Shown: positions 1-64,000 of the stretch, one piece after another
Layout of the letters: each line of letters begins with the position of its first letter
Position numbering within the stretch: position 1 is the stretch's first letter
Source: Candidatus Sulfotelmatobacter sp.
Lineage (GTDB): Bacteria > Vulcanimicrobiota > Vulcanimicrobiia > Vulcanimicrobiales > Vulcanimicrobiaceae
DNA: 64,000 bases
Direction of reading: 5' to 3'
Assembly (NCBI GenBank): GCA_035504415.1
Contig: DATJRY010000019.1
Span: 1-64,000 of the forward strand
Notes under the pieces: generated by a model
Seen by the model: the letters and a program-made list of their open reading frames with translations, nothing else
What the model was told of the DNA's origin: nothing
Databases searched by the model: none
Translations under genes and position numbers: made by a program

Positions 1-426
1 CGCCGCTCCGGCGGCGCGCTTCTCGTCCAGGTCCAGGAGTTGGAACCAGGTGGTAACGTCGGGGCGGTTCGGCGCGACCTCGGCCTTCATCTTGTCGAAG
101 TAGGCTCGCGAGTGATCGTCGGGCGCCCACGCGCGGCGCTCGCGGTTGAACGCCGCGATCGCTTCCGGCGAGCGTTTCGCCAACAGCGACTTCGCCCACG
201 CTTCGATCTTGGCGTCGTCGTAACCGAGCTCTTTGATCTTCGCCGCGAAGGTGTTGAAGTCGACGCCCAGCAGCTCGAGCACCGGCCGGTCGTGCGGGCA
301 GTCGACGTCGTATTCACCCAGCGTGCCGTCGGCGTTGGCGTGCGCTTTGTCGATCACGCGCGGCAACGAGACGATGCCCGCCATCATCTCGTTGGGGCTG
401 CGCGGATATTCTTTGGTCAAGTCCAT
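1..426 (-). CDS. DUF5069 family protein (3' end outside window)
   Basis: Reading leftwards from an ATG at 426 there are 142 open codons and no stop before the window edge, so the C-terminus is cut off. The N-terminus MDLTKEYPRSPNEMMAGIVS is typical of the DUF5069 family, whose members are about 140-150 residues, so only a few residues should be missing. The biochemical role of the family is unknown to me. No signal peptide or membrane segment is visible, suggesting a cytoplasmic protein. It lies 30 bp downstream of msrA on the same strand and may be cotranscribed with it. Confidence 0.8.
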   Translation of the reverse strand, partial: MDLTKEYPRSPNEMMAGIVSLPRVIDKAHANADGTLGEYDVDCPHDRPVLELLGVDFNTFAAKIKELGYDDAKIEAWAKSLLAKRSPEAIAAFNRERRAWAPDDHSRAYFDKMKAEVAPNRPDVTTWFQLLDLDEKRAAGAA

Positions 427-456
427 GCTGCCCGTTTCCCCGAAAACCGCCGCGTG

Positions 457-975
457 CTAGAGCTTGGCGGAGGCGCGCTCGGGCAGCACCCAGTCGGGGC
501 GCACGAAGTGGCAGGTGTAGCCCTGCGGATAGCGCTCCAGGTAGTCCTGGTGCTCCGGCTCGGCCTCCCAGAAGGGGCCGGCGGGGGCGACTTCGGTGAC
601 GACCTTGCCGGGCCACAGGCCCGAGGCGTCGACGTCGGCGATCGTCTCTTCGGCGATGCGCTTCTGTTCGTCGGTGGTGTAGTAGATCGCGGAGCGATAG
701 CTCAGCCCGCGGTCGTTCCCCTGACGGTTCAGCGTCGTGGGGTCGTGGATCTGGAAGAAGATCTCGAGCAGTCTGCGATAGCTCACGCGGCTGGGATCGA
801 AGATGATCTCGATCGCCTCGGCGTGCGTCCCGTGGTTGCGATAGGTGGCATTGGGGACGTCGCCGCCGGTGTAGCCGACGCGGCTCGAGATGACGCCGGG
901 GATGCGACGGAGCAGGTCTTGCATGCCCCAGAAGCAGCCACCGGCAAGAACGGCGCGTTCGGTTGCGGTTGCCAT
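457..975 (-). CDS. msrA: Peptide-methionine (S)-S-oxide reductase MsrA
   Basis: Reduces the S-epimer of methionine sulfoxide in proteins and free methionine, a repair step after oxidative damage. The 172-residue product carries the catalytic GCFWG motif at residues 13-17 (nucleophile Cys14). A second cysteine in the C-terminal YTCHF segment could act as resolving cysteine. Length and motif order fit a stand-alone MsrA with no MsrB domain. There is no signal peptide, so it should be cytoplasmic. It is transcribed away from the transporter at 1016 and just upstream of the DUF5069 gene. Confidence 0.95.
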
Positions 976-1015
976 ACGCTCCGTAGAACCCGTCCGCGGG
1001 TGCTATTGTTGCCAC

Positions 1016-2020
1016 ATGGAATCGTCCGCCGGCTTGCCTCGGCTCTGGGCCTCGCGCCCGGTGCCGCTCGCCTCCTTCACCGCGATCATGGGGATCATCG
1101 CGCTCGGGCTTGCTTGGCGGCTCGCCGCCGACGCCTGGGCGGTCCCGGCCGTCATCGGCGAGGCGCTCGTTCTGGGCGGGATCGCCGCCTTCGCGCTGCT
1201 GCTGCTGCGCTGGGCGCGACGGATCGCCGCGCATCCCGACGAGCTGCGGGCCGAGAGCCATGTCGCGATTACCGCCAGCTACTACGGGACGCTGGCGATC
1301 GCGCTCTCGGTGACCTCGGCGGCGCTGGTCCGGTACCAGCCCGCCGTGGCGCTCGTGCTGTGGGCGGTCGCGGCGCTGGGCGGTATGGCCCTGTTGATCT
1401 ACCTGCTCGGCCATTGGATCGAGACCGGGCTCAAAGACGTCGAGCTGACGCCGGCGCTGCTGTTGCCGGTCGTCGGCAACGCCGTCTCGGTGTACCCGGC
1501 CGCGGCGCTGGGCGTCGTCCAACTCGCGTGGTTCTCGTTCGCGGCGGCGTTCGTGTGCTGGCTCGCGCTCTATCCGCTTACGATGTACCGGTTGCTGGTC
1601 GTCGAGCCCCGGCTTCCGCGGCGGATGGCGCCGCAGCTCGGCATCCTGGTTTCCTCGCCGGCCGTGTTTGCCAACGCGTGGTTCACCCTGAACGGCGGCG
1701 TCGTCGACGCGTTCGTGCTGCTGTTCGCCTTCAAAGCGCTGTTCTGCGCGATCTTGGTCGCCCGAATGTGGCGCATCGGCTACGGCGAGCCGTACAACGT
1801 GGCGATGTGGGGCTGGGCGTTCCCCGCCGCGGCGCTGGCGGGCGCCTTCATGCGCATCGCGCTGCGGACCGGCGCGCCGCTCTACTCGGTGCTCGCGGTT
1901 CTCACCGTGACGGCGGCGTCGTTGATCGCGCTGACCTGCGCGCTGCTGACGCTGCGCGGCTGGATCCGGGCGGCCGCCGTCGTCGCGGCGTCCGCGCCCT
2001 CGGTGCAGCGCGGCGGCTGA
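1016..2020 (+). CDS. TDT/SLAC1-family membrane channel or transporter
   Basis: A 334-residue, strongly hydrophobic protein with about ten predicted membrane segments. The stretch ELTPALLLPVVGNAVSVYPA resembles the conserved 'TPxxxxPVVGN' region of the tellurite-resistance/dicarboxylate transporter family (TehA, SLAC1, yeast sulfite pump Ssu1). The ATG at 1016 is preferred over in-frame starts from 890 because the earlier part overlaps the msrA start. Substrate cannot be read from sequence; anions such as sulfite, malate or chloride are known for relatives. Its 3' end overlaps the convergent M56 peptidase gene by 139 bp. Confidence 0.75.
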   Translation: MESSAGLPRLWASRPVPLASFTAIMGIIALGLAWRLAADAWAVPAVIGEALVLGGIAAFALLLLRWARRIAAHPDELRAESHVAITASYYGTLAIALSVTSAALVRYQPAVALVLWAVAALGGMALLIYLLGHWIETGLKDVELTPALLLPVVGNAVSVYPAAALGVVQLAWFSFAAAFVCWLALYPLTMYRLLVVEPRLPRRMAPQLGILVSSPAVFANAWFTLNGGVVDAFVLLFAFKALFCAILVARMWRIGYGEPYNVAMWGWAFPAAALAGAFMRIALRTGAPLYSVLAVLTVTAASLIALTCALLTLRGWIRAAAVVAASAPSVQRGG

Positions 2021-2958
2021 AAGGCCGTCGGGGCCGCGACGACCGGCATCTGCAGCTGCGCCAAGCCAAACGCGGTGAACAGCAAAACGGCGGCAAGCAA
2101 GGGGCCCGAGGCGGCGATGCGCGGCGAGACGTCGCGGCTGGCGTCGATCAGGCGATCGACGCGCGCCAGCACTTGGCTGCGGCCGACGAAGAAGCCCGGG
2201 ACGACCGCGATGCGCCGGCCGCGCAGCTGACGGTCGACGATGTTCGTGAGGCACTCGGCATACGCGAGCGGATGACCGATCGCGTGCAGCACGACGTCGT
2301 CGCAGGCGACCTCGCGCTCGAAGTCGATGCGCCGCGCGACGTAGTGCAGCACGGGATGGAAGAAGAGGAGCGCGCCGACGATCCGCTGGGCCGCGTTGAG
2401 CCAGTCGTCGTAGCGCCGCAGGTGCGCGTGCTCGTGGACGATCACGCGCGTCAGGTCGGCCGGTTCGAGCGCGTCGGCGAGCGCGGTCGGCACCACGATC
2501 ATCGGTCGCACGAAGCCGATGGCGCACGGGACGCGCACGCGTGCCGAGGCGCCGAGCGCGACCGGACGGCCGCGGCGCAGGTCGAGCGCGGCTCCGGGCG
2601 CGTCGAGCGGCTTCGCATCGGTCTTGAGCTCGAGGACGACGGCGAAGCGCCACAGCAGCCGCACCAGCAGCACCACCGCCGCGCTCGTCCACAGCAGCAC
2701 CGTGAACGGTGCCGCGCGGCTGATGACGAACCCGGCACGGTGCACGGCGACGCTCGCCGCGAGCGCCTGCGCGGGATGCGCGGTCGCGACGTCGATGAGC
2801 GGCAACGCCGCCACCAAGAAGTACGTCGCCGTCCACAGCGCGCAGGCCGTCGCCGCGTTGCGCTGCGGCCACAAGCGCAACGCGAGCGCGACCAGCGCGA
2901 CCAACAGCGCGCCTTGCCAGACGCCGTTGAGCAGAGCGGTGAGGGTGAGCGCGGTCAT
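1882..2958 (-). CDS. BlaR1/MecR1-type M56 metallopeptidase
   Basis: Membrane-bound zinc peptidase that, in known BlaR1/BlaI-type pairs, relays an external signal by triggering repressor cleavage. The 358-residue protein has an N-terminal membrane segment, further hydrophobic stretches near residues 83-108, and the zinc motif HEHAH at 175-179 followed by RRYDDW, with a second metal-side acidic helix (EREVACDD). A last membrane segment comes near residue 280. It lacks the roughly 250-residue penicillin-sensor domain of true BlaR1, so beta-lactam sensing is not implied. Its start overlaps the BlaI stop as ATGA, indicating translational coupling. Confidence 0.85.
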   Translation of the reverse strand: MTALTLTALLNGVWQGALLVALVALALRLWPQRNAATACALWTATYFLVAALPLIDVATAHPAQALAASVAVHRAGFVISRAAPFTVLLWTSAAVVLLVRLLWRFAVVLELKTDAKPLDAPGAALDLRRGRPVALGASARVRVPCAIGFVRPMIVVPTALADALEPADLTRVIVHEHAHLRRYDDWLNAAQRIVGALLFFHPVLHYVARRIDFEREVACDDVVLHAIGHPLAYAECLTNIVDRQLRGRRIAVVPGFFVGRSQVLARVDRLIDASRDVSPRIAASGPLLAAVLLFTAFGLAQLQMPVVAAPTAFQPPRCTEGADAATTAAARIQPRSVSSAQVSAINDAAVTVRTASTE

Positions 2959-3344
2959 CGTTGTGCTCGCTTCGCGGCGTCGATGCGATGCCGCAGCTCG
3001 TCGAGTTGCTCCGGGGTGATCGCGGCGTCGTCGATCAGGTTGAGCGCGACCGACGCGGGTGAGCCGCCGAAGAAGCGTTGCGTGACGTAGGTGAGCGCGG
3101 TGCGGGCGGCCGTCTCGCGGTCGACGAGCGGCGAGTAGACGAACGCGCGTCCCTGTGCGCGGTGCTCGACGTAGCCCTTCGTTTCGAGGATCTTCAAGGT
3201 CGTCTGCACCGTGTTGTGCGCCGGCCGGTCCGCGAGGGGAATCGCATCGACGATCTGCCCCAAGCTGGCCGCTCCCAGCTGCCACATCACTTCCATGAGC
3301 CGCTGTTCCGCCTCGGTGAGCGGAACGGATCGTTTGCGAGCCAT
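2955..3344 (-). CDS. BlaI/MecI/CopY-family transcriptional repressor
   Basis: A 129-residue winged-helix repressor. The N-terminal segment LTEAEQRLMEVMWQLGAASL and following helices match the Penicillinase_R fold, and the C-terminal part (RFFGGSPASVALNLID) is the usual dimerisation and proteolysis region. It is the first gene of a two-gene unit with the M56 peptidase at 1882-2958. A near-perfect inverted repeat lies just upstream (3366-3383), so autorepression relieved by cleavage is the likely scheme. The signal and other targets are unknown. Confidence 0.92.
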   Translation of the reverse strand: MARKRSVPLTEAEQRLMEVMWQLGAASLGQIVDAIPLADRPAHNTVQTTLKILETKGYVEHRAQGRAFVYSPLVDRETAARTALTYVTQRFFGGSPASVALNLIDDAAITPEQLDELRHRIDAAKRAQR

Positions 3345-3365
3345 CGAGGGCCTCCCACGGCGGCG

Positions 3366-3383
3366 TACCTAACGAATTAGGTA
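3366..3383. promoter_or_regulatory. Candidate BlaI-type operator
   Basis: The 18-bp sequence TACCTAACGAATTAGGTA is an inverted repeat with perfect 7-bp arms (TACCTAA/TTAGGTA) and a 4-bp centre. It sits 22 bp upstream of the blaI-like start codon and covers the only AT-rich stretch there, where TATACC on the minus strand could serve as a -10 element. Size and position fit dyad operators of BlaI/MecI repressors. Binding is inferred. Confidence 0.65.
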
Positions 3384-3432
3384 TAAGGGACCCTACCACC
3401 GCGGCGCGCTCGCGTCAAGCCGCCCGCGGGCG

Positions 3433-3470
3433 CTTAAGACTGGCCTAAGGGCGTCCTAAATTTGTTCTAA
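3433..3470 (+). promoter_or_regulatory. Four half-sites repeated every 11 bp
   Basis: CTTAA (3433), CCTAA (3444), CCTAA (3455) and TCTAA (3466) begin exactly 11 bp apart. Head-to-tail half-sites at an 11-bp period are the usual binding layout of OmpR/PhoB-type response regulators. The array ends 101 bp upstream of the lipoprotein start codon at 3572. No response-regulator gene is in the window, so the binding protein is unknown. Confidence 0.5.
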
Positions 3471-3571
3471 CGAGCACATTTGGAGAGCGGAACCTCACCC
3501 CGTAGGGCAAAGAGGCAGGCGGATTCCCCGCGCGAACCCCCACCGCAGTTCTCTTCCGAGGAGCTCTCCAT

Positions 3572-5137
3572 ATGAGGATGCTTACCGGGCGAGCGATGTT
3601 GGCTATTGCATCGCTCGCGCTGGCCGTTTCATGCGGCCAGTCCACGACGCCGCCGCAGAACTTGAGCCCGGCGGCGACCCCCAGCCCGGCCCCGACGCCG
3701 ACGGCAGGTTCGGGGGCACTCTCCTCGAGCGGCGCCGCGATCACGATGCCGGCGCTCGCCGGGACCACGGCCTCGATTCACTTCCCCGCACCCAGCGGAT
3801 CGACGACGGCCACCGCGCTGAACGTCACCGAGTCGACGACGCCCCCGGGCTCGGTCACCGCGGCCGCCGGCAGCCGTCGCGGGGCGCAAGCGGTGCGCAA
3901 GATCGCCGACGCCTCGGGCGCCATCGTCTACTACGAGGTGCTGCCCTCGCCGGCGACGTCGGTTGGGTTCAGCAGCGGTCCCACCTGGCAGGTCAACGTC
4001 ACCTCGGTGACCGCCGGGACGAACTACTACATCGCGCTCTACGATGCGACCACCGGCGACTGGAACACGACCTACGAAGGTCCGGCGACGGTGAGCGGAA
4101 CGTACCTCAGCTTCAGCGCCAACAGCAGCGGGCTGACGCTGCCGGCCACCGGCGACGTCTTCGCGATCGTCGGGATCGCGGCGGCGACCCCGACGCCGAC
4201 GCCCACCGCGACGGCGACGGCGACGGCCACCGCGACCGCAACCGCGACGCCGACGGCCAGTCCGACCGCGACGCCGACCCACACGCCGACGGCGTCCCCG
4301 ACCGCGACTCCCACCGCGACTCCCACCGCGACCGCGACGGCCACCGCCACCGCGACGGCTTCGCCGACCGTCGCGCCGACACCGACCAACGTCATCGCCG
4401 ATCCGGCGTTCGCCAGCGACAGCGTCGTGGCGTACAACTACGGCAGCGCGACGCCGGTACCGGGAACGAACGGTTGGACGCAGTGCGCATACAACGGCAC
4501 GGCCAGCGCGGCCGCAACTGCTGCGCCGTATCCGAGCCCGAATCCGAGCTACACCCCGGCCTCCGGCGCGACTCCGGCGGCGATCATCGCCACCGGCGGC
4601 GCTCCGCTGCCGACGCCGACGACCGGGACGTACTCGCCGTTGCCCACCGTCTCGACGGTGCCCACGGCGAGCGGCGACAGTTACTCCGCGCAGTTCGCCG
4701 GCATTCTGAACTCCAACATCGAGGGCTTCTACTACAACGGGCTCTGCCAAACGGTGACGATCCCGAGCTCGCCGACGCTGTCGATGAACGTGTACCAGCA
4801 AACGAACGAGACTTCGGCGTACTTCGACTTCGTGGTGATGCTGCTGAACACGAACGGACAGTTCGTGGATGTGATCTACCACGAGAACAACGAGGCGACG
4901 CCGGACTCGTCGTTCCGCGCGCTGACGGGCCTTGCGCCGAGCGCCGGTTGGTCGGCCTATGCCGGCGGCACATATGAGCTCTACGTCGGCATCTGGACCA
5001 AGGGCTACAGCGCCAAGGACTACGGCTACTACTGGGTCGACGACGTGAACCTCACCGGGATTCCGGTGTCGCCGTCGGCGATCAAGCACAAGCCGACCTC
5101 CACGGTCAGACGCCCCGCGGCGGTACCGCGCCACTAA
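3572..5137 (+). CDS. Putative lipoprotein with long Thr/Pro/Ala linker
   Basis: A 521-residue exported protein of unknown function. The N-terminus has a basic residue pair, a hydrophobic core and a lipobox ending at Cys21 (LAVSC), so it is probably a lipid-anchored envelope protein. Residues about 50-205 form one globular part, residues about 205-270 are an almost pure Thr/Pro/Ala linker, and the C-terminal part (about 271-500) begins [12 protein letters not shown] and is rich in Tyr, Trp and Gly, reminiscent of a beta-sandwich binding module; that last point is only an impression. The ATG follows a GAGGAG ribosome site. An 11-bp-period repeat array lies upstream and a hairpin follows the stop. 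Confidence 0.7.
4183..4380 (+). repeat. Low-complexity Thr/Pro/Ala codon repeat inside lipoprotein gene
   Basis: About 200 bp built from short degenerate units such as GCGACG, ACCGCG and CCGACG, encoding runs of Ala-Thr and Thr-Pro-Thr. It forms the flexible linker of the lipoprotein at 3572-5137. A shorter stretch of the same style is in the next lipoprotein (about 5386-5480). Such tracts can change length by slippage. Confidence 0.85.
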
Positions 5138-5157
5138 GGGTCCTCCGTCCTGGATGA

Positions 5158-5193
5158 AGCGCGTCCGGTCACTGTAATGCGACCGGGCGCGCT
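5158..5193 (+). terminator. Hairpin terminator candidate after lipoprotein gene
   Basis: AGCGCGTCCGGTC (5158-5170) can pair with GACCGGGCGCGCT (5181-5193), giving a 13-bp stem with one G-U pair and a 10-base loop. Only scattered T residues follow, so termination may be imperfect or Rho-assisted. Confidence 0.5.
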
Positions 5194-5231
5194 TCGCGTT
5201 CTCTTGCCTCTTTCCCGATAGAGTGTTGTCG

Positions 5232-6407
5232 ATGATGTCCGTGCGTTCGCGTCGTCTCTTTTTCGCCGCGGTGCTCCCGCTCGTGCTGATCGCGTGCAGC
5301 GGCGGAGGCGGCGGGTCGCCGGCGCCAGCCGCTCCGGCGCCGACGGCGACGCCGGTGCCCAGCGGCTCGCCGGGCGCGAGCGTGTCTCCGAGCGCGACCC
5401 CGCACGCGACGGCGACGCCCACCGCCAGCCCGACCGCCACGCCGACGGCGACGCCGAGCCCGGCGCCGACCGCCAATCCGGCCGTCGTCTGTCAGCAGGC
5501 GCAGGCGGCGACCACGCCGGGAATCAGCCCGACAACGACGACGGCGTTTCTCGCCACCGTCCGGTCGGCGCGTTCGATCTGCATGAGCGCGTACGTCTTC
5601 ACGACGGTCGCATTCCAAGCGCTCGACGCCGCGGCGAAGAGCCACGCCAGCGTCGTCGTCGTGTTCCCGCAAGAACAGGACAGCGGGTCGAACGCGAGCG
5701 ATCTCGCGCAGCTGCAGGCCGACGGCGCGACGATCGTGATCGACCCCGGTACCGGCAGCACGAATCCGATCCACGCCAAGCTCGCCGTCGTCGACGGGAT
5801 CGCCTATCTGGACGGCCACAACTGGGTCGAGGCGAGCGGCTCGGAGCCGACCGACGACGTGATCATCCAAGACACGCTGCCGGCCGACTTCACGGCCATC
5901 GAGAGCGCGCTCCAACTCGACCCCGTCAGCTCCGCCTCCGGGACGCTCGACACGCTCAAGTCGAACTCGCTCGCCATGGAAGCGGGCTTCCTGTCCGGGC
6001 TCAACCCCGGCGCGGGCGCACAGGTGCACTTCATGACCGAATCGTTCAGCAGCGGCGCGAGCAACGTCGTCTCGGCGCTGGAAACGGCCGCGCAGAACGG
6101 CGCAGCCGTCAACGTGATCCTGGTCGGCAGCGACGAGACCGGTTCGTCCGATCAGCAGTTGATCGCGACGATGAAAGCCCCACCGTACAACATCACCTTC
6201 TGCAGCAACGTGAGCACCGGCAGCGAGAAGGTGCTGATCGCCTCGACCTCACCGGGCGAGGTGTGGTACGGCTCCTCGAACGCGACCTCGTCGAGCTCGC
6301 TGGCCAGCAACTACATCGACTGGGGCATGCTGATCAGCGACGCGACGACGATTTCCGCCATCGACGCCTACTACCAGGCGCAGTTGCAGGCTTGCACGCC
6401 GATGTGA
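5232..6407 (+). CDS. Phospholipase D-like lipoprotein
   Basis: A 391-residue protein with a lipoprotein signal (LIAC, Cys about 22), a Gly/Ser/Pro/Thr linker to about residue 85, then a PLD-like fold. One HKD motif is clear (IHAKLAVVDG followed by LDGHNW). The symmetry-related second copy, around GSEKVLIAS...GSSNAT, keeps the Lys and the GSxN tail but lacks the His, so the usual paired active site may be incomplete. Known relatives cleave phosphodiesters or act as inactive scaffolds. The ATG at 5232 is preferred over GTG 5223; ATG 5235 is also possible. Lipid anchoring suggests an envelope location. Confidence 0.7.
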   Translation: MMSVRSRRLFFAAVLPLVLIACSGGGGGSPAPAAPAPTATPVPSGSPGASVSPSATPHATATPTASPTATPTATPSPAPTANPAVVCQQAQAATTPGISPTTTTAFLATVRSARSICMSAYVFTTVAFQALDAAAKSHASVVVVFPQEQDSGSNASDLAQLQADGATIVIDPGTGSTNPIHAKLAVVDGIAYLDGHNWVEASGSEPTDDVIIQDTLPADFTAIESALQLDPVSSASGTLDTLKSNSLAMEAGFLSGLNPGAGAQVHFMTESFSSGASNVVSALETAAQNGAAVNVILVGSDETGSSDQQLIATMKAPPYNITFCSNVSTGSEKVLIASTSPGEVWYGSSNATSSSSLASNYIDWGMLISDATTISAIDAYYQAQLQACTPM

Positions 6408-6459
6408 GCGAGCCGGGGCAAGCGGAGCCGCACCCGGCCGCCGCGAAGACCGCCCGCCC

Positions 6460-6753
6460 ATGATCCGGCCGCGTATCCTCGTCATCGCGGGCATCATCAT
6501 CGTCCTGGCCCTGCATCCGTGGACGTGGCCCGCGCACGGCACCGGCGACCTTTTCGTCCCGCTCGTGACGCTGGCGATCGTGGCGGTCGTGGCCGTGCTG
6601 TGCGCGATCAAGCTCGGGGATCTGCGTGTGCCCAAGCGCCGTCCACGCCGTCCGCACGTTCGCTTGGTGAAATCGCCGCCGCCGCGCACCGCCGACGACG
6701 TCACCCGCGCCGCCGAAGCGATCTTGCGCTCGACGCAGCGCCCGAAGCGCTGA
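6460..6753 (+). CDS. Small membrane protein of unknown function
   Basis: A 97-residue protein with two predicted membrane helices (about residues 5-20 and 32-50) and a basic Arg/Pro/Lys-rich C-terminal tail. The cytoplasmic tail would follow the positive-inside rule. I recognise no family. It starts 52 bp after the PLD-like lipoprotein and ends 5 bp before the convergent YihY/BrkB gene, so its 3' untranslated region is essentially shared. Confidence 0.55.
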   Translation: MIRPRILVIAGIIIVLALHPWTWPAHGTGDLFVPLVTLAIVAVVAVLCAIKLGDLRVPKRRPRRPHVRLVKSPPPRTADDVTRAAEAILRSTQRPKR

Positions 6754-6758
6754 GCGCG

Positions 6759-7655
6759 TCAGGCCGCGGGCGCCGGAACCGCGACCGCGACCGGCGCCGT
6801 GCGCAGGTCGGCGTAGACGCGCGTGAACTCCGCGCCGAACAAGAACAGCATCGCGGAGTAGTACACCCAGACCAGCAGCACGACCAATGAGCCGACGGCG
6901 CCGTACGCGTTGGCGATGCCGGCGCGGCCGAGATACAAGCTGAGCAGCGCTTCGCCCGCGACGAACAGCAGCGCGGTGACGGGTGCGCCCACCTCGACGT
7001 CGCGCCAGGAGACGTGGGCGTCGGGCAGCACCTTGTAGACGAGCGCGAACATCAGCCCGATCAGCACGACGTCGACCAGATAGCTGACGGCGCTCGCCGC
7101 GACGGGCGAACCGAAGAACGGCAAGACCGTCGCGAGGTGGGCGGTGAAGAACGCCAGCGCGACGTCGACGCACACCGTCAGCAACAGGCCCACGCCGATC
7201 AGCAGCAGCATCGCGGCCGAGACGAGCCGATTGCGCAGCGTCAGCCAGATGCCGTGCTGCCGCGGTTTCGCGCGCCATACGATGTTGATGGCCGATTGGA
7301 GCGTCAGGAACAATCCGGATGCCGCCAGCGCGAAGGTCACCCAACCGGCGGTCTGCGCGATCAACGAGCCTTGCCGGCTGGCGAAGCTGGTGTCGACCAG
7401 CGAGCGGACGAGCTGCGCGGTCTGGGCACCCGCGCCCAGCCCGATGGTCGAGATGATCTGGTTCTCGGCGACGTGGTGACCGTGGCCGCCGTCGGCCAAC
7501 CCCACGACCTCGCCGGCGATCGCGATCGCGATGACGATCAGCGGCGCGATCGCGAAAACGGTCGAGTAGGCGATGGCGGCCGCCAGCAGCGAGGCGTTGT
7601 CGGCGCCGAACCGCGACCAGGTTTCCTTGAGCAGCCGAAGCGCGCGCGTCGCCAT
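6759..7655 (-). CDS. YihY/virulence factor BrkB family inner-membrane protein
   Basis: A 298-residue integral membrane protein with about six hydrophobic helices. The N-terminal stretch LLAAAIAYSTVFAIAPLIVI and the later GSLVVLLVWVYYSAMLFLFG are characteristic of the YihY/BrkB family (old name 'ribonuclease BN', which is a misnomer). The molecular role of the family is not firmly established. It is transcribed divergently from the YeiH-type exporter, with start codons about 75 bp apart. Confidence 0.9.
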   Translation of the reverse strand: MATRALRLLKETWSRFGADNASLLAAAIAYSTVFAIAPLIVIAIAIAGEVVGLADGGHGHHVAENQIISTIGLGAGAQTAQLVRSLVDTSFASRQGSLIAQTAGWVTFALAASGLFLTLQSAINIVWRAKPRQHGIWLTLRNRLVSAAMLLLIGVGLLLTVCVDVALAFFTAHLATVLPFFGSPVAASAVSYLVDVVLIGLMFALVYKVLPDAHVSWRDVEVGAPVTALLFVAGEALLSLYLGRAGIANAYGAVGSLVVLLVWVYYSAMLFLFGAEFTRVYADLRTAPVAVAVPAPAA

Positions 7656-7728
7656 CGCCCGCCTCGTACCCGTGCGGAAGCGCGTTCAGGCGGGAAATCG
7701 CGCGGTTTTGGCCGGAAGACGAATCCCG

Positions 7729-8727
7729 TTGCTCAAGACGATCAAGGCGGCGGCCGTGCTGCCCGGGCTCGTGGCCTCGGCGGTCATCGCCGCGGCGGCC
7801 GTGGTCTGCGCGCACGCGGCGCCGGTCGTCGGCGCGCCGGTCTTCGCGCTGGTGTTCGGCGCGCTGCTCCGCGCCGTGCGGCCGCTGCCCCTGGTGCTGC
7901 GGCCGGGAACGGCGTTCTCGGCCCGGTCGGTCTTGCAGGCCGCGATCGTGCTCTCGGGCTTCGGACTCTCGCTGGCGACGGTGGTGCAGACGGGGCTGGG
8001 CACGTTGCCGGTGACCCTCGGGACGGTCGCGGTCGCGCTCGTGCTGGCGCCGCTGGTCGGGCGCGCGCTGGGCATCGCCGGGACGTTGCGCACCCTGGTC
8101 GGCTGCGGCACGGCGATCTGCGGCGCTTCGGCGATCGCGGCCGTCTCGGCCGTCATCGAGCCCAACGAAGCCGACGTCGCGCTGGCGATCGCGACGGTGT
8201 TCTTCTACAACCTGGTCGCGGTGTTCGTTTTCCCGCCGATCGGCCACGCGCTGCACCTCTCGCAAGACGCGTTCGGGTTGTGGGCGGGGACGGCGATCAA
8301 CGACACCTCGTCGGTCGTCGCCGCAGGCTACGTCTACGGGCACGAAGCCGGAGCGCACGCGACGATCGTCAAGCTGACGCGCGCGACGCTGATCCTGCCG
8401 CTGGTCGCGGCGATCGCGATCGTGCGAGCGCGGCGCCTCGGCGCCGGCGGCCGGCGGCTGCCGTGGCGGCAGATCGTGCCGTGGTTCATCCTGTGGTTCT
8501 TGGTCGCCGCGCTGGCCAGCGGCGCCGGGTTGATTCCCGCCGCCTGGCACGCGGCCGTCGCCGAGCTGGCGACGTTCCTGATCTCGGTCGCGCTGGCCGC
8601 GATCGGCCTGCAGACCGATCTCGCGCGACTGGTGAAAGCGGGCGCGCGGCCGTTGGCGCTGGGCGGCATCCTATGGGTCGCGGTCGCGCTCTCGTCGCTC
8701 GCGATCCAGCGCGCGACGGGTCTGTAA
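7729..8727 (+). CDS. YeiH/UPF0324-type putative sulfate exporter family protein
   Basis: About 332 residues, ten or so membrane segments, with the family's conserved CGTAICGASAIAAVSAVI block and the WAGTAINDTSSVVAAGY segment. Members are annotated as putative sulfate exporters, with little direct proof. The TTG at 7729 has a GGAAG ribosome site ten bases upstream and places the first helix near the N-terminus as in relatives; GTG 7672 is an alternative. Export of an inorganic sulfur anion would fit the cysteine dioxygenase encoded nearby, but that link is inference. Confidence 0.8.
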   Translation: MLKTIKAAAVLPGLVASAVIAAAAVVCAHAAPVVGAPVFALVFGALLRAVRPLPLVLRPGTAFSARSVLQAAIVLSGFGLSLATVVQTGLGTLPVTLGTVAVALVLAPLVGRALGIAGTLRTLVGCGTAICGASAIAAVSAVIEPNEADVALAIATVFFYNLVAVFVFPPIGHALHLSQDAFGLWAGTAINDTSSVVAAGYVYGHEAGAHATIVKLTRATLILPLVAAIAIVRARRLGAGGRRLPWRQIVPWFILWFLVAALASGAGLIPAAWHAAVAELATFLISVALAAIGLQTDLARLVKAGARPLALGGILWVAVALSSLAIQRATGL

Positions 8728-8730
8728 CCG

Positions 8731-9159
8731 CTAGCGAATCGTCAGCACGAAGCGCGCGGCGCCGCCGGTGCGCGGGCGTCCGTTGACGACCGGCGCGGCC
8801 TGGACGACGGCCGGGCCCGGCTGCACCAGCTCGATCGTGAGCGAGATGGTGGCCTTGCCCGCATCGTCGCTCTTGACGTCGTACGCCTGCGGATCGACGC
8901 GCGTCACCTCGTCGGGTTGATCGGAGGGCGGCAAGACGCAGCCGCGGGTGACGCAGGTGAAGCGTACCGCGGCGTGACGTTGGTGCGCTCCGTGCAGCTG
9001 CACGACCAGCGGGGTGGGGAACTGCGCGTCGTACGCCGCCTTGTCGCTGGCGACGTATCCCCACGCGCTCTGCGGCGTCCCCGAGACGGCCGTCACGGTG
9101 AACGGACCGCTCGCGGCGGCCGCCGCGGCGAGCAGTACCGGGACCAGGGGGCGCAGCAT
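8731..9159 (-). CDS. Secreted protein of unknown function
   Basis: A 142-residue protein with a Sec-type signal sequence (LRPLVPVLLAAAAAASG). The mature part is beta-rich with two cysteines (FTCVTRGCVLPP) that may form a disulfide. I recognise no family. It is the last gene of the minus-strand group that includes the FAD/NAD(P) protein (12 bp gap) and cysteine dioxygenase, and it ends 3 bp from the convergent exporter stop. Confidence 0.6.
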   Translation of the reverse strand: MLRPLVPVLLAAAAAASGPFTVTAVSGTPQSAWGYVASDKAAYDAQFPTPLVVQLHGAHQRHAAVRFTCVTRGCVLPPSDQPDEVTRVDPQAYDVKSDDAGKATISLTIELVQPGPAVVQAAPVVNGRPRTGGAARFVLTIR

Positions 9160-9171
9160 CTCGCCGGGGTC

Positions 9172-10539
9172 TTACCCGGCCAGCGCGACCGGTTCCTCGC
9201 CCATCAGGCGCGCGGCCAGCTCGCGCGCTTGCAGCGCGATCTCGGGGATCGCCGTCGTCTCGATCAGCGTCCCGAACCGGACCGGACCGAGCGCGTAGAC
9301 GCGCGCTTGCGCGGCCCCGTCGCGACCGATGAGCGTGCCGTTCTGCGCGACCTGCACGCCGATGTGCAGCGGATACGGCGTCATCGTCCCGCGCGCCAGC
9401 AGCTGCGCGATCAGCGGGTTCGCCAGGTGGCGGAAATCGTGCTCGGGGCCGCTGCAGTTGACGACCCGCGCGGCCTCGAGAACGATCTGCTCGTCGCTGC
9501 CGCGCAGGCGAATCGGCACGCGCAAGCCGGCCGGCGTGGCGGCGATCTCGCCGGTGCGGCCGGCCAGCGTGCGCAGCGTGTCGGCCGCGAACAGCTCGGC
9601 CAGCAGCTTCGCCGCCTCCGGCGCGACGCGATGACGGTGCACGTTCCAGTACGGCATCACGTGGCGCACGAAGCGGCGCTGCTCGGCCAGCGAGAGGGCT
9701 TGCCAGAGCACGTTGGCGCGCGGCCGCACGCGATCGACGGCGACCCGCCAGTCCGCGCGCACGCCACGCGCGTCGTCGGCCAGCGTACGCATCGCGTCGA
9801 GCAGGTCGCGCGCGGTCTCCGCTTCCGGCGCGGCGGCCGGCGGCGCGTCGAACAAGCGGTGCTCGTGCGGCAGCAGACCGCGCCGCGAAACCATGACGAT
9901 CGTGCCGCGGTGTCCGCGATGGCGCAGGCCCAGCACCGCGTCGACCGCGGTGAGCCCGGTGCCCAGCAGCACGACGGTCTCGTCCGATTCGGCGTCCAGC
10001 GCACCGGGCGCCCAGGCGGAGCGGAAGAAGCGCGGCGAGAGCTCGGCCCCGCTGCCCAGCCGCGGCCACGCCGCCGGCTCGGCGTTGCCGGTCGCCACCA
10101 CCAGCGCGTCGGCTCGCAGCGTGGCGCCGTCGGAGCAGACGGCGCGCACGCCCTGATCGTCGATCTCCGCGTCGACGACCAGCGCGCGCCGGTGCTGGAG
10201 CCGCGCTCCCGCCACGGCGCGCGCGCGCGTCGCGATCGCGTGCAGATACGCGCCGTAGACGCCGCGCGGCGCGAAGCTCTGCGGTCCGGCGTGCTCGGGC
10301 GCGTGCGTCGCCAGCCAGCGCACGAAATGGTCGGGGTCGTCGGCGAAGGCCGACATCGCGCGCGCCGGCGCGTTGAGCAGGTGCAGGGGGCAGTCGGTCG
10401 CGTACGCCATCCCGGCGCCCAGCCGTTCGCCGGGCTCGACGATCGTGATCGGCGCGCGCAGGCCGCCGCGGATCAGCGCCGCCGCGAGCAAGGCGCCGCT
10501 GGCGCCGCCGCCGGCGATGACGACCGAGCGGTCAGGCAT
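9172..10539 (-). CDS. FAD/NAD(P)-binding protein (NAD_binding_9 type)
   Basis: A 455-residue flavoprotein of the FAD-NAD(P)-binding/YdhS type. The N-terminal dinucleotide motif is GGGASG (residues 10-15), followed by the family's PLHLLNAPARAMSAFADDPDH block, and a second nucleotide-binding region with LLGTGLTAVDA in the middle. Related proteins are often coupled to cupin dioxygenases or amino-acid-modifying enzymes, but the substrate is unknown. Its start overlaps the cysteine-dioxygenase-like gene by 8 bp, so the two are very likely cotranslated and functionally linked. Confidence 0.85.
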   Translation of the reverse strand: MPDRSVVIAGGGASGALLAAALIRGGLRAPITIVEPGERLGAGMAYATDCPLHLLNAPARAMSAFADDPDHFVRWLATHAPEHAGPQSFAPRGVYGAYLHAIATRARAVAGARLQHRRALVVDAEIDDQGVRAVCSDGATLRADALVVATGNAEPAAWPRLGSGAELSPRFFRSAWAPGALDAESDETVVLLGTGLTAVDAVLGLRHRGHRGTIVMVSRRGLLPHEHRLFDAPPAAAPEAETARDLLDAMRTLADDARGVRADWRVAVDRVRPRANVLWQALSLAEQRRFVRHVMPYWNVHRHRVAPEAAKLLAELFAADTLRTLAGRTGEIAATPAGLRVPIRLRGSDEQIVLEAARVVNCSGPEHDFRHLANPLIAQLLARGTMTPYPLHIGVQVAQNGTLIGRDGAAQARVYALGPVRFGTLIETTAIPEIALQARELAARLMGEEPVALAG

Positions 10540-11101
10540 CGTAGGAGAGGTCGACGCGCGCGGCGCGCCACCAGCCGGCGTCGTCGACCGAGAACGCGCG
10601 GCAGAACTCGAACGCGCCGCCGTAGACGTGCACCGTGTGCGCCGTCTTGGTCCCGACGTTGCGGAACGAGTGGTACTCGAGCGGCGGGATCAGGATTCCC
10701 ACGCAGCTCGGCGGAGCCAGGTGCTCGCCCTGGCAGCGAAACTTGTAGCGGCCTTCGACGTCACGGTCGAGCAGGCGGAACGCCGTCTCTTCCATCGTGC
10801 CGCGCACGACGATCTCCGCGCCCCACAGGCCGGCGTGGTCGTGCAGCGCGCTGGCCTGACCGGGCTCCCAGGTCATGCCGACGACGACGAAGCGGTCGTG
10901 CGGATCGCGGTGGATCAGCCGCCGCTGGTAGTGGTCCGCGCTCGCCGCCGGAAACAGGTCCGCGGCGAAGGCGCCGGCGGCTTCCAACTGGGCCAGCACC
11001 CGGGCGAGCCCCGTCACGCGGTCGGCGACGACGGCTCGCTCGATCGGTCCGATCACGTCCGCGAGGTCGGCCGGCGGCGGCGTGGCTGCGTGCATCTCCA
11101 T
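10532..11101 (-). CDS. Cysteine dioxygenase family protein
   Basis: A 189-residue cupin related to type I cysteine dioxygenase, which oxidises cysteine (or another thiol acid) to the sulfinate using Fe(II) and O2. Iron ligands are visible as H87 and H89 (ALHDHAGLWG) and H144 (EYHSFRN); the VHVYGG segment supplies the H158/Y160 pair that matches the His-Tyr of the known catalytic site. 3-Mercaptopropionate dioxygenase activity is an alternative. I chose the ATG at 11101; 11095 is also possible, with AAGGG upstream. Coupling to the FAD protein suggests a two-enzyme thiol oxidation unit. Confidence 0.8.
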   Translation of the reverse strand: MEMHAATPPPADLADVIGPIERAVVADRVTGLARVLAQLEAAGAFAADLFPAASADHYQRRLIHRDPHDRFVVVGMTWEPGQASALHDHAGLWGAEIVVRGTMEETAFRLLDRDVEGRYKFRCQGEHLAPPSCVGILIPPLEYHSFRNVGTKTAHTVHVYGGAFEFCRAFSVDDAGWWRAARVDLSYDA

Positions 11102-11171
11102 CCCTTGGCGACGAGGGGCTCTCACCTTTCCATCGGGTCGGCCGCGGGCCGACTTGAGGAACCAGGCGGCC

Positions 11172-11498
11172 TCAGTCGTAGCGAATGGAGCGCACGACGA
11201 CCGTCCTGTCGCCGGCCGGCCGGTGCCACACCCCGCGCTGGCCGACTTTCTTTCCCACGATCGCGACCGCCAGCGGCGAGTCGAAGGCGATCTTGCCGGC
11301 CCGCACGTCGCTGGCGTCCTCGGCGACGATGGTGAAGGTCGACTGGCTGCCCTCGGCCGCGCCGTCCAGGGTCACGGTGGCGCCGTAACCGACGCGGCTG
11401 CGGTCCTCCGGCGGCGCGTGGCTGATCGGTTGGCGGGTGGGCGGGACGACCTCGGGTTCCGGCACGTCGTCGCGCTCCTTGGTGAAGGCGCGGCTCAT
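11172..11498 (-). CDS. Short GreA/GreB-like protein lacking the coiled coil
   Basis: A 108-residue protein. It begins MSRAFTKERDD, as GreB-like factors do, passes through a Pro-rich spacer, then carries the C-terminal FKBP-like GreA/GreB domain (VGYGATVTL...IAFDSPLAVAIVGKKVG). The N-terminal coiled coil with the acidic tip that reaches the RNA polymerase active site is absent. It could still bind the polymerase secondary-channel rim without promoting cleavage, like other Gre-fold regulators. There is no frameshift sign: length and reading frame are clean. Confidence 0.75.
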   Translation of the reverse strand: MSRAFTKERDDVPEPEVVPPTRQPISHAPPEDRSRVGYGATVTLDGAAEGSQSTFTIVAEDASDVRAGKIAFDSPLAVAIVGKKVGQRGVWHRPAGDRTVVVRSIRYD

Positions 11499-11583
11499 GC
11501 GCTCATGCTTCCCATGCCACGTGGGCGGCACACGCCGCCGACCGGGGCTCGCCGCAGCCGCGGGGCGAACGGCCGGGGTCGTG

Positions 11584-11598
11584 TTCCGATCAGCGGAA
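11584..11598. promoter_or_regulatory. Candidate IclR operator (TTCCG-N5-CGGAA)
   Basis: TTCCGATCAGCGGAA is a 15-bp dyad with perfect 5-bp arms. It lies directly upstream of a promoter-like TTGACT (11604-11609) and TACCGT (11628-11633) with an 18-bp spacer, 70 bp before the iclR-type gene. Fifteen-bp palindromes with this geometry are usual for IclR-family regulators, so autoregulation is plausible. Inferred, not shown. Confidence 0.5.
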
Positions 11599-11603
11599 TT
11601 CGA

Positions 11604-11633
11604 TTGACTCCTCGATCGGCGGTGGCGTACCGT
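11604..11633 (+). promoter_or_regulatory. Sigma70-like promoter of the molybdenum hydroxylase operon
   Basis: TTGACT at 11604 and TACCGT at 11628, separated by 18 bp, followed 35 bp later by the TTG start at 11669. This is the best promoter match in the 170-bp gap before the operon and would drive the genes through 20278. Confidence 0.5.
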
Positions 11634-11668
11634 GAGGCCATTCTGCGCGCGCGAGTCGGAGGCGGCGT

Positions 11669-12484
11669 TTGGCGAGCTTACAGACGATCGACGACGCCCT
11701 GAGCATCCTCGAGTTCCTCGCACGGACCGGCGCGCCGCAGCCTCTCTCGCGCATCAGCCGTGACTTGAGCATGTCGAAGCCGCGTACGCATCGCATGCTC
11801 GCGACGCTGGTCGCGCGCGGCTACGTCACGCGCGATCCGCTGACCGCGCACTACGGATTCGGCGCGATGTGCGGTTCGCTGATCGCGCAGGCGCGCGCTG
11901 GCGTCTCGCTCTCGCAGGCGTGCGGACCGGCCCTGCGCCGGCTGTGGTCGTCGACGCGCGAGACCTGCTACCTCGCCGTCCTCGAAGCCGATCGCGCGAT
12001 CGTCGTCGACAAGCTCGACAGCCAGCTGCCCGTGATCGCCACCTCGGTACTCGGGCGAGCGCTGCCGCTGCACGGCGTCTCCGCCGGCAAGGTGCTGCTG
12101 GCGAGCCGGCCCGACCACGAGGTCGAGGTGCTGATCCAGCGCAGCATCGCCGCCTACGGGCAGGCGCGCCCGCGCGACCCCGCGCGCGTCCTCGCCGAGG
12201 TGCGCCGCACGCGCGCGCACGGGTACGCCGAGAACCCGGGCGGCGGTTTCCGCGACGCCGTCGCGGGCGTCGCCGCGCCGGTGCGTTGGCCGGAGAAAGG
12301 CACCGTGGCGGCGGCCATCGCGGTGTGTCTGCCGGTCAACCGGTTCCGCGCGAACAGCGCCGAGCTGCGCGCGGCCGTGCTGGCCGCGGCCGCGGAAGCG
12401 TCGGCCGCCCTCGACGCCGCCGTCGACGCGGGGATCGGCGGACTCTCCAAGCGCGGCCGCTCGCGCACCCCGGAGGCGTCGTAG
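11669..12484 (+). CDS. IclR-family transcriptional regulator
   Basis: A 271-residue regulator with an N-terminal winged helix-turn-helix (residues about 5-65, LSRISRDLSMSKPRTHRMLATLV) and a C-terminal effector-binding domain (about 80-250, with GRALPLHGVSAGKVLLA). The TTG start at 11669 has a GGAGG site at 11657. Family members sense aromatic or small organic acids. It heads an operon of a molybdenum hydroxylase and related genes, and its stop overlaps the following NIPSNAP gene by one base, so it most likely controls this operon through the dyad at 11584-11598. Confidence 0.9.
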   Translation: MASLQTIDDALSILEFLARTGAPQPLSRISRDLSMSKPRTHRMLATLVARGYVTRDPLTAHYGFGAMCGSLIAQARAGVSLSQACGPALRRLWSSTRETCYLAVLEADRAIVVDKLDSQLPVIATSVLGRALPLHGVSAGKVLLASRPDHEVEVLIQRSIAAYGQARPRDPARVLAEVRRTRAHGYAENPGGGFRDAVAGVAAPVRWPEKGTVAAAIAVCLPVNRFRANSAELRAAVLAAAAEASAALDAAVDAGIGGLSKRGRSRTPEAS

Positions 12485-12804
12485 TGGTCTACGAGCTGCG
12501 CCGCTACGTCGCCGCGCCCGGCAAGGCCGACGCGCTGCTGCACCGCTTCGAGCACGGCACGCTGGCGATTTTCGCGCGCGCCGGGATTCGGATCGAACAC
12601 TTCTGGCGCGATCGCGACCGCCCCGGCGACGTCGTGTACGTCTGCGCGTTCGCCGACGACGCGGCGCGCGAAGCGGCCTGGAAGGCGTTCGGCGCCGATC
12701 CGGCTTGGCACGCGCTCAAGGCGGAGACCGAGCGCGACGGCCCGCTGACCGTCTCGATGACCTCCGAGCTGCTGGTGCCGATCCTGGGCTTTCCGCGCGC
12801 GTGA
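12484..12804 (+). CDS. NIPSNAP family protein
   Basis: A 106-residue protein starting with GTG overlapping the iclR stop (TAGTG). It has the NIPSNAP hallmarks: YELRRYVAAPGKADALLHRF at the N-terminus, then IEHFW and AFGADPAWHALKAE, a ferredoxin-like dimeric alpha/beta-barrel fold. The biochemical role of the family is poorly defined; such proteins are common in aromatic catabolic operons. Its end overlaps the next gene as GTGA. Confidence 0.85.
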   Translation: MVYELRRYVAAPGKADALLHRFEHGTLAIFARAGIRIEHFWRDRDRPGDVVYVCAFADDAAREAAWKAFGADPAWHALKAETERDGPLTVSMTSELLVPILGFPRA

Positions 12805-13679
12805 AACCGGTCGACTTCGACTACGTGCGGCCGCACTCGCTGGCGGCCGCGCTCGCCGCGCTGGCCGGCGCGAACGGCGAAGCGAAGGTCATCGCGGGCG
12901 GACAGAGCTTGGGGCCGTTGCTCAACATGCGGCTGGTGCGCCCCGCGCTGTTGGTCGACGTCAACGCGCTGCCGGGGTTCGACGCGATCGAGGAACGCGA
13001 GCAATGGGTGCGCGTGGGTGCGACCGTGCGACAGCGCGACGCCGAACGCTCGGAGCTGGTGGCGCGCCGGTTGCCGCTGCTGCGCGACGCGCTGCCGTTC
13101 GTCGGCCACGCGCACACGCGCAACCGCGGCACCGTCGTCGGCAGCGTCGTCCACGCCGACCCGACCGCCGAGATCCCGCTGGTCGCCGTGTGCCTGGACG
13201 CGGTGGTCGAGATCGCCGGCCCGCGCGGCGCGCGCGAAGCGCCGGTCGCCGACTTCTATCAGGGATATCTGGCCACCGACCTCGCGGCCGACGAGCTGGT
13301 CGTCGGCGTGCGCTTCGGTGCGCATCCTCCGGCGGCGGGCGCGGTGCGGGTGACGGGCTTCGCCGAGATGGCGCGCCGTGAGGGCGACTTCGCGATCGTC
13401 GCGGCCGCCGTGCAGCTCGACGTCGAGCGCGAGAGCCGCCGGGTCCGCGAGGCGCGGTTGGGATTGGCCGGCGTCGGCGGCGCGCCGGTGCGTCTGCGCG
13501 CGAGCGAAGCGGCGTTGTGCGCCGGGCGCGACGGCGCGAGCGCGTTCGCCGACGCGGTGGCGGCGGCCGGGCCGGCGATCGATCCCGACGGCGACCTGCA
13601 CGCGACCGCCGCGTATCGGCGCACGATCGCCGGACCGTTGCTCGCGCGCGCGCTGCGGCTCGCCTGGGCGCGGCTATGA
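12801..13679 (+). CDS. Molybdenum hydroxylase FAD-binding subunit (CoxM-like)
   Basis: A 292-residue medium subunit of the xanthine oxidase/CO dehydrogenase family that passes electrons from the iron-sulfur subunit to an acceptor. FAD-binding motifs AGGQSLGPL (residues 32-40) and TVVGSVVHAD (111-120) are present, followed by the CO_deh_flav_C region. The GTG at 12801 overlaps the NIPSNAP stop, and the end overlaps the 2Fe-2S subunit as ATGA, so the three subunits are translationally coupled in the order M-S-L. Confidence 0.92.
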   Translation: MKPVDFDYVRPHSLAAALAALAGANGEAKVIAGGQSLGPLLNMRLVRPALLVDVNALPGFDAIEEREQWVRVGATVRQRDAERSELVARRLPLLRDALPFVGHAHTRNRGTVVGSVVHADPTAEIPLVAVCLDAVVEIAGPRGAREAPVADFYQGYLATDLAADELVVGVRFGAHPPAAGAVRVTGFAEMARREGDFAIVAAAVQLDVERESRRVREARLGLAGVGGAPVRLRASEAALCAGRDGASAFADAVAAAGPAIDPDGDLHATAAYRRTIAGPLLARALRLAWARL

Positions 13680-14158
13680 GCGCCCGCCACACCGTCACCG
13701 TGACCTTCAACGGGCGCGAGCACCGCGCCAGCGTCCCCGCCCGCCGCAGCCTGGCGGATTTCTTGCGCGACGATCTGCAGCTGACGGGGACGCACCTCGG
13801 CTGCGAGCACGGGATGTGCGGTGCCTGCACCGTCCTGCTCGACGGCGCCGCGGTGCGCTCGTGCATCCTCTACGCGGTGCAGGTCGACGGCGCGCAGGTC
13901 ACCACCGTCGAAGGGCTCTCGCCCGACGGCACCACGCTCTCGCCATTGCAGGATGCGTTCGTCGCCTGCCACGGGCTGCAGTGCGGTTTCTGCACGCCGG
14001 GGATGCTGATCGCCGCGACCGAGCTGCTGCGCGAGAACGCGGCGCCGAGCGAGGACGAGATTCGCACCGCGTTGGGCGGCAATCTCTGCCGCTGCACCGG
14101 CTACCAGCAGATCGTCGAATCGGTGCAGCTCGCGGCGCGCGGAGCGGACGCGCGATGA
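13676..14158 (+). CDS. Molybdenum hydroxylase 2Fe-2S subunit (CoxS-like)
   Basis: A 160-residue small subunit with two [2Fe-2S] clusters. The plant-type ferredoxin cluster uses Cys43, Cys48, Cys51 (CEHGMCGAC) and Cys63; the second, helical-bundle cluster uses Cys103, Cys106 (CGFC) and Cys138, Cys140 (CRC). All eight ligands are intact. It transfers electrons from the molybdenum centre of the large subunit at 14155 to FAD on the medium subunit at 12801. Confidence 0.95.
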   Translation: MSARHTVTVTFNGREHRASVPARRSLADFLRDDLQLTGTHLGCEHGMCGACTVLLDGAAVRSCILYAVQVDGAQVTTVEGLSPDGTTLSPLQDAFVACHGLQCGFCTPGMLIAATELLRENAAPSEDEIRTALGGNLCRCTGYQQIVESVQLAARGADAR

Positions 14159-16551
14159 TCCTCGCGGAGCCGCCGGTCGGCACGGCGGCGCGCCGCTTCG
14201 TCGGCAAGAAGCGCCGGCCGGTCGAGGATCGCCGCTTCGTGCTCGGGCAAGGCCGCTACGCCGCCGACGTGACGCTGCCGCACCTGCACCACGTCGCCGT
14301 CGTCACCAGCCCGTACGCGCACGCCCGCATCGTGCACGTCGACGTGCGCGCCGCGCTGGCGGTGCCGGGCGTGCTCGGCGTCGCGACCGGGGCCGAGCTG
14401 CGCGCGGCGTGCAAGCCGCTGCGGCAGTACATCGACGTCCCCGAGATCGCCTGGTACCCGTTGGCCGGCGAGCAGACGGTCTACGCCGGCGAGTGGGTCG
14501 TGGCCGTCGTCGCGTCCGAGCGCGCGATCGCCGAAGACGCCGCCGAGCTGGTCGAGGTGACGTTCGAGGAGATTCCGGCCGTGCTGGATCCCGAACGCGC
14601 GATCGAGCCGGACGCGCCCCCGACGCACGCCGCGCACCCGAGCAACGTCGTCTACCGGCGCACTTTTCGCTGGGGCGAGGTCGAGCGTGACTTCGCGCGC
14701 GCACCGCACCGGCTGCGCGGGCGCTACCGGTGGCACCGCAGCGCGACGGTGCCGATCGAGACCTTCTCGGTCGTCGCGGCCTGGAACGCGGGGACGAACC
14801 TGCTCGACGTGTGGGCGTCGATCCAGATGCCGCAGTTTCCCGAGCAGATGGCGCAGTCGCTGGGCATCCCGCTCAACGCGGTGCGCGTGCACTTCGACGT
14901 CGACGTCGGCGGCAGCTACGGCGTCAAGCGCGGGATCAAGCACGGGGTGTTGGCGGGGTACCTGAGCCGGCGCTTCGGCGTGCCGGTCAAGTTCGTCGAG
15001 GACCGGCTCGAGAACATGCGCGGCGGGGACATGCACGGCCCCGACCGCATCTTCGACGTCGAGGTCGCCTTCGACGACGACGGCGTCGTGCGCAGCATGA
15101 AGATGCGCACGCTCGACGACGAAGGCGCCTATCCGGGCCGCTCGCCGCTGCAGATGGGCAAACCGGTCGGCGCGATCGTCGGCCCGTACACGATCGGCAG
15201 CGTCGAGTACGAAGCGATCGCGGTCGTCACCAACAAGTGCAGCCAGGTCGCGGTGCGCGGTTTCGGGCAGGCGCCGACCAACTTCGCCATCGAGCTGACG
15301 ATGGACCGCGTCGCCGAGGCGGTCGGCATCGACCGCTTCGAAGTGCGGCGGCGCAACTTCATTCCGCCCGACGCCTTTCCGTACGTGATCCCCAGCGGGA
15401 CGCCGTACGACAGCGGCGACTACGGCGTCGTGCTCGGCAAGGCCGTCGACTGCGCCGGGCTGGACGAGCTGCTGCGTTGGCGCGATGCGGGTCGCGCGGA
15501 CGGGTGCCTACGCGGGGTCGGCGTCGCGACGTGTCTGGAGCCGGGCGGCGGCAACGCGATCTTCGAGGCGCTCTTCAACCCCAAGAACGAGTCGACGACG
15601 TTCCCCGAGGGCTGTCAGGTCAAGATCGACCGCACCGGCACCATCAGCGCGCAGATCGGCGTCGCGACCTCCGGCCAAGGTCACGAGACGCTGGTCTCGA
15701 CGATCTTGGGCGAAGCGTTCGGGGTCGAGCCGGACCGCATTCGCGTCATCCACGCCGACTCGCTGGCCGGGCTGCCCTCGCAGAGCCCGGTCGCGAGCCG
15801 GATGGCGATCGTGCTCGGCGACGCCGCGCTCGGCGCCGCGCGCAAGCTCAAGGACAAGATGCTGCGCATCGCCGCGCACCGGCTCGGCGCCGCCGCCGAG
15901 GAGTGCGCCTGGGACGCCGACACGGTGCGGCGGATCGCCGACCCGGCCGCCAACGTGAGCTGGGCCGAGATCGCGCGCATCGCGCACACGGCCTACCATC
16001 TGCTGCCGCCGGGGATGGAGCCGGGGCTGCAGGCGCAGTTCGTGCAGCAGGTCCAAGGCGGCGGCACGCTGCCGACGGCCGAGGGCGTGGTGCGGATGTA
16101 TCCGTGCCAGTCGTTCTCCGCGCACGTCGTCGCGATCGAGATCGATCGCGACACCGGCCGGATCGCGTTCCACCGCTACGCGCTGGCGCACGACTGCGGC
16201 ACGGTGATCAATCCCGACATCGTGCGCGGCATGGTGTTGGGCGGGATCGCGCACGGAATCGGCGCCGCGCTCTACGAGCGCTTCCAGTACGACGAGCACG
16301 GCCAGCTGCTCACCCAAGCGCTGTCCGACTATTTGATGCCGACGACGTACGAGGTACCCCACGTCGAGATGGTTGAGCACGAGACGCCCTCACCGCTGAC
16401 CGCCTTCGGCCAGAAAGGCGTCGGCGAAGGCGGCTACATGACCACGCCGGCCGCGGTCGTCGCGGCGATCAACGACGCGCTCGCGCCGGGCGGCGCGCGA
16501 ATCGCGCACGTCCCGGTGACGCCGGTCGACGTGCTGGAGCTGCTGGCGTGA
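14155..16551 (+). CDS. Molybdenum hydroxylase large subunit (xanthine dehydrogenase/CoxL superfamily)
   Basis: A 798-residue catalytic subunit binding molybdopterin cytosine dinucleotide. The active-site loop reads VRGFGQ (residues 367-372), not the AYxCSFR loop of form I CO dehydrogenase, so this is an organic-substrate hydroxylase rather than a CO oxidiser. The catalytic Glu lies in the C-terminal KGVGEGG motif. The substrate is unknown; an adjacent amidohydrolase and solute-binding protein suggest an imported N-heterocycle or aromatic acid. Start and stop overlap both neighbours (ATGA, GTGA). Confidence 0.92.
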   Translation: MILAEPPVGTAARRFVGKKRRPVEDRRFVLGQGRYAADVTLPHLHHVAVVTSPYAHARIVHVDVRAALAVPGVLGVATGAELRAACKPLRQYIDVPEIAWYPLAGEQTVYAGEWVVAVVASERAIAEDAAELVEVTFEEIPAVLDPERAIEPDAPPTHAAHPSNVVYRRTFRWGEVERDFARAPHRLRGRYRWHRSATVPIETFSVVAAWNAGTNLLDVWASIQMPQFPEQMAQSLGIPLNAVRVHFDVDVGGSYGVKRGIKHGVLAGYLSRRFGVPVKFVEDRLENMRGGDMHGPDRIFDVEVAFDDDGVVRSMKMRTLDDEGAYPGRSPLQMGKPVGAIVGPYTIGSVEYEAIAVVTNKCSQVAVRGFGQAPTNFAIELTMDRVAEAVGIDRFEVRRRNFIPPDAFPYVIPSGTPYDSGDYGVVLGKAVDCAGLDELLRWRDAGRADGCLRGVGVATCLEPGGGNAIFEALFNPKNESTTFPEGCQVKIDRTGTISAQIGVATSGQGHETLVSTILGEAFGVEPDRIRVIHADSLAGLPSQSPVASRMAIVLGDAALGAARKLKDKMLRIAAHRLGAAAEECAWDADTVRRIADPAANVSWAEIARIAHTAYHLLPPGMEPGLQAQFVQQVQGGGTLPTAEGVVRMYPCQSFSAHVVAIEIDRDTGRIAFHRYALAHDCGTVINPDIVRGMVLGGIAHGIGAALYERFQYDEHGQLLTQALSDYLMPTTYEVPHVEMVEHETPSPLTAFGQKGVGEGGYMTTPAAVVAAINDALAPGGARIAHVPVTPVDVLELLA

Positions 16552-17612
16552 GCGCGCCCGCCGTCGACGTCCACGCGCATCACGTGCCGGCGGCGCTGCT
16601 GCGCCGCGTGCGCGAGGAAGCGACGCGCCGCGCGTTCCCGCATTGTCAGGCCGAGGAGGCCGCCGGCGGCGCGGTCCGTTTCAAGATCGGCGAGGAGCCC
16701 TGGACGCGGCCGGTCGCGCCGGGGCTGATCGCGCTCGAGAAGCGCACGCAGAAGCTGGCGGGAAGCGCGATCGCGGTGCAGCTCAACGGCGGCTGGCTGG
16801 ACCTGTTCGGCTATTCGCTGCCGGCCGAGGAAGGCGCGGCCTGGAGCGCGCTCCTCAACGACGGGCTGGCCGAGTCGCTCGCAGCGGCGTCGAGCGCCGA
16901 CGTCGCGTACCTGCCGCTGGCGACCGTGCCGCTGCAAGACGGCCGGCTCGCGGCCGCCGAGCTGGCGCGGGCCGTCGCCGCGGGACACGCCGGCGCGATG
17001 ATCGGCACCTGGATCGCCGGCGCCGGCCGCGATCTCGACGATCCCGACCTCGAGCCGTTCTGGGCGCAGGCCGCGGCGCTCGGCGTTCCCGTCTTCGTTC
17101 ACCCCGTCTACGCCGGCGGCGGCGACGACGCGCGCATCCACGACTTCGGCTTGGCCAACGCGGTCGCGCGCCCCAACGAGACGGCGCTCGCGATGAGCCG
17201 GCTGCTCTACGCGGGCGTGCCGCAGCGCCATCGCGGCCTCAAGCTGGTCGTCGCGCACGGCGGCGGCGCGCTGCCCGCCGTGCTGGGGCGGCTGGCGCGC
17301 AACTACGACGTGCTGCGCGCCGCCGGCGAGAGCGTCGCCGATCCGCGCGCGGGCTTCGCACAGCTCTACTTCGACAGCGTCGTCTTCGATCCCGAGGCGT
17401 TGCGCGCGCTGCTGCGCGTCGCGCGTCCCGACGGGATCATGCTCGGCTCCGACGATCCGTTCCCGATCGGCGATCCCGCGCCGCGGGCGGTGATCGAAGC
17501 GCCGTCGCTCGAGCTCGATCGGGCCGAGCGCGCGCGGCTGTTGGCAGGCAACGCCTGCGCCGCGTTTCCGGGTGTTGCCGCCTGCTGCGGCGGTCACGCA
17601 GCGTTCCGCTAA
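16548..17612 (+). CDS. Amidohydrolase family protein (ACMSD-like)
   Basis: A 354-residue TIM-barrel metal-dependent hydrolase or decarboxylase of the amidohydrolase-2 group. Metal-binding signatures are visible: DVHAHH near the N-terminus (His9, His11), FVHP in the middle, VVAHGGG, and a late GSDDPFPIG aspartate. Relatives include aminocarboxymuconate semialdehyde decarboxylase and other ring-acid decarboxylases. Start overlaps the large molybdenum subunit as GTGA. It probably acts directly after the hydroxylation step, by hydrolysis or decarboxylation. Confidence 0.85.
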   Translation: MSAPAVDVHAHHVPAALLRRVREEATRRAFPHCQAEEAAGGAVRFKIGEEPWTRPVAPGLIALEKRTQKLAGSAIAVQLNGGWLDLFGYSLPAEEGAAWSALLNDGLAESLAAASSADVAYLPLATVPLQDGRLAAAELARAVAAGHAGAMIGTWIAGAGRDLDDPDLEPFWAQAAALGVPVFVHPVYAGGGDDARIHDFGLANAVARPNETALAMSRLLYAGVPQRHRGLKLVVAHGGGALPAVLGRLARNYDVLRAAGESVADPRAGFAQLYFDSVVFDPEALRALLRVARPDGIMLGSDDPFPIGDPAPRAVIEAPSLELDRAERARLLAGNACAAFPGVAACCGGHAAFR

Positions 17613-17624
17613 GTGGAGGTCCGC

Positions 17625-18848
17625 ATGATGGCTCGTGCCCGCATCCTCGCCCTGTCCGCGCTCGCAACCCTCGCGCTGCTCGCCCCGGCGGCCACCTCGG
17701 CCGATCCGCCGACGGTCACCTTCGGCGCCGCCATCTCGATGACGGGGACGCTCTCGCGCGAGGGTCAGCTCACCAAGGAAGGCTACGACCTCTGGCAGAC
17801 CTACGTGAACGATCACGGCGGCCTGCACGTCGGCAAGACCCGCTATCGGGTCGCGATCAAGTACTACGACGACGAGTCGCAGCCGGAGAACGCGGCCCAG
17901 CTGGCAGCCCGGCTGATCGATCAGGATCACGTCAACTTCTTGCTCGGACCGTACGGGACGGGCACGACGTTCACCGTCGCGCAGATCGCGGAGCGCAAGA
18001 AGATCCCGATGGTGCAGGGCAACGGCGCGGCGGAGCGCCTGTTCACCTCCGGCTTCACCTACTCGTTCGGCGTGCTCACGCCGGGCAAGCAGTACTTGAC
18101 CGGGATCATCGACATGGTGCTGGCGCAGCGTCCGGCGCCCAAGACCATCGCGATCACCTACGCCAGCGACGCCTTCTCGCAAGACGTGGCGTCCGGCGCC
18201 GCCGACTACGCGACCGCGCACGGTCTCAAGGTCGTCTACGACAACAAGTATCCGCCGGCGGCGACCGACGTCTCGTCGATCGTGACCGCCGTGCACGCGA
18301 GCAACCCCGACGTGATCCTCAACGCGGGTCACTTCGAGGACGCGCTGCTGATGGCCAAGTCGCTGCACGACCAGAACGTCGAGGCGCGCGCGTACGGATA
18401 CTCCGTCGGACCCGACACGCCCGACTTCGTCGCGGCGCTGGGCAAGGACGCCAACGACGTGCTGGGCGGCTCGCAGTGGTCGATCTCGGTCAAGTACCGC
18501 GGCGTGCCCGGCTTCTACCAGACCCCGGCCGAGTACAGCGAGGCGTTCCAGCGCGTCTATCACCGGCCCGCCGACTACCACAACGCGGACGGCACCGCGG
18601 CGTGCCTGGCCTTTCAGTACGCGCTCGAGAAAGCCGGCTCGCTCGACCCCGAGAAAGTACGCGCCGCGTTGGCGGACCTGAACGTCATGACGTTCTACGG
18701 CCCGATCACCTTCGACAAGCGCGGGGTCAACATGACCAAGCCGATGATCGTGCAGCAGATCCAGAACCAGCACTTGGTCACCGTCTGGCCGCCCTCCGTC
18801 GCCAACGCCAAGCCGGTCTACCCGGCGCCGCCCTGGGACCGCCGCTGA
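17625..18848 (+). CDS. Liv-type (branched-chain amino acid family) substrate-binding protein
   Basis: A 407-residue periplasmic binding protein with a Sec signal (ILALSALATLALLAPAATSA) and a type I binding fold (VTFGAAISMTGTLSREGQLT, then GPYGTGTTFTVA). The ATG at 17625 has GGAGG five bases upstream. No permease or ATPase genes accompany it, so it must use components encoded elsewhere or act as a sensor partner. It differs clearly from the three cassette-linked binding proteins further on, which have twin-arginine signals. Likely ligand: the substrate of the molybdenum hydroxylase pathway. Confidence 0.88.
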   Translation: MMARARILALSALATLALLAPAATSADPPTVTFGAAISMTGTLSREGQLTKEGYDLWQTYVNDHGGLHVGKTRYRVAIKYYDDESQPENAAQLAARLIDQDHVNFLLGPYGTGTTFTVAQIAERKKIPMVQGNGAAERLFTSGFTYSFGVLTPGKQYLTGIIDMVLAQRPAPKTIAITYASDAFSQDVASGAADYATAHGLKVVYDNKYPPAATDVSSIVTAVHASNPDVILNAGHFEDALLMAKSLHDQNVEARAYGYSVGPDTPDFVAALGKDANDVLGGSQWSISVKYRGVPGFYQTPAEYSEAFQRVYHRPADYHNADGTAACLAFQYALEKAGSLDPEKVRAALADLNVMTFYGPITFDKRGVNMTKPMIVQQIQNQHLVTVWPPSVANAKPVYPAPPWDRR

Positions 18849-18869
18849 CCGGAGTGGAAGGGACGCCGC

Positions 18870-19985
18870 ATGAGCAGCGTTCGAGTCCTGGTCGGGACGC
18901 GCAAGGGCGCGTTCGTGCTCACCGCCGACGGCGCGCGCCGTGACTGGACGGTCGCGGGACCGCACTTCCCCGGCTGGGAGATCTACCACGTCAAAGGCTC
19001 GCCGGCCGATCCGAACCGCATCTACGCCTCGCAGAGCAGCAGTTGGTTCGGCCAAGTCGTCCAGCGTTCCGACGACGGCGGCGCGACGTGGCAGCCCGTC
19101 GGCAACCAGTTCGCGTACGACGGCGTGCCGGGAACGCATCAGTGGTACGACGGCACGCCGCACCCGTGGGAGTTCGCGCGCGTCTGGCACTTCGAACCGT
19201 CGCTGACCGATCCCGACACCGTCTACGCCGGCGTCGAGGACGCGGCGCTGTTTCGTTCGACCGACGGCGGGATGACGTGGGCGGAGCTGCCGGGCTTGCG
19301 CGGGCACGGGACCGGTCCCGACTGGCAGCCCGGTGCCGGCGGGATGTGCCTGCACACGATCCTGCTCGATCCGTCCGACGAGCGGCGCATGTACGCCGCC
19401 ATCTCGGCCGCCGGCGCGTTTCGCAGCGACGACGCGGGCGCGAGCTGGAAGCCGATCAACAACGGGCTGCGCTCGGAGCAGATCCCCAACCCGACCGCCG
19501 AAGTCGGGCACTGCGTCCATCGCCTGGCGATGCACCGCGAGCGCCCGCGGACGCTGTTCATGCAGAAGCACTGGGACGTAATGCGCAGCGACGATGCGGG
19601 CGAGTCGTGGCGCGAGGTCAGCGGGAACCTGCCGACCGACTTCGGCTTCCCGATCGAGGTCCACGCGCACGAACCCGAGACCGTGTACGTCGTCCCCATC
19701 GCGAGCGATTCGCACCACTTCCCGCTCGAGGGCAAGCTGCGCGTGTACCGCAGCCGCACCGGCGGCGACGAGTGGGAGCCGTTGACGAACGGCTTGCCGC
19801 AGCGCGACTGCTACGTCAACGTGCTGCGCGACGCGACCTCGATCGACACGCTCGACGCCTGCGGCGTCTATTTCGGCACCACCGGCGGCCAGGTGTACGC
19901 CTCCGCCGACGCCGGCGAGAGCTGGTCGGCGATCGTGCGCGACCTGCCCGCGGTGCTCTCGGTCGAAGTGCAGACGCTGCCGTGA
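18870..19985 (+). CDS. BNR/Asp-box repeat beta-propeller protein
   Basis: A 371-residue predicted beta-propeller with at least five Asp-box repeats: [32 protein letters not shown] and SADAGESW. There is no signal peptide, so it appears cytoplasmic, unlike true sialidases. The catalytic arginine triad and Glu/Tyr pair of sialidases are not evident, so sialidase activity should not be assumed. It is followed by a MoaD/ThiS protein with GTGA overlap, implying that the two work together. Confidence 0.8.
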
Positions 19986-20278
19986 TCCGCGTCGTGCTGC
20001 CGGCGAACCTGCGCGCGCTGGCGCGGCTGCCGGGCGAGGTGGAGCTCGAGCTGAGCGGCGAGCCGACGCCGGCCGCGGTCCTCGACGCGCTCGAAGCGCG
20101 CTACCCGATGCTGCGCGGAACGATCCGCGACCACGCGACGCTGCGCCGTCGCCCGTACGTGCGCTACTTCGCGTGCGAGCGCGACATCTCGCACGAACCG
20201 GCGGACGCACCCCTGCCGGCCGCGGTCGCCGCCGGCGCCGAACCGCTGCTCATCCTGGGCGCCCTCTCGGGCGGCTGA
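19982..20278 (+). CDS. MoaD/ThiS family sulfur-carrier-like protein
   Basis: A 98-residue ubiquitin-fold protein. It ends in ALSGG, the Gly-Gly tail that is adenylated and thiocarboxylated in MoaD/ThiS carriers. The start GTG overlaps the BNR gene. It may be a dedicated MoaD-like carrier for the molybdenum enzyme of this operon or a sulfur donor for another reaction; no MoaE or E1-like partner is encoded nearby. It is the last gene of the operon starting at 11669. Confidence 0.82.
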
Positions 20279-20289
20279 TCGCCGCGGCC

Positions 20290-21042
20290 TCACCAATGGC
20301 CGGAAGCGCCGCCTCCGCCGAACCCGCCGCCGCCCCCCGAGAAGCCGCCGCCGAAGCCGCCACCGCCGCCGCCGACGAAGCCGCCCCATCCGCTCGCCGG
20401 CCCCATCGCGCTCGACATCAGGAATGCGTCGAGCCAATCGCCGCGCGGCTTCCCGCGCCGGACGATGGTCACGACGACGGCGAGCACGATGCAGACGATC
20501 AGTCCGAAGAAGACCAGCGCCGCGAAGCCTTCGCCCCAACCGTCGTCGTCGCCGGACGACGGCGGCGGTGAGGGCGCCGCGGCCAAGACCGAGGCGGCGG
20601 CCGGGTCGATGACCACCAACATGTGATCGACGCCGCCGCGCACCGCGCCGTCGACGTCGCCGTGCCGCATCGCGGGCAAGATATCGTCCCGAATGATCTG
20701 CGCCGACTGGGCGTCGGTCAGCTTCGACTCCAAGCCGTACCCGACTTCGATGCGTACTGCGTGGTCGCGCATGAAGACGAACAGGATCGCGCCGTCGTCC
20801 TTCCCTTTGCGGCCGATCTTCCAGCGCTCGGCGGTGTCCGAGGTCCAGGTTTCGAGCGGAACGCCGCCCGTCGTGTCGCCGATCCAGACGATCACCTGGT
20901 GGCCGGTTTGCGTCTCGAACCCCCGCAGGTCGCCTTCGATCGCGGCGCGCGTCGGCGCGCTGAGCGCGTCGACGGTGTCGGTCACGTGTTGCGTCGGCGC
21001 GGGGGGAATCGTCAGCGCGGCGAGCAGCACCAGCCCGATCAC
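20290..21042 (-). CDS. TPM-domain protein with Gly-rich tail (YgcG-like)
   Basis: A 250-residue protein with a signal sequence, a TPM domain (residues about 20-150; VTDTVDALSAPTRAAIEGDL, then GAILFVFMRDHAVRIEVGYGLE), one membrane segment near 180-205 and a tail of Gly/Phe/Ser repeats ending in GHW. TPM domains with such tails occur in proteins linked to photosystem repair in plants or membrane protein quality control; the function in bacteria is unclear. Start GTG overlaps the preceding gene's stop. It forms an operon with LemA and a second TPM protein. Confidence 0.85.
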   Translation of the reverse strand: MIGLVLLAALTIPPAPTQHVTDTVDALSAPTRAAIEGDLRGFETQTGHQVIVWIGDTTGGVPLETWTSDTAERWKIGRKGKDDGAILFVFMRDHAVRIEVGYGLESKLTDAQSAQIIRDDILPAMRHGDVDGAVRGGVDHMLVVIDPAAASVLAAAPSPPPSSGDDDGWGEGFAALVFFGLIVCIVLAVVVTIVRRGKPRGDWLDAFLMSSAMGPASGWGGFVGGGGGGFGGGFSGGGGGFGGGGASGHW

Positions 21043-21419
21043 GGCGTCGCCTCGGTGAAGTGCTCGTGCAAGGCGGCGCCGAGGCGGTCGATCCCGAGCA
21101 CGATGGCATCGGCCGGCGTGCGCGTCTTGAACGCGGCGCTCATCTCCGCGACCAGCCCGTCCCAAAACGGCTGACCGACGCGCTCGTGCAGCGCGCGGTC
21201 GCCGAGGACCGCGAACGCGCGCGCCTTGGGCGCGACCAAGATGAGCCCCGCGTTCGCGCCGGGGTGCGTGTGCAGGCCGCCGCTGAGGAACTCGTCCTTG
21301 GCCCGCTCGAACGCGTCGAGCGTGGCGTCGGGGACGATGCGCACGGCCAAGCGCGAGGAGGTCCCGGTCTCGGCGCGGAGCAGCGCGGCTTGGATGCGCT
21401 CCCGGTCGCGGCGGTTCAC
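21039..21419 (-). CDS. Second TPM-domain protein, short
   Basis: A 126-residue protein consisting mainly of a TPM domain (SSRLAVRIVPDATLDAFERA, AGLILVAPKARAFAVLGDRALH). No signal peptide or membrane helix is present, so it should be cytoplasmic, in contrast to its neighbour. It overlaps LemA upstream and the Gly-rich TPM gene downstream by GTGA junctions. The LemA-TPM-TPM order is a common conserved set; the combined role is unknown. Confidence 0.82.
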   Translation of the reverse strand: MNRRDRERIQAALLRAETGTSSRLAVRIVPDATLDAFERAKDEFLSGGLHTHPGANAGLILVAPKARAFAVLGDRALHERVGQPFWDGLVAEMSAAFKTRTPADAIVLGIDRLGAALHEHFTEATP

Positions 21420-22024
21420 GGCGAGAAGTTGACGGTCGGCGCCGTTTGCGCGCCCGGCTGCGCTTCGAAGTACGGCTTGGGCGCGAACTGCGCGCCGAAC
21501 AACCCGACGATGAAGACCGTCGGCGCGGTCGCGCGCGCCGTGTTGAACGCGCGCGCGTCGTCGTTGTAGCGCTTGCGCTCGACGGCGATGCGGTTTTCCG
21601 TCCCCTCCAGCTGCGACTGCAGCGTGAGGAAGTTCTGGCTCGCCTTGAGGTCGGGATAGTTCTCGACCGTGACCAGCAGATGCGAGAGCGCGGCGCCGAG
21701 CTGGTCCTGCGCTTGCGCGTCCTGCGCGAACGCGTGGGGATCGCTCAGCGCGTTCTGCACCGCGGAGGCGGGCAGCTGGCCGACGGCGGCACGCGCTTGC
21801 GTCACGGCGAGGTAGGTGCTCTTCTCGAAGTTGGCCGCGCCCTTGACCGTGGCGACCAGGTTCGGCACCAGATCGGCGCGGCGCTGGTAGACGTTCTGTA
21901 CCTGACCCCACTGGGCGTCGACGGCCTGGTCGAGCTGCACCAGCCGGTTGTACGTCGCGACGACGTAGAGGAGCACGATGACCACGATCGCGCCGGCGAT
22001 CCAGAGGGAGCGGCGTCCTGACAC
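21416..22024 (-). CDS. lemA: LemA family protein
   Basis: A 202-residue protein with one N-terminal membrane helix (IAGAIVVIVLLYVVATYN) and the LemA signature region RRADLVPNLVATVKG, followed by long helices and the LEGTENRIAVERKRYND block. The GTG at 22024 is chosen because an AAGGAGG ribosome site precedes it by five bases; in-frame starts further upstream are less likely. It is the first gene of the lemA-TPM-TPM unit, inserted in the inner membrane with most of the protein outside. Confidence 0.9.
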   Translation of the reverse strand: MSGRRSLWIAGAIVVIVLLYVVATYNRLVQLDQAVDAQWGQVQNVYQRRADLVPNLVATVKGAANFEKSTYLAVTQARAAVGQLPASAVQNALSDPHAFAQDAQAQDQLGAALSHLLVTVENYPDLKASQNFLTLQSQLEGTENRIAVERKRYNDDARAFNTARATAPTVFIVGLFGAQFAPKPYFEAQPGAQTAPTVNFSP

Positions 22025-22080
22025 GAGAGCCTCCTTGCTCGGCCCTTCCGCCGGGTAACCAGGCAAGCCTGCCGCGCCGT

Positions 22081-22110
22081 TTGACCGTGCCCGGAGGGCT
22101 GTGGTAGCGT
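22081..22110 (+). promoter_or_regulatory. Promoter of the polycysteine leader and peroxiredoxin
   Basis: TTGACC (22081-22086) and TAGCGT (22105-22110) are separated by 18 bp. Transcription would start about 7 bases later, at or next to the A of the leader ATG at 22118, so the leader mRNA would be leaderless or nearly so. Confidence 0.6.
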
Positions 22111-22117
22111 GAAGGCG

Positions 22118-22198
22118 ATGTTCGAAACCGGCCGTAGCGCGATGTGCTGCTGTCTCTGTCGCCCCCGAACGGGTCGGCCCGGTTTCTCATTGGCCTGA
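22118..22198 (+). CDS. Polycysteine leader peptide (26 aa)
   Basis: A small reading frame encoding MFETGRSAMCCCLCRPRTGR... and ending at TGA 22196-22198. Four of five consecutive codons (22145-22159) are cysteine. It follows its promoter with almost no 5' untranslated region and precedes a strong intrinsic terminator and the peroxiredoxin gene. The arrangement is that of a transcription attenuation leader in which ribosome stalling reports charged tRNA-Cys. An internal ATG at 22142 would give an 18-residue peptide with the same cysteines. Known analogues are polycysteine upstream ORFs in mycobacteria, though those act by other means. Confidence 0.65.
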   Translation: MFETGRSAMCCCLCRPRTGRPGFSLA

Positions 22199-22234
22199 CG
22201 GAACGCACCGTCGACCACGAGACCTCCGCCGACC
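22172..22234 (+). promoter_or_regulatory. Candidate antiterminator pairing in the leader
   Basis: GGTCGGC at 22172-22178, inside the leader frame, is the exact complement of GCCGACC at 22228-22234, which overlaps the 5' arm and loop of the terminator. Pairing would block the terminator. A ribosome paused on the Cys codons would leave 22172-22178 free; one at the leader stop codon would cover it. A small GACGG/CCGTC hairpin (22197-22201/22208-22212) lies between. Confidence 0.55.
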
Positions 22235-22253
22235 GGCGGGGGTCTTTTCGTTT
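22221..22253 (+). terminator. Intrinsic terminator between leader and peroxiredoxin (attenuator)
   Basis: GACCTCCGCC (22221-22230) pairs with GGCGGGGGTC (22235-22244) in a 10-bp stem with one G-U pair and a GACC loop, followed directly by TTTTCGTTT. It is the clearest Rho-independent terminator in the window and lies 23 bases after the leader stop and 45 bases before the peroxiredoxin ATG. Confidence 0.85.
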
Positions 22254-22297
22254 CATCACATCTCGGCATCGCAGCACCGGAACCGTAAGGAGAATCC

Positions 22298-22945
22298 ATG
22301 TCACTGCAGCTCGGAGACACCGCTCCGGACTTCACCCAAGACTCGACGCAGGGTCCGCTCCACTTCTACGACTACGCGGGAGACAGTTGGGTCGTGCTCT
22401 TCTCGCACCCGGCGGATTTCACGCCGGTGTGCACGACCGAGCTCGGCGAGACCGCGCGCCTCAAGCCCGAGTTCGACAAGCGCAACGTCAAGGTCATCGG
22501 CCTCTCGGTCGATCCCGCCGACAAGCACGGCAACTGGGCCAAGGACATCGCCGAGGTCGGCGGCACCGCGCTCAACTTCCCGCTGATCGCCGACGCCGAC
22601 CGCAAGGTCTCGCAGCTCTACGATCTGATCCACCCCAACGCGCTGGCGACCGCGACGGTCCGCTCCGTGTTCGTCATCGACCCGCAGAAGAAAGTGCGCC
22701 TGACGCTGACCTACCCGGCGGCGACGGGTCGCAACTTCGAAGAGATCCTGCGCGTGATCGACTCGCTGCAGCGCACCGACAACTACAAAGTCGCAACGCC
22801 GGTCAACTGGAAGCAAGGCGAGGACGTCATCATCACCAGCGCGGTGAGCGACGAAGAAGCGGCGCAGAAGTTCCCCGGCTACAAGACGATCAAGCCGTAC
22901 CTGCGCACGACGCCGGACCCGGCGAAGCAGCCCGCGACGGTCTGA
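22298..22945 (+). CDS. 1-Cys peroxiredoxin (Prx6/AhpC-TSA family)
   Basis: A 215-residue thiol peroxidase. The active-site block PADFTPVCTTE places the peroxidatic cysteine at Cys45, and it is the only cysteine in the protein, so this is a 1-Cys enzyme needing an external thiol reductant. The C-terminal Prx domain (KQGEDVIITSAVSDEEA...YLRTT) matches the Prx6 subgroup. The ATG follows AAGGAG. Expression appears to be controlled by a cysteine-coding leader and terminator upstream (22118-22253), which would link peroxide defence to cysteine supply. Confidence 0.93.
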   Translation: MSLQLGDTAPDFTQDSTQGPLHFYDYAGDSWVVLFSHPADFTPVCTTELGETARLKPEFDKRNVKVIGLSVDPADKHGNWAKDIAEVGGTALNFPLIADADRKVSQLYDLIHPNALATATVRSVFVIDPQKKVRLTLTYPAATGRNFEEILRVIDSLQRTDNYKVATPVNWKQGEDVIITSAVSDEEAAQKFPGYKTIKPYLRTTPDPAKQPATV

Positions 22946-22950
22946 TCGCG

Positions 22951-22967
22951 GCCGGCTGATAGCCGGC
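22951..22967 (+). terminator. Weak hairpin after peroxiredoxin gene
   Basis: GCCGGC-TGATA-GCCGGC forms a 6-bp stem 5 bp after the peroxiredoxin stop. No T run follows, so it may need Rho or only stabilise the mRNA end. Confidence 0.3.
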
Positions 22968-23041
22968 GTCTATGACGCGATGGGCGATGCGCCGTCGCGT
23001 CGGGCCTTCGCCTATGGTATCTATGAAGGATGCTTGCGGCG

Positions 23042-24295
23042 ATGACCTCGCCCGCGCGGGTCGATCTTGCGGCCGCGCGCGGCTTGGTCTTGAACGGTTT
23101 GGCGCCCGTGCCGGCCGAGTCCGTCCCGCTTGCCGACGCGGCGGGTCGGATCGTCGCGCATCCGATCCGAGCGCTCGACGACCTCGTGCCGTTCGCCCGT
23201 TCCGGGATGGACGGCTACGCGGTTCGCGCGGACGATACGACCGGCGCGGTCGCCGGAGCGCTGGTGCTCCCCGTGGTCGGAACGGCGTTTGCCGGCGAGG
23301 CGCCGGCGCCGCTGCAGCCCGGAACCGCCGCCGCGATTGCGACCGGTGGGGCGCTGCCGCCGGGTGCCGACGCGGTCGTCCCCTTCGAAGAGGTCGACGA
23401 CCGCGGCGCGACGATCGTCGTGCGCGCACCGGTCGCCGCCGGCGCTCACGTGTTTCTGCCCGGTGACGACGCCCGTCGCGGCGAGGTCGTGCTCGAGCCC
23501 GGCCGGGTCGTCACGCCGGGGATCGCCGCGTTGCTGGCCGCCGCCGGACACGCCGTGGTCCCCGTCCACCGCCGCCCGTGGGTCACCATCGTGTCGACCG
23601 GCGACGAGCTGGTGCCGGTCGACGAGCGGCCGGCGTTCGGGCAGATCCGCGACAGCAACGCGACGTTGCTGGCCGCCTGCGTGCGCCGCGACGGCGGTGA
23701 GGTCGAGCGCTGCGTGCGGGTGCGAGATGCCTTCGAACCGTTGCGCGACGCGCTGTTGCGCGCGCTCGACGACAGCGATCTGATCGTGACGACCGGCGGC
23801 GCGTCGACCGGCGAGCGCGACTACGCCAAGCGCGCGGTGCGCGCCGCCGGCGGAACGTTCGCGTTCGAGTCGGTCGCGCTGCGGCCGGCCCGGCCCAGCG
23901 CGTTCGCGCGCCGCGGCGCGGCCGCGATCGCGGTGCTGCCCGGCAATCCTGCCGCCGCGCACGTCGCGTACGCCGCGCTCGTGCGCGCGGCGCTGCTGCG
24001 GCTGGGCGGCCGCACCGACGTCGCCGCGCCGCACGTCGCCGCGGTGCTCGACGGCACCCTGCGCGGCAAGGCCGATCGGCACTTCCTGGTGTTCGGGCGC
24101 CTCTCGCACGACGGCACGCGTTTCCGCGTGCGCCCACTGCCCAACCAGTGCTCGTCGCTGGTGCGCACGTCGGCCGACGCCGACGCGCTGATCGTCGTCC
24201 CGCCGGGCGCGGGACTGCTCGCCACCGGCGCCGAGGTCGGTGTCGACGTCCTGGACTGGACGGGCGTCGCTTTTTCCGGGAGTCCCAGAGCATGA
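23042..24295 (+). CDS. moeA: Molybdopterin molybdenumtransferase MoeA
   Basis: Inserts molybdenum into adenylated molybdopterin, the last common step of cofactor synthesis. The 417-residue protein shows the MoeA order: an N-terminal domain with VPFARSGMDGYAVRADDT, the IATGGALPPGADAVVPFEEV segment, a MoCF domain with VSTGDELVP and TTGGASTGERD, and a C-terminal domain containing VLPGNPAAAHVAY. ATG 23042 fits a GAAGGA site about 12 bases upstream; ATG 23030 is an alternative. It overlaps fdsG as ATGA, tying cofactor supply to formate dehydrogenase. Confidence 0.93.
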   Translation: MTSPARVDLAAARGLVLNGLAPVPAESVPLADAAGRIVAHPIRALDDLVPFARSGMDGYAVRADDTTGAVAGALVLPVVGTAFAGEAPAPLQPGTAAAIATGGALPPGADAVVPFEEVDDRGATIVVRAPVAAGAHVFLPGDDARRGEVVLEPGRVVTPGIAALLAAAGHAVVPVHRRPWVTIVSTGDELVPVDERPAFGQIRDSNATLLAACVRRDGGEVERCVRVRDAFEPLRDALLRALDDSDLIVTTGGASTGERDYAKRAVRAAGGTFAFESVALRPARPSAFARRGAAAIAVLPGNPAAAHVAYAALVRAALLRLGGRTDVAAPHVAAVLDGTLRGKADRHFLVFGRLSHDGTRFRVRPLPNQCSSLVRTSADADALIVVPPGAGLLATGAEVGVDVLDWTGVAFSGSPRA

Positions 24296-24822
24296 ACGTG
24301 ATCTCGCTGCTCGACGCGCCGCTGCCGCGGAAAGTCGCCGAGCTGCAGCTGGACGACGAGCAGCAGGCCGTCGTCGCGCGCGTCCTCGCCGAGCGTGGTG
24401 CGCTGCCCGGCGCGCTGCTGCCGGTGCTGCACGGCGTGCAAGACGCGCTCGGCTACGTGCCCGACGCGGCGCTGCCGGAGATCGCGCGCGGCTTGAACCT
24501 CACGCGGGCCGAGGTCTACGGCGTCGTCACCTTCTATCACCACTTCCGCCGCCACGCGCCGGCGCGGCACATCGTGCAGATCTGTCAGGCCGAAGCGTGC
24601 AAGGCGATGGGCGCCGACGCGCTGACCGCGCACGCGAAGGCGTCGCTGGGCGTCGACTTCCACCAGAACACGGCTGACGGCGCGGTCACCTTGCTGCCGG
24701 TCTACTGTTTGGGCAACTGCGCCTGCTCGCCGTCGGTGGCCGTCGGCGACGACGTGCACGCGCGGGTGACGCCGCAGAAGTTCGACGTGCTGATCGCCGA
24801 GCTGCGCGAGGCCGCGCGATGA
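24292..24822 (+). CDS. fdsG: NAD-dependent formate dehydrogenase gamma subunit (NuoE-like)
   Basis: A 176-residue thioredoxin-like [2Fe-2S] protein. Cluster ligands appear as CQAEAC and CLGNC, the C-x4-C and C-x3-C pattern of NuoE/FdsG. It starts inside the moeA stop (ATGA) and overlaps fdsB by four bases. In the soluble FdsGBA complex it pairs with the FMN subunit. The following genes place it in formate dehydrogenase rather than complex I. Confidence 0.92.
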   Translation: MNVISLLDAPLPRKVAELQLDDEQQAVVARVLAERGALPGALLPVLHGVQDALGYVPDAALPEIARGLNLTRAEVYGVVTFYHHFRRHAPARHIVQICQAEACKAMGADALTAHAKASLGVDFHQNTADGAVTLLPVYCLGNCACSPSVAVGDDVHARVTPQKFDVLIAELREAAR

Positions 24823-26366
24823 CGACCGTCTACGTGCCGCGCGAGACGACCGCCAACGCGCTGGGCGCCGAACGGGTCGCGCGCGCGATCGCGGCCGAGG
24901 CGGAGAAGCGCGGCGCGGCGGTGCGGGTCGTGCGCAACGGCTCGCGCGGGATGTGCTTCCTCGAGCCGCTGGTCGAGGTCGCGACCCGCTTCGGGCGCGT
25001 CGCGTACGGGCCGGTCGAACCGGGCGACGTGCCGGGACTGTTCGACGCCGGCTTCTTGGCCGGGGCGCCGCACCACCTCGGCCACGGCCCGACCGAGGCG
25101 ATCCCGTATCTGGCCAAACAGGAACGGCTGACGTTCGCACGCGCCGGGATCGTCGATCCGCTCTCGCTCGACGACTACCTCGCGCACGACGGCTATCGCG
25201 GCTTGCGCAACGCGCTCGCGCTGGACGGAGCCGCGATCGTCGAGGCGGTCACCGACTCCGGCTTGCGCGGCCGCGGCGGCGCCGCATTCCCGACCGGGAT
25301 CAAATGGAAGACCGTCCTCGGCGCGCAAGCCGATCAGAAATACGTCGTCTGCAACGCCGACGAGGGCGACTCGGGGACGTTCTCCGACCGCATGATCATG
25401 GAGTGCGATCCGTTCGTGCTCATCGAGGGGATGACGATCGCGGCGGTCGCGGTCGGCGCGACGCGGGGCTATATCTACGTTCGTTCCGAGTACCCGCTGG
25501 CCAAGCGGATTCTCGACGCCGCGATCGCGATCGCGTACGAGCGCGGCTACCTCGGCGGCGACGTCCTGAAGTCGGGCAAGCGCTTCGATCTCGAGACGCG
25601 ACTGGGGGCCGGAGCGTACATCTGCGGTGAGGAGACCTCGCTGCTCGAAAGCCTCGAAGGCAAGCGCGGGATGGTGCGCTTCAAACCGCCGCTGCCCGCC
25701 GTCGAAGGGCTGTTCGGCAAGCCGACGGTCATCAACAACCTGGTCTCGTTCGCGTCGGTCCCGATCATCCTCGATCGCGGCGCGGCGTTCTATCGCGACT
25801 ACGGGATGGGCCGCTCGCGCGGCACGCTGCCGTTCCAGCTGGCCGGCAACGTCAAGCAGGGCGGCCTGGTGGAGAAGGCGTTCGGCATCACCCTGCGCGA
25901 GCTGCTGCACGACTTCGGCGGCGGAAGCGCGAGCGGCAAGCCGATCCGTACGGCGCAGGTCGGCGGCCCGCTCGGCGCCTACGTCCCGGCCGCGCAGTTC
26001 GACACGCCGCTCGACTACGAAGCGTTCGTCGCGATCGGCGCGATGCTGGGTCACGGCGGCGTCGTCGCCTTCGACGAGGGGGTCGACATGGCGCAGATGG
26101 CGCGCTACGCGATGGAGTTCTGTGCGATCGAGTCGTGCGGCAAGTGTACGCCGTGCCGGATCGGCTCGACGCGCGGCGTCGAGACGATCGACAAGATCCT
26201 CGCCGGCGAGCGGGTCGAAGCGAACCTCGAGCTGCTCGAAGACCTGTGCGTGACGATGCGCGACGCGTCGCTGTGCGCGCTGGGCGGGCTCACGCCGCTG
26301 CCCGTCGAGAGCGCCCTCAAACATTTCCCGCACGACTTCGGCTTGCCCACCCCGACGGCCGTCTGA
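24819..26366 (+). CDS. fdsB: NAD-dependent formate dehydrogenase beta subunit (NuoF-like)
   Basis: A 515-residue flavoprotein that reduces NAD+. An N-terminal thioredoxin-like region (to about residue 125) is followed by the FMN/NADH module (LRGRGGAAFPTGIKWK, CNADEGDSGTFSDR), a soluble ligand-binding beta-grasp region and a C-terminal [4Fe-4S] site, ESCGKCTPCRIG, with the fourth cysteine in DASLCALGG. The order matches FdsB/HoxF-type proteins. It lies between fdsG (overlap) and fdsA (20-bp gap). Confidence 0.95.
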   Translation: MTTVYVPRETTANALGAERVARAIAAEAEKRGAAVRVVRNGSRGMCFLEPLVEVATRFGRVAYGPVEPGDVPGLFDAGFLAGAPHHLGHGPTEAIPYLAKQERLTFARAGIVDPLSLDDYLAHDGYRGLRNALALDGAAIVEAVTDSGLRGRGGAAFPTGIKWKTVLGAQADQKYVVCNADEGDSGTFSDRMIMECDPFVLIEGMTIAAVAVGATRGYIYVRSEYPLAKRILDAAIAIAYERGYLGGDVLKSGKRFDLETRLGAGAYICGEETSLLESLEGKRGMVRFKPPLPAVEGLFGKPTVINNLVSFASVPIILDRGAAFYRDYGMGRSRGTLPFQLAGNVKQGGLVEKAFGITLRELLHDFGGGSASGKPIRTAQVGGPLGAYVPAAQFDTPLDYEAFVAIGAMLGHGGVVAFDEGVDMAQMARYAMEFCAIESCGKCTPCRIGSTRGVETIDKILAGERVEANLELLEDLCVTMRDASLCALGGLTPLPVESALKHFPHDFGLPTPTAV

Positions 26367-26386
26367 CCCGAAAGGCACCCATTCGC

Positions 26387-29266
26387 ATGCAATCGATCGT
26401 CGACGTCGACTTCGGAACCCCGCGCTCCCCGAGCACGCAGCTGATCGCGCTCGAGGTCGACGGCATCGCCGTCACCGTCCCGCAGGGCAGCTCGGTCATG
26501 TACGCGGCCACGCAGGCGGGAACGAAGGTGCCCAAGCTGTGCGCGACCGACAGCCTGGAACCGTTCGGTTCGTGCCGCTTGTGCGTGGTCGAGATCGAAG
26601 GCCGCCGCGGCTATCCGGCCTCGTGCACGACGCCGGCCGAGCCCGGCATGAAGGTGCACACGCAGAGCGGCAAGCTCGGCGACCTGCGCCGCAACGTGAT
26701 GGAGCTGTACATCTCCGATCACCCGCTGGACTGTCTGACCTGCCCCGCCAACGGGAACTGCGAGCTGCAGGACATGGCGGGTGCGGTCGGCCTGCGCGAC
26801 GTGCGCTACGGCTACGAGGGCGTCACCCACACCCATCAGGCCAAGGACACCTCGAACCCGTACTTCACCTTCGATCCGTCGAAGTGCATCCTGTGCAGCC
26901 GGTGCGTGCGCGCCTGCGACGAGGTGCAAGGAACGCTGGCGCTGACGGTCGAGGGCCGCGGCTTCGACTCGCACATCTCGCCCGGCATGATGGAAAGCTT
27001 CATGGACTCCGAGTGCGTCTCGTGCGGCGCCTGCGTGCAGGCGTGCCCGACCGAGACGCTGACGGAGACGTCGGTCATTCGTCTCGGCCAGCCGACGCGC
27101 AGCGTGATGACGACCTGCGCCTACTGCGGCGTCGGCTGCTCGTTCAAGGCCGAGATGAAGGGCGAAGAGGTCGTGCGGCTGGTCCCCAACAAGGACGGCC
27201 ACGCCAACCACGGCCACTCGTGCGTCAAGGGCCGCTTCGCGTTCGGTTACGCGACGCACCCCGACCGCATCACCTCGCCGATGATCCGCGAGAAGATCAC
27301 CGATCCGTGGCGCGAGGTCGGTTGGGACGAGGCGTTCAGCTACGCCGCCGGCAAGTTCAAGGCGATCCAGGCGAAGTACGGGCGCGAGTCGGTCGGCGCG
27401 ATCAGCTCGTCGCGCTGTACCAACGAAGAGGTCTGGCTGGTGCAGAAGCTGGTGCGCGCCGGCTTCGGCAACAACAACGTCGACACGTGCGCGCGCGTCT
27501 GCCACTCGCCGACCGGCTTCGGCCTCAAGACGACGATCGGCGAGTCGGCCGGGACGCAGACCTTCGACTCGGTGATGAAGGCCGACGTGGTCTTCGTCAT
27601 CGGCGCCAACCCGACCGACGGCCATCCCGTCTTCGGCTCGCAGATGAAGCGCCGGCTGCGCCAGGGCGCCAAGCTGATCGTCGCCGACCCGCGCGGCATC
27701 GACCTGGTGCGCACGCCGCACGTGCGCGCCGCGCATCACCTCAAGCTGCGTCCGGGCACCAACGTCGCGCTGCTCAACTCGCTCGCGCACGTGATCGTCA
27801 CCGAGGGACTCGCCGACGACGCCTTCGCGCGCGAGCGCTGCGAGCCGGCCGAGTACGAGAAGTGGAAGTCGTTCGTCGCGCAGGAGCGCCACTCGCCCGA
27901 GGCGCTCGAGAGCGTGACCGGCGTTCCGGCCGCCGACCTGCGCGCGGCGGCGCGCCTGTACGCGAGCGCGCCCAACGCGGCGATCTACTACGGGTTGGGC
28001 GTCACCGAGCACAGCCAAGGCTCGACCGCCGTCATGGGGATCGCGAACCTCGCGATGGCGACCGGCAACTTCGGGCGCGAAGGCGTCGGCGTCAATCCGC
28101 TGCGCGGCCAGAACAACGTCCAAGGCTCGTGCGACATGGGCTCGTTCCCGCACGAGTTCAGCGGGTACCGCCACGTCTCCGACGCCGGCGTGCGCGGGAT
28201 GTTCGAAGCGGCCTGGGGCGTCTCGCTCGACGGCGAGCCGGGGCTGCGCATCCCCAACATGTTCGAGGCCGCCCTCGACGGCTCGTTCAAAGGCCTCTAC
28301 TTGCAGGGCGAGGACATCGCGCAGTCCGATCCCGACACGCAGCACGTCGAGGCGGCGCTGACCGCGATGGAGTGCATCGTCGTGCACGACATCTTCCTCA
28401 ACGAGACGGCGAAGTACGCGCACGTCATCCTGCCGGGCAGCTCGTTCCTGGAAAAGAACGGCACCTTCACCAACGCCGAGCGCCGCATCCAGCGCGTGCG
28501 CAAGGTCATGACCCCGCTGGCCGGCAAGGAAGATTGGGAAGTGACGATGGGGCTGGCCGCGGCGCTGGGCTACCCGATGCACTACACCCACCCCAGCCAG
28601 ATCATGGACGAGATCGCGGAGCTCACGCCGACCTTCACCGGCGTGAGCTACGAAAAGCTCGATGAGCTGGGCAGCATCCAGTGGCCGTGCAACGACGGCG
28701 CGCCGGACGGCACGCCGACGATGCACGCGCAGACGTTCGTGCGCGGCAAGGGCAACTTCGTGCTGACCGAGTACGTCGCGACCGAGGAGAAGGTCACCCG
28801 CAAGTTCCCGCTCTTGCTGACGACGGGGCGCATCCTCTCGCAGTACAACGTCGGCGCGCAGACGCGGCGCACCGAGAACGGCCGCTGGCACGAGATCGAT
28901 CGCCTGGAGATCCACCCGCACGACGCCGAGGACCGCGGCATCAAGGAAGGCGACCTGGTCGAGATCGCCAGCCGCGTCGGATCGACGGTGTTGCCGGCGA
29001 AGATCACCGAGCGCGTGCAGCCGGGCGTCGTCTACACGACCTTCCACTACCCGACCTCGGGCGCCAACGTCGTCACCACCGACAACTCCGATTGGGCGAC
29101 CAATTGCCCCGAGTACAAGGTGACCGCGGTGCAGGTCTCGCGCGTGCTCACGCCCTCGGAGTGGCAGCAGCGCAAGAGCACCTTCGACGAAGAGCAGGAA
29201 CTGCTGCTGCGGCACGGTTTGGCCGTCGACGAACCGGCCGCGCCGCCCGTCGGCGCGCCGCGTTAG
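26387..29266 (+). CDS. fdsA: NAD-dependent formate dehydrogenase alpha subunit (molybdenum)
   Basis: The 959-residue catalytic subunit oxidises formate to CO2 at a bis-MGD centre. In order: an N-terminal [2Fe-2S] ferredoxin domain (CATDS...CRLC), a His/Cys-ligated cluster (HPLDCLTCPANGNC), two [4Fe-4S] sets (CILCSRCVRAC, CVSCGACVQACP), and the MGD domain with its own cluster (CAYCGVGC) and the metal ligand in ARVCH. The ligand, Cys372, is encoded by TGC, so this is a cysteine, not selenocysteine, enzyme. The C-terminal molydopterin-binding domain is complete (NSDWATNCPEYK). Confidence 0.96.
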   Translation: MQSIVDVDFGTPRSPSTQLIALEVDGIAVTVPQGSSVMYAATQAGTKVPKLCATDSLEPFGSCRLCVVEIEGRRGYPASCTTPAEPGMKVHTQSGKLGDLRRNVMELYISDHPLDCLTCPANGNCELQDMAGAVGLRDVRYGYEGVTHTHQAKDTSNPYFTFDPSKCILCSRCVRACDEVQGTLALTVEGRGFDSHISPGMMESFMDSECVSCGACVQACPTETLTETSVIRLGQPTRSVMTTCAYCGVGCSFKAEMKGEEVVRLVPNKDGHANHGHSCVKGRFAFGYATHPDRITSPMIREKITDPWREVGWDEAFSYAAGKFKAIQAKYGRESVGAISSSRCTNEEVWLVQKLVRAGFGNNNVDTCARVCHSPTGFGLKTTIGESAGTQTFDSVMKADVVFVIGANPTDGHPVFGSQMKRRLRQGAKLIVADPRGIDLVRTPHVRAAHHLKLRPGTNVALLNSLAHVIVTEGLADDAFARERCEPAEYEKWKSFVAQERHSPEALESVTGVPAADLRAAARLYASAPNAAIYYGLGVTEHSQGSTAVMGIANLAMATGNFGREGVGVNPLRGQNNVQGSCDMGSFPHEFSGYRHVSDAGVRGMFEAAWGVSLDGEPGLRIPNMFEAALDGSFKGLYLQGEDIAQSDPDTQHVEAALTAMECIVVHDIFLNETAKYAHVILPGSSFLEKNGTFTNAERRIQRVRKVMTPLAGKEDWEVTMGLAAALGYPMHYTHPSQIMDEIAELTPTFTGVSYEKLDELGSIQWPCNDGAPDGTPTMHAQTFVRGKGNFVLTEYVATEEKVTRKFPLLLTTGRILSQYNVGAQTRRTENGRWHEIDRLEIHPHDAEDRGIKEGDLVEIASRVGSTVLPAKITERVQPGVVYTTFHYPTSGANVVTTDNSDWATNCPEYKVTAVQVSRVLTPSEWQQRKSTFDEEQELLLRHGLAVDEPAAPPVGAPR

Positions 29267-29275
29267 GCCGAGGCG

Positions 29276-29497
29276 ATGCGCGCCGAACGCCTGGTGACGA
29301 TGGCGAACCAGATCGCCAGCTTCTACGAACCGCAGCCGGACCGCGCGACGGCCGCGAACGCGGTCGCCGGTCACCTGCGGCGCTTCTGGGCGCCGGCGAT
29401 GCGCCGCGACCTGCAGCTCCACGTCGACCAGACCGGCGGCGAGGGCGTCAGCGCCCTCGTGCTGGAGGCCCTCAGGACCCCGACCTTCGCGCGCTGA
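29276..29497 (+). CDS. fdsD: Formate dehydrogenase delta subunit
   Basis: A 73-residue protein with the FdsD hallmarks: an N-terminal helix LVTMANQIASFY followed by HLRRFWAPAMRRDL. Known FdsD proteins help insert or keep the molybdenum cofactor in the alpha subunit without being part of the electron path. It starts 9 bp after fdsA and ends 10 bp before the LysR gene. Confidence 0.9.
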   Translation: MRAERLVTMANQIASFYEPQPDRATAANAVAGHLRRFWAPAMRRDLQLHVDQTGGEGVSALVLEALRTPTFAR

Positions 29498-29507
29498 AGG
29501 GTGTCGG

Positions 29508-30410
29508 GTGCTGATCCGGCAGCTGCAGTATTTGGTCGCCTTGGCGCACGAAGGTCACTTCGCGCGGGCGGCCGAGCGCTGCGGCGTCTCGCAGCCGACG
29601 CTCTCGGCGGCGTTGCGGCAATTGGAGGACGAGCTCGGCGCGGCGATCGTCGAACGCGGGAACCGCTTTCGGGGCTTCACCCCGCAGGGCGAGATCGTGC
29701 TCGGCTGGGCGCGCCGCATGCTGGCCGACGAGCGCTCCTTGCGCGAGGAGCTCGACGCCTCGCGCGGGATGCTCAACGGACGTTTGCGGCTAGGTGTGAT
29801 CCCGTCGGTCAACGCCGTGGTCCCGGCCCTGACGACGAGCTTCGTGCAGGCGCACCCGCTGGTGCGCATCGACGAGATCGAGACGACCTCGCACGAAGTG
29901 CTGCGCGATCTGGCGGCGTTCGATCTCGACGCCGCCGTCACGTACGTCGACGACGAGCCGTTGGAGCACGTGCGCACGCTGCCGATCGCCGTCGAACGGT
30001 ACGTCGCCGTCGTGCCGGCCGCGATCCCGGTGCCCGACGGGGAGACGCTCACCTGGACCCAAGCCGCGCGGCTGCCGCTGTGTCTGCTGCGACCCGACAT
30101 GCAGAACCGCCGCATCTTCGATGCGGCCTTCGCGGCCGCCGGCGCGACGCCGAACGTCCGCGTCGAAGTCTACTCGATGATGGCGAAACTCTGCTACGTC
30201 GAGTCCGGACAGTTCGCGACGCTGATGCCGGCCAGCATGGCGTATTGGGTCGACGCGCGCCAAGGCGTGCGCATACGGCGGTTGGTCGAACCCGACGTCG
30301 CCAAGGCCGTCGGGCTGGTCGTCGCCGAGCGCGACCCCTTCCCGGCGCTCATCGACGCGTTTTGGCGCCACGTGCGCGCGCAGGTCGCGCTCGCGCCGGC
30401 GGCGAGCTGA
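29508..30410 (+). CDS. LysR-family transcriptional regulator
   Basis: A 300-residue regulator with a standard N-terminal winged helix-turn-helix (residues about 1-60: FARAAERCGVSQPTLSAALRQLE) and a LysR substrate-binding domain (about 90-295). GTG start at 29508, 10 bp after fdsD. LysR genes often sit beside fds operons, so it probably controls formate dehydrogenase in response to formate or another acid. Being inside the operon rather than divergent is less usual. Confidence 0.9.
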   Translation: MLIRQLQYLVALAHEGHFARAAERCGVSQPTLSAALRQLEDELGAAIVERGNRFRGFTPQGEIVLGWARRMLADERSLREELDASRGMLNGRLRLGVIPSVNAVVPALTTSFVQAHPLVRIDEIETTSHEVLRDLAAFDLDAAVTYVDDEPLEHVRTLPIAVERYVAVVPAAIPVPDGETLTWTQAARLPLCLLRPDMQNRRIFDAAFAAAGATPNVRVEVYSMMAKLCYVESGQFATLMPASMAYWVDARQGVRIRRLVEPDVAKAVGLVVAERDPFPALIDAFWRHVRAQVALAPAAS

Positions 30411-30415
30411 CGCCG

Positions 30416-31258
30416 GTGCGGCCGACGATCGATCCGGGTCACCCGCTGTTCGGGCTCGGCTACGCGAAGCCGGTCGAGCTGCGCACGTTCGAGCGGCTGC
30501 ACGACGGCGAAGCGTCGGTCGAAAGCGCGACGGTCGCCGAAGAGACGCCCGTCGCGCTGGTCTACAACGGTTGGCCGCACGTCGTGATGATGTGCACGCC
30601 GGCCGACGTCGAGGACTTCGCGATCGGTTTCACGCTGACCGAGGAGATCGTCTCCGACCTGGACGCGATCACGGGTCTGCAGGTCGTGCGGTCGAGCCAG
30701 GGGATCGAAGCGCAGCTGGTGATCCCCGACCAGGCGGCGGAGGCGCTGCGCGGTCGCGGCCGTTCCCTGGTCGGGCGCACCGGCTGCGGACTGTGCGGCG
30801 TGACCACCATCGACGACGCGCTGCGCCCGGGGCGCACGGTGGCGGCCGACGAGCGGATCGCGCCCGCCGCGCTCTATCGCGCCGGCGACGAGCTGCCGGC
30901 CTGGCAGCACTACAACGAAGGCACCGGTGCCGTTCACGCGGCCGGTTGGGCGACGCGCGAAGGAGCGATCGTCATGGCGCGCGAGGACGTCGGCCGCCAC
31001 AACGCGCTCGACAAGCTGGTCGGCGCGATGGTGCGCGCCGGCGTCGCGCCGACCGACGGGTTCGCGGTCGTCACCAGCCGCGCCAGCTACGAGCTGGTCC
31101 AGAAGTGCGCCGTCGCCGGCATCCCGCTGCTGGCGGCGATCTCGCGCCCGACCGGCCTGGCCGTCCGCATGGCCGACGCCGCCGGCATCACCTTGGCGGC
31201 GCTGTTGCGCGGGCGCAGCGTCAACGTCTACAGCCACGCCGAACGCCTGACGCCCTGA
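30416..31258 (+). CDS. fdhD: Formate dehydrogenase accessory sulfurtransferase FdhD
   Basis: Transfers sulfur to the bis-MGD cofactor so that formate dehydrogenase becomes active. The 280-residue protein carries the conserved cysteine loop GRTGCGLCGV, the AREDVGRHNALDKLVG block and VVTSRASYELVQKC. The GTG at 30416 lies six bases after the LysR stop. As the last gene of the moeA-fds unit, it completes a maturation set of cofactor insertion (MoeA), sulfuration (FdhD) and delta subunit. Confidence 0.94.
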   Translation: MRPTIDPGHPLFGLGYAKPVELRTFERLHDGEASVESATVAEETPVALVYNGWPHVVMMCTPADVEDFAIGFTLTEEIVSDLDAITGLQVVRSSQGIEAQLVIPDQAAEALRGRGRSLVGRTGCGLCGVTTIDDALRPGRTVAADERIAPAALYRAGDELPAWQHYNEGTGAVHAAGWATREGAIVMAREDVGRHNALDKLVGAMVRAGVAPTDGFAVVTSRASYELVQKCAVAGIPLLAAISRPTGLAVRMADAAGITLAALLRGRSVNVYSHAERLTP

Positions 31259-31312
31259 GCTGCCGGGCGGGAGGAAAGCTTTCTCGCCGGACCGCAGCGT
31301 GCTGGTACACCA

Positions 31313-33970
31313 GTGCTGCAAGACTCTCGAGAGCGAGCTGACTCCGAGGGGACGCTCGCCTCCTTACGCGAGGAAATCACCGGGCCGGGCGGTCCCGGCC
31401 GCCGTGTGGACGACGAGCGGCTTGCGGCCTGGCTGCGCGAGGTCGCGCGGACGCGCGACTTCACCCGCGAGCCGCCCGCCGTCAGCTTCGCGATCGCCGA
31501 CCGGGCGGTGCTGCAGCGCTTCGTCGACGGCCTGCGCAACGAGCTGCTCGACTATCGCGAGATCGTCGACGCGGCCGGCGAGAGCATCGAGCGCAACGCG
31601 CGTCAGCTGGCCGGGATCGTCGCCTCGACCGGCGAGCAGACCGCGGTCGTCGAGCGAACCGCGGCGGCGATCGCCGAGATCGAGCAAGGTGCGACGCACG
31701 TCGCCGAGACCGCGCACGACCTGCGCGCGACCTCGGGAACCGTCGCGGCGTCGTCGCGCTCCTACGACGCAGGCATCGCGGGCGTGCTGGAGCGGCTGCA
31801 GGCGCTGGTGGGCGCGGTCGAGGCGACGGCGGGTTTCGCACAGACGACCGAACGCGGCCGCATCGGGATCCAGAGCTTCCTCGAGCGGTTGCGGCGCATC
31901 GCGCGCCAGGCACGCCTGCTCGGCATCAACGCCGCCATCGAGGCGGCGCACCTGGGCGAAGCGGGACGCGGGTTCGTCATCGTCGCCGACGAGGTGAAGC
32001 GGCTCTCGACCTCGACCGTCGAGTCGGCCAACGACGTCGCCGGGATCGAGAAGCAGCTGCACGACGCCGGCGATCGCGTCGACGGCGCCATCCGCGAGGC
32101 CGCCACGATCGTACGCGGCTTGGCCGACGCGCTCTCGAGCGCGCAGCACCGCTCGGCGGAGCGCGCCGATCAAGTCGGCGAGCTGGAACGCGCGATCGGC
32201 GAGGTCGCCGGGCTGGTCGGCGAGCAGAGCGGGGCGCTGACGCTGGTCAACGACAGCATACGCGGCATCGCCGAGCATGCGCACGAGGTCTCGGAGGCTG
32301 CGGAACGGGCGGCCGGGTTGGCGCTGAGCGACGGGCTCGCCAACCTGCGCGCCGCGTTGGCACGCACCAGCCTGGGAACGCGCACGCGTCACACCAACGG
32401 CGTCGTCGACCTCTCGCCGGTGCCGGGACCCGTGCGCCAGGCCGCCGCCGAACTGCGCGATCTGGTCGACGGCGACGAGCGCGAGCTGCTGACGTCGGTC
32501 GCGCGGATCGCCGTCGCGATCGCGCGCAACAGCTACGAGTGGCGCTCGATCGGCTCCGCGCTCGGTGCACTGGGCTGGCTACTCGACGGGACCGCGCATA
32601 CGATCGAGGACCTGGCCGCGGGTGCCGGCGCGGCCGCCGCCGCGACGCAGCGCATGCGTGACGCGATCGATGCGATCCGGGCCGGTTTCGGCACCGCGAT
32701 CCAAGAGCTGCAGGCCGCGCTCGACCGGGTCGCGCAGGTGCGCGACGCCGTGCAGCGCGCGGCGACGTCCGTCAGCGCGACCTCGGAAGCGGGTCAGCGC
32801 GCCGGCGCGATCCTCGATCTGATCGACGCGATCTCCAGCGAGACGACGCTGCTCTCGTTCAACGCCGCGATCGAGGCGGCGCACGCGGGCGAAGCCGGCA
32901 GCGGCTTCGGCGTCATCGCCGACGAGATCCGTGCGCTGGCGACCGGGACCTCGCACGCGGTCGGCGAGATCGGCGAGATGCTGGGCGCGCTGTTGTCGGC
33001 CGGCGAGTCGATGCGCGAGGCGACCGGCGAAGCGCTCGAGCGCACGGCCGAAGTCGAACGGCACGCGACCGCCGTGCAGGACGCCGTCGGCGCGCTGCGC
33101 GGCGAGCTGCAAGGAACGCTGGCGCGCGCCGCCGAGGTGGCCGCGATCGTCGAACAGCAGCTGGGCGCGCTGACCGACGTGCGCAGCGCCACCGCGATCG
33201 CGCGCGAGCGGGTCGAGAGCGAGACCGTCGCCGCCGCCGACGAGCAGCGGCTCGAGCTGGCGATGCTCGGGATGCGCGCGCACGCGCTGGCCGCGCGCCG
33301 TCCGCTCGGCACGGTCGCCGAGGCCGTGCGCGAGATCGCGCTGGCCGTCGCGAGCGACATGGACGAGGTGTTCGAGGACGCGATCCGCCGCGGCGCGATC
33401 CGGCTCGACGACTGCTTCGACACCGACTACGTCGAGCTGACCGGTGAGCGGATCCGGCACCTGGCGCGCTTGTTCGACGTCTCGCGCGTGCCGGCGAGCG
33501 GCTTCGACCCGCCCAAGTACGAGACACGCTACGACGCCGCGATCGAAGGCGGGATCAACGCGGCGATCGACGCCGCGGTGCCGACGCACCGCTCGATCGT
33601 GGCGATGTTCGGCGTCGACCTCAACGGCTTCTGTTTCGGGCACTACCGCGAGTGCCGCCAGGACTGGACCGGCGACCGCGCCACCGACCTCGCCGGCAAC
33701 CGCATCAAGCGCTTCTTCGACGATCCGTTGAGCCTGCGCTGTTCGCGCGTCGGTCTGGGCGGGGCGGCGCACAGCCTGCCGCGTCGCACCCCCTATGCGA
33801 CCTTCCGCGAGAACGGCTGCACCTTGGTGCGCGGCGGCTTGCGGCCGTGGGCGGTCTACACCTACGCGCGCGACACCGGGATCGTCTACAACGACGTCTG
33901 CGTGGGGATCTTCGCGCGCGACCAGCGCGTCGGCACGCTGCGCGTCATCTACGACGCCGACTCGGTCTAG
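31313..33970 (+). CDS. Soluble chemoreceptor with two MCP signalling modules
   Basis: An 885-residue methyl-accepting chemotaxis-type protein without signal peptide or membrane helices. Two separate hairpin tips are present: GINAAIEAAHLGEAGRGF (around residue 203) and SFNAAIEAAHAGEAGSGF (around residue 515), each followed by long coiled coil. The C-terminal 200 residues (RLDDCFDTDYVEL...NGFCFGHYRECRQDW) resemble the Cache-like C-terminal region of cytoplasmic receptors. The GTG start at 31313 has no strong ribosome site; GTG 31404 is an alternative. Its stop codon shares a CTAG with the convergent permease gene. Confidence 0.82.
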   Translation: MLQDSRERADSEGTLASLREEITGPGGPGRRVDDERLAAWLREVARTRDFTREPPAVSFAIADRAVLQRFVDGLRNELLDYREIVDAAGESIERNARQLAGIVASTGEQTAVVERTAAAIAEIEQGATHVAETAHDLRATSGTVAASSRSYDAGIAGVLERLQALVGAVEATAGFAQTTERGRIGIQSFLERLRRIARQARLLGINAAIEAAHLGEAGRGFVIVADEVKRLSTSTVESANDVAGIEKQLHDAGDRVDGAIREAATIVRGLADALSSAQHRSAERADQVGELERAIGEVAGLVGEQSGALTLVNDSIRGIAEHAHEVSEAAERAAGLALSDGLANLRAALARTSLGTRTRHTNGVVDLSPVPGPVRQAAAELRDLVDGDERELLTSVARIAVAIARNSYEWRSIGSALGALGWLLDGTAHTIEDLAAGAGAAAAATQRMRDAIDAIRAGFGTAIQELQAALDRVAQVRDAVQRAATSVSATSEAGQRAGAILDLIDAISSETTLLSFNAAIEAAHAGEAGSGFGVIADEIRALATGTSHAVGEIGEMLGALLSAGESMREATGEALERTAEVERHATAVQDAVGALRGELQGTLARAAEVAAIVEQQLGALTDVRSATAIARERVESETVAAADEQRLELAMLGMRAHALAARRPLGTVAEAVREIALAVASDMDEVFEDAIRRGAIRLDDCFDTDYVELTGERIRHLARLFDVSRVPASGFDPPKYETRYDAAIEGGINAAIDAAVPTHRSIVAMFGVDLNGFCFGHYRECRQDWTGDRATDLAGNRIKRFFDDPLSLRCSRVGLGGAAHSLPRRTPYATFRENGCTLVRGGLRPWAVYTYARDTGIVYNDVCVGIFARDQRVGTLRVIYDADSV

Positions 33971-34974
33971 CGATCGGCGCCGGGCAGCCGCAGCCGGTAA
34001 CCGACCGGCATCAGCTGCCAGCCGAAGCGGCCCGCCAGCGAACCCCACAGGCCGCGCGGGAAGAACAGCGAGAAGATCAGCGCCGAGCCGCCCAGGCCGA
34101 CCAGATACCACGCGCCGCTGCCGCCGAAGATCGTCTCGACCACGAAGAAGACGATCGCGCCGAGGATCGGTCCCTCGAACGTTCCCAGCCCCCCGACCAG
34201 CGTCATGAAGATCATGTACGCCGTCCACTGCACGCCGAAGTAGGTCTTCGGCTGGAAGGTGATCAGCGTCGCCAGCGTCAGCGAGCCGGCCGCCGCGCAG
34301 CCGACCGCGGCGAGCACGAAGATCAGCCGTTTGGTGGCGAAGACGCGCACGCCGACCGACGCCGCCGCTTCCTCGTCGTCGCGGATCGCTTGGATCGACG
34401 CGCCCAGCCGGCTGCGCAGCAGCCAGAACACCAGCCCGACGACGACGATCATCAACGCCAGACCGAGCCAGTAGTTGCAGGCGCGGCGCGTCTGCGGCGC
34501 CAGTGCCGAGATCGCGATCAGCGACGTGCCGGTCTCGCCGTTGATCAGGTTGTCGAGGTTGACCAGCAGGTGCCCGAGCTCGGCGAACACCCACATCCCG
34601 ATCGCGAACGCGCCGCCCCGCAGCCGCAGCGCGAACGACGAGAGCGGGAGCGAGACGAGCCCGACCAGGAGCGGCGCCAGCACCAGCGCCAGGTACACTT
34701 CGACGCCCGCGTGCGACAGCCGAATCGCCGCGTACGCGCCCAGCCCGAAGAACAGCTGCTGCCCGACCGAGACCAAGCCGCCGTAGCCGGCCAGCGCGTT
34801 CCACATCGCCGCCAGGATGATGTAGACGAACAGCGTGGTCAGCCGATCGGTCAGGTACTCGCCCAGGAACAACGGTCCGAAGGCCAGCACGACCAGCAGC
34901 CCGGCGACGCTGGCCATCCCGGCGATCGAGACCGCGCTCCAGCGCTGCACCGCGATCGGCGGCGCGCCGGTCAC
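33967..34974 (-). CDS. livM: Liv-type ABC permease LivM (cassette A)
   Basis: A 335-residue inner-membrane permease with about nine helices and the LivM signature region (WNALAGYGGLVSVGQQLFFGLGAYA) and the cytoplasmic loop RLGASIQAIRDDEEAAASVGV that meets the ATPases. GTG start overlaps the LivH stop. It is the last gene of cassette A (binding protein, LivG, LivF, LivH, LivM, read leftwards from 38646). Substrate is unlikely to be an ordinary amino acid given the aromatic-catabolism context. Confidence 0.92.
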   Translation of the reverse strand: MTGAPPIAVQRWSAVSIAGMASVAGLLVVLAFGPLFLGEYLTDRLTTLFVYIILAAMWNALAGYGGLVSVGQQLFFGLGAYAAIRLSHAGVEVYLALVLAPLLVGLVSLPLSSFALRLRGGAFAIGMWVFAELGHLLVNLDNLINGETGTSLIAISALAPQTRRACNYWLGLALMIVVVGLVFWLLRSRLGASIQAIRDDEEAAASVGVRVFATKRLIFVLAAVGCAAAGSLTLATLITFQPKTYFGVQWTAYMIFMTLVGGLGTFEGPILGAIVFFVVETIFGGSGAWYLVGLGGSALIFSLFFPRGLWGSLAGRFGWQLMPVGYRLRLPGADR

Positions 34975-35873
34975 GTCGTCCTCCGCACGGGCCGGACCAG
35001 CGCCCGCAGATCGCGGCCGCCCAGCGCGAAGCGTGCCGCCAGCACCAACAGGAACACGACGTGACCGCCGATCAGGAAGCCTTGCGGGTTGACCTGCGAG
35101 CCGACGTTCTGCGCGACGCCCAGCACGATGCCGCCCAGCAGCGTCCCCCACAGCGAGCCGGTTCCGCCGATCACGACCGCCTCGAAGGCGAAGATCAGCT
35201 GCGTCGCGCCCGCGTAGGGGTCGAACGAGCTGCGCAGCCCGAGGAACGCGCCCGCGATCGCGACCGTGACCAGCGCGATGGCCGACGCGCCGGCGTAGAC
35301 GGCGCGCGAGTCGACGCCCACCAGCTCGGCGGTGTCGGCGTCCTGCGCGGTCGCGCGGATCGCGCGCCCGAACGGCGTGCGGTGCAGGAACAGGTGCAAG
35401 CCGCCCAACAGCGCGACCGCGACGGCGAACGTGAGCAGCGCCAGCTCGCCGACCGACAAACCGCCGGCGGTCCAGCTGCTGTACGCGAGGTCGCCGACGT
35501 TCGGCGCCAGCGACCGCGTATCGGCGCCGTACCTCTCGAACAGCAGGTTGTCGATCACGATCGCGAGGCCGAAGGTGCTCAGCAGCGGCGTCAGCTCCCC
35601 GGCGCGCAGGGCGCGGTCGAGCACGCCGCGCTGCAAGAGCCAGCCCGCGATCGCCATGACCGGCACGATCGCCAACAGCGCCAGGAACGGCGAGAGGTTC
35701 CACTGCCCCGCGACCGTGAGCACCAAGAACGCCGCCAGCACCGCGATGCTGCCGTGGGCGAGATTGATGATGCGCATGACGCCGAACATGAACGAGAGCC
35801 CGCACGCCAGCAGCGCGTAGTAGCCGCCCAGCAGCACGCCTTGGACGATCTGGCCGATCCAGAACTGCGTCAC
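34971..35873 (-). CDS. livH: Liv-type ABC permease LivH (cassette A)
   Basis: A 300-residue permease with the LivH pattern: VQGVLLGGYYALLACGLSFM, MRIINLAHGSIAVLAAF, and the late FEAVVIGGTGSLWGTLLGGI segment. It forms the membrane channel together with LivM. Both ends overlap neighbours by four bases, so the cassette is translationally coupled. Confidence 0.92.
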   Translation of the reverse strand: MTQFWIGQIVQGVLLGGYYALLACGLSFMFGVMRIINLAHGSIAVLAAFLVLTVAGQWNLSPFLALLAIVPVMAIAGWLLQRGVLDRALRAGELTPLLSTFGLAIVIDNLLFERYGADTRSLAPNVGDLAYSSWTAGGLSVGELALLTFAVAVALLGGLHLFLHRTPFGRAIRATAQDADTAELVGVDSRAVYAGASAIALVTVAIAGAFLGLRSSFDPYAGATQLIFAFEAVVIGGTGSLWGTLLGGIVLGVAQNVGSQVNPQGFLIGGHVVFLLVLAARFALGGRDLRALVRPVRRTT

Positions 35874-36595
35874 GGTGCGCTCGCGCTTCCGGCGTGCCGC
35901 AAGCCGAAGTAGGCCTGCGTCACCTGCTCGCGCGTCATCGCCGCCGCCGCGCCTTCGAGCACGATGCGGCCTTCGAGCAGACAGATGATCCGCGTCGCGA
36001 CGCGCAGCGTGCGCGAGAGGTCCTGCTCGACGAGCACGATCGTGGTCCCGCTCGCGATGACCGTGCGCAGCGACTCGTAGACGCGGTCGACGGCGATCGG
36101 CGAGAGTCCCAGCGAGAGCTCGTCGATGAGCAGCAGGCGCGGGTTGGTCATCAGCGCGCGACCGATCGCGGTCGCCTGCTGCTCGCCCCCCGAGAGGCTC
36201 CCGCTGCGCTGCTCGAGGTGCGGGCGCAGCATCGGGAACGCGTCCAGCACGGTGTCCATGGTCCAGCGGCCGCGGCGCGCGTGCGCACCGGCGACTTGGA
36301 GGTTCTCGCGCACCGTCATCTCGCCGAACAGCTTGCGGCCCTCGGGGACGAGCGTGATCCCCGCGCGCACGCGGCGGTTGGCGCGCTCGCCGCGCAGATC
36401 GCGTCCGTCGAAGACGACGCGCCCGGCGGTCGGTTTGTGCGCGCCGGCGATCGCGCGCAAGAGGGTCGTCTTGCCGGCGCCGTTGGCGCCGACCAGCGCG
36501 AGGATCTCACCCTCGGCGACCGTGAACGAGATGCCGCGCACGGCCTGCAGCAGACCGTGGCGCACGTCGAGCGCTTCGACGGCGAGCAAGCTCAC
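35870..36595 (-). CDS. livF: Liv-type ABC ATPase LivF (cassette A)
   Basis: A 241-residue ATP-binding protein. Walker A is GANGAGKTT, the signature is LSGGEQQATAIGRALM, and Walker B is LLLIDELSLG. The LVPEGRKLF segment and short length mark the LivF type. Its GTG start overlaps the LivG stop (GTGA). Confidence 0.93.
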   Translation of the reverse strand: MSLLAVEALDVRHGLLQAVRGISFTVAEGEILALVGANGAGKTTLLRAIAGAHKPTAGRVVFDGRDLRGERANRRVRAGITLVPEGRKLFGEMTVRENLQVAGAHARRGRWTMDTVLDAFPMLRPHLEQRSGSLSGGEQQATAIGRALMTNPRLLLIDELSLGLSPIAVDRVYESLRTVIASGTTIVLVEQDLSRTLRVATRIICLLEGRIVLEGAAAAMTREQVTQAYFGLRHAGSASAP

Positions 36596-37329
36596 GTCAC
36601 ACCGCTGCCGAGGTACGCTTCGATGACGGCGGGATGTGCCAGCGCGACCTCGGGCGCGCCTTCGGCGATGACGCGTCCGGCGTCCATGCAGACGAGCCGC
36701 CCGACGACTTGCAGCAGCACGTGCAGCACGTGCTCGATCCACACGATCGCGATCTTGCGGCCGCGTAGCTCGCGCACGATCGCGACCAGCTCGCCGGCCT
36801 CCGCGTCGGTCAGGCCGCCGCCGATCTCGTCGAGCAGTAACACGTGGGGATCCGTGGCCAGCGCGCGAGCCAGCTCCAACCGTTTGCGGTCGAGCAGCCC
36901 CAGCGCTTCGGCGCGCCGGTTACCGAGCTCGAGCATGCCGCACAGCCGCAGCGCGTCGATGCAGGCGTCGTACGCGTTGGGCCTGCTGCGCCCGGCGCCC
37001 ATCGACGCGGCGACGAAGACGTTCTCGAAGACGGTCAGATGCCCGAACGGGCGCGGAACCTGGTGCGAGCGCGCGATGCCGAGCCGGCAGCGGCGCGCCG
37101 CGTCGAGCGCCGACACGGCGGCGCCCTCGAAGCGCACGCTGCCGGCGGACGGCGCGTACGTGCCCGCCAGCACGTTGAGCAGCGTCGTCTTGCCGGCACC
37201 GTTGGGCCCGACGATGCCGACCGCCTCATCTGCCGCCAGCGAGAAGTCGACCCCGTCGACCGCCGTGAACGCGCCGAAGCGCTTGGTCACGGCGGTGGCG
37301 ACGAGGACGGGCTCACCGGCCGGCTGCAC
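36592..37329 (-). CDS. livG: Liv-type ABC ATPase LivG (cassette A)
   Basis: A 245-residue ATP-binding protein with Walker A GPNGAGKTT, a Q-loop region typical of LivG (RSHQVPRPFGHLTVFENV), and Walker B LLLDEIGGGL. The usual LSGG signature is replaced by a GLLDRKRLELARAL stretch, as in the LivG proteins of cassettes B and C here. GTG start; the binding-protein gene ends 15 bp upstream. Confidence 0.92.
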   Translation of the reverse strand: MQPAGEPVLVATAVTKRFGAFTAVDGVDFSLAADEAVGIVGPNGAGKTTLLNVLAGTYAPSAGSVRFEGAAVSALDAARRCRLGIARSHQVPRPFGHLTVFENVFVAASMGAGRSRPNAYDACIDALRLCGMLELGNRRAEALGLLDRKRLELARALATDPHVLLLDEIGGGLTDAEAGELVAIVRELRGRKIAIVWIEHVLHVLLQVVGRLVCMDAGRVIAEGAPEVALAHPAVIEAYLGSGVT

Positions 37330-37344
37330 GAACAGAGAGGCCCG

Positions 37345-38646
37345 CTAACCGTTGTACGGCAGCAGTTTGGCCGTGATCGGGACGCGCGGGTCCCCGGCGT
37401 GCTCGGTGATCACCAAGTCGAACGGGTATTTGCTGCCCGGTTTCGACTTGACCCACTGATCGCCGATGATCAGCGTGGTCGCGACGTTGGGCACCGGGCC
37501 GTGGCCGAAATCGACTTTGCCGACGATGCTGGTCATCGCGACCGACCCGATCGCTTTGGCGACGGCGGCCTTGCTCTTCGGGTTGCCGCTCTTCTTGAGC
37601 GCTTCGAACCCGACGTCGAACAGCGAGAGCGACGCGCCCAGCTGCTGGTTCCACTGCCGGCCGGTGGCCTTCTCGTAGGCGTCGGCGAGCGCGCGCGAGC
37701 TGATGCCGCTGAAAGCCGACGAGAACGGGAAGTCGCGGTGCCAGTAGCAGCCGCTGGCGAGCTTGTCGCCGAGCGAGCCCAGCGCTTCGGTCGTGCCGGG
37801 GAACAGTCCGGTCTTGGCGATCTGGCAGATCTTCACCATCTTGGTGTAGCCCTGCTGTGCCGCTTGCCGCCAGAAGGTCGCGAAGTCGGGCGGGATCGGG
37901 AAGGTGTTGAAGATCTCGCACTGCTCGGCTTTGAAGCGCGCGATCTGCGAGGAGAAGTCGGTCGTTCCGTCCTCGTAGCCGCCCGGATCGATCACCGTGT
38001 AGCCGGCTTTTTCCAGATCGGGCTTGAGATGCTCGCGAATCGCGTTCCCGTCGGCGTCGTTCGGATACATCACCGCGACCTTCTTGTTGTTCGGGATCAG
38101 CTTCCATTGCGAGAGGTAACAGTCGAGAAATTGCTTGACGCCGAAGCTGAACAGATAGGTCCACTTGTACGGTGAGGGCGCGCCGGGCTTGGCGCCGCGG
38201 CCGAAGTACCACGCTTCCCAGGGCATGACCGTCGCCAGACACGGCACGCCCGCCGCTTCGCACGCGTCCGAGACCGGGTTGACGACTTCCGGTGTCGAGG
38301 TGACGAGCATGAAGTCGATTCCCTCGCGGGTGATCAGCTCGTTCGCGAGCTGACCGGCGCGGGCCGGATCGGACTGGCTGTCGCGATCGAGGATCTCGAC
38401 GGCGTACTGCTTGCCGGCGATGGTGACGCCTTTGGCGAGCGTCTTGCGCGCGTGCTCGAGAATGAACGGGTCACACTCGCCGAAGCTGCCCAGCGGGCCC
38501 GTGCGGGGGCTGATGAATCCGATCTTGAGCGTTTCGGCCGCACTCGCCGCCGACCACAGGACCGGCGCGGTGCCGGCCAACGCCGCGCCGCCGGCGGCCG
38601 CCCCGACGGCGCCGACGAACGCGCGCCGTGAACTCCGATGTGCCAT
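37345..38646 (-). CDS. Liv-type substrate-binding protein, Tat signal (cassette A)
   Basis: A 433-residue exported binding protein. The N-terminus SSRRAFVGAVGAAAGGAALA is a twin-arginine signal, so it is folded before export. The mature part is a type I binding fold (IGFISPRTGPLGSFGECDPF) and contains SQSDPARA, a variant of the SQSSPNRA motif shared by the binding proteins of cassettes B and C. First gene of cassette A, with two palindromes in its upstream region (38660-38700). Confidence 0.9.
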   Translation of the reverse strand: MAHRSSRRAFVGAVGAAAGGAALAGTAPVLWSAASAAETLKIGFISPRTGPLGSFGECDPFILEHARKTLAKGVTIAGKQYAVEILDRDSQSDPARAGQLANELITREGIDFMLVTSTPEVVNPVSDACEAAGVPCLATVMPWEAWYFGRGAKPGAPSPYKWTYLFSFGVKQFLDCYLSQWKLIPNNKKVAVMYPNDADGNAIREHLKPDLEKAGYTVIDPGGYEDGTTDFSSQIARFKAEQCEIFNTFPIPPDFATFWRQAAQQGYTKMVKICQIAKTGLFPGTTEALGSLGDKLASGCYWHRDFPFSSAFSGISSRALADAYEKATGRQWNQQLGASLSLFDVGFEALKKSGNPKSKAAVAKAIGSVAMTSIVGKVDFGHGPVPNVATTLIIGDQWVKSKPGSKYPFDLVITEHAGDPRVPITAKLLPYNG

Positions 38647-38659
38647 CAGAAGCCTCTCA

Positions 38660-38674
38660 GTGAGGCGGCCTCAC
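38660..38674. promoter_or_regulatory. 15-bp palindrome upstream of cassette A
   Basis: GTGAGGC-G-GCCTCAC has perfect 7-bp arms around one central base. With such a short centre it cannot form a stable RNA hairpin, so it is more likely a DNA-binding site. It lies 14 bp upstream of the binding-protein ATG at 38646 and next to a second dyad. Confidence 0.4.
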
Positions 38675-38676
38675 CG

Positions 38677-38700
38677 CCGGTATGCGATTTCGCATGCCGG
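38677..38700. promoter_or_regulatory. 24-bp inverted repeat upstream of cassette A
   Basis: CCGGTATGCGA-TT-TCGCATGCCGG: 11-bp arms with one T/G mismatch and a two-base centre. It lies between the cassette A binding-protein gene and the end of the IclR-type gene, both on the minus strand, so it is a good candidate operator for cassette A. Which regulator binds is unknown. Confidence 0.45.
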
Positions 38701-38760
38701 GACGGCTTCCGCATCTCGAAACGCCCGTACGGCGCGTTGGACGGAGAATTCCTGCCTGAG

Positions 38761-39567
38761 TCAGCCGCGGGTCTGGATTGCAGCTTCGATGCCCGCGCGG
38801 GTCGCGCGCATCGCCGGGAGCACGCGCGCCAGCATGTCGTCGACGCTCGCGCGAGCTCCGGGGATGCAGACGGTCATCGCCGCCGTCGTTCGTCCGCGCG
38901 TGTCGCGCAGCGGGATCGCGAGCGAACGCAGTCCCACCTCGAGCTCACCGTCGACGAGCGCGTAGTCGTCGGTGCGCGCCCGCTCCACGATCGCGCGCAG
39001 CGCCTGCGGATCGGTGACGGTGTGCTCGGTATACGACGGAAACCGCGCGCCGGCGAAGTAGCGCGCCAGCTCGGGCTCCGAGAGCCCGGCCAGCAGCACG
39101 CGGCCCATCGCGCAGGCGCTGGCCGGCAGCCGCCGGCCGACGCCGAAGTTGACGTTCATGATGCGCCCGGTCGGGACGCGCAGCACGCAGACGATGTCCT
39201 CGCCGTCCAGGACGCTGGCCGTGCACGTCTCACCCAGTTGCGCGACGAGTTGTTCGACCCAGGGCTGGGCCGCGTCCCAGACGTCGAGCGAGGCCAGGTA
39301 GGAGAAGCCCAGCTCGAGGATCTTGGGCGTCGGCCGGAAGCGGCGTTCGTCGAGGACGACGTAGCCCAGGCTCTCGAGCGTCAGCAGGAGGCGGCGCGCG
39401 CCGGCCCGCGTCAGGCCGGTGCTGACCGCGACCTCGGAGAGGGAGAGCGCCCGGCGCGCGGTCCCGAAGGCGCGGATGACGGCCAGGCCCTTCGCCAATG
39501 ACTGGACGTAGTCGGATGCGGGGACCGCCGGGGCGGCCTCTCCCTGCGACGAGCGCGCCTTGTACAT
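38761..39567 (-). CDS. IclR-family regulator (PcaR/PobR-like)
   Basis: A 268-residue regulator with an N-terminal helix-turn-helix (residues about 20-80, LSLSEVAVSTGLTRAGARRLLLTLESLGYV) and an IclR effector domain (VGRRLPASACAMGRVLLAGL). The N-terminal 'YVQSLAKGLAVIRAFG' is typical of the PcaR/PcaU/PobR group that senses protocatechuate-pathway acids. It is divergent from the MCP-DctP gene and upstream of cassette A, which suggests control of the hydroquinone cluster, consistent with IclR-type palindromes at 41508-41522. Confidence 0.9.
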   Translation of the reverse strand: MYKARSSQGEAAPAVPASDYVQSLAKGLAVIRAFGTARRALSLSEVAVSTGLTRAGARRLLLTLESLGYVVLDERRFRPTPKILELGFSYLASLDVWDAAQPWVEQLVAQLGETCTASVLDGEDIVCVLRVPTGRIMNVNFGVGRRLPASACAMGRVLLAGLSEPELARYFAGARFPSYTEHTVTDPQALRAIVERARTDDYALVDGELEVGLRSLAIPLRDTRGRTTAAMTVCIPGARASVDDMLARVLPAMRATRAGIEAAIQTRG

Positions 39568-39683
39568 CTTTCGTCAGAAGTGTTCTGCGCGCGGAGGAGA
39601 TTGCTTTCCCGGGCGGCGATTTCCAGGCCAGCCGGCTCGGAACGTATGTTCGGCGCCGGTAAAGTGAAGAGGAAGACCAAGCC

Positions 39684-41453
39684 GTGGACGACGTCACTGG
39701 AAAACTGCAGGACGCGGCTGCGCGCCTGCGCCAGACGTCGGGCCGCATCGCCGAGAACGCGCTGATCCAAGCTGTCTCGGTCCAGCAGATCGCCGACGTC
39801 GCCGCCGATTCGGCGCACGACCTCGCCGTCGCGCTGTCCGACGTGCGCGCCGCGTCCAACCAGGCCCGCGAGGCCGAACAACGCGTCAGCGCGACCGGCG
39901 CCGAGATCGACCAACTCGTGCGCGCCGTCGAGACGCTCGCCGGCGCGGCGCGCGCCAGCGGCTCGACGATGACCGATTTCCTCGCCTCGCTCGAGCGAAT
40001 CGACGAGATCGTCGACTTCGTGCACGAGGTCTCCGAACGCACCAACCTGCTCTCGCTCAACGCTGCGATCGAAGCGGCGCGCGCCGGCGAGCACGGCCGC
40101 GGTTTCGCCGTCGTCGCCGCCGAGATCCGTAAGCTGGCCGACTCGACCCGCACCGCGACGGCCGAGATGGAGAAGCTGCTGGGCGCGGTCCGCAGCGGCG
40201 GCGAGAAGACCGCGCAGATCGCCGCCTCGTCGGACGCCTCGGTGCGCCAAGGCGAGTCCGCCGCGGCCGGTGCCCGCGACGCGCTGGTCGCGATCTCGTC
40301 GGCGGTCGGCTCGACCGCGTCCGCGTTCGACGCCGTCGAACGCTCGATCGAAGCCGAAGCCAGCCGCTCCGAAGAGTTCGGCCGCAACGCCGCGCAGCTG
40401 CTGCGCACGACCCGTTCCCACTACGCCGACGCGGTCGAGTCGAACCTGGCCGTCAACGCCATCGACTACCACGTCACCGAGATGCAGGCCGCGGGCAGCA
40501 CGCCGCAGTTGAGCCCGGCGCGCGTGCTGTGCGCGCTGGCCGGCACCTCGGTCGCCGGCCGCGGCACCGACGAGCTGGCGCGGCGTCTCGCCGCCGACAT
40601 CCCGGAGCTCGGCTTCGCCAACGTCCCGCCGCAAGGCCGCAGCGAGTTCGACGTGCTGCAGGCCGTGCGGCGCGGCGACGCCGTCGTCGGCGTGGTCAGC
40701 GTCGCAATCCTGGGCAACTTGGTGCCGGCGATCCAGCTGATCGAGGCGCCGTACTTGGTCGAAGACCGCGCCCATGCGCACGCGCTGCTGAGCGGCCCGT
40801 ACGGTGCGCAGACGCTGGCCTCGATCACACCCTACGGACTGGTCGGACTGGGGTTCTTCGAGACCGGCTTCAAGCACGTCACCAACGTCGTGCGCCCGAT
40901 TCGCATGCCCGCGGACATCGAGCGCCTGCGCTTGCGCGTCATGGAGGCGCCGGTACACGTCGCGATCGCCGACGCCTGGCAGGCGATGGTGCGGCCGGTG
41001 GCGACCAACAACATCCTGGACGCGTTGCGGCGCGGCGAGCTCGACGGGCAAGCCAGCAACTCGCTGCCGATGAACGTGGCCACCAAGATCTACGAAGCGC
41101 AGCGCTATCTGACGCTGACCGCGCACTCCTACGCGACGCAGGTGATCGTCGCGAACGCCGACTGGCTGCGCGCCGCCGGCGAGCACCGCGCGCGGATCGA
41201 GGCCACCGTCGCCGCCGTCATGAGCTGGCAGAGCGAGGACGCCGCGCGTGCCGAACGCGCGGCCTTCGCCGAATTGGAGAAGCGGCTCGAAATCATTCGG
41301 CTGAACGACGCCGAGCATCGCGCGTTCGTCGCCTCCACGCAGTCCGCGTACGGCGTCCTCGAACGGCTGGTCGGCAAGGAGCCGATCGCGCAGATCCGTC
41401 GCGCCGCCGATCAAGCCCGGCCGGAGAAACGCAGCACCGCGCGCGCGTCCTGA
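39684..41453 (+). CDS. Chemoreceptor signalling domain fused to a DctP-type binding domain
   Basis: A 589-residue protein with no signal peptide or membrane helix. Residues about 1-255 are an MCP signalling coiled coil with the hairpin tip [20 protein letters not shown] (around 122-141). Residues about 265-545 match TRAP-transporter DctP solute-binding proteins: FVNVP-like EL, then [31 protein letters not shown], and [11 protein letters not shown]. DctP proteins normally work in the periplasm; here the domain would be in the cytoplasm, reporting an internal carboxylate to the chemotaxis machinery. GTG start with GAGGAAG upstream. It lies 82 bp before the hydroquinone dioxygenase genes. Confidence 0.82.
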
Positions 41454-41488
41454 CGAAAGGAAGTTTCCGCCAAGACGCCAACGCGGTC

Positions 41489-41522
41489 GTTCGGATAGAG
41501 AACTGAAGTTCGGATTCCGAAC
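41489..41522. promoter_or_regulatory. Candidate IclR operator pair before hydroquinone genes
   Basis: GTTCGGATTCCGAAC (41508-41522) is a perfect 15-bp palindrome. GTTCGGATAGAGAAC (41489-41503), 19 bp upstream, repeats its left half and final AAC. The GTTCG-N5-CGAAC form resembles sites of PcaR/PobR-type IclR regulators, and such a regulator is encoded at 38761-39567. The palindrome ends 13 bp before the dioxygenase start codon, so binding could block transcription or translation initiation. Confidence 0.55.
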
Positions 41523-41535
41523 AAAGGAGCTCCCG

Positions 41536-42048
41536 ATGGTCGAGACCGCTTCCCGTCTCCACACCGTATTCGGTTCGCTCGGCGACTACCAGAAGGGTAG
41601 CGTCGAGCTCGTGTCCGGCAGCGTCAAAGAATACGCGTTCTCCAACGTCTTCGACGTCGCGGCCAAAGCGAAGCCGTACGAGAAGATCGTCGTCGGCAAG
41701 AACTTGGAGTACGTCATCGAGGCCGTGCGCGCCGAGGGCACCTCGCCGTGGTACGCCTGCGCGCACGACGAGTTCGTGATCGTGATGGACGGGAAGATGC
41801 AGATCGACTTCGTCAAGCTCGACGACCCCGCGTCGGCCGCGCCGGAGAACACCGAGGGGACCGTGCTCGTCGCCGGCGAGCCGAAAGGCGAGAAGATGGG
41901 ACTCGTGCGCGTAGCGCGCGGCCATCAGGCGTTGCTGCCCGCCGGCGCCGCGTATCGTTTCAGCGCCGCCGAGCCCGCGGTCTTCCTGCAACAGACGATT
42001 CTCGGCCCGCTCTCGCAAGAGCGCTGGGGCGAGATCTGCCTGCGCTAG
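41536..42048 (+). CDS. hapC: Hydroquinone 1,2-dioxygenase small subunit
   Basis: A 170-residue cupin-like protein (about 18 kDa). By size, order and partners it fits the small subunit of the two-component Fe(II) hydroquinone dioxygenase (HapC/PnpC type), which opens hydroquinone to 4-hydroxymuconic semialdehyde. The HDEFVIVMDGKMQIDF segment is a cupin strand with a metal-like HxE pattern, and GHQALLPAGAAYRF is the second cupin motif. ATG after AAAGGAG. Identification leans on gene context as much as on sequence; a different ring-cleaving cupin is possible. Confidence 0.7.
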   Translation: MVETASRLHTVFGSLGDYQKGSVELVSGSVKEYAFSNVFDVAAKAKPYEKIVVGKNLEYVIEAVRAEGTSPWYACAHDEFVIVMDGKMQIDFVKLDDPASAAPENTEGTVLVAGEPKGEKMGLVRVARGHQALLPAGAAYRFSAAEPAVFLQQTILGPLSQERWGEICLR

Positions 42049-42072
42049 CGCGAGAGAGAGTGAGAACGCATC

Positions 42073-43101
42073 ATGGCTAGTCTCGAAGAAGCCGTTCCGA
42101 CCGCGCTGCCCGAGCTCGTCGACGCGTCGGCGCCCGACGCCGTGACCGGCTACCGCACCTTCACGCTGGGCGGCTTCCGCTTCTCGCGTGACGGATATTT
42201 CGCGACCATCACCTGGCCGGTCGGCGAGAGCGGCAAACGCCAATCGCACACGATGGCCGTCGACTATTTCTTGCGCGCGCTGATGCGCGACGTCGCCTGG
42301 GGCTTCTTCTACGGCTGGGTCAACTTCGACCACGTCTTCGGGACGAAGAACCAGTACGGCACGGTGCAGGTCTACGGCGGGCGCTACAACGAGGCGTTGC
42401 ACAAGGCCGGCGTCTCGTACGTCGAGACGTTCGAGTCGCCGGTCGCGATGGCGACCTTCAAGGCGATGCTCAGCGACTGGACCAACGCCGGCTGGGATCC
42501 GTTCGCCGCGCCGGAAGAGACGGGCAAGACGGTGTTCGGCCCGAAGAACGGCGACAACGACGCCGCCATCAACCGCGACCGCGTCGTGTCGCGCCGTATG
42601 GTCAGCCTGCCGGGCGACTCGGTGCTGCGCACCGATGCGACGCATCCGATCAACCGGCACTTCGCCGACGTGCCGCAAGACGAGCCCGACGTCGTCTGCG
42701 AGCCGGGCTTCGAGGGCGAGCTGGCCGCGTACAACTTGTTCGCGTACCTCTCACGCTCCGACGTGACCTGGAACCCGTCGGTCGTCAGCGTCTGCAAGCA
42801 GAGCTTGGCGTGCCCGACGACCGAAGAGTTCATCCTGCCCGTCAAGCACGGCAACGACCGCATCGAGTGGTTCATCCAGTTCTCGGACCACATCGTCTGG
42901 GACGTCGAGGACAAAGAGACGGGCCGACCACGCGCGCGGGTGACGATGCGCGCGGGCGACGTCGCCGCGATGCCGGCCGACATCCGTCATCAAGGTTACT
43001 CGCCGAAGCGCTCGATGCTCTTCGTGTGGGAGAACGCGACGCCGGGTCTGCCCGAACGCTACGAGGCGGGCGAGCTTCCCCCGTACCCGGCCGAGTTCTG
43101 A
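42073..43101 (+). CDS. hapD: Hydroquinone 1,2-dioxygenase large subunit
   Basis: A 342-residue protein (about 38 kDa), matching the large, iron-binding subunit size of HapD/PnpD hydroquinone dioxygenases. Visible features are YFLRALMRDVAWGFFYGW near residue 60-80, FDHVFGTKNQYGTV, a C-terminal cupin-like part with IEWFIQFSDHIVWDVEDKE, and MPADIRHQGY, which may hold metal ligands. It starts 24 bp after the small subunit and is followed after 7 bp by an aldehyde dehydrogenase, as in known hydroquinone clusters. Confidence 0.75.
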   Translation: MASLEEAVPTALPELVDASAPDAVTGYRTFTLGGFRFSRDGYFATITWPVGESGKRQSHTMAVDYFLRALMRDVAWGFFYGWVNFDHVFGTKNQYGTVQVYGGRYNEALHKAGVSYVETFESPVAMATFKAMLSDWTNAGWDPFAAPEETGKTVFGPKNGDNDAAINRDRVVSRRMVSLPGDSVLRTDATHPINRHFADVPQDEPDVVCEPGFEGELAAYNLFAYLSRSDVTWNPSVVSVCKQSLACPTTEEFILPVKHGNDRIEWFIQFSDHIVWDVEDKETGRPRARVTMRAGDVAAMPADIRHQGYSPKRSMLFVWENATPGLPERYEAGELPPYPAEF

Positions 43102-43108
43102 TCGCACC

Positions 43109-44608
43109 GTGGCGCAGGTGAACGGCGCGGCGACGCTCGCCGCGCCGCGCACCGGGCTGTTCATCGGCAACCGGTTCGTCGACGCGCTCGACGGCCGCCG
43201 GCTGCCGGTGATCAATCCGCACGACGGCACGACGCTGGCCCAGATCGCGCTCGCCGGCGCCGTCGACGTCGACCGCGCGGTGCTGGCGGCGCAAGCGGCG
43301 TTTCCGTCGTGGAGCCGGCTGGCCGCGGCCGACCGCGGCCGGCTGCTGCTCAAGCTCGCCGACGCGATCGAAGCCAACGCCGAAGAGCTGGCGCAGTTGG
43401 AGTCGCGCGACACCGGCCACCCGATTCGCGACACGCGCCGGCTCGACGTGCCGCGCACCGCGGCGTGCTATCGCTACTTCGGCGGGATGGCCGACAAGTT
43501 CGAAGGCACCGTCGTGCCCGTCGAGGCCGGTTTCCTCAACTACGTCACGCACGAAGCGATCGGTGTCGTCGGGCAAATCTGCCCGTGGAACTTCCCGATC
43601 ATGTTCACCAGCTGGAAGATGGGTCCGGCGCTGGCGGCCGGCAACACCGTCGTCCTCAAACCCTCGGAGCTCACGCCGCTCTCGACCCTGCGGCTGGCCG
43701 AGCTGGCCGCGGAGGTCGGCTTTCCCGACGGCGTGATCAACGTGGTGCCGGGCTTGGGCGAAGAAGCCGGACAGCGGCTCGTCGATCATCCCGACGTGCG
43801 TAAGATCTCGTTCACCGGCTCGACCGCCGTCGGCCGGCGGGTGATGGAAGGTGCGTCGCGCACCCTCAAGCGGGTCGGCCTCGAGCTGGGCGGCAAAGGC
43901 GCGAACGTCGTCTTCGCCGACGCCGATCTGGACGCCGCGATCGGCGGCTCCGCGTTCGCGATCTTCCACAACCAGGGGCAAGCGTGCATCGCCGGCTCGC
44001 GGCTGATCCTGCACGAAGCGGTCGCCGACGAGTTCCTGGCGCGCTTCGGCGCGCTTGCGGCATCGATCCGCCTCGGCGATCCGCTCGACGAGCGGACCGA
44101 GATGGGACCGCTGACCTCGGCGGTCCACCGCGACCGCGTGATGAGCTACGTCACGGTCGCGCTCGACGAGGGCGGCACGATCTTGCAGGGCGGCAAGGCG
44201 CCTGACGATCCGGCCTTGGCCGCCGGCTACTACGTCGAGCCGACCATCGTCGCGGCGCCGCTCGGCTCGCGCGTGACCTGCGAGGAAGTGTTCGGTCCGT
44301 TCGTCAGCGTCGCGCGCTTCCGCACCGACGAGGAAGCGCTGGCACTCGCCAACGCGACCGAGTACGGATTGGGCAGCGGTCTGTGGACGCGCGACCTGGC
44401 GCGCGCGCACCGCTTCGGCCGCGACATCCGCTCGGGGATGGTGTGGATCAACGCCTACAAGCGCGTCAATCCCGGCTCGCCGTTCGGCGGCGTCGGCGCG
44501 TCGGGCCAAGGCCGCGAGATGGGTTTCGAGGCGATGCGGCAGTACACCGAGCCGAAGTCGGTGTGGGTCAACGTCGATGCGCGGATCCCACCCTTCTATC
44601 CTCGCTGA
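43109..44608 (+). CDS. hapE: Aldehyde dehydrogenase, probable 4-hydroxymuconic semialdehyde dehydrogenase
   Basis: A 499-residue NAD(P)-dependent aldehyde dehydrogenase. Catalytic elements are complete: PWNFPIMF and KPSELTPLS for cofactor, FTGSTAVG, LELGGKGANVVF with the general-base Glu, and the nucleophile Cys in NQGQACIAGSR. Placed directly after a hydroquinone dioxygenase and before maleylacetate reductase, it most likely oxidises 4-hydroxymuconic semialdehyde to maleylacetate. GTG start at 43109. The 3' end overlaps the next gene by 32 bp. Confidence 0.82.
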   Translation: MAQVNGAATLAAPRTGLFIGNRFVDALDGRRLPVINPHDGTTLAQIALAGAVDVDRAVLAAQAAFPSWSRLAAADRGRLLLKLADAIEANAEELAQLESRDTGHPIRDTRRLDVPRTAACYRYFGGMADKFEGTVVPVEAGFLNYVTHEAIGVVGQICPWNFPIMFTSWKMGPALAAGNTVVLKPSELTPLSTLRLAELAAEVGFPDGVINVVPGLGEEAGQRLVDHPDVRKISFTGSTAVGRRVMEGASRTLKRVGLELGGKGANVVFADADLDAAIGGSAFAIFHNQGQACIAGSRLILHEAVADEFLARFGALAASIRLGDPLDERTEMGPLTSAVHRDRVMSYVTVALDEGGTILQGGKAPDDPALAAGYYVEPTIVAAPLGSRVTCEEVFGPFVSVARFRTDEEALALANATEYGLGSGLWTRDLARAHRFGRDIRSGMVWINAYKRVNPGSPFGGVGASGQGREMGFEAMRQYTEPKSVWVNVDARIPPFYPR

Positions 44609-45683
44609 CGCCGCCGCGCTGGTGCGCGGCTTCGTCTACGAAGGGACGCCGACGCGCGTGGTCTTCGCGGCCGGTGCGTCGGCGCAGCTGGCCGAGGAGC
44701 TCGATCGCGCCGGCTTGCGCGCGGTACTGCTGGTCGCCGGCGACGAGCAGTACGCGCGGCTGGGCGACGTCGCCGCCGCGCTCGGTGCACGGGTCGGCGG
44801 GACGTTCAACGAGGTGCGCGAGCACGTGCCGGTCGCGCTCGCCGCGCGCGCGCGTCGCTTCGCGGCCGAGATCGGCGCCGACGGGATCGTCGCGCTGGGC
44901 GGGGGCTCGGCGATCGGCCTGGCGAAAGCGGTCGCGCTCACCAGCGGCCTGCCGATCGTGGCGGTGCCGACCACCTATGCCGGCTCGGAGATGACCCCGA
45001 TCTACGGGCTGACCGAAGACGGCCGCAAGACGACCGGCCGCGATCCGCGCGTGCGCCCGCAGGTCGTCGTGTACGATCCGCTGCTGACGCGCACGCTCTC
45101 GCCGGAGCTTTCCGCCGCCAGCGGCCTGAACGCGCTGGCGCACGCGGTCGAAGCGCTGTACGCGATCGACGCGAATCCGGTCGTCTCGCTGATCGCCGAG
45201 GAGAGCATTCGCGCGCTGGCGGCCGGGCTGCCCCGCGTCGTCGAGGGGCCGGACGACGTCGACGCGCGCGCGCAGTGCCTGTACGGTGCGTGGCTGGCCG
45301 GCATCGCGCTCGGCTCGGTCTCGATGGCGCTGCACCACAAGCTCTGCCACACGCTCGGCGGGACGTGGGATCTTCCGCATGCGCGCACGCACGCGGTCGT
45401 GCTGCCGCACGCGGCAGCCTACAACGCACCGGCCGCGCCGACCGCGATGGCGCGCGTCGCGCGCGCGCTCGGCGTCGACGACGCGCCGCGCGGGCTCGCC
45501 GATCTCGCGCGCCGGCTGGGTGTGCCGGGAACGCTGCGCGAGCTCGGTTTTCCGTCGGCCGCGCTCGATCGCGCCGCCGACCTGGCCGCGGCTTCACCCT
45601 ACCCCAATCCGCGCCCGATCGAGCGCGACGCGATCCGCGCGCTGTTGGCGCGCGCGTTCGACGGCGAGCTCGCGCGGGCGTGA
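44577..45683 (+). CDS. hapF: Maleylacetate reductase
   Basis: A 368-residue iron-containing alcohol dehydrogenase family enzyme that reduces maleylacetate to 3-oxoadipate with NAD(P)H. The family's GFVYEGTPTRVVFAAG opening, ALGGGSAIGLAKA nucleotide loop, YAGSEMTPIYG and the metal-site block ALHHKLCHTLGGTWDLPHAR are all typical of maleylacetate reductases. ATG 44577 overlaps the dehydrogenase; GTG 44622 would remove 15 leading residues and is also plausible. It joins the hydroquinone branch and the hydroxyquinol branch encoded at 50313. Confidence 0.9.
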   Translation: MRGSHPSILADAAALVRGFVYEGTPTRVVFAAGASAQLAEELDRAGLRAVLLVAGDEQYARLGDVAAALGARVGGTFNEVREHVPVALAARARRFAAEIGADGIVALGGGSAIGLAKAVALTSGLPIVAVPTTYAGSEMTPIYGLTEDGRKTTGRDPRVRPQVVVYDPLLTRTLSPELSAASGLNALAHAVEALYAIDANPVVSLIAEESIRALAAGLPRVVEGPDDVDARAQCLYGAWLAGIALGSVSMALHHKLCHTLGGTWDLPHARTHAVVLPHAAAYNAPAAPTAMARVARALGVDDAPRGLADLARRLGVPGTLRELGFPSAALDRAADLAAASPYPNPRPIERDAIRALLARAFDGELARA

Positions 45684-45711
45684 CACCCACACACCGGAAG
45701 GAGGCACCACG

Positions 45712-46989
45712 ATGGGAAGCTCGTACGACCTGACCCGCCGCCGCATGCTCGGCATCACGGCCGCGGGCGCCGCCGCCGCGACGCTCGGCGTCCGCGCGCC
45801 GGCCCGCGCCGCACGCACGATCACGCTCGGCTTCGTTTCACCGCAGACGGGACCGCTCGCCGCGTTCGGCGAGGCCGACAGCTACGTGCTCTCGGCGCTG
45901 CGCAAGCGGCTCGCCGACGGCATCACGATCGGCGGCACGAAGTATCCCATCGCGGTCGTCGTCAAGGACAGCCAGTCCTCGCCGAACCGCGCCGGTGAGG
46001 TGGCCTCGGAGCTGATCTTACAGAACAAGGTCGATCTGATGCTCGTCTCCTCGACGCCGGAGACGACGAATCCGGTCGCCGACCAGTGCGAGCTCAACGC
46101 CGTGCCGTGCATCTCGACGGTGACGCCCTGGCAAGCGTGGTTCTTCCCGCGCCACGGCGATCCGGCCAAGGGCTTCGAGTGGACGTACCACTTCTTCTGG
46201 GGACTCGAGGACGTCGAGTCGGTGTTCCTCGGGATGTGGAATCAGGTCAGCACCAACAAGCTCGCCGGCGGTCTGTTCCCCAACGACGGCGACGGCAACG
46301 CGTGGGCCGACCCCGTGCACGGCATGCCGCCGGTGCTGGCGAAGGACGGCTACAAGCTGAACGACCCCGGCCACTATCAAGACCTGACCGCCGACTGCTC
46401 GGCGCAGATCAGCGCGTTCAAGAAGGGCGATTGCGAGGTGCTCACCGGCGTGCCGCTGCCGCCGGACTTCAAGAACTTCTGGACGCAGGCGCACCAGCAA
46501 GGCTATCGCCCCAAGATCGCGTCGATCGGCAAGGCGCTGCTGTTTCCGAGCTCGATCGAGGCGCTCGGTCCGATCGGCAACGGGCTGACCAGCGAAGTCT
46601 GGTGGACGCCGGCGCATCCGTTCCACTCCTCGCTGACCGGTCAGAGCGCCGGGCAGTTGGCGGCGGCGTACAGCGCCGCGACCGGCAAGCAGTGGACGCA
46701 GCCGCTGGGCTTCTCGCACGCGCTCTTCGAGGTCGCGGTGCACGTGCTCTCGCACGCGTCCGACGTCAACAAGAAGGAAGCGATCCGCGACGCGTTGGCG
46801 ACGGCCAGCGTGGATACGGTGGTCGGTCCGGTGCGGTGGGGCAAAGGACCGGTCAAGAACGTCGCCAAGACGCTGCTCGTCGGCGGCCAGTGGGAGCACG
46901 GGAAGAAATACCCCTACGAGCTGGTCATCGTCGAGAACGCGCTGGCAAAGGAGATTCCGCTGCAAGGGAAGGTCAAGCCGCTCGCATGA
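45712..46989 (+). CDS. Liv-type substrate-binding protein, Tat signal (cassette B)
   Basis: A 425-residue binding protein with a twin-arginine signal (LTRRRMLGITAAGAAAA) and a type I periplasmic fold (LGFVSPQTGPLAAFGEADSY). It shares GGTKYP and DSQSSPNRA with the cassette C binding protein and is clearly its paralogue. ATG after GGAAGGAGG. It lies 28 bp downstream of maleylacetate reductase, so cassette B is probably cotranscribed with the hydroquinone genes and imports their aromatic substrate. Confidence 0.9.
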   Translation: MGSSYDLTRRRMLGITAAGAAAATLGVRAPARAARTITLGFVSPQTGPLAAFGEADSYVLSALRKRLADGITIGGTKYPIAVVVKDSQSSPNRAGEVASELILQNKVDLMLVSSTPETTNPVADQCELNAVPCISTVTPWQAWFFPRHGDPAKGFEWTYHFFWGLEDVESVFLGMWNQVSTNKLAGGLFPNDGDGNAWADPVHGMPPVLAKDGYKLNDPGHYQDLTADCSAQISAFKKGDCEVLTGVPLPPDFKNFWTQAHQQGYRPKIASIGKALLFPSSIEALGPIGNGLTSEVWWTPAHPFHSSLTGQSAGQLAAAYSAATGKQWTQPLGFSHALFEVAVHVLSHASDVNKKEAIRDALATASVDTVVGPVRWGKGPVKNVAKTLLVGGQWEHGKKYPYELVIVENALAKEIPLQGKVKPLA

Positions 46990-47708
46990 CGGCGCTCGTC
47001 GAGGCGCGCAGTCTCGCCAAACGGTTCGGCGCACTGCGCGTCGTCGACGACGTCTCCCTCACCGTCGCACCCGGCGAGGCGCTCGGGATCATCGGCCCCA
47101 ACGGCGCCGGGAAGACGACCCTGTTCAACCTGCTCGGTGGCGACTACGCCACCGATGCGGGCACCATTGCGTTCCAGGAACGCGACGTCACGCGGCTGGC
47201 GCCGGCGGAACGCGCCCGTTTGGGCATCGGGCGGACCTACCAGATCGCCGACCCGTTCGTCAAGCTGACGGTGTTCGAGAACGCGCTGGTCGCCGGCACG
47301 TTCGGCGCGCGGCGCGGCACGCGCGACGCCGAGGCGCTGGCCGTCGAGGCGTTGCGCCGTACGCACCTGCTTGCCAAGGCAAACCGGCCGGCGGGATCGC
47401 TGCCGCTGCTCGACCGCAAGCGCCTGGAGGTCGCGCGCGCGCTCGCCACCGACCCGGCACTGCTCTTGCTCGACGAGATCGCCGGTGGACTGACCGAGGC
47501 CGAGGCGCACGAGGTGGTCGCGCTGGTGCAGGAGGTCGTCGCCGCCGGCGTCGCGATCGTGTGGATCGAGCACGTCGTGCACGCGCTCTTCGCGGTCGCG
47601 ACGCGGCTGATCGTCATGGCCGACGGCAAGGTGTTCGCCGAAGGCGAACCGCGCGCCGTGCTCGACCGCCCCAACGTGCGCAGCTTGTACCTGGGGATCG
47701 AGGCGTGA
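46986..47708 (+). CDS. livG: Liv-type ABC ATPase LivG (cassette B)
   Basis: A 240-residue ATPase with Walker A GPNGAGKTT and Walker B LLLDEIAGGL. The region GIGRTYQIADPFVKLTVFEN is LivG-like; as in cassettes A and C, the signature helix reads LLDRKRLEVARAL instead of LSGG. Start overlaps the binding-protein stop (ATGA). Confidence 0.92.
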   Translation: MTALVEARSLAKRFGALRVVDDVSLTVAPGEALGIIGPNGAGKTTLFNLLGGDYATDAGTIAFQERDVTRLAPAERARLGIGRTYQIADPFVKLTVFENALVAGTFGARRGTRDAEALAVEALRRTHLLAKANRPAGSLPLLDRKRLEVARALATDPALLLLDEIAGGLTEAEAHEVVALVQEVVAAGVAIVWIEHVVHALFAVATRLIVMADGKVFAEGEPRAVLDRPNVRSLYLGIEA

Positions 47709-48400
47709 TGCTCGACGTGCGCGGGCTGTCCGCGTTCTACGGCGACTTCCAAGCGCTCTTCGACGTCGACCTCTCCGTCGACGCGGGGGAGCGGATCGCG
47801 CTGGTCGGCGCCAACGGCGCGGGCAAGTCGACGCTGCTGCGCAGCATCGCCGGCACGCTGCGCTCGCGCCCCGACGCGATCGTCTTCGACGGCGCGCCGA
47901 TCGGCGAGCTGCCGGCATCGAAGGTCGCGCGGCTGGGAATCGCGCTCGTCCCCGAAGGACGGCGGCTGTTCCCCAGCCTCACGGTCGAGGAGAACCTGCG
48001 CGCCGGCGGGCTCGGCGATCGCACCGGCGCTTGGAACCTCGAGCGCGTCTACGCGCTCTTTCCGATCCTGCGCGAGAAGCGCAACGCGCCCGCGACCTCG
48101 CTCTCGGGCGGCCAGCAGCAGATGTGCGCGATCGGACGGGCGCTGATGGCCAATCCGCGCCTGCTGCTGTGCGACGAGATCTCGCTGGGCTTGGCGCCGG
48201 CGGTCGTCAAGCAGGTCTACGCCGCGCTCGACGAGGTGTGCGCGGGCGGTCTGGCGGTGGTGCTGGTCGAGCAGGACGTCGAGTTGGCGCGCTCGCGAAC
48301 GGAGCGCGTGGTGTGCCTGCTGCACGGACGCGTGACCCTGACCGGGCGCTCGTGCGAGCTGGAGCGCGAGACGATCTCGCGCGCGTACTTCGGAGTCTGA
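47708..48400 (+). CDS. livF: Liv-type ABC ATPase LivF (cassette B)
   Basis: A 230-residue ATPase with Walker A GANGAGKST, signature LSGGQQQMCAIGRALM, Walker B LLLCDEISLG, and the LivF-typical LVPEGRRLFPSLTVEEN. ATG 47708 overlaps the LivG stop by one base; GTG 47705 is an equal alternative. Confidence 0.93.
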   Translation: MLDVRGLSAFYGDFQALFDVDLSVDAGERIALVGANGAGKSTLLRSIAGTLRSRPDAIVFDGAPIGELPASKVARLGIALVPEGRRLFPSLTVEENLRAGGLGDRTGAWNLERVYALFPILREKRNAPATSLSGGQQQMCAIGRALMANPRLLLCDEISLGLAPAVVKQVYAALDEVCAGGLAVVLVEQDVELARSRTERVVCLLHGRVTLTGRSCELERETISRAYFGV

Positions 48401-48403
48401 GGC

Positions 48404-49273
48404 GTGGGCTGGATCGACACGATCATCCAAGGGATCCTGCTCGGCGGCCTGTTCGCGCTCTTCGCGCTCGGCCTGGCCGTGATCTACGGCGTGATGAAGC
48501 TGATCAACATCGCGCACGGCGACTTCATCGTGCTGGGCGCGTACGTCGCGCTGGGCATCTCCGGCGCGACCGGCCGCAGCCCGTTCGTCGTGCTGCCCAT
48601 CGTCGTCGTGATCTTCATGCTGTTCGGCTACGTCTTGCAGCGCACGATCCTCAACTACACGCTCGGGCGCGACATCCTCATCCCGTTGGTGGTCACCTAC
48701 GGCATCTCGGTCGTGATCCAAAACTTGCTCCTGCAAGTCACCTCGGCCGACTCACGTTCCCTCAAGGTCGGCGGCATCGAAACCGCCAGCATCGCGCTGC
48801 CGGGTGGACTCGCGATCGGGTGGCTCCCGCTGCTCACGCTCGCCACGGCGCTGGCGGCGACGATCTTCTTGGAGTGGCTGTTCAACCACACGCGCCTGGG
48901 GATCGCGTTCCGTGCCGCCTCGGACGATCGCGAGACGGCCAACCTGATGGGCGTCAACGACTTGCGGCTGTACGCCTACGCGACCGCGATCGCGCTCGGG
49001 GTCGTCGCGCTGGCGAGCTTGTTCATGGGGATCAAGTTCGAGTTCACACCGGATCTAGGCTCGAGCTTCCTCCTGTACGCCTTCGAAGCGGTCGTGATCG
49101 GCGGTCTGGGGTCGTTCTGGGGGACGTTCTTGGGCGGCATCGTGCTCGGCGTCGCGCAGGCGATCGGCTTTGCGATCAACCCCGGCTGGGGGATCTTGCT
49201 GGGCCACTTGGTGTTCCTCGCGGTGTTGGTGCTGCGGCCGAACGGCCTGGTCCCGCGGAGCGCGGCCGCGTGA
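48404..49273 (+). CDS. livH: Liv-type ABC permease LivH (cassette B)
   Basis: A 289-residue permease with eight or nine membrane helices and the LivH blocks MKLINIAHGDFIVLGAYVAL and FEAVVIGGLGSFWGTFLGG. GTG start three bases after livF; the stop overlaps livM. Confidence 0.93.
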   Translation: MGWIDTIIQGILLGGLFALFALGLAVIYGVMKLINIAHGDFIVLGAYVALGISGATGRSPFVVLPIVVVIFMLFGYVLQRTILNYTLGRDILIPLVVTYGISVVIQNLLLQVTSADSRSLKVGGIETASIALPGGLAIGWLPLLTLATALAATIFLEWLFNHTRLGIAFRAASDDRETANLMGVNDLRLYAYATAIALGVVALASLFMGIKFEFTPDLGSSFLLYAFEAVVIGGLGSFWGTFLGGIVLGVAQAIGFAINPGWGILLGHLVFLAVLVLRPNGLVPRSAAA

Positions 49274-50316
49274 GCGCGACGCCCGCGACGTCGGCCGGCT
49301 TCGCGGTCCGGCGCACGACCGGAACGGCGCGCATCGCCCTGGTCGTCGGGGTGCTGGTCGTCGCCGCGCTGGCGGCGCTGCCGCTGGCCGGCAACGCCGA
49401 GGCGATGCGGCTGGTGGTCGAGTTCATCTGCGTGTTGACGATCGCGCAGATGTGGAACTTCTTGGCCGGCTACGGCGGCATCGTCTCGATCGGACAACAG
49501 GCGTTCATCGGGCTGGGCGGGTATGCGCTGGTCGCGTTCGTCAACCACCTCGGCGTCAACCCGTTCTTGGCCGTGCCGCTGGCGGGTATCGTCGCCGCAC
49601 TGCTCGCGATCCCGACCTCGTACGTGGTCTTTCGCTTGAAAGGCGCGTACTTCGCGATCGGAACCTGGGCGGTGGCCGAGAGCTACCGACTGATCTTGGC
49701 CAACGTGCAGCTGTTCGGCGGCGGTTCCGGCGAGAGCCTGACCGCGCTGGTCGCGATCCCGCTGGCCGTCCGCGAAATCGTCACCTACGAGATGGCCGTG
49801 GTGCTCGGCGTCGCCGCCGTCGGCGGCGTCTATTGGCTGGTGCGTTCGCGACTGGGTCTGGCGCTGACGGCGATACGCGACAGCGAACGCGCCGCGGCCA
49901 GCGCCGGCGTCGACGTGCGGCGCACGACCCTGACGATCTACGCGATCGCCGCGCTCGGCGCCGGGCTGGCCGGCGCGTTGTACTTCCTCGAACAGTTGCG
50001 CATCACGCCCGACGCCGCGTTCGGCATGAGCTGGATCCCGCTGATGTTCTTCGCCGTCGTGATCGGCGGGCTGGGCACGATCGAGGGGCCGATCGTCGGG
50101 ACGCTGCTCTACTTCGTCTTGCGCCAGGAATTCAGCGACTCGGGGGCCTGGTATCTGGTGGGCCTGGGGGTGCTCTCGATCCTGGTCATGCTGCTCGCGC
50201 CCGAGGGTCTGTGGGGGTTGGTCGCGCGGCGGTGGAACTTGCACTTGTTCCCGGTCCGCCGGCGGCTCGACGTCGCCGGCGAGACAGGGACCGCCAATGG
50301 AGAGCTGCACGCATGA
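49270..50316 (+). CDS. livM: Liv-type ABC permease LivM (cassette B)
   Basis: A 348-residue permease with the LivM block WNFLAGYGGIVSIGQQAFIG and the ATPase-contact loop SRLGLALTAIRDSERAAASA. It starts at a GTG overlapping livH and ends in an ATGA junction with the intradiol dioxygenase gene, so transporter and ring-cleavage enzyme are coupled in translation, good support for an aromatic substrate. Confidence 0.92.
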   Translation: MSATPATSAGFAVRRTTGTARIALVVGVLVVAALAALPLAGNAEAMRLVVEFICVLTIAQMWNFLAGYGGIVSIGQQAFIGLGGYALVAFVNHLGVNPFLAVPLAGIVAALLAIPTSYVVFRLKGAYFAIGTWAVAESYRLILANVQLFGGGSGESLTALVAIPLAVREIVTYEMAVVLGVAAVGGVYWLVRSRLGLALTAIRDSERAAASAGVDVRRTTLTIYAIAALGAGLAGALYFLEQLRITPDAAFGMSWIPLMFFAVVIGGLGTIEGPIVGTLLYFVLRQEFSDSGAWYLVGLGVLSILVMLLAPEGLWGLVARRWNLHLFPVRRRLDVAGETGTANGELHA

Positions 50317-51170
50317 CGACCGACACGCCGGTGCTCCCGGTTACCGAATCCGCCCTGGCCCGTGCCGGGATGACGCCTGATCCGCGCTTGCGCGAGATCA
50401 TGACCTCGCTGATCGGGCACCTCCACGCCTTCGTGACGGAAGTGAAGCTGACGCCCGACGAGTGGACGGCGGCGATCTCGTTCCTCACCCGCACCGGGCA
50501 CGCGTGCACCGACCTGCGCCAAGAGTTCATCCTGCTCTCCGACACGCTGGGCGTCTCGGTGCTCGTCGACGAGATGGCCAATCCCAAACCCCCGCCGGCG
50601 ACGCCCAGCTCGGTGCTCGGCCCGTTCTACACCCACGATGCGCCCGAGATCGCGCACGGCGACACGATCGCGCGCAGCGGTAAAGGCGAGCTGACGTACG
50701 TGCGCGGGACCGTGCGCGACATGCAAGGCAAGCCGATCCCGGGCGCGCTGGTCGAAGCGTGGGAGACCGACGGCGAGGGCACCTACGACACGCAATACGC
50801 GGTCCGCGAAGCGCCCGACTATCGCGGTTACCTGCATACCGGACCCGACGGCAGGTACGCGTTCTACGCGGTCAAGCCGGTCAGCTATTCCGTTCCGACC
50901 GATGGCCCCGTCGGCGAGATGCTGCGCGCCGCCGGCCGGCTCTCGATGCGGCCCGCACATCTCCATCTCAAGGTTTCCGCCGCCGGATACGAACCGCTGA
51001 CGACCTCGGCGTACACGGCGGGCGATCCCTACATCGACGCCGATGCGGTCTACGGCGTCAAGCCGGAGCTGATCAGGACCTACGAGCCCTACAAGCCCGA
51101 AGCACACGGCGCGCTCGATCCCGCGCCGCAGTGGGTGCTCGACTTCGACATCGTGCTGCCGGCGGCGTGA
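50313..51170 (+). CDS. Intradiol dioxygenase, probable hydroxyquinol 1,2-dioxygenase
   Basis: A 285-residue Fe(III) intradiol dioxygenase. An N-terminal helical dimerisation region (to about residue 95) precedes the catalytic beta-sandwich. Iron ligands are seen as the Tyr residues in YRGYLHTG and KPVSYSVPTDGPVG and the two His in RPAHLHLKV. The VKPVSYSVPTDGPVG form favours hydroxyquinol over catechol. Its product from hydroxyquinol, maleylacetate, is the substrate of the reductase at 44577. Start overlaps livM; stop overlaps the Rieske gene. Confidence 0.85.
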   Translation: MTTDTPVLPVTESALARAGMTPDPRLREIMTSLIGHLHAFVTEVKLTPDEWTAAISFLTRTGHACTDLRQEFILLSDTLGVSVLVDEMANPKPPPATPSSVLGPFYTHDAPEIAHGDTIARSGKGELTYVRGTVRDMQGKPIPGALVEAWETDGEGTYDTQYAVREAPDYRGYLHTGPDGRYAFYAVKPVSYSVPTDGPVGEMLRAAGRLSMRPAHLHLKVSAAGYEPLTTSAYTAGDPYIDADAVYGVKPELIRTYEPYKPEAHGALDPAPQWVLDFDIVLPAA

Positions 51171-51523
51171 GCGACTGGCGGAGCCTGCGCTTCGCCCCCG
51201 CGCCGGGTACGCGGCTGTGTGCGCTCGACGAGATCACGCCGACCGGTCTGGAGGTCGTCTTCGGTGAAGGCAAGGACGCATTTCGCGTCGCCGTCTTCAA
51301 CACGCCGGCCGGCGTGCGCGCGTACCTGAACCGCTGTCCACACTTCGGCATCCCGCTCAACGTCAAGCCGACCTTCACGCTGCACCGTGACCAGGTGCTC
51401 TGCGTGAGTCACTTCGCGCTGTTCCGTCTCGTCGACGGATTTTGTGTGGAAGGCCCTTGCATGGGTGCCGGCCTGGAGCCGATTCCACTGCGAGTCGCCG
51501 GGGACGGATTGGTGATCGCGTAG
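51167..51523 (+). CDS. Rieske [2Fe-2S] ferredoxin-like protein
   Basis: A 118-residue protein with Rieske ligands CPH (in NRCPHFGIPLN) and CVSH (in QVLCVSHFALFR), the C-x-H and C-x2-H pattern. The fold fits a soluble Rieske ferredoxin. It begins inside the dioxygenase stop (GTGA), so it may deliver electrons to an oxygenase of the pathway or keep the dioxygenase iron in its active state. No Rieske oxygenase is encoded in the window. Confidence 0.82.
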   Translation: MSDWRSLRFAPAPGTRLCALDEITPTGLEVVFGEGKDAFRVAVFNTPAGVRAYLNRCPHFGIPLNVKPTFTLHRDQVLCVSHFALFRLVDGFCVEGPCMGAGLEPIPLRVAGDGLVIA

Positions 51524-51537
51524 GCGAACAGCGCTCG

Positions 51538-52776
51538 ATGGCCACTCCCGAGGGGAAGGTGGGGGCGAGCGCGCCGGCGGTCAGCGGCAGTGCCTGGGCG
51601 GTGCTCCGCGAGCGGCCGTTTCGGGCGCTCTGGCTGGCGGACTTCATCAACAATCTCGGGTTCTTCGCGCAGGCGGTCGGCGCCGGTTGGTTGATGACGT
51701 CCCTGACGTCGGATGCGCACGTGATCGCGCTCGTGCAGACGGCGACCTCGCTGCCGCTGTTCGTCTTGGCGATCCCCGCCGGCATCTTGGCGGATCTCGT
51801 GGACCGGCGACGGCTGATCCGCGATGCGAACATCTTGCTCACGCTGGTCGCCGCCGCGCTCGCGGCGCTGACGTTCGCGGGGCACGCGTCGGTGTTCGCG
51901 CTGCTGGCCTTCACCTTCGTGCTGGGGGCGATCGACGCGCTGCAAGAGCCGGCGTGGGGCGCGCTCATTCCGGAGGTCGTCTCGGCGCGCGCGCTGCCGT
52001 CGGCGATCGCGCTCAACGGAATCGGCTTCAACCTGACCCGCGTGCTAGGGCCGCCGATCGCCGGTTTCCTGGTCGCCGTTACCGGGCCGGCCGCCGCGTT
52101 CGCGATCAACGCCGCCTCGTTCGTGCCGACCATCGCGGTGATGCGGCCGCGTGCCGGATGGCGGTGGCCGACCCGTACGGCGTTCGCCGACGGGTTCGCC
52201 AAGACGTGGTCGGTCGCGCGAACGTCGGTGGGCGTGCGGCGCGTCCTGGCCCGCAACGCGGCGTTCTCGACGTGCTCGAGCGTCTTGTTCGCGCTCATGC
52301 CGTTGCTCGTGCGCGAGCACTTCCACGGTTCGGCGGTGCAGCTCGGCGTACTGCTCGGCGCGCTCGGCGCGGGCAGCGTCACGATCGCACAATTCTTCGG
52401 CGAGGTCCGCACGCGTCTGGGGATCGAAGGGGCGGTCTTCATCGGGACGGTGACCCTGGGCGCGTGCGTGATCGTCGCCGGCTGCACGCCGTGGTTTCCG
52501 CTCGCCGTCGTCGCGCTGTTCGTCGCCGGTTTCGGCTGGCTCACGGTGCTCTCGACGCTCAACACCTCGATCCAGTTCGCCGTCGACCCGCAGCATCGCG
52601 CGGCCGGGTTCGCACTGTACCTGGTGACGTCGCAGGGCATCAACGCGGTCGGTGCGGCGTTGTGGGGCATCGTCGCGTCGGCGGGCGGCGTCGGCACGGC
52701 GTTCGTCGCGGCCGGTGCGCTGTTCATCATCCTGGGCGCGGCGACGCGTCGCATCCCGCTCCCTTGGTCGCAGTGA
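51538..52776 (+). CDS. MFS transporter (enterobactin exporter-like group)
   Basis: A 412-residue major facilitator with about twelve helices. The N-terminal FRALWLADFINNLGFFAQAVGAGWLM and the loop AGILADLVDRRRLI are typical of the MFS_3 group, which includes exporters and many uncharacterised members. ATG at 51538, 14 bp after the Rieske gene, so probably the end of the same operon. Export of toxic quinols or pathway intermediates is a reasonable guess only. Confidence 0.85.
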   Translation: MATPEGKVGASAPAVSGSAWAVLRERPFRALWLADFINNLGFFAQAVGAGWLMTSLTSDAHVIALVQTATSLPLFVLAIPAGILADLVDRRRLIRDANILLTLVAAALAALTFAGHASVFALLAFTFVLGAIDALQEPAWGALIPEVVSARALPSAIALNGIGFNLTRVLGPPIAGFLVAVTGPAAAFAINAASFVPTIAVMRPRAGWRWPTRTAFADGFAKTWSVARTSVGVRRVLARNAAFSTCSSVLFALMPLLVREHFHGSAVQLGVLLGALGAGSVTIAQFFGEVRTRLGIEGAVFIGTVTLGACVIVAGCTPWFPLAVVALFVAGFGWLTVLSTLNTSIQFAVDPQHRAAGFALYLVTSQGINAVGAALWGIVASAGGVGTAFVAAGALFIILGAATRRIPLPWSQ

Positions 52777-52852
52777 GTGCAGTCGGCGCAAACGCGTTTC
52801 ACGCTTGCCCGTTGGCTATGACGTGGACGACGCGCACACCAGAGTCAGCTCC

Positions 52853-52882
52853 TTGTTGAGCGCGTTCGCGATGTGGTACCGT
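52853..52882 (+). promoter_or_regulatory. Possible promoter of alpha/beta hydrolase gene
   Basis: TTGTTG at 52853 and TACCGT at 52877 are 18 bp apart and lie 55 bp before the ATG at 52938. Modest match, but the best in this 161-bp gap. Confidence 0.35.
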
Positions 52883-52937
52883 AGGCGCCCCACTATCTCG
52901 TTTGGTGCCGACGCGCATCGTGAAAGGCGTATTGTCG

Positions 52938-53777
52938 ATGAGTACCATCACCGTGAAAGATGGCACAGAGATCTACTATAAGGACTGGGGTACCGGTCAG
53001 CCGATCGTGTTCAGCCACGGTTGGCCGCTCAACGCCGACGCCTGGGAAGACCAAATGTTCTTCCTCGCGCATAACGGATATCGGTGCGTCGCGCACGACC
53101 GGCGCGGTCATGGCCGCTCGAGTCAGCCGCTCACCGGGAACGACATGGACACCTACGCCGACGATCTCGCCGAGCTCGTCGCGCACCTCGACTTGCGAGA
53201 CGCCATCCACGTCGGGCACTCGACCGGCGGTGGCGAAGTCGCGCGCTACATCGCGCGCCACGGGCTTTCACGAGTCGCCAAGGCGGTGCTGATCTCCTCG
53301 GTGCCCCCGATCTTGCTCAAATCGGCAAGCAACCCCGACGGCGTACCGATCGAGGTCTTCGACGGGATGCGCAAGAGCGTCCACGACGACCGCGCCCAGT
53401 TCTTCACGGACCTGAGCCTTCCGTTCTACGGCTTCAACCGACCGGGCGCAAAGGTCTCCCAGGGTCTGCGCGACTCGTTCTTCCTCGCGGGGATGCTGGC
53501 CGGGATGCCGGGGGCCTACGACTGCATCAAGGCCTTCTCGGAGACCGACCAGACCGAAGACCTCAAGATGATGACGATCCCGACCCTCGTCATCCAAGGC
53601 GACGACGATCAGATCGTCCCCATCGCGCTGGCCTCCGAGCGTCAAGCAAAGCTCATCCCCAACGCCGAGCTGCACCTCTACAAGGGCGCGCCCCACGGCC
53701 TCCCTTCGACGCACAAAGACAAGCTGAACGAAGACCTCTTGGCGTTCGTCAGCGGCAAAGTTCCCGCCGCCGTCTAA
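52938..53777 (+). CDS. Alpha/beta hydrolase (non-heme chloroperoxidase/arylesterase type)
   Basis: A 279-residue hydrolase. The oxyanion region [15 protein letters not shown], the nucleophile elbow GHSTGGG, the acid in QGDDDQIVP and the late His in APHGLPSTH complete a Ser-Asp-His triad. Close family members are annotated as cofactor-free haloperoxidases, with esterase the likely true activity. It has its own 161-bp upstream gap and is followed by a strong hairpin, so it appears monocistronic. It might release hydroquinone from an ester, but nothing proves it. Confidence 0.88.
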
Positions 53778-53791
53778 CCGCGCACGTTCAC

Positions 53792-53821
53792 ACCCGCCGC
53801 GTCAACGCTGACGCGGCGGGT
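53792..53821. terminator. Strong bidirectional hairpin at the island boundary
   Basis: ACCCGCCGCGTCA (53792-53804) pairs perfectly with TGACGCGGCGGGT (53809-53821) around an ACGC loop: 13 bp. No T run follows on either side. It separates the hydrolase gene from the convergent KTSC gene and coincides with the drop in GC content. Confidence 0.55.
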
Positions 53822-53852
53822 ACTCGTAAAGCCGCAGCAATCTCCTTGAAGC

Positions 53853-54071
53853 CTACGCAATCCGTGTCGCAGGCTTCGACTTCAGCACTTCGTTCAAGAA
53901 CTTTCCCTTCGAGGTGCTTGGGCTCTTGAAGTCTTCCCATTCAGCAGGAGAACAAGCCGCGTAGGCCCATTCAGCTCCTGAATGGAATCGGACGTAAATG
54001 GTTTCTGCGTTCTCATCATACGCAAACGAGACGAGCGCAGAGGATTCGGCGTCGATCCAATCTGGTGTCAC
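53853..54071 (-). CDS. KTSC-domain protein coupled to SIR2-HerA
   Basis: A 72-residue protein made of a KTSC domain: SSALVSFAYDENAETIYVRF, then EWAYAACSPAEWEDF and the terminal SKGKFLNEVLKSK block that matches the family's C-terminal signature. The function of KTSC is unknown, but it occurs in small stand-alone proteins and fused to nucleic-acid enzymes. The GTG at 54071 overlaps the HerA stop (GTGA), so it is translated with the defence pair and shares its lower GC content. A third component or regulator is possible. Confidence 0.72.
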   Translation of the reverse strand: MTPDWIDAESSALVSFAYDENAETIYVRFHSGAEWAYAACSPAEWEDFKSPSTSKGKFLNEVLKSKPATRIA

Positions 54072-55813
54072 TGGGCTCTCTTTTCTGGCGCGCCGCGCCA
54101 CTCCGCGATGGCATCGGCAAGCGCTAGTGCCTTCGTGCCCGATCTCCAAGGAGAGAGCGGAGGGTCTTCAGCTTGCGGCCGTGGGTTCGGAGCGTCGATC
54201 AGGCTCCTAGCTGGTATCGTTGTCGCTTCGCCGGAAACGATTGCTTCGCCAGTGCGAAGCGATGGCAGCGCATCAGCTAGACCTTGAAGAGAGTCCGGCA
54301 GAGCTTTCTTAACGCAACTCTGATCTGCGCCGTTGGTGAGCCTCAGTGCGACAACCGTTCCGACTTGTGACAGCGCGGTTTCTGGGAGCTCAGAAGGTCG
54401 TTGAGAGATGAGCATGATTCCAAGGCCATACTTGCGCCCTTCCCTTGCTATTCTGTTAACAGATGTCTTGGCGTTCTGTGTATCTTTAGAATCGCCCAAA
54501 TATCGATGTGCTTCCTCGAGTACGACCAACACTGGGCTACCCTTGCCTATACCCTTAGAGCTGTGCGTCGCGAGTTGAAATAGTGTATCAAGAATGATCC
54601 CAACTGATAGGTCTGTCGCTTCAGAAGTTGCACCGCTGAGGTCTAACACGGAGATGGGCGCGCTATTCCCCAGCCATTGCGTGATGTATTGAGGAAGGGG
54701 GTCTTCAATCGCGACTAGGTCGTCTCGGGACAGGAAGAACTGCAGCCGTTCATCGCTTAACTTAAGACGCATTCGATCGGGAAAAACCGAGTAGCGACCG
54801 TATGACGTACCTTGATAAGGCGCGCTATTCTTAGCCGTCGGAACAGCAAATTGTGGGGGCTTAAGTGTTTCCGCATCTCCTGGGTCGAGAAGCATCACGT
54901 CGCCAAGATCTTTGCCGTCTTTATAGGTTGCGGAGTTTTCGTACGCCAGTCGATACCATACGTTGTGTAGATCGAACGGAACTGGAGTGTCCGCAGCAAT
55001 AAGTGGTTCGGGTATACTAAGCCATCGCGACGTAGCCGCGAAGGCTCGTCGCTCTTCGCTTACTAGTTCGCTGAAGCGAGTAAGGAGCGTAGCTCCCTCG
55101 CTGCCGGTCAGAATGCGCAGTAAGTCCGACGCCGGAACAGCCCAGTATGGAACTTTGAGTCGATTCTCCCGGGAGCCCATTACGCTCGCAACAGCTCCTA
55201 TCGAGCCTAAAGCGCGCCCGTACTCGCCGTGAGGATCGATCACGACGATGTTGCTTGCCGTGAAGCCACCATGAACAAAATTCTGCAAGAGGGTTGAGAC
55301 TGCGCTTGTCTTACCGGAGCCGGTCGACCCAACGACTGCTGAGTGGCGAAGGACCAAGAGTGACGCGTTAAGCGCGACAGGGATTTCGCGGAAAGCGGAG
55401 AGACCGCCCAGTCTAACGTGCTTATCGTCCCCTAGAGGGAAGACACGAGCCAAATCGCTTCGAGTGGCGAAATGGACTTCATCGTCAAGTCCTGGAAAGC
55501 TCGAAACACCTCGCGAAAACTGGCCGAGAGCATCGAGTTCTCCCAGCAATTGCACCTGGAGCCACCGGTCACCGACGGTAGGCGCGCTCCCAGGCGCCGG
55601 CGCACCGCTGAGTTCCGATATTCCTATCATCACGACGGAGGCCAAGAGGGTAATTGGGCCTTGCGGAATCCTAACTAGCGATCCGATCTGCCCTATCGGC
55701 TGAAGGTGGCCTTCCCAAATAGGTGACGTGCCGGCCAAGTCGGTCACTAACTCAACAGTGACGAGGCTCCCGAGGACGTGACGGACAACGCCGATTCTCG
55801 TGGGCTCACGCAT
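54068..55813 (-). CDS. herA: HerA-like ATPase of a SIR2-HerA defence pair
   Basis: A 581-residue HerA/FtsK-type ATPase. An N-terminal HAS-barrel-like beta domain (to about residue 110) precedes the motor: Walker A VGSTGSGKT (161-169), DPHGEYG, Walker B VLVVLEEAHRY with the catalytic Glu, and ISQRPSELPETALSQ near the end, typical of HerA. It overlaps the SIR2 gene by 8 bp. In characterised SIR2-HerA systems the two proteins form a large complex that acts on DNA and NAD+ after phage infection. GC content here is near 50%, far below the flanks. Confidence 0.9.
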   Translation of the reverse strand: MREPTRIGVVRHVLGSLVTVELVTDLAGTSPIWEGHLQPIGQIGSLVRIPQGPITLLASVVMIGISELSGAPAPGSAPTVGDRWLQVQLLGELDALGQFSRGVSSFPGLDDEVHFATRSDLARVFPLGDDKHVRLGGLSAFREIPVALNASLLVLRHSAVVGSTGSGKTSAVSTLLQNFVHGGFTASNIVVIDPHGEYGRALGSIGAVASVMGSRENRLKVPYWAVPASDLLRILTGSEGATLLTRFSELVSEERRAFAATSRWLSIPEPLIAADTPVPFDLHNVWYRLAYENSATYKDGKDLGDVMLLDPGDAETLKPPQFAVPTAKNSAPYQGTSYGRYSVFPDRMRLKLSDERLQFFLSRDDLVAIEDPLPQYITQWLGNSAPISVLDLSGATSEATDLSVGIILDTLFQLATHSSKGIGKGSPVLVVLEEAHRYLGDSKDTQNAKTSVNRIAREGRKYGLGIMLISQRPSELPETALSQVGTVVALRLTNGADQSCVKKALPDSLQGLADALPSLRTGEAIVSGEATTIPARSLIDAPNPRPQAEDPPLSPWRSGTKALALADAIAEWRGAPEKRAQ

Positions 55814-56909
55814 TGGCTGACGTCGGTGCTAAGCGACTACCGGTAAGGAACAGGGCCAAGCGACGGAAGTCCCCAAGCAAAAACCGCCCGCCTTCAAAAA
55901 TCCCTGCTGCAACGTTGTCAGCAGCCCAATTTGCGCGAATGCCACCAATTATCGCTTCATTGGGACTTAAAACCAAGATGTTGCGATATATTTCGGCGCG
56001 CGAAGCAAGGTCAACCGGAATTTCGTGGAAACACGCCGCAATGATTTCGGACCGTGGGAATCGTTTCGCTGCATCATAGATCACGTCGTTCAGGTGCTGA
56101 TCCCCGAACGAGTATCCGCAAATCAACGTGCAGCTTTCTGGCAGGGCGAGCCCGTGTCGAAACCGATCCATTAGTACCACGAAAGGAACGCGACGGCTAT
56201 CGTCATATTTTTCGTCAGAGGGATATATTGCTGCTGCTGCACCGGTTTGAACTGGCGCGCCTAATCTGAAGACGCTTCGGCGCTCATTGTGGCTTTCTAG
56301 CTGCCAGTTGATTGAACCGTGAAGCTTCCACAGACGAGTGAAGCCTGCCGGGGGTATTGACTCCGGATCGATGTCGGGAACATCAACAAGGTCTTCTCGG
56401 AATCGAGCCTTTAGTGTGCCAACAAATCCGTCAAAGTACGAAACGCCCTCTTCTTCGAGCCCGCGTTCGATGAGCGTGTCATAATTCGTGGTAAACACTT
56501 CAATGGGTAGCTTATAACGCGCACCCGCTGCCCAAATGGCCAGGCTCCGAAACGCGTCAATTGAACCTGGGGGTTCCGCTACTGATGCGACAATTGACGC
56601 GCATAGGGCCACATCTAGGCCGCGAGCTTCTTGGGACGTAAATTGGGACACCCGCTCGGCGCCTTCTGCAATCGCAGCGATCCGCCGTAGTTTGGTCAGC
56701 ACTTGTTCGATGTTTAAGCTGTGGTCTAAACGTTCGGCAAAAGCCCTGTACTGCGGCGTTAGAAGGCCAATGGCGGCGGCTTTAATTCCGGTAAGGCCCG
56801 GGAGCCCAGCCGTCATCCCGGCTCCTGCTCCGAGTAGGAGCGAAACGTGCCTCGACCGGGCCGCAAGCTTAGCATTTAGCTCGCTGGCAGTGGAAATAGG
56901 GTCATGCAT
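55806..56909 (-). CDS. SIR2-family protein of a SIR2-HerA defence pair
   Basis: A 367-residue SIR2 domain protein. The nucleotide-binding motif reads GAGAGMTAGLPG (residues 27-38), FTTNYDTLIE (around 139-148) carries the conserved Asn-Asp, KLHGSINW holds the catalytic His (about 197), and ICGYSFGDQHLN is the defence-type SIR2 tail. Such proteins hydrolyse NAD+ to stop phage growth. In the first motif a Gly stands where GAGxS has Ser. ATG preceded by GGAG. First gene of the SIR2-HerA-KTSC unit, with an AT-rich 160-bp upstream region. Confidence 0.9.
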   Translation of the reverse strand: MHDPISTASELNAKLAARSRHVSLLLGAGAGMTAGLPGLTGIKAAAIGLLTPQYRAFAERLDHSLNIEQVLTKLRRIAAIAEGAERVSQFTSQEARGLDVALCASIVASVAEPPGSIDAFRSLAIWAAGARYKLPIEVFTTNYDTLIERGLEEEGVSYFDGFVGTLKARFREDLVDVPDIDPESIPPAGFTRLWKLHGSINWQLESHNERRSVFRLGAPVQTGAAAAIYPSDEKYDDSRRVPFVVLMDRFRHGLALPESCTLICGYSFGDQHLNDVIYDAAKRFPRSEIIAACFHEIPVDLASRAEIYRNILVLSPNEAIIGGIRANWAADNVAAGIFEGGRFLLGDFRRLALFLTGSRLAPTSANA

Positions 56910-57071
56910 GTAGACGACTCCAGCCCCGAACCCACCTCGGGTGTCGTGCGTCGTTTAAACGGTGTTTTTACTTAGATGTCCCTGGCTTCATGCCTCTGCC
57001 AAGATAATGTACTAATCCGTCTTTCCATTGTGCCAAACTGGGCCACTGATGCCCGGGCGAAGATTCGTGCC

Positions 57072-57302
57072 CTAGCGGAGCAAAGCTCGCAACGTCCGCT
57101 CGTCGATGCCGGCACGAGCGAGGATGGCTCGTAGGGTTCCGACCGCAAGGTCACGTCCTGAGTGGACCGGAACGCTTGCGAACCGACCATCAGGGTGTTC
57201 GAGAATGACGTGCGAGCCAGTCTGCCGATCGACGCAGAAGCCAGCTCGTTCCAGCGCTCGGACGAGTTCCTTTCCGCGCACTGACGGCAGCTTGGAACTC
57301 AC
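57072..57302 (-). CDS. hicA: HicA-family mRNA interferase toxin
   Basis: A 76-residue double-stranded-RNA-binding-like toxin: LPSVRGKELVRALERAGF, then the catalytic His segment GSHVILEHPDG and VPVHSGRDLAVGTLRAIL. It blocks translation by cutting mRNA. GTG start at 57302, 12 bp after the hicB stop. Order antitoxin then toxin is one of the two usual arrangements. GC content is high, like the chromosome, so it seems not to belong to the AT-richer defence island beside it. Confidence 0.9.
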   Translation of the reverse strand: MSSKLPSVRGKELVRALERAGFCVDRQTGSHVILEHPDGRFASVPVHSGRDLAVGTLRAILARAGIDERTLRALLR

Positions 57303-57314
57303 CGTGGGGGTCGC

Positions 57315-57572
57315 TCAGGCCGCGATCGTGATGACCTCGAGCCGCGCGCCTTCAGCGTCGGATATGGGGACGTCGAGTCCCTTCGAGCGACGATACTCGA
57401 CCGAGAGCGCGATGGCGTCGGCCGCCATTCGCAGCGCCTCTTCGCGGTTCGCGCCGAACGTCGCAATTTCGGGAAACGCGGGCACGATGACCCGCACGGT
57501 GTCCTCGTCGGGCTCGAGCACGACGGCGTAACGAAGCTCGGCCATGACGACCTGCTTCGACTCATGCATCAT
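57315..57572 (-). CDS. hicB: HicB-family antitoxin
   Basis: An 85-residue protein with the HicB partial RNase H-like fold (LRYAVVLEPDEDTVRVIVPAFPEIATFG, then REEALRMAADAIALSVEYR). No helix-turn-helix or ribbon-helix-helix domain is attached, so DNA binding would need another route. ATG 57572 follows GGAG at good distance; ATG 57545 (MAELRYAV) is an alternative that matches the usual HicB start. It neutralises HicA. Confidence 0.9.
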   Translation of the reverse strand: MMHESKQVVMAELRYAVVLEPDEDTVRVIVPAFPEIATFGANREEALRMAADAIALSVEYRRSKGLDVPISDAEGARLEVITIAA

Positions 57573-57616
57573 TCACTCCGCCGACCATCTGCGCGCCTTC
57601 GGCCTGGCGGCAAGGG

Positions 57617-58612
57617 CTAACGCGGCGGGCGGTGCGAGACGGGGATCAGGTCGTCGGGGATGACGCGGCGGAGGAGGCCCCACAGGCCGCGCGGTTCGAT
57701 CAGGATGACGGCGATCGAGACGATGCCGAGCACGATGAAGTGCCAGACGCCCCAGCTCTGCAAGTACTCGCGGATCACGTAGAAGACCAGCGTCCCGATG
57801 ATCGGGCCCTCGAAGCTGCCGACGCCGCCGATGACGACGATGAAGATGACGTAGACGGTCCAGTCGGTGATGCTGAACGAGGCGGCAGGCGCGATGCGCA
57901 GGCTCTGCAGCGTGATCAGCGCACCGGCCAGGCCGAGGAACGGCGCGGTCCACAAGAAGCTGATGATGCGGGCGCGCAGCACGTCGACGCCGGCGGTCGA
58001 GGCGCCCTCTTCGTCGTCGCGCATGGCGGTCAGGCCGATGCCGACGCGCGAGCGCATCAGCAGCCAGGTCGCGACGAAGGCCAGCGCCGCCAGCGCGAGC
58101 GAGAGCCAGTAGGTCGTCGTCGCGCGCGCGGTCGGCGAGTCGCCGAACGCCTCGGCGACCGAAACCGGCAGACTCGAGCCCAGCCCGGCACCGAAGGCCT
58201 CGAGCTTGCCGGCCGCGAGCATCAGCACTTCCGCCAACACCCAGGTGCCGACCGACAGGTATGCCGCCCGCAGGCGGAACACGATCGCCATGCTCGGCAC
58301 GGCGACGACCAGCGCGATCGCACCGGCCAGCGGGATCGCCAGATACGGGTTGACGTTCTGCAGCACGGCGAAGCCGTAGAACGCGTAGGCGCCGATCCCG
58401 ACGAACGCCTGTTGACCGATGCTCACGATGTCGGCGTAACCGGCGAGCAGATTCCACATCACGGCCAGCACGAACATCGTCAAGAGGCCGCCGACGATCT
58501 GCATCCCGTTGGCGTCGGTGATCCACGGGGTCGCGAGCAGCACGATCGCGCCGAGGATCAGGATCGCGCGTCCGATCAGGACGCTGCGCGGAGTCGAGCC
58601 CAGCGATCGCAC
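57617..58612 (-). CDS. livM: Liv-type ABC permease LivM (cassette C)
   Basis: A 331-residue permease with WNLLAGYADIVSIGQQAFVG and the loop SRVGIGLTAMRDDEEGASTAGV. It ends cassette C, read leftwards from 62198 in the same gene order as A and B. Its stop lies 45 bp from the hicB start. Confidence 0.92.
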   Translation of the reverse strand: MRSLGSTPRSVLIGRAILILGAIVLLATPWITDANGMQIVGGLLTMFVLAVMWNLLAGYADIVSIGQQAFVGIGAYAFYGFAVLQNVNPYLAIPLAGAIALVVAVPSMAIVFRLRAAYLSVGTWVLAEVLMLAAGKLEAFGAGLGSSLPVSVAEAFGDSPTARATTTYWLSLALAALAFVATWLLMRSRVGIGLTAMRDDEEGASTAGVDVLRARIISFLWTAPFLGLAGALITLQSLRIAPAASFSITDWTVYVIFIVVIGGVGSFEGPIIGTLVFYVIREYLQSWGVWHFIVLGIVSIAVILIEPRGLWGLLRRVIPDDLIPVSHRPPR

Positions 58613-58616
58613 CGCC

Positions 58617-59489
58617 TCAGTACCTCGGGAAGAGGCCTTGCGGCCGGATCAGGAAGATGGCGAGAAACACCAGATGGCCGGCGAGCTGCTGCCACTCCGA
58701 GCCCAGCAGCTGCGCGCCGAGCAGCTGTGCGACGCCGATGATGATGCCGCCGATCAGCGTTCCCCACAGGCTGCCCAGGCCGCCGAGGACGACCGCTTCG
58801 AACGCGGTCAACAAGCGGTCGGGGCCGCTGGTCGGATCGAAGTTGGCGAACACCGACATGAAGGCGGCCGAGATACAGACCGTGACGCCGACCACCCCCA
58901 TCGCGATCGCGTAGATGCGCGGCGAGGAGAGCCCGACCAGGTTGGCGGTGTCGACGTCGTCGGAGACGGCGCGAATGTGCGCGCCGACGCGCGTCGTGTA
59001 GAGCAGCCGGTCGAGCGCGAAGATCAGCAGCACCGCGGCCGCGAAGATCGTCAGCGGCAGGTAGCCCACCCCGATTCCGTTCGTCAGCGGAATGGACGCC
59101 GATTCGAAGCCGCTCCCCGAGAGCCGGCGCGTGTCGGCGCCGAAGGTGCCCTGCAAGAAGTTCTGCACGATGATCGAGATGCCGAACGTCACCAGGACGA
59201 TCTGCAGGATGCCCTTGCCCAGCACCCGCTGCAAGAGGAACCGCTGCAAGACATAGCCGCCCGCGAACGAGATCGGCAGCGAGATCGCGACCGCCAAGAG
59301 CAGCGGGACGTGGAAGTACGCCGTCAGCGTGAAGAGCAGGAACGAGACGAGCACGATGAGATCGCCGTGCGCGATGTTGACGAAGCGCATGACGCCGACC
59401 GAGATCGAGAGCCCCGAGGCGAACAGCGCGTAGAGCCCGCCCAGCAGGACGCCTTGCAAGATCTGGTTGGCGATGGCGAGCGGGTTCAT
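58617..59489 (-). CDS. livH: Liv-type ABC permease LivH (cassette C)
   Basis: A 290-residue permease with LQGVLLGGLYALFASGLSIS, MRFVNIAHGDLIVLVSFL and FEAVVLGGLGSLWGTLIGG. ATG at 59489; a 10-bp gap separates it from livF, and 4 bp from livM. Confidence 0.93.
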   Translation of the reverse strand: MNPLAIANQILQGVLLGGLYALFASGLSISVGVMRFVNIAHGDLIVLVSFLLFTLTAYFHVPLLLAVAISLPISFAGGYVLQRFLLQRVLGKGILQIVLVTFGISIIVQNFLQGTFGADTRRLSGSGFESASIPLTNGIGVGYLPLTIFAAAVLLIFALDRLLYTTRVGAHIRAVSDDVDTANLVGLSSPRIYAIAMGVVGVTVCISAAFMSVFANFDPTSGPDRLLTAFEAVVLGGLGSLWGTLIGGIIIGVAQLLGAQLLGSEWQQLAGHLVFLAIFLIRPQGLFPRY

Positions 59490-59499
59490 CGGTGGCGTC

Positions 59500-60204
59500 T
59501 CATAGTCCGAAGTAGTGGCGCATCACGGTCTCGCGGCTGACCTCCGCCGGCCGGCCGGTCAGCGTGACCTTGCCTTCCAGCAGACAGTAGAAACGATCGG
59601 CGACGGCCAGCGAACGGGTGATGTCCTGCTCGACGACGAGCACGCCGATGCCGCGCCGGGCCAGCGCCGGAATGATCTCGTAGAGCGAGTTGACGATCAC
59701 CGGCGCCAACCCCAGGCTGATCTCGTCGCACAGCAGCAGGCGCGGGTTGGTGAGCAGTGCGCGCCCGAGCGCGACCATCTGCTGCTGGCCGCCGGAGAGC
59801 TCGCGCGCCAACTGGCGGCGCTTGTCGGCGAGGGCGGGAAAGTACTCGTAGATCGTTGCGAGCGTGATCTCGCCGGGGCGTCCGACGCTGCTGCCGATCT
59901 GCAAATTCTCTTCGACCGTCAGCGAGGGGAAGAGCCGCCGGCCTTCGGGGACCAGCGCGATCCCAGCCTTGACGATCTGCGCCGTCGTCTTGCCGGCCAG
60001 ATCGCTGCCCTCGAAGCAGATCGAGCCCGACGCCAGCCGCGCGTTGCCGACGATCGCCTTGAGCAGCGAGGACTTGCCGGCGCCGTTGGCGCCGATGACC
60101 GACACGATCTCGCCCGCGTCGACCGCGAGATCGATGTCGTGCGTGGCGCGGAACTGATCGTAGACGACCGTCAACGCGTCGACGGTGAGCAGCGCCTCAG
60201 GCAC
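59500..60204 (-). CDS. livF: Liv-type ABC ATPase LivF (cassette C)
   Basis: A 234-residue ATPase: Walker A GANGAGKSS, signature LSGGQQQMVALGRALL, Walker B LLLCDEISLG. GTG 60204 overlaps the LivG stop by 8 bp. Confidence 0.93.
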   Translation of the reverse strand: MPEALLTVDALTVVYDQFRATHDIDLAVDAGEIVSVIGANGAGKSSLLKAIVGNARLASGSICFEGSDLAGKTTAQIVKAGIALVPEGRRLFPSLTVEENLQIGSSVGRPGEITLATIYEYFPALADKRRQLARELSGGQQQMVALGRALLTNPRLLLCDEISLGLAPVIVNSLYEIIPALARRGIGVLVVEQDITRSLAVADRFYCLLEGKVTLTGRPAEVSRETVMRHYFGL

Positions 60205-60904
60205 CGAGGTACACTTCCTGGACGCGCTGGTCGGCCAGCACCTGTTCCGGCGTGCCGCTGACCAGGATACGACCACCGTACAGGACGTCGATGCGCGTCG
60301 CCAACCGCCGCAGCGCCAGCACGACGTGCTCGATCCACACAATCGTCGTCCCGGCCGCGTGCTCCCCCCCGACGATCGCGAGCAGCTCCTCGCACTCCGC
60401 CTCGGAAAGGCCGCCGGCGATCTCGTCGAGCAGCAGCAGCTTGGGCGCTTGCGCCAACGCCTTGGCCAGCTCGAGCCGCTTGAGGTCGAGCAGCGTGAGT
60501 TGTCCGGCTTGCACCGTGCTGCGATGCGCGAGACCGGTGCGTTCGAGCACCTCGGCGGCGCGCGGCGTCGCCTTCGCGACCGACAGCTTCCCGCCGTGCA
60601 CGGCGGCGGCGAGCACGTTTTCGAACACGCTCATGTGCATGAACGGTTTGGGAATCTGGAAGGTGCGCCCGATGCCCATGCGCGCGCGGTCCCACACGCG
60701 CATCCGCGTGATGTCGCGGCCTTCGTAGACGACGTGACCGGCATTGGGCGCGAGGTTGCCGCCGATCAGGTTGAAGAGGGTGCTTTTGCCTGCCCCGTTG
60801 GGGCCCAGGATACCGACGATCTCGCCCTGCTGTACGCGCAGCGCGAGATCGTCGATCACCGTGAGGCCCCCGAAGCGGCGGGAGAGTCCCGTCAGTTCGA
60901 GCAT
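60197..60904 (-). CDS. livG: Liv-type ABC ATPase LivG (cassette C)
   Basis: A 235-residue ATPase: Walker A GPNGAGKST, GIGRTFQIPKPFMHMSVFEN, Walker B LLLDEIAGGL. Like LivG of A and B, the signature helix is LLDLKRLELAKAL rather than LSGG. It starts 20 bp after the binding-protein gene. Confidence 0.93.
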   Translation of the reverse strand: MLELTGLSRRFGGLTVIDDLALRVQQGEIVGILGPNGAGKSTLFNLIGGNLAPNAGHVVYEGRDITRMRVWDRARMGIGRTFQIPKPFMHMSVFENVLAAAVHGGKLSVAKATPRAAEVLERTGLAHRSTVQAGQLTLLDLKRLELAKALAQAPKLLLLDEIAGGLSEAECEELLAIVGGEHAAGTTIVWIEHVVLALRRLATRIDVLYGGRILVSGTPEQVLADQRVQEVYLGA

Positions 60905-60923
60905 GGGGCGAGGTTGGACATCC

Positions 60924-62198
60924 TCAGGTGTAGTGGATCAACTCCGGCTTGTGGTTCGTCGGCACTTGCGGCGTGGTCGAGTTGTCGACGATGAACAGCT
61001 CGTAGGGATACTTCGAACCCTTGAACCACTGGCTCACGACCAGCGGCGTCTCGGCGCAGTTCGGGAACGGCCCCTTGTTGAAGTCGATGGGGCCGACGAT
61101 CGACTCGTAGTGCGTCGACTTCGCCGCGTCGCGAATCGAAGCGGCCTTGTCGATGTCGTGCGTGCGCTTGAGCACATCGAAGACGACTTCCCACAGCGCG
61201 TGACGGAACCCCAGCGCCATCGAGTACTGCCGCTTCTCGGCGCTCTCCCAATCGTCGGCCAGTTGGCGCGAGGTCATCGGGAACAAGTGCGAGCTGAACG
61301 GGTGGAACTTCGACCACCACGTCTCGGCCGTCAGACCCACGCACCGGTCGTGCAGGACGTACATCGCTTCGGGGAATTCGCACGCCTTCCCGACGTAGAC
61401 CGACTTGGGCTTGTACCCCTGCTGCGCGGCGCCGTTCCAGAAGGCGGTGAAGTCCGGCGGCGGCAGCACGCCCTGGATGATCTCGGCGTGACCGCTCTGG
61501 AAGGCCGCGATCTGGGCGTTGTAGCTCGAGGCCGGCATGTCGAAGCGACCGGGGTCGACGACCTTGTAACCCGACTTGGTGAACTCCTCGGCGAAGACTT
61601 TCGACTGCGCGATGCCGTCACCGTCGTTGCCCCACAGGCCGCCCAAGACTTTGTTCGTCGGCAGCTTGTTCCAGTACGCCAGCATCGCTTTCGAGAGCGT
61701 TCCGGCGCTGAAGAAGAAGTGGTAGGTCCACTCGAAGCCCTTCTTGGGATCGCCCTTGCGACCGAAGAAATAGGGCTCGAGCGGCGCGTCGTTCGAGATG
61801 CACGGCACGCCGTTGAGCTCGCACTGATCGGAGACCGGGTTGACGGTTTCCGGCGTTGCGTAGACGGCCATGATGTCGATCTTGTCTTGCAGGATCAGCT
61901 CGCGCGCGACGTCGGAGGCGCGGTTCGGGCTCGACTGGCTGTCCCGGATGATGATCTCGTAGGGGTACTTGGTCCCGCCGATGTTGATCGTGGTGCCGAA
62001 CCGCGACTTGATCTGCGAGAGCACGAAGGGCATGTGCTCGGTGAAGAACGCGAGCGGGCCGGTGACGGGCTGGACGAGTCCGATCTTGATCGTGCGCGGG
62101 GCGGCGGCGAAGGCCACCTGCGGCAGTGCTGCGGCGGCCGCCCCGGCGGCGGCCGCCCCTTTGAGGAAATCAGCGCGATCGATACGGCGGTTGGTCAT
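60924..62198 (-). CDS. Liv-type substrate-binding protein, Tat-like signal (cassette C)
   Basis: A 424-residue exported binding protein. The N-terminus NRRIDRADFLKGAAAAGAAA looks like a twin-arginine signal. The type I fold (IGLVQPVTGPLAFFTEHMPF) includes GGTKYPYEIIIRDSQSSPNRA-type sequence shared with the cassette B protein. ATG preceded by CAGGAGG. A 12-bp palindrome (62233-62244) lies in its upstream region, and an SDR and a GntR regulator follow upstream on the same strand. Confidence 0.9.
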   Translation of the reverse strand: MTNRRIDRADFLKGAAAAGAAAAALPQVAFAAAPRTIKIGLVQPVTGPLAFFTEHMPFVLSQIKSRFGTTINIGGTKYPYEIIIRDSQSSPNRASDVARELILQDKIDIMAVYATPETVNPVSDQCELNGVPCISNDAPLEPYFFGRKGDPKKGFEWTYHFFFSAGTLSKAMLAYWNKLPTNKVLGGLWGNDGDGIAQSKVFAEEFTKSGYKVVDPGRFDMPASSYNAQIAAFQSGHAEIIQGVLPPPDFTAFWNGAAQQGYKPKSVYVGKACEFPEAMYVLHDRCVGLTAETWWSKFHPFSSHLFPMTSRQLADDWESAEKRQYSMALGFRHALWEVVFDVLKRTHDIDKAASIRDAAKSTHYESIVGPIDFNKGPFPNCAETPLVVSQWFKGSKYPYELFIVDNSTTPQVPTNHKPELIHYT

Positions 62199-62232
62199 CG
62201 AGGCGACCTCCTGAAGAACGCGAGATGATTGC

Positions 62233-62257
62233 TCCGTATACGGAATACCTGTATCCC
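62233..62257. promoter_or_regulatory. GTATAC palindrome upstream of cassette C
   Basis: TCCGTATACGGA (62233-62244) is a perfect 12-bp palindrome. It is followed directly by the degenerate dyad GGAATAC-CT-GTATCCC sharing its last bases. GTATAC cores are common in operators of FCD-type GntR regulators, and one is encoded at 63148-63840. The sites are 35-60 bp upstream of the binding-protein ATG. Confidence 0.45.
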
Positions 62258-62297
62258 GAATCCGGGTTTGGCAGAATGTTCCACCGCCCCTTCCGGC

Positions 62298-63056
62298 TCA
62301 CGCGCTCATCCCGCCGTCGACCATCAGCAGGCTACCGGTGGTGAAGCTGCTCTGCTCCGAGGCCAGGTACAGGGCCGAGCGCGCGATCTCGACCGGGCGG
62401 GCGTGGCGTCCCAGCGGGATGATCTCGTCGAAGAACTCGGTCGCGTTGCGGCCCAGGATCGGCGTCAGGCTGGACTCGACGCCACGCTGGAAGCTGTTCT
62501 CGACCGGGCCAGGGTGTAGGGTGTTGACCCGGATCCCACGCGGGGCCATCTCCTTGGCCAGGCACCGCATCAGCCCGACCTGGGCGTGCTTGGCGGTGAT
62601 GTAGCCGTAGACGCCGGCGTCGCCGCGCACGCCCGCGACGCTCGAGGTGATGATCATGCTCCCGCCGTCGCGCATCCGCGGCAGGCCGTACTTCGCGCAC
62701 AGGAACGCGCCGCGCACGTGCACCGCCAGCGTGTCGTCGAACGCCTCGAGCGGGTACTCGGCGATCGGCGCCATCACGCCCATCGTGCCGGCGTTGCTGA
62801 ACAGCACGTCGATCGGTCCATAGGTGCGCACCGTCGATTCCATCACCCGCTCGACGTCGCGCGGCTTGCTCACGTCGGCGACTTCCCACGCCGCGAACGC
62901 CTCGCCCAACTCGCCGACGACCTCGCGCAAGCGCGCTTCGGCGACGTCGACCAGCATCACGCGTGCGCCTTCGTCGACGAACAGTCGCGCGCTGGCCGCG
63001 CCGATGCTCCCGGCGCCGCCGGTGATCACGCAAACCTTTCCCTCGAGTAACCTCAT
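62298..63056 (-). CDS. Short-chain dehydrogenase/reductase
   Basis: A 252-residue classical SDR. Cofactor motif TGGAGSIGAASA, an Asp after the second strand (LVDVAEARL) that favours NAD(H), the NAG motif in SNAGTMG, and the catalytic Ser (IITSSVAG) with YGYITAKH. The substrate is unknown. ATG 63056 has AAGGGG upstream; GTG 63059 is possible. It lies about 100 bp from the cassette C binding protein and 90 bp from the GntR gene on the same strand. Confidence 0.9.
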   Translation of the reverse strand: MRLLEGKVCVITGGAGSIGAASARLFVDEGARVMLVDVAEARLREVVGELGEAFAAWEVADVSKPRDVERVMESTVRTYGPIDVLFSNAGTMGVMAPIAEYPLEAFDDTLAVHVRGAFLCAKYGLPRMRDGGSMIITSSVAGVRGDAGVYGYITAKHAQVGLMRCLAKEMAPRGIRVNTLHPGPVENSFQRGVESSLTPILGRNATEFFDEIIPLGRHARPVEIARSALYLASEQSSFTTGSLLMVDGGMSA

Positions 63057-63147
63057 CACGGTCCCCTTTCGGGGGCGGCGATTGGCGTTGGGGGCGCGCG
63101 TTCCCGCTCCGGTGCGGCGCGTTCGGGGGTGAAGAGGGGGCCGCTGC

Positions 63148-63840
63148 TCAGGTCGGCAGTCGCATCAACACAATCGCGCGCACCGCCTCGATGACGCCTG
63201 CGACATGCCTGCGCGCCGCGGTTTCGGCCGCTTGCGGGTCGCGCGCGATCAGCGCCTCGAGGATCGCGGCGTGCTCGGCGAGCGATTCGCTCGAGCGGCC
63301 GGGCTTGAGCACGGTGCGGAACTGGTAGCGGACGGCCTGCGACTGCAGCAGCGTGAGCAGCTTCTCGCTGGCGGTGTGGCCCGCGATGCCGCGGATCGTG
63401 CGGTGAAACCGGGCGTTGAGCTCGGAGTACTCGAGGAGCTCGCCGCTCTTTTGTTTGGCCCGCATCTGAGCGATGAGAGCGGTGAGCGACTCGGCCTGCT
63501 CGCCGGTGATTCGCTCCGCCGCACGCCGAGCCACGACGCCCTCGAGCGCCTGACGCGCCTCGAGGATCTCGATCGCTTCCTCCGGGCTGATCGCCCGCAC
63601 CCGCGCGCCGCGATTGCGCTCGCGGACGACCAGGCCTTCCTGGGTGAGGACGGCCAGCGCGCCGCGGACGACGGCGCGATTCGTCCCGAGGCCGCGGGCC
63701 AGCTCTTCCTCGACCAAACGCTCATTGGGCTGGTAGCCGCCTCTGGTGATCGCGTCGCGCAGCGCCGAGACGATCTCGTCGACCGAGCGCCGAGCGGGGG
63801 AAGGAGCCCTGTCCGGGTCGGGAAACGATGGCGCCATCAT
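63148..63840 (-). CDS. GntR-family regulator (FCD subfamily)
   Basis: A 230-residue regulator with an N-terminal winged helix (GGYQPNERLVEEELARGLGTNR) and an all-helical FCD effector domain (EARQALEGVVARRAAERITG, RFHRTIRGIAGH, where Asp/His residues usually bind a metal and a carboxylate ligand). The ATG at 63840 is chosen over an extension that runs to the window edge, because the extra part is basic, low in family resemblance and antisense to the divergent gene. Two GGCGCC palindromes lie around its start. Confidence 0.88.
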   Translation of the reverse strand: MMAPSFPDPDRAPSPARRSVDEIVSALRDAITRGGYQPNERLVEEELARGLGTNRAVVRGALAVLTQEGLVVRERNRGARVRAISPEEAIEILEARQALEGVVARRAAERITGEQAESLTALIAQMRAKQKSGELLEYSELNARFHRTIRGIAGHTASEKLLTLLQSQAVRYQFRTVLKPGRSSESLAEHAAILEALIARDPQAAETAARRHVAGVIEAVRAIVLMRLPT

Positions 63841-63860
63841 TGGCAGCAATCTTGGCGCCA
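63827..63860. promoter_or_regulatory. Paired GGCGCC palindromes between divergent genes
   Basis: GATGGCGCCATC (63827-63838) and TGGCGCCA (63853-63860) have centres 24 bp apart. They lie at the start of the GntR gene and in the gap before the divergent PIG-L gene. They could be sites for the GntR protein, though the core is GC-rich and may occur by chance. Confidence 0.3.
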
Positions 63861-63907
63861 GAGATGTCCCCAGTCCTTGCCACCCCACGTGAAGAGAGGA
63901 GCGCTCC

Positions 63908-64000
63908 TTGCCCGCTAAGGCAAATCGCACGGTTCTGGCGCTGGTCGCGCACTGCTCGGACTTCGTCTGGCGCGCGACCGGCGCGTTGGCGATCACCAGC
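63908..64000 (+). CDS. PIG-L/LmbE hydrolase, GalB-like, 3' part outside window
   Basis: Thirty-one open codons to the window edge from a TTG preceded by an excellent GAGAGGAG ribosome site. The peptide VLALVAHCSDFVWRATGALA resembles the opening of PIG-L/LmbE deacetylases, especially 4-oxalomesaconate hydratase GalB, where AHSADFVWRAGG is typical. It would belong to gallate or protocatechuate-type ring cleavage and fits the theme of the window. Identification rests on a short stretch. Confidence 0.6.
   Translation, partial: MPAKANRTVLALVAHCSDFVWRATGALAITS

Follow-up and report, generated by a model that had tools for sequence, protein, structure and literature searches.

A candidate cysteine-responsive attenuator in front of a 1-Cys peroxiredoxin gene

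We propose that a ribosome-mediated transcription attenuator, one that would sense charged tRNA-Cys, controls the 1-Cys peroxiredoxin (Prx) gene in the 64,000-nucleotide stretch of DNA analyzed here (the window). We put the probability of this reading at about 0.84. The analysis supports an element that has every sequence-level feature of an attenuator that was tested, and that is predicted to behave like a classical attenuator when its RNA is folded. Such a switch would probably turn the Prx gene on during cysteine shortage. The parts of the element, their position-dependent refolding and the recurrence of the arrangement in relatives are all computed.

Leader, terminator and gene

The gene (22298-22945, + strand) encodes a protein that combines AhpC-TSA and 1-cysPrx_C domains with one Cys residue only, which agrees with the first-pass annotation of this DNA and places the enzyme in the 1-Cys (Prx6/LsfA-type) class. 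Its closest PDB matches are 6p0w and 7kuu, and it scores 209.7 against NF009668, just under the cutoff of 211. A Shine-Dalgarno sequence, AAGGAG, can be read at 22287-22292 (+). Further upstream the leader peptide frame MFETGRSAMCCCLCRPRTGRPGFSLA-stop runs for 26 codons on the same strand, from an ATG at 22118 to the stop codon at 22196-22198; an in-frame GTG at 22109 would lengthen it to 29 codons. The putative sensor is the cluster TGC TGC TGT CTC TGT (22145-22159, +), where four of the five codons are Cys. A promoter-like pair, TTGACC (22081-22086) and TAGCGT (22105-22110) separated by 18 bp, is also read from the + strand sequence, about 7 nt upstream of the leader ATG. Since the predicted start lies at about 22117, the frame would be nearly leaderless. 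In short, the candidate attenuator places a small frame, its regulatory codons clustered, between the promoter-like pair and the gene.

Direct reading bears out the coordinates, the near-leaderless frame and the Cys cluster described by the first-pass annotation. The promoter it called is a different matter: the pair is present, but its match is weak and below the threshold of a consensus scan, which does not list it, and what speaks for it is a single thing, the equivalent layout in two relatives (L005 and L003, below). A start downstream of 22200 had been named as evidence against the proposal; no promoter candidate is seen by eye in the 50 nt that separate the terminator from the gene, and the consensus scan gives none there.

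The terminator consists of region 3 (22219-22234, +), which is the 5' arm (22219-22230) plus the loop, and region 4 (22235-22254, +), which is the 3' arm (22235-22246) plus the T-rich tail TTTTCGTTTC. Its T run, already noted in the earlier reading, is there and is imperfect; the stem has 12 pairs, two of them G.U, rather than the 10 given before. Because a T run is absent on the opposite strand, the terminator is directed at the Prx gene. The upstream neighbour is a LemA-family gene (21416-22066, - strand) that is divergent, which leaves the Prx transcript as the only obvious owner of the terminator. We considered whether the terminator is a property of this upstream gene and rejected the idea since the gene points away. 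What stands before the structural gene is a predicted intrinsic terminator that does not belong to the gene upstream.

The switch would work through two further regions. Region 1, GAAACCGG (22124-22131, +), pairs with 22179-22186 (CCGGTTTC) to make a protector helix. Region 2 (22172-22186, +) is the antiterminator strand and contains GGTCGGC (22172-22178) and GGTTTC (22181-22186). The first of these is an exact 7-bp complement of GCCGACC at 22228-22234, as had been claimed, and the second pairs with GAGACC at 22219-22224. Once the 3' arm has been synthesized, GCCCCCG at 22161-22167 can also pair with 22237-22243. With these extra helices the antiterminator occupies most of the terminator 5' arm; the 7-bp helix by itself would fall short of this.

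The surroundings of the gene can be described briefly. On the - strand, from 22066 back to 20290, the LemA-family gene is followed by a TPM-domain gene, both divergent from Prx. On the + strand (23030-29266) a MoeA-family gene, tested by HMM, heads the downstream frames; judged by their translations alone, those after it resemble NuoE/NuoF-type and molybdopterin formate dehydrogenase-type subunits. No Rfam family matched positions 20000-25000 up to E=1, and on this basis a known riboswitch or RNA family was rejected.

Folding with a ribosome on the leader

When a ribosome is placed on the window RNA codon by codon, the RNA folds into 1:2, 2:3 and 3:4 states. With no ribosome the protector helix has a probability of 0.90 and the terminator, P(terminator), one of 0.93. 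A ribosome at Cys10 or Cys11 lowers P(terminator) to 0.03 or 0.01, and region 2 is then paired with the terminator 5' arm. From Cys12 onward it is at least 0.85, and at the stop codon it is 0.97. None of 400 dinucleotide shuffles equals this switch. The antiterminator is favoured already when the terminator 5' arm alone is transcribed.

These results uphold the idea that a ribosome on the Cys codons frees 22172-22178 to act against the terminator, but the antiterminator is larger than the 7-bp helix first proposed. It had also been suggested that a ribosome at the stop codon covers 22172-22178. This is not so; it covers 22181-22186 instead, and termination is restored because of this and because the terminator has no rival among the other pairings open to the remaining RNA.

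We also used a stricter model, in which the RNA on either side of the ribosome is free to pair across it. With a footprint of A-17..A+13, P(terminator) is 0.12 and 0.42 at the first two Cys codons. The window switch holds in this model with a 5' footprint of at least A-17, where 1 of 300 shuffles is as good, and disappears with A-14 or shorter. In folding, the antiterminator is favoured only with a ribosome on the regulatory codons, and this depends on the footprint, which is the softest point of the computation.

We infer that the region is transcribed, that the leader is translated and that it responds to cysteine. With ample Cys-tRNA the ribosome would clear the Cys codons, region 2 would be covered or kept in the 1:2 helix, and RNA polymerase would halt near 22250 at the 3:4 hairpin that then forms. 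With scarce Cys-tRNA the ribosome would stall at 22145-22150, the first Cys codons, thereby covering region 1, so that region 2 could pair with the terminator 5' arm and allow read-through into the Prx gene.

How often such an arrangement arises by chance

Short frames with four Cys in five codons occur at 0.05 per 64-kb Markov-shuffled window, and none of 20 such windows has one with a terminator behind it. In the real window the Prx leader stands alone as a short frame that has both a Cys cluster and a terminator behind it. We found no second Cys leader with a terminator in the part of the window's genome examined for the patterns CCCC and CCC-x-C, nor in 16 kb around each of its two PAPS-reductase-family genes. 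These searches give no support for a Cys-leader regulon in the genome of the window.

Relatives of the window's peroxiredoxin

Eleven genomes of the genus were sampled, and at E 1e-40 or better the window's genome is the only one with a close match to this Prx; the ten others have none at that threshold, hence no leader to compare. Nine of 99 genomes sampled from the family have a match at E 1e-50 or better. Four of these nine (L002, which is the window, and L003, L004 and L005) form one supported clade in the Prx tree, so the leader-bearing L002, L003 and L005 stand together with the leaderless L004.

L005 belongs to a different genus, its Prx protein is 72% identical, and its leader does not resemble that of the window at the nucleotide level. 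It has a promoter-like pair (TTGACC-17-TAAGGT), the leader MNTSHASICCCCLPEGVG-stop and a strong terminator, and it shows an equal three-state switch: P(terminator) lies between 0.09 and 0.01 while the ribosome is on its four Cys codons, and it is 0.87 both at the stop codon and with no ribosome. This is matched by 0-2 of 400 and 1 of 300 shuffles in the main measures and by 7 of 400 in the weakest variant. L003 (Prx protein 79% identical) has the pair TGGACA-18-TAGGAT, then 7 nt and the ATG of the leader MLRISSCPCTGPAMSACRSSFAMS-stop, with three Cys codons in 24. The distance from promoter-like pair to leader ATG is 7-11 nt in L005 and L003. Despite its leader and strong terminator, L003 gives no predicted switch on folding; the element may have decayed there, or it may act in a different way. 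In L004 (77% identical) the leader element is absent, having apparently been lost or never gained. The architecture is conserved despite sequence change in L005, partly in L003 and not in L004. The remoter Prx loci of the phylum (L006-L010, L151-L156) have no leader of the window type.

Polycysteine leaders in the Acidobacteriota

We scanned 80 similar Prx genes from other phyla for upstream Cys leaders. An Acidobacteriota MAG, L017, has MIHSHQTICLCYCSNTCSCCCR-stop upstream of Prx, and within its order polycysteine leaders lie directly upstream of Prx at 5 of 9 loci, in five species: MIHSHQTICLCYCSNTCSCCCR-stop, MIHSRQTICCCPCTCSCCCR-stop, MLQSFQSICCCSRTETCTCCCR-stop, MVYTFPTSFCYPLTCSCCCR-stop and MFIRHDSVIFSQHTFPCCCCLPCCCR-stop. 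All five end in CCCR-stop. The recurrence of Cys codons that the first-pass annotation called for is clear here and in L005, and weak in L003. In four of the five the last codons of the leader overlap a hairpin, GYCGG...CCGRC, behind which lies a T-rich stretch, and the hairpin of L161 carries a compensated change from C:G to U:A. L166 has the leader and no visible hairpin. The Acidobacteriota terminator is weaker than the one in the window. A ribosome stalled on the last Cys codons would, judging from these positions, occupy the 5' arm of the hairpin.

Some 80 to 30 nt before the Prx start in L159-L162, two small hairpins, TTGTT...AACAA and GYCGG...CCGRC, overlap and are mutually exclusive. 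They sit at the end of the leader, and one pair shows a compensatory change.

Elsewhere in the Acidobacteriota class 75 more Prx loci were scanned; only L232 has a Cys-cluster frame, which is not leader-like, so the leader seems restricted to one order. On the Prx tree the leader label requires four changes, of which starred branches force at least two. The association of leader and Prx therefore originated more than once or was repeatedly lost.

Two other candidates were not retained. In L025 the frame MNFQAFCCFCAL sits in the terminator of the upstream gene and was judged to be chance. In L086, an Oxalobacteraceae Prx locus, the short Cys-rich frame MRKPCCICMKFCYMQSP-stop ends 77 nt before the gene with no visible terminator, and it was set aside since no hairpin was seen by eye.

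The link to sulfur

A search for CCCR-stop in the leader-bearing Acidobacteriota genomes turned up the same leader type ahead of other genes, identified here from their translations. In one genome MTCCYEYDKPCCCCR-stop (...KPCCCCR-stop) lies directly upstream of a cysteine synthase-like gene, and ...RTFPCCCCCCR-stop lies upstream of a small gene and a siroheme-synthase-like gene. The positions of these polycysteine leaders before cysteine synthase-like and siroheme-synthase-like genes are about 882 (+) in L285 and, on the - strand, about 875 of the reverse complement in L274. Leaders of one type before what appear to be cysteine metabolism genes support tRNA-Cys as the signal. The order apparently carries a Cys-leader regulon that has not been described, and the leader findings would fit a regulon for cysteine starvation.

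Genes next to Prx in the window's relatives tell a similar story. In L004 Prx adjoins a gene for SsuA, an aliphatic-sulfonate-binding protein (351-1442, +; 234 bits against a cutoff of 163.5), and has a second SsuA-like gene, below the cutoff, on its other flank (2172-3170, -). In L003, too, a neighbouring gene (165-1139, -) is SsuA-like, with a score under the cutoff. These neighbours recall the organosulfur cluster of Pseudomonas lsfA. LsfA rises more than 45-fold in sulfur starvation in P. aeruginosa according to PMC12581299, and was named after its rise in low sulfate together with an organosulfur transport cluster (PMC4199769). The latter paper suggests that sulfonate use may cause oxidative stress via excess reduced flavins, and the former calls the reason for the rise of antioxidant genes during sulfur starvation largely unexplored. 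Induction of a 1-Cys Prx by sulfur starvation is thus established elsewhere; what appears to be new is a cis-acting switch made of Cys codons. The likely purpose is to join peroxide defence to the response to sulfur and cysteine starvation, whether the thiols that reduce Prx would then be scarce or sulfonate use would generate the oxidative stress.

Weighing the explanations

The most serious competitor accepts a translated, Cys-dependent leader and places the control in translation or Rho rather than intrinsic termination. The mycobacterial Cys leaders have no clear terminators and have been proposed to work in this way (PMC1262725; PMC13236596), and the leader of L166 has no visible hairpin. 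Against this, the window and L005 both have a strong intrinsic terminator between leader and gene that is itself the switching element, and when the whole leader of the window is folded, the terminator stays clear of the Shine-Dalgarno sequence. We consider this explanation improbable. Less probable still is a sensor of redox or metal state, in which the Cys cluster would act within a nascent arrest peptide instead of reporting tRNA charging. The target is an antioxidant gene, and oxidants or metals might act on the four closely spaced thiols. However, an arrest peptide would need likeness between the peptides, and the leaders of the window and L005 are dissimilar apart from Cys, the number and spacing of the Cys codons vary, and the same type of leader precedes a cysteine synthase-like gene.

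It is equally hard to credit that an untranslated Cys-rich frame simply happens to lie near an unrelated terminator or hairpin. The promoter is weak, GC-rich DNA folds easily, and Cys-cluster frames do arise randomly before other Prx genes (L025, L075, L083). The rarity of the arrangement in shuffled windows and the switch statistics speak against coincidence, as do its recurrence in L005 and the Acidobacteriota and the divergent upstream gene, which leaves the terminator without another claimant. We believe the tRNA-Cys attenuator is the better explanation.

If it is correct, a cis-acting RNA ties Prx to cysteine supply, and its more than one origin would imply repeated selection for that link. 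Amino-acid attenuation would also be extended to phyla with few attenuators of assigned function, as is the case for the Acidobacteria (PMC2965389). Independently built candidate switches before the same gene in other bacteria make the connection between sulfur shortage and peroxide defence look real. We hold a wider version only tentatively, at somewhat worse than even odds: Cys-tRNA attenuators for 1-Cys Prx arose at least twice, in two phyla, as a convergent counterpart of the control of LsfA by proteins in pseudomonads, and the leader doubles as a peroxide/thiol sensor. It would double in this way since oxidants can deplete reduced cysteine. The sulfur control of LsfA is thought to run through protein regulators such as CysB.

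Comparison with known regulators

Like the first-pass annotation, we know of no cysteine attenuator controlling a peroxiredoxin; none was reported in the open-licence literature searched. The nearest relative in design is uORFC-8-2, found before cysS in Rhodobacterales (PMC8632094), which shares with the window a short upstream frame, tandem Cys codons, an intrinsic terminator and the proposal of ribosome-mediated transcription attenuation by tRNA-Cys charging. It differs in controlling cysteinyl-tRNA synthetase, in its place in the Alphaproteobacteria and in having two Cys codons; no sequence relation was detected, the Rfam scan of 20000-25000 in the window being without a match. The mycobacterial polycysteine ORFs (Shell et al. 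PMC4633059; Seliverstov et al. PMC1262725; Canestrari et al. 2020, as cited in PMC13236596 and PMC9094748) are likewise leaderless or nearly so, with runs of Cys codons, and are Cys-responsive. Unlike the window leader they stand before cys/sulfur genes, no intrinsic terminator is described for them, and the model is translational or Rho-based.

The LsfA enzyme is of the same family as the window Prx and is induced by sulfur starvation along with organosulfur transport genes, and the available parts of PMC4199769 and PMC12581299 describe no leader attenuator for it. The PBC-28-3 motif before ahpC (PMC8632094) is also an RNA element ahead of a peroxiredoxin-family gene, but it is a single stem-loop at the start codon and is not described as a uORF attenuator. 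The three-state logic of the window RNA (1:2, 2:3 and 3:4 helices) is identical to that of the trp/his-type attenuators (Yanofsky), whereas the residue sensed would be Cys and the gene controlled encodes an antioxidant enzyme rather than a step in making that amino acid. That target, a peroxiredoxin, also lies outside the cysteine metabolism and charging that known Cys attenuators control. The mechanism, cysteine attenuation, would be one already known, and the target appears to be new.

Follow-up and report, generated by a model that had tools for sequence, protein, structure and literature searches.

A coupled KTSC gene behind HerA in a predicted three-gene SIR2-HerA anti-phage system

A low-GC operon of SIR2, HerA and KTSC

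In the window, the whole 64,000-nucleotide stretch of DNA analysed here, three minus-strand genes follow one another in the order SIR2, HerA, KTSC and form a single overlapping operon at positions 53853–56909. The first (55806–56909) encodes a predicted SIR2-family NADase of 367 residues that matches Pfam SIR2_2 above the curated cut-off (E 4.8e-16) and has PDLC04093 as its best PADLOC model (1.1e-99). Its end overlaps by 8 bases with the ATG start of a HerA/FtsK-type ATPase gene directly downstream (54068–55813, 581 residues), which is matched by Pfam DUF87/HerA (E 2.7e-24, above the curated cut-off) and best by PADLOC model PDLC04105 (1.1e-128). With the catalytic N and H of SIR2 indicated by Pfam, PADLOC and motifs, this pair belongs to the SIR2-HerA systems. 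The third gene starts with a GTG at 54071, ends at 53853 and encodes 72 residues that match Pfam KTSC (PF13619; E 1.4e-11, 44.4 bits against a gathering score of 25); this score and the KTSC fold of the protein assign it to that family, while no match to it was found among PADLOC or NCBIfam models. The KTSC domain, which lies behind HerA or is fused to it in loci of the 8wld kind, and the position of the window HerA inside the KTSC-type clade of our HerA tree place the locus in the KTSC-type subclade.

An earlier note on this DNA had reported that the KTSC gene starts inside the HerA stop codon and that it has the low GC of SIR2 and HerA, and both observations hold. The HerA TGA stop and the KTSC GTG start have a GTGA in common at 54068–54071 (minus strand), and GC across 53853–56909 is 0.553 against about 0.70: in the rest of the window, 548 stretches of this length average 0.703, and the lowest of them has 0.657. 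This is consistent with acquisition of the island as one unit, a reading drawn from GC only, because a syntenic empty site was not found in sister genomes: the hydrolase flank of the island has matches in three other genomes of the genus (41–70% identity), and matches to the other flank are paralogues only.

The same note had pointed out that the SIR2 loop reads GAGAGM and departs from GAGxS, which is correct as to the sequence but uninformative. The NYD and HGS motifs are intact, N142, D144 and the HGS at H197 are conserved in the SIR2 family alignment, and S, P, A or G occupies the variable position of the loop in most of 101 SIR2 rows; GAGAGM is thus an ordinary variant within the range of the family, and we reject it as a sign of altered chemistry. 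In a Methylocystis plasmid (L030, 4043–4999), the annotated SIR2 start is apparently too late, as the open frame continues further upstream and takes in the GAG motif.

Just upstream of SIR2, at 57072–57572 on the minus strand (GC 0.645), lies a HicA/HicB-like toxin-antitoxin pair whose HicB match falls below the Pfam cut-off. The window also contains three paralogous genes for ABC-type substrate-binding proteins (37366–38607, 45748–46971 and 60927–62198). The host genome has one HerA of KTSC type and two KTSC genes, and a genome of the same genus carries a 564-residue open frame that ends in a KTSC domain, its sole Pfam match (L191, 1480–3171, minus strand).

KTSC is linked to one clade of HerA

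KTSC is an almost invariable partner in one HerA clade, lying behind HerA or fused to its C-terminus. Summed over all samples, it occurs directly behind or fused to HerA in 111 of 112 KTSC-type HerA loci, a total in which a few loci or records are counted more than once (for example L031 with L062, and L086 with L158), and the sole miss is a viral contig that ends 2 bp after HerA (L122). By comparison, KTSC is found in 0 of 57 control loci with other kinds of HerA, 8 of them SIR2-linked, these 57 representing somewhat fewer independent genes (L027 and L028 are second pieces of L013 and L022, and a few loci are cut at contig ends). The earlier note had allowed that the association might occur only here, with KTSC neighbours in other genomes being random, and these counts speak against that.

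Individual samples give the same picture. On genome contigs, found with an alignment of seven HerA proteins as the query, we considered the best 80 of 544 relatives, which are not a random draw; a KTSC profile match follows HerA in 80/80 of these loci and SIR2 precedes it in 79, the remaining contig beginning 91 bases before HerA. Related HerA genes were found by tblastn in 348 plasmid records, and eight of the closer ones, from Paraburkholderia, Methylocystis, Natrinema, Rhizobium, Paracoccus, E. coli, Aeromonas and Bradyrhizobium, all carry SIR2, HerA and KTSC in this order; plasmid loci with other kinds of HerA have SIR2 in four cases out of nine and KTSC in none. Eighteen loci on viral contigs comprise 12 of KTSC type, 11 of them with KTSC, four with different HerA proteins and two without a HerA frame. 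In the host's own phylum, where HerA matches occur in 18 of 149 genomes, KTSC is present in 4/4 KTSC-type HerA loci and 0/22 others. An even sample of 398 genomes gave matches in 81, and among the 30 best loci, SIR2 and KTSC are both present in all eight of KTSC type, whereas the other 22 are without KTSC, four of these having SIR2. Across KTSC-type loci, SIR2 is present wherever the upstream DNA is readable. The taxa named in the records include Actinomycetota, Acidobacteriota, Chloroflexota, Gemmatimonadota, Pseudomonadota, Verrucomicrobiota, Bacteroidota and haloarchaea, among others.

A Pfam KTSC search across 147 genomes of the host's phylum gave hits in 14, at 16 places in all; the four that adjoin HerA are the same four KTSC-type loci, and the other 12 are lone KTSC genes. 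In a set of eight genomes with known loci, the search recovered KTSC in all eight, one of them below the cut-off. Spacing is tight in the 87 separate HerA-KTSC pairs measured, with 52 overlapping and 35 spaced by 0–30 bp, and in four separate pairs of the even sample the two genes share a reading frame, interrupted by one stop codon. We found no fourth conserved gene, the largest neighbour family being present in 6 of 99 loci.

Some loci have features of their own. The KTSC frame of L065 is broken by a stop, and the HerA frames of L067 and L069 are broken, the latter with N bases nearby. One genome (G151, that of L107) contains two different KTSC-type HerA loci. In the Natrinema zhouii plasmid (L031, 6862–7839), pieces of an ADP-ribosylglycohydrolase, annotated as two fragments, stand directly behind the KTSC gene.

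In a FastTree phylogeny of 149 HerA rows, all 105 rows of KTSC type group together (support 94), apart from 44 others, some of which were flagged for long branches; the tree excludes repeated sequences, short frames, the broken frames of L067 and L069, and the 8wiv protein. The KTSC-type group consists of 96 rows with separate KTSC, eight fusions and the truncated L122, and the window HerA falls in a subclade of 36 (support 100). The eight fusions, all at the HerA C-terminus, occupy three places on the tree, namely six related rows, L114 and L118 (the eight being L077, L088, L089, L090, L106, L111, L114 and L118); a fourth origin is possible for the fused HerA of the PDB. HerA and KTSC distance matrices correlate with r 0.88 over 103 pairs, and with 0.85 and 0.66 within two subclades, compared with maxima of 0.08, 0.40 and 0.16, respectively, in 1000 label permutations. 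Since shared descent alone can yield such a correlation, it shows co-inheritance rather than contact.

Structural evidence and a proposed role for KTSC

The best PDB match of the HerA profile is 8wiv, a HerA of 696 residues (E 1.9e-206) whose residues 629–696 match the KTSC profile (E 3e-18); the profile score ties this protein to the KTSC-type clade. Entries 8wld, 8woc, 8wod and 8wof also contain SIR2 (match 2.2e-103). An AlphaFold2 model of the window KTSC (mean pLDDT 90.9) matches KTSC crystal structures (4rgi, Z 13.1; 7x8c, Z 12.6) as well as the C-terminal part of HerA in 8wld, 8wof, 8wj3 and 8wiv (Z 9.8–11.0 over 68 residues), a match to HerA chains also found by Foldseek, while PDB chains other than KTSC score Z 4.1 and below. 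Since these matches are to resolved ends of HerA chains, the assembled SIR2/HerA complex contains the domain in ordered form; in this complex, the listed resolved chain lengths differ between protomers. A model of the natural fusion L118 aligns with 8wiv_D at Z 47.4 over 534 residues, with the alignment ending at residue 589 and a linker (595–608) modelled at pLDDT under 50. Liao et al. in 2024, which we take to be the paper behind the 8wiv-group entries, with Paenibacillus as the organism, reportedly describe HerA as a split spiral that a unique C-terminal extension stabilises, and we infer that this extension is the KTSC domain.

Constant linkage, repeated fusion and an ordered domain in the solved SIR2/HerA complex together make a structural role the most likely one for KTSC, as a HerA subunit that provides the C-terminal domain in trans, and we favour this over a free regulator or immunity factor. 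Taken as a whole, we think it likely that the locus encodes a three-gene anti-phage system in which KTSC serves as an assembly and gating subunit of HerA and is neither toxin nor antitoxin. The free 72-residue protein would dock on the HerA hexamer as the trans C-terminal domain and bridge neighbouring protomers, which, by analogy with the extension just mentioned, it probably staples together. Docked KTSC would hold the HerA ring in a resting, SIR2-competent shape; upon infection, the ring would change state and release SIR2, which would then destroy NAD+ and abort the infection. The earlier note's suggestion of an unrecognised component is upheld as regards a component, by the counts in KTSC-type and control loci, but is only partly right as regards unrecognised, as solved complexes already contain KTSC as the HerA C-terminal domain and PMC9503650 places KTSC with HerA.

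An alternative that we regard as unlikely is that KTSC acts as a sensor, binding phage DNA or RNA and passing the signal to HerA, which then activates SIR2. HerA relatives do act on DNA, and KTSC is called DNA-binding by Iyer et al. 2022 (PMC9503650) and RNA-binding, in jumbo phages, in a 2021 paper (PMC7824862). Against this, KTSC is acidic, with a median net charge of -3 over 114 sequences, only seven of which are positive, and -4 in the window protein, which speaks against plain nucleic-acid binding; furthermore, only KTSC structures score above Z 5 in the PDB, a result that is compatible with a sensor all the same.

Small coupled genes adjoining toxic effectors are often antitoxins, and the earlier note had accordingly raised a regulator or immunity-like factor, which here would be a brake silencing the SIR2 NADase in uninfected cells. 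We consider such a brake distinctly improbable: the eight natural fusions are to HerA and not to SIR2, the solved complexes have KTSC on HerA chains, and SIR2-HerA pairs of other clades do without KTSC, all of which fits a structural HerA subunit better. Lone KTSC genes are common enough (12 of the 16 places in the host's phylum) to suggest a passenger travelling with SIR2-HerA, an explanation that we reject as barely credible in view of the near-constant presence of KTSC in KTSC-type loci and its absence from the others, repeated fusion, correlated divergence and the lack of any other conserved neighbour in 99 loci.

Returning to KTSC as a HerA subunit, the borders of the fused genes carry features of a translation start. 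A methionine is kept at the start of the KTSC domain in 8/8 fused genes and also in 8wiv (residue 628 by count). By a simple rule, the domain-border ATG has a Shine-Dalgarno sequence in seven of the eight, of which five are near relatives, leaving about three independent lineages; the same rule detects one at 1 of the 73 remaining in-frame ATGs within the HerA part of these genes and at 98 of 115 starts of free KTSC genes. In L118, the first border ATG fails the rule and, by eye, a GAGG precedes the second. This pattern in the sequences hints that fused loci may still make free KTSC from an internal translation start; it could also be a relic of recent fusion. We put forward, tentatively and with more doubt than conviction, that KTSC may be an exchangeable subunit, the internal start in fusions giving a ratio of free to fused forms that would set the state of the HerA ring and the trigger of the NADase. 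If so, lone KTSC proteins encoded by phages could mimic KTSC and jam the HerA/NADase switch. Matches to the defence-type KTSC protein occur in 62 phage records, at up to 55% identity (for example H103–H127), and in the two regions examined, from Caulobacter phage Seuss (L202) and Providencia phage PSTNGR2lys (L203), no HerA stands beside KTSC. Phage KTSC proteins are possible mimics or decoys.

Relation to known systems

We regard the locus as a real three-component variant of the known SIR2-HerA system, built with a known fold that was solved in fused form earlier, but with a separate third gene, which two-gene definitions of SIR2-HerA omit. SIR2-HerA counts as a two-gene system, and PADLOC, the one detection library examined, has no KTSC-matching model. 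We did not find KTSC named as part of SIR2-HerA in the literature searched, whose coverage mostly excludes subscription journals. PMC9503650 contains one remark, given as an unpublished observation, on a KTSC that accompanies HerA where a nuclease replaces the sirtuin. If this branch needs the third gene, clones with SIR2 and HerA alone may seem misregulated or without activity, and a subunit goes unannotated. KTSC, a domain of unknown function, is also tied to a testable job on the HerA ring, for which fused structures exist, and a plasmid-borne E. coli copy of SIR2-HerA-KTSC (L034) makes a requirement for the third gene practical to test in laboratory strains.

The closest solved relative is SIR2-HerA with fused KTSC (8wiv, 8wj3, 8wk0, 8wld, 8woc, 8wod and 8wof, with SIR2 in 8w9l), which shares its SIR2 and HerA subfamilies and its KTSC fold with the window; its KTSC forms the C-terminal domain of HerA, whereas the window and most relatives encode KTSC separately in a coupled gene. 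The E. coli SIR2-HerA (Nezha; 8j4u, 8sub) and the 8yhx type likewise combine a SIR2 NADase with a HerA ATPase but are more distant (SIR2 matches of 2e-25 and 1.8e-30), with no KTSC match in their chains. HerA-DUF4297 (8xau, 9c1m, 8ziq) is likewise a HerA-driven defence complex, in which a nuclease replaces SIR2 and, according to PMC12198126, a C-terminal HerA hook takes the place of KTSC; no KTSC is present in the two plasmid loci of this type that we examined. In the system remarked upon by Iyer et al. 2022, KTSC is coupled to HerA as here, but the effector differs, an endoDNase replacing the sirtuin that occupies the readable upstream DNA of the KTSC-type loci.
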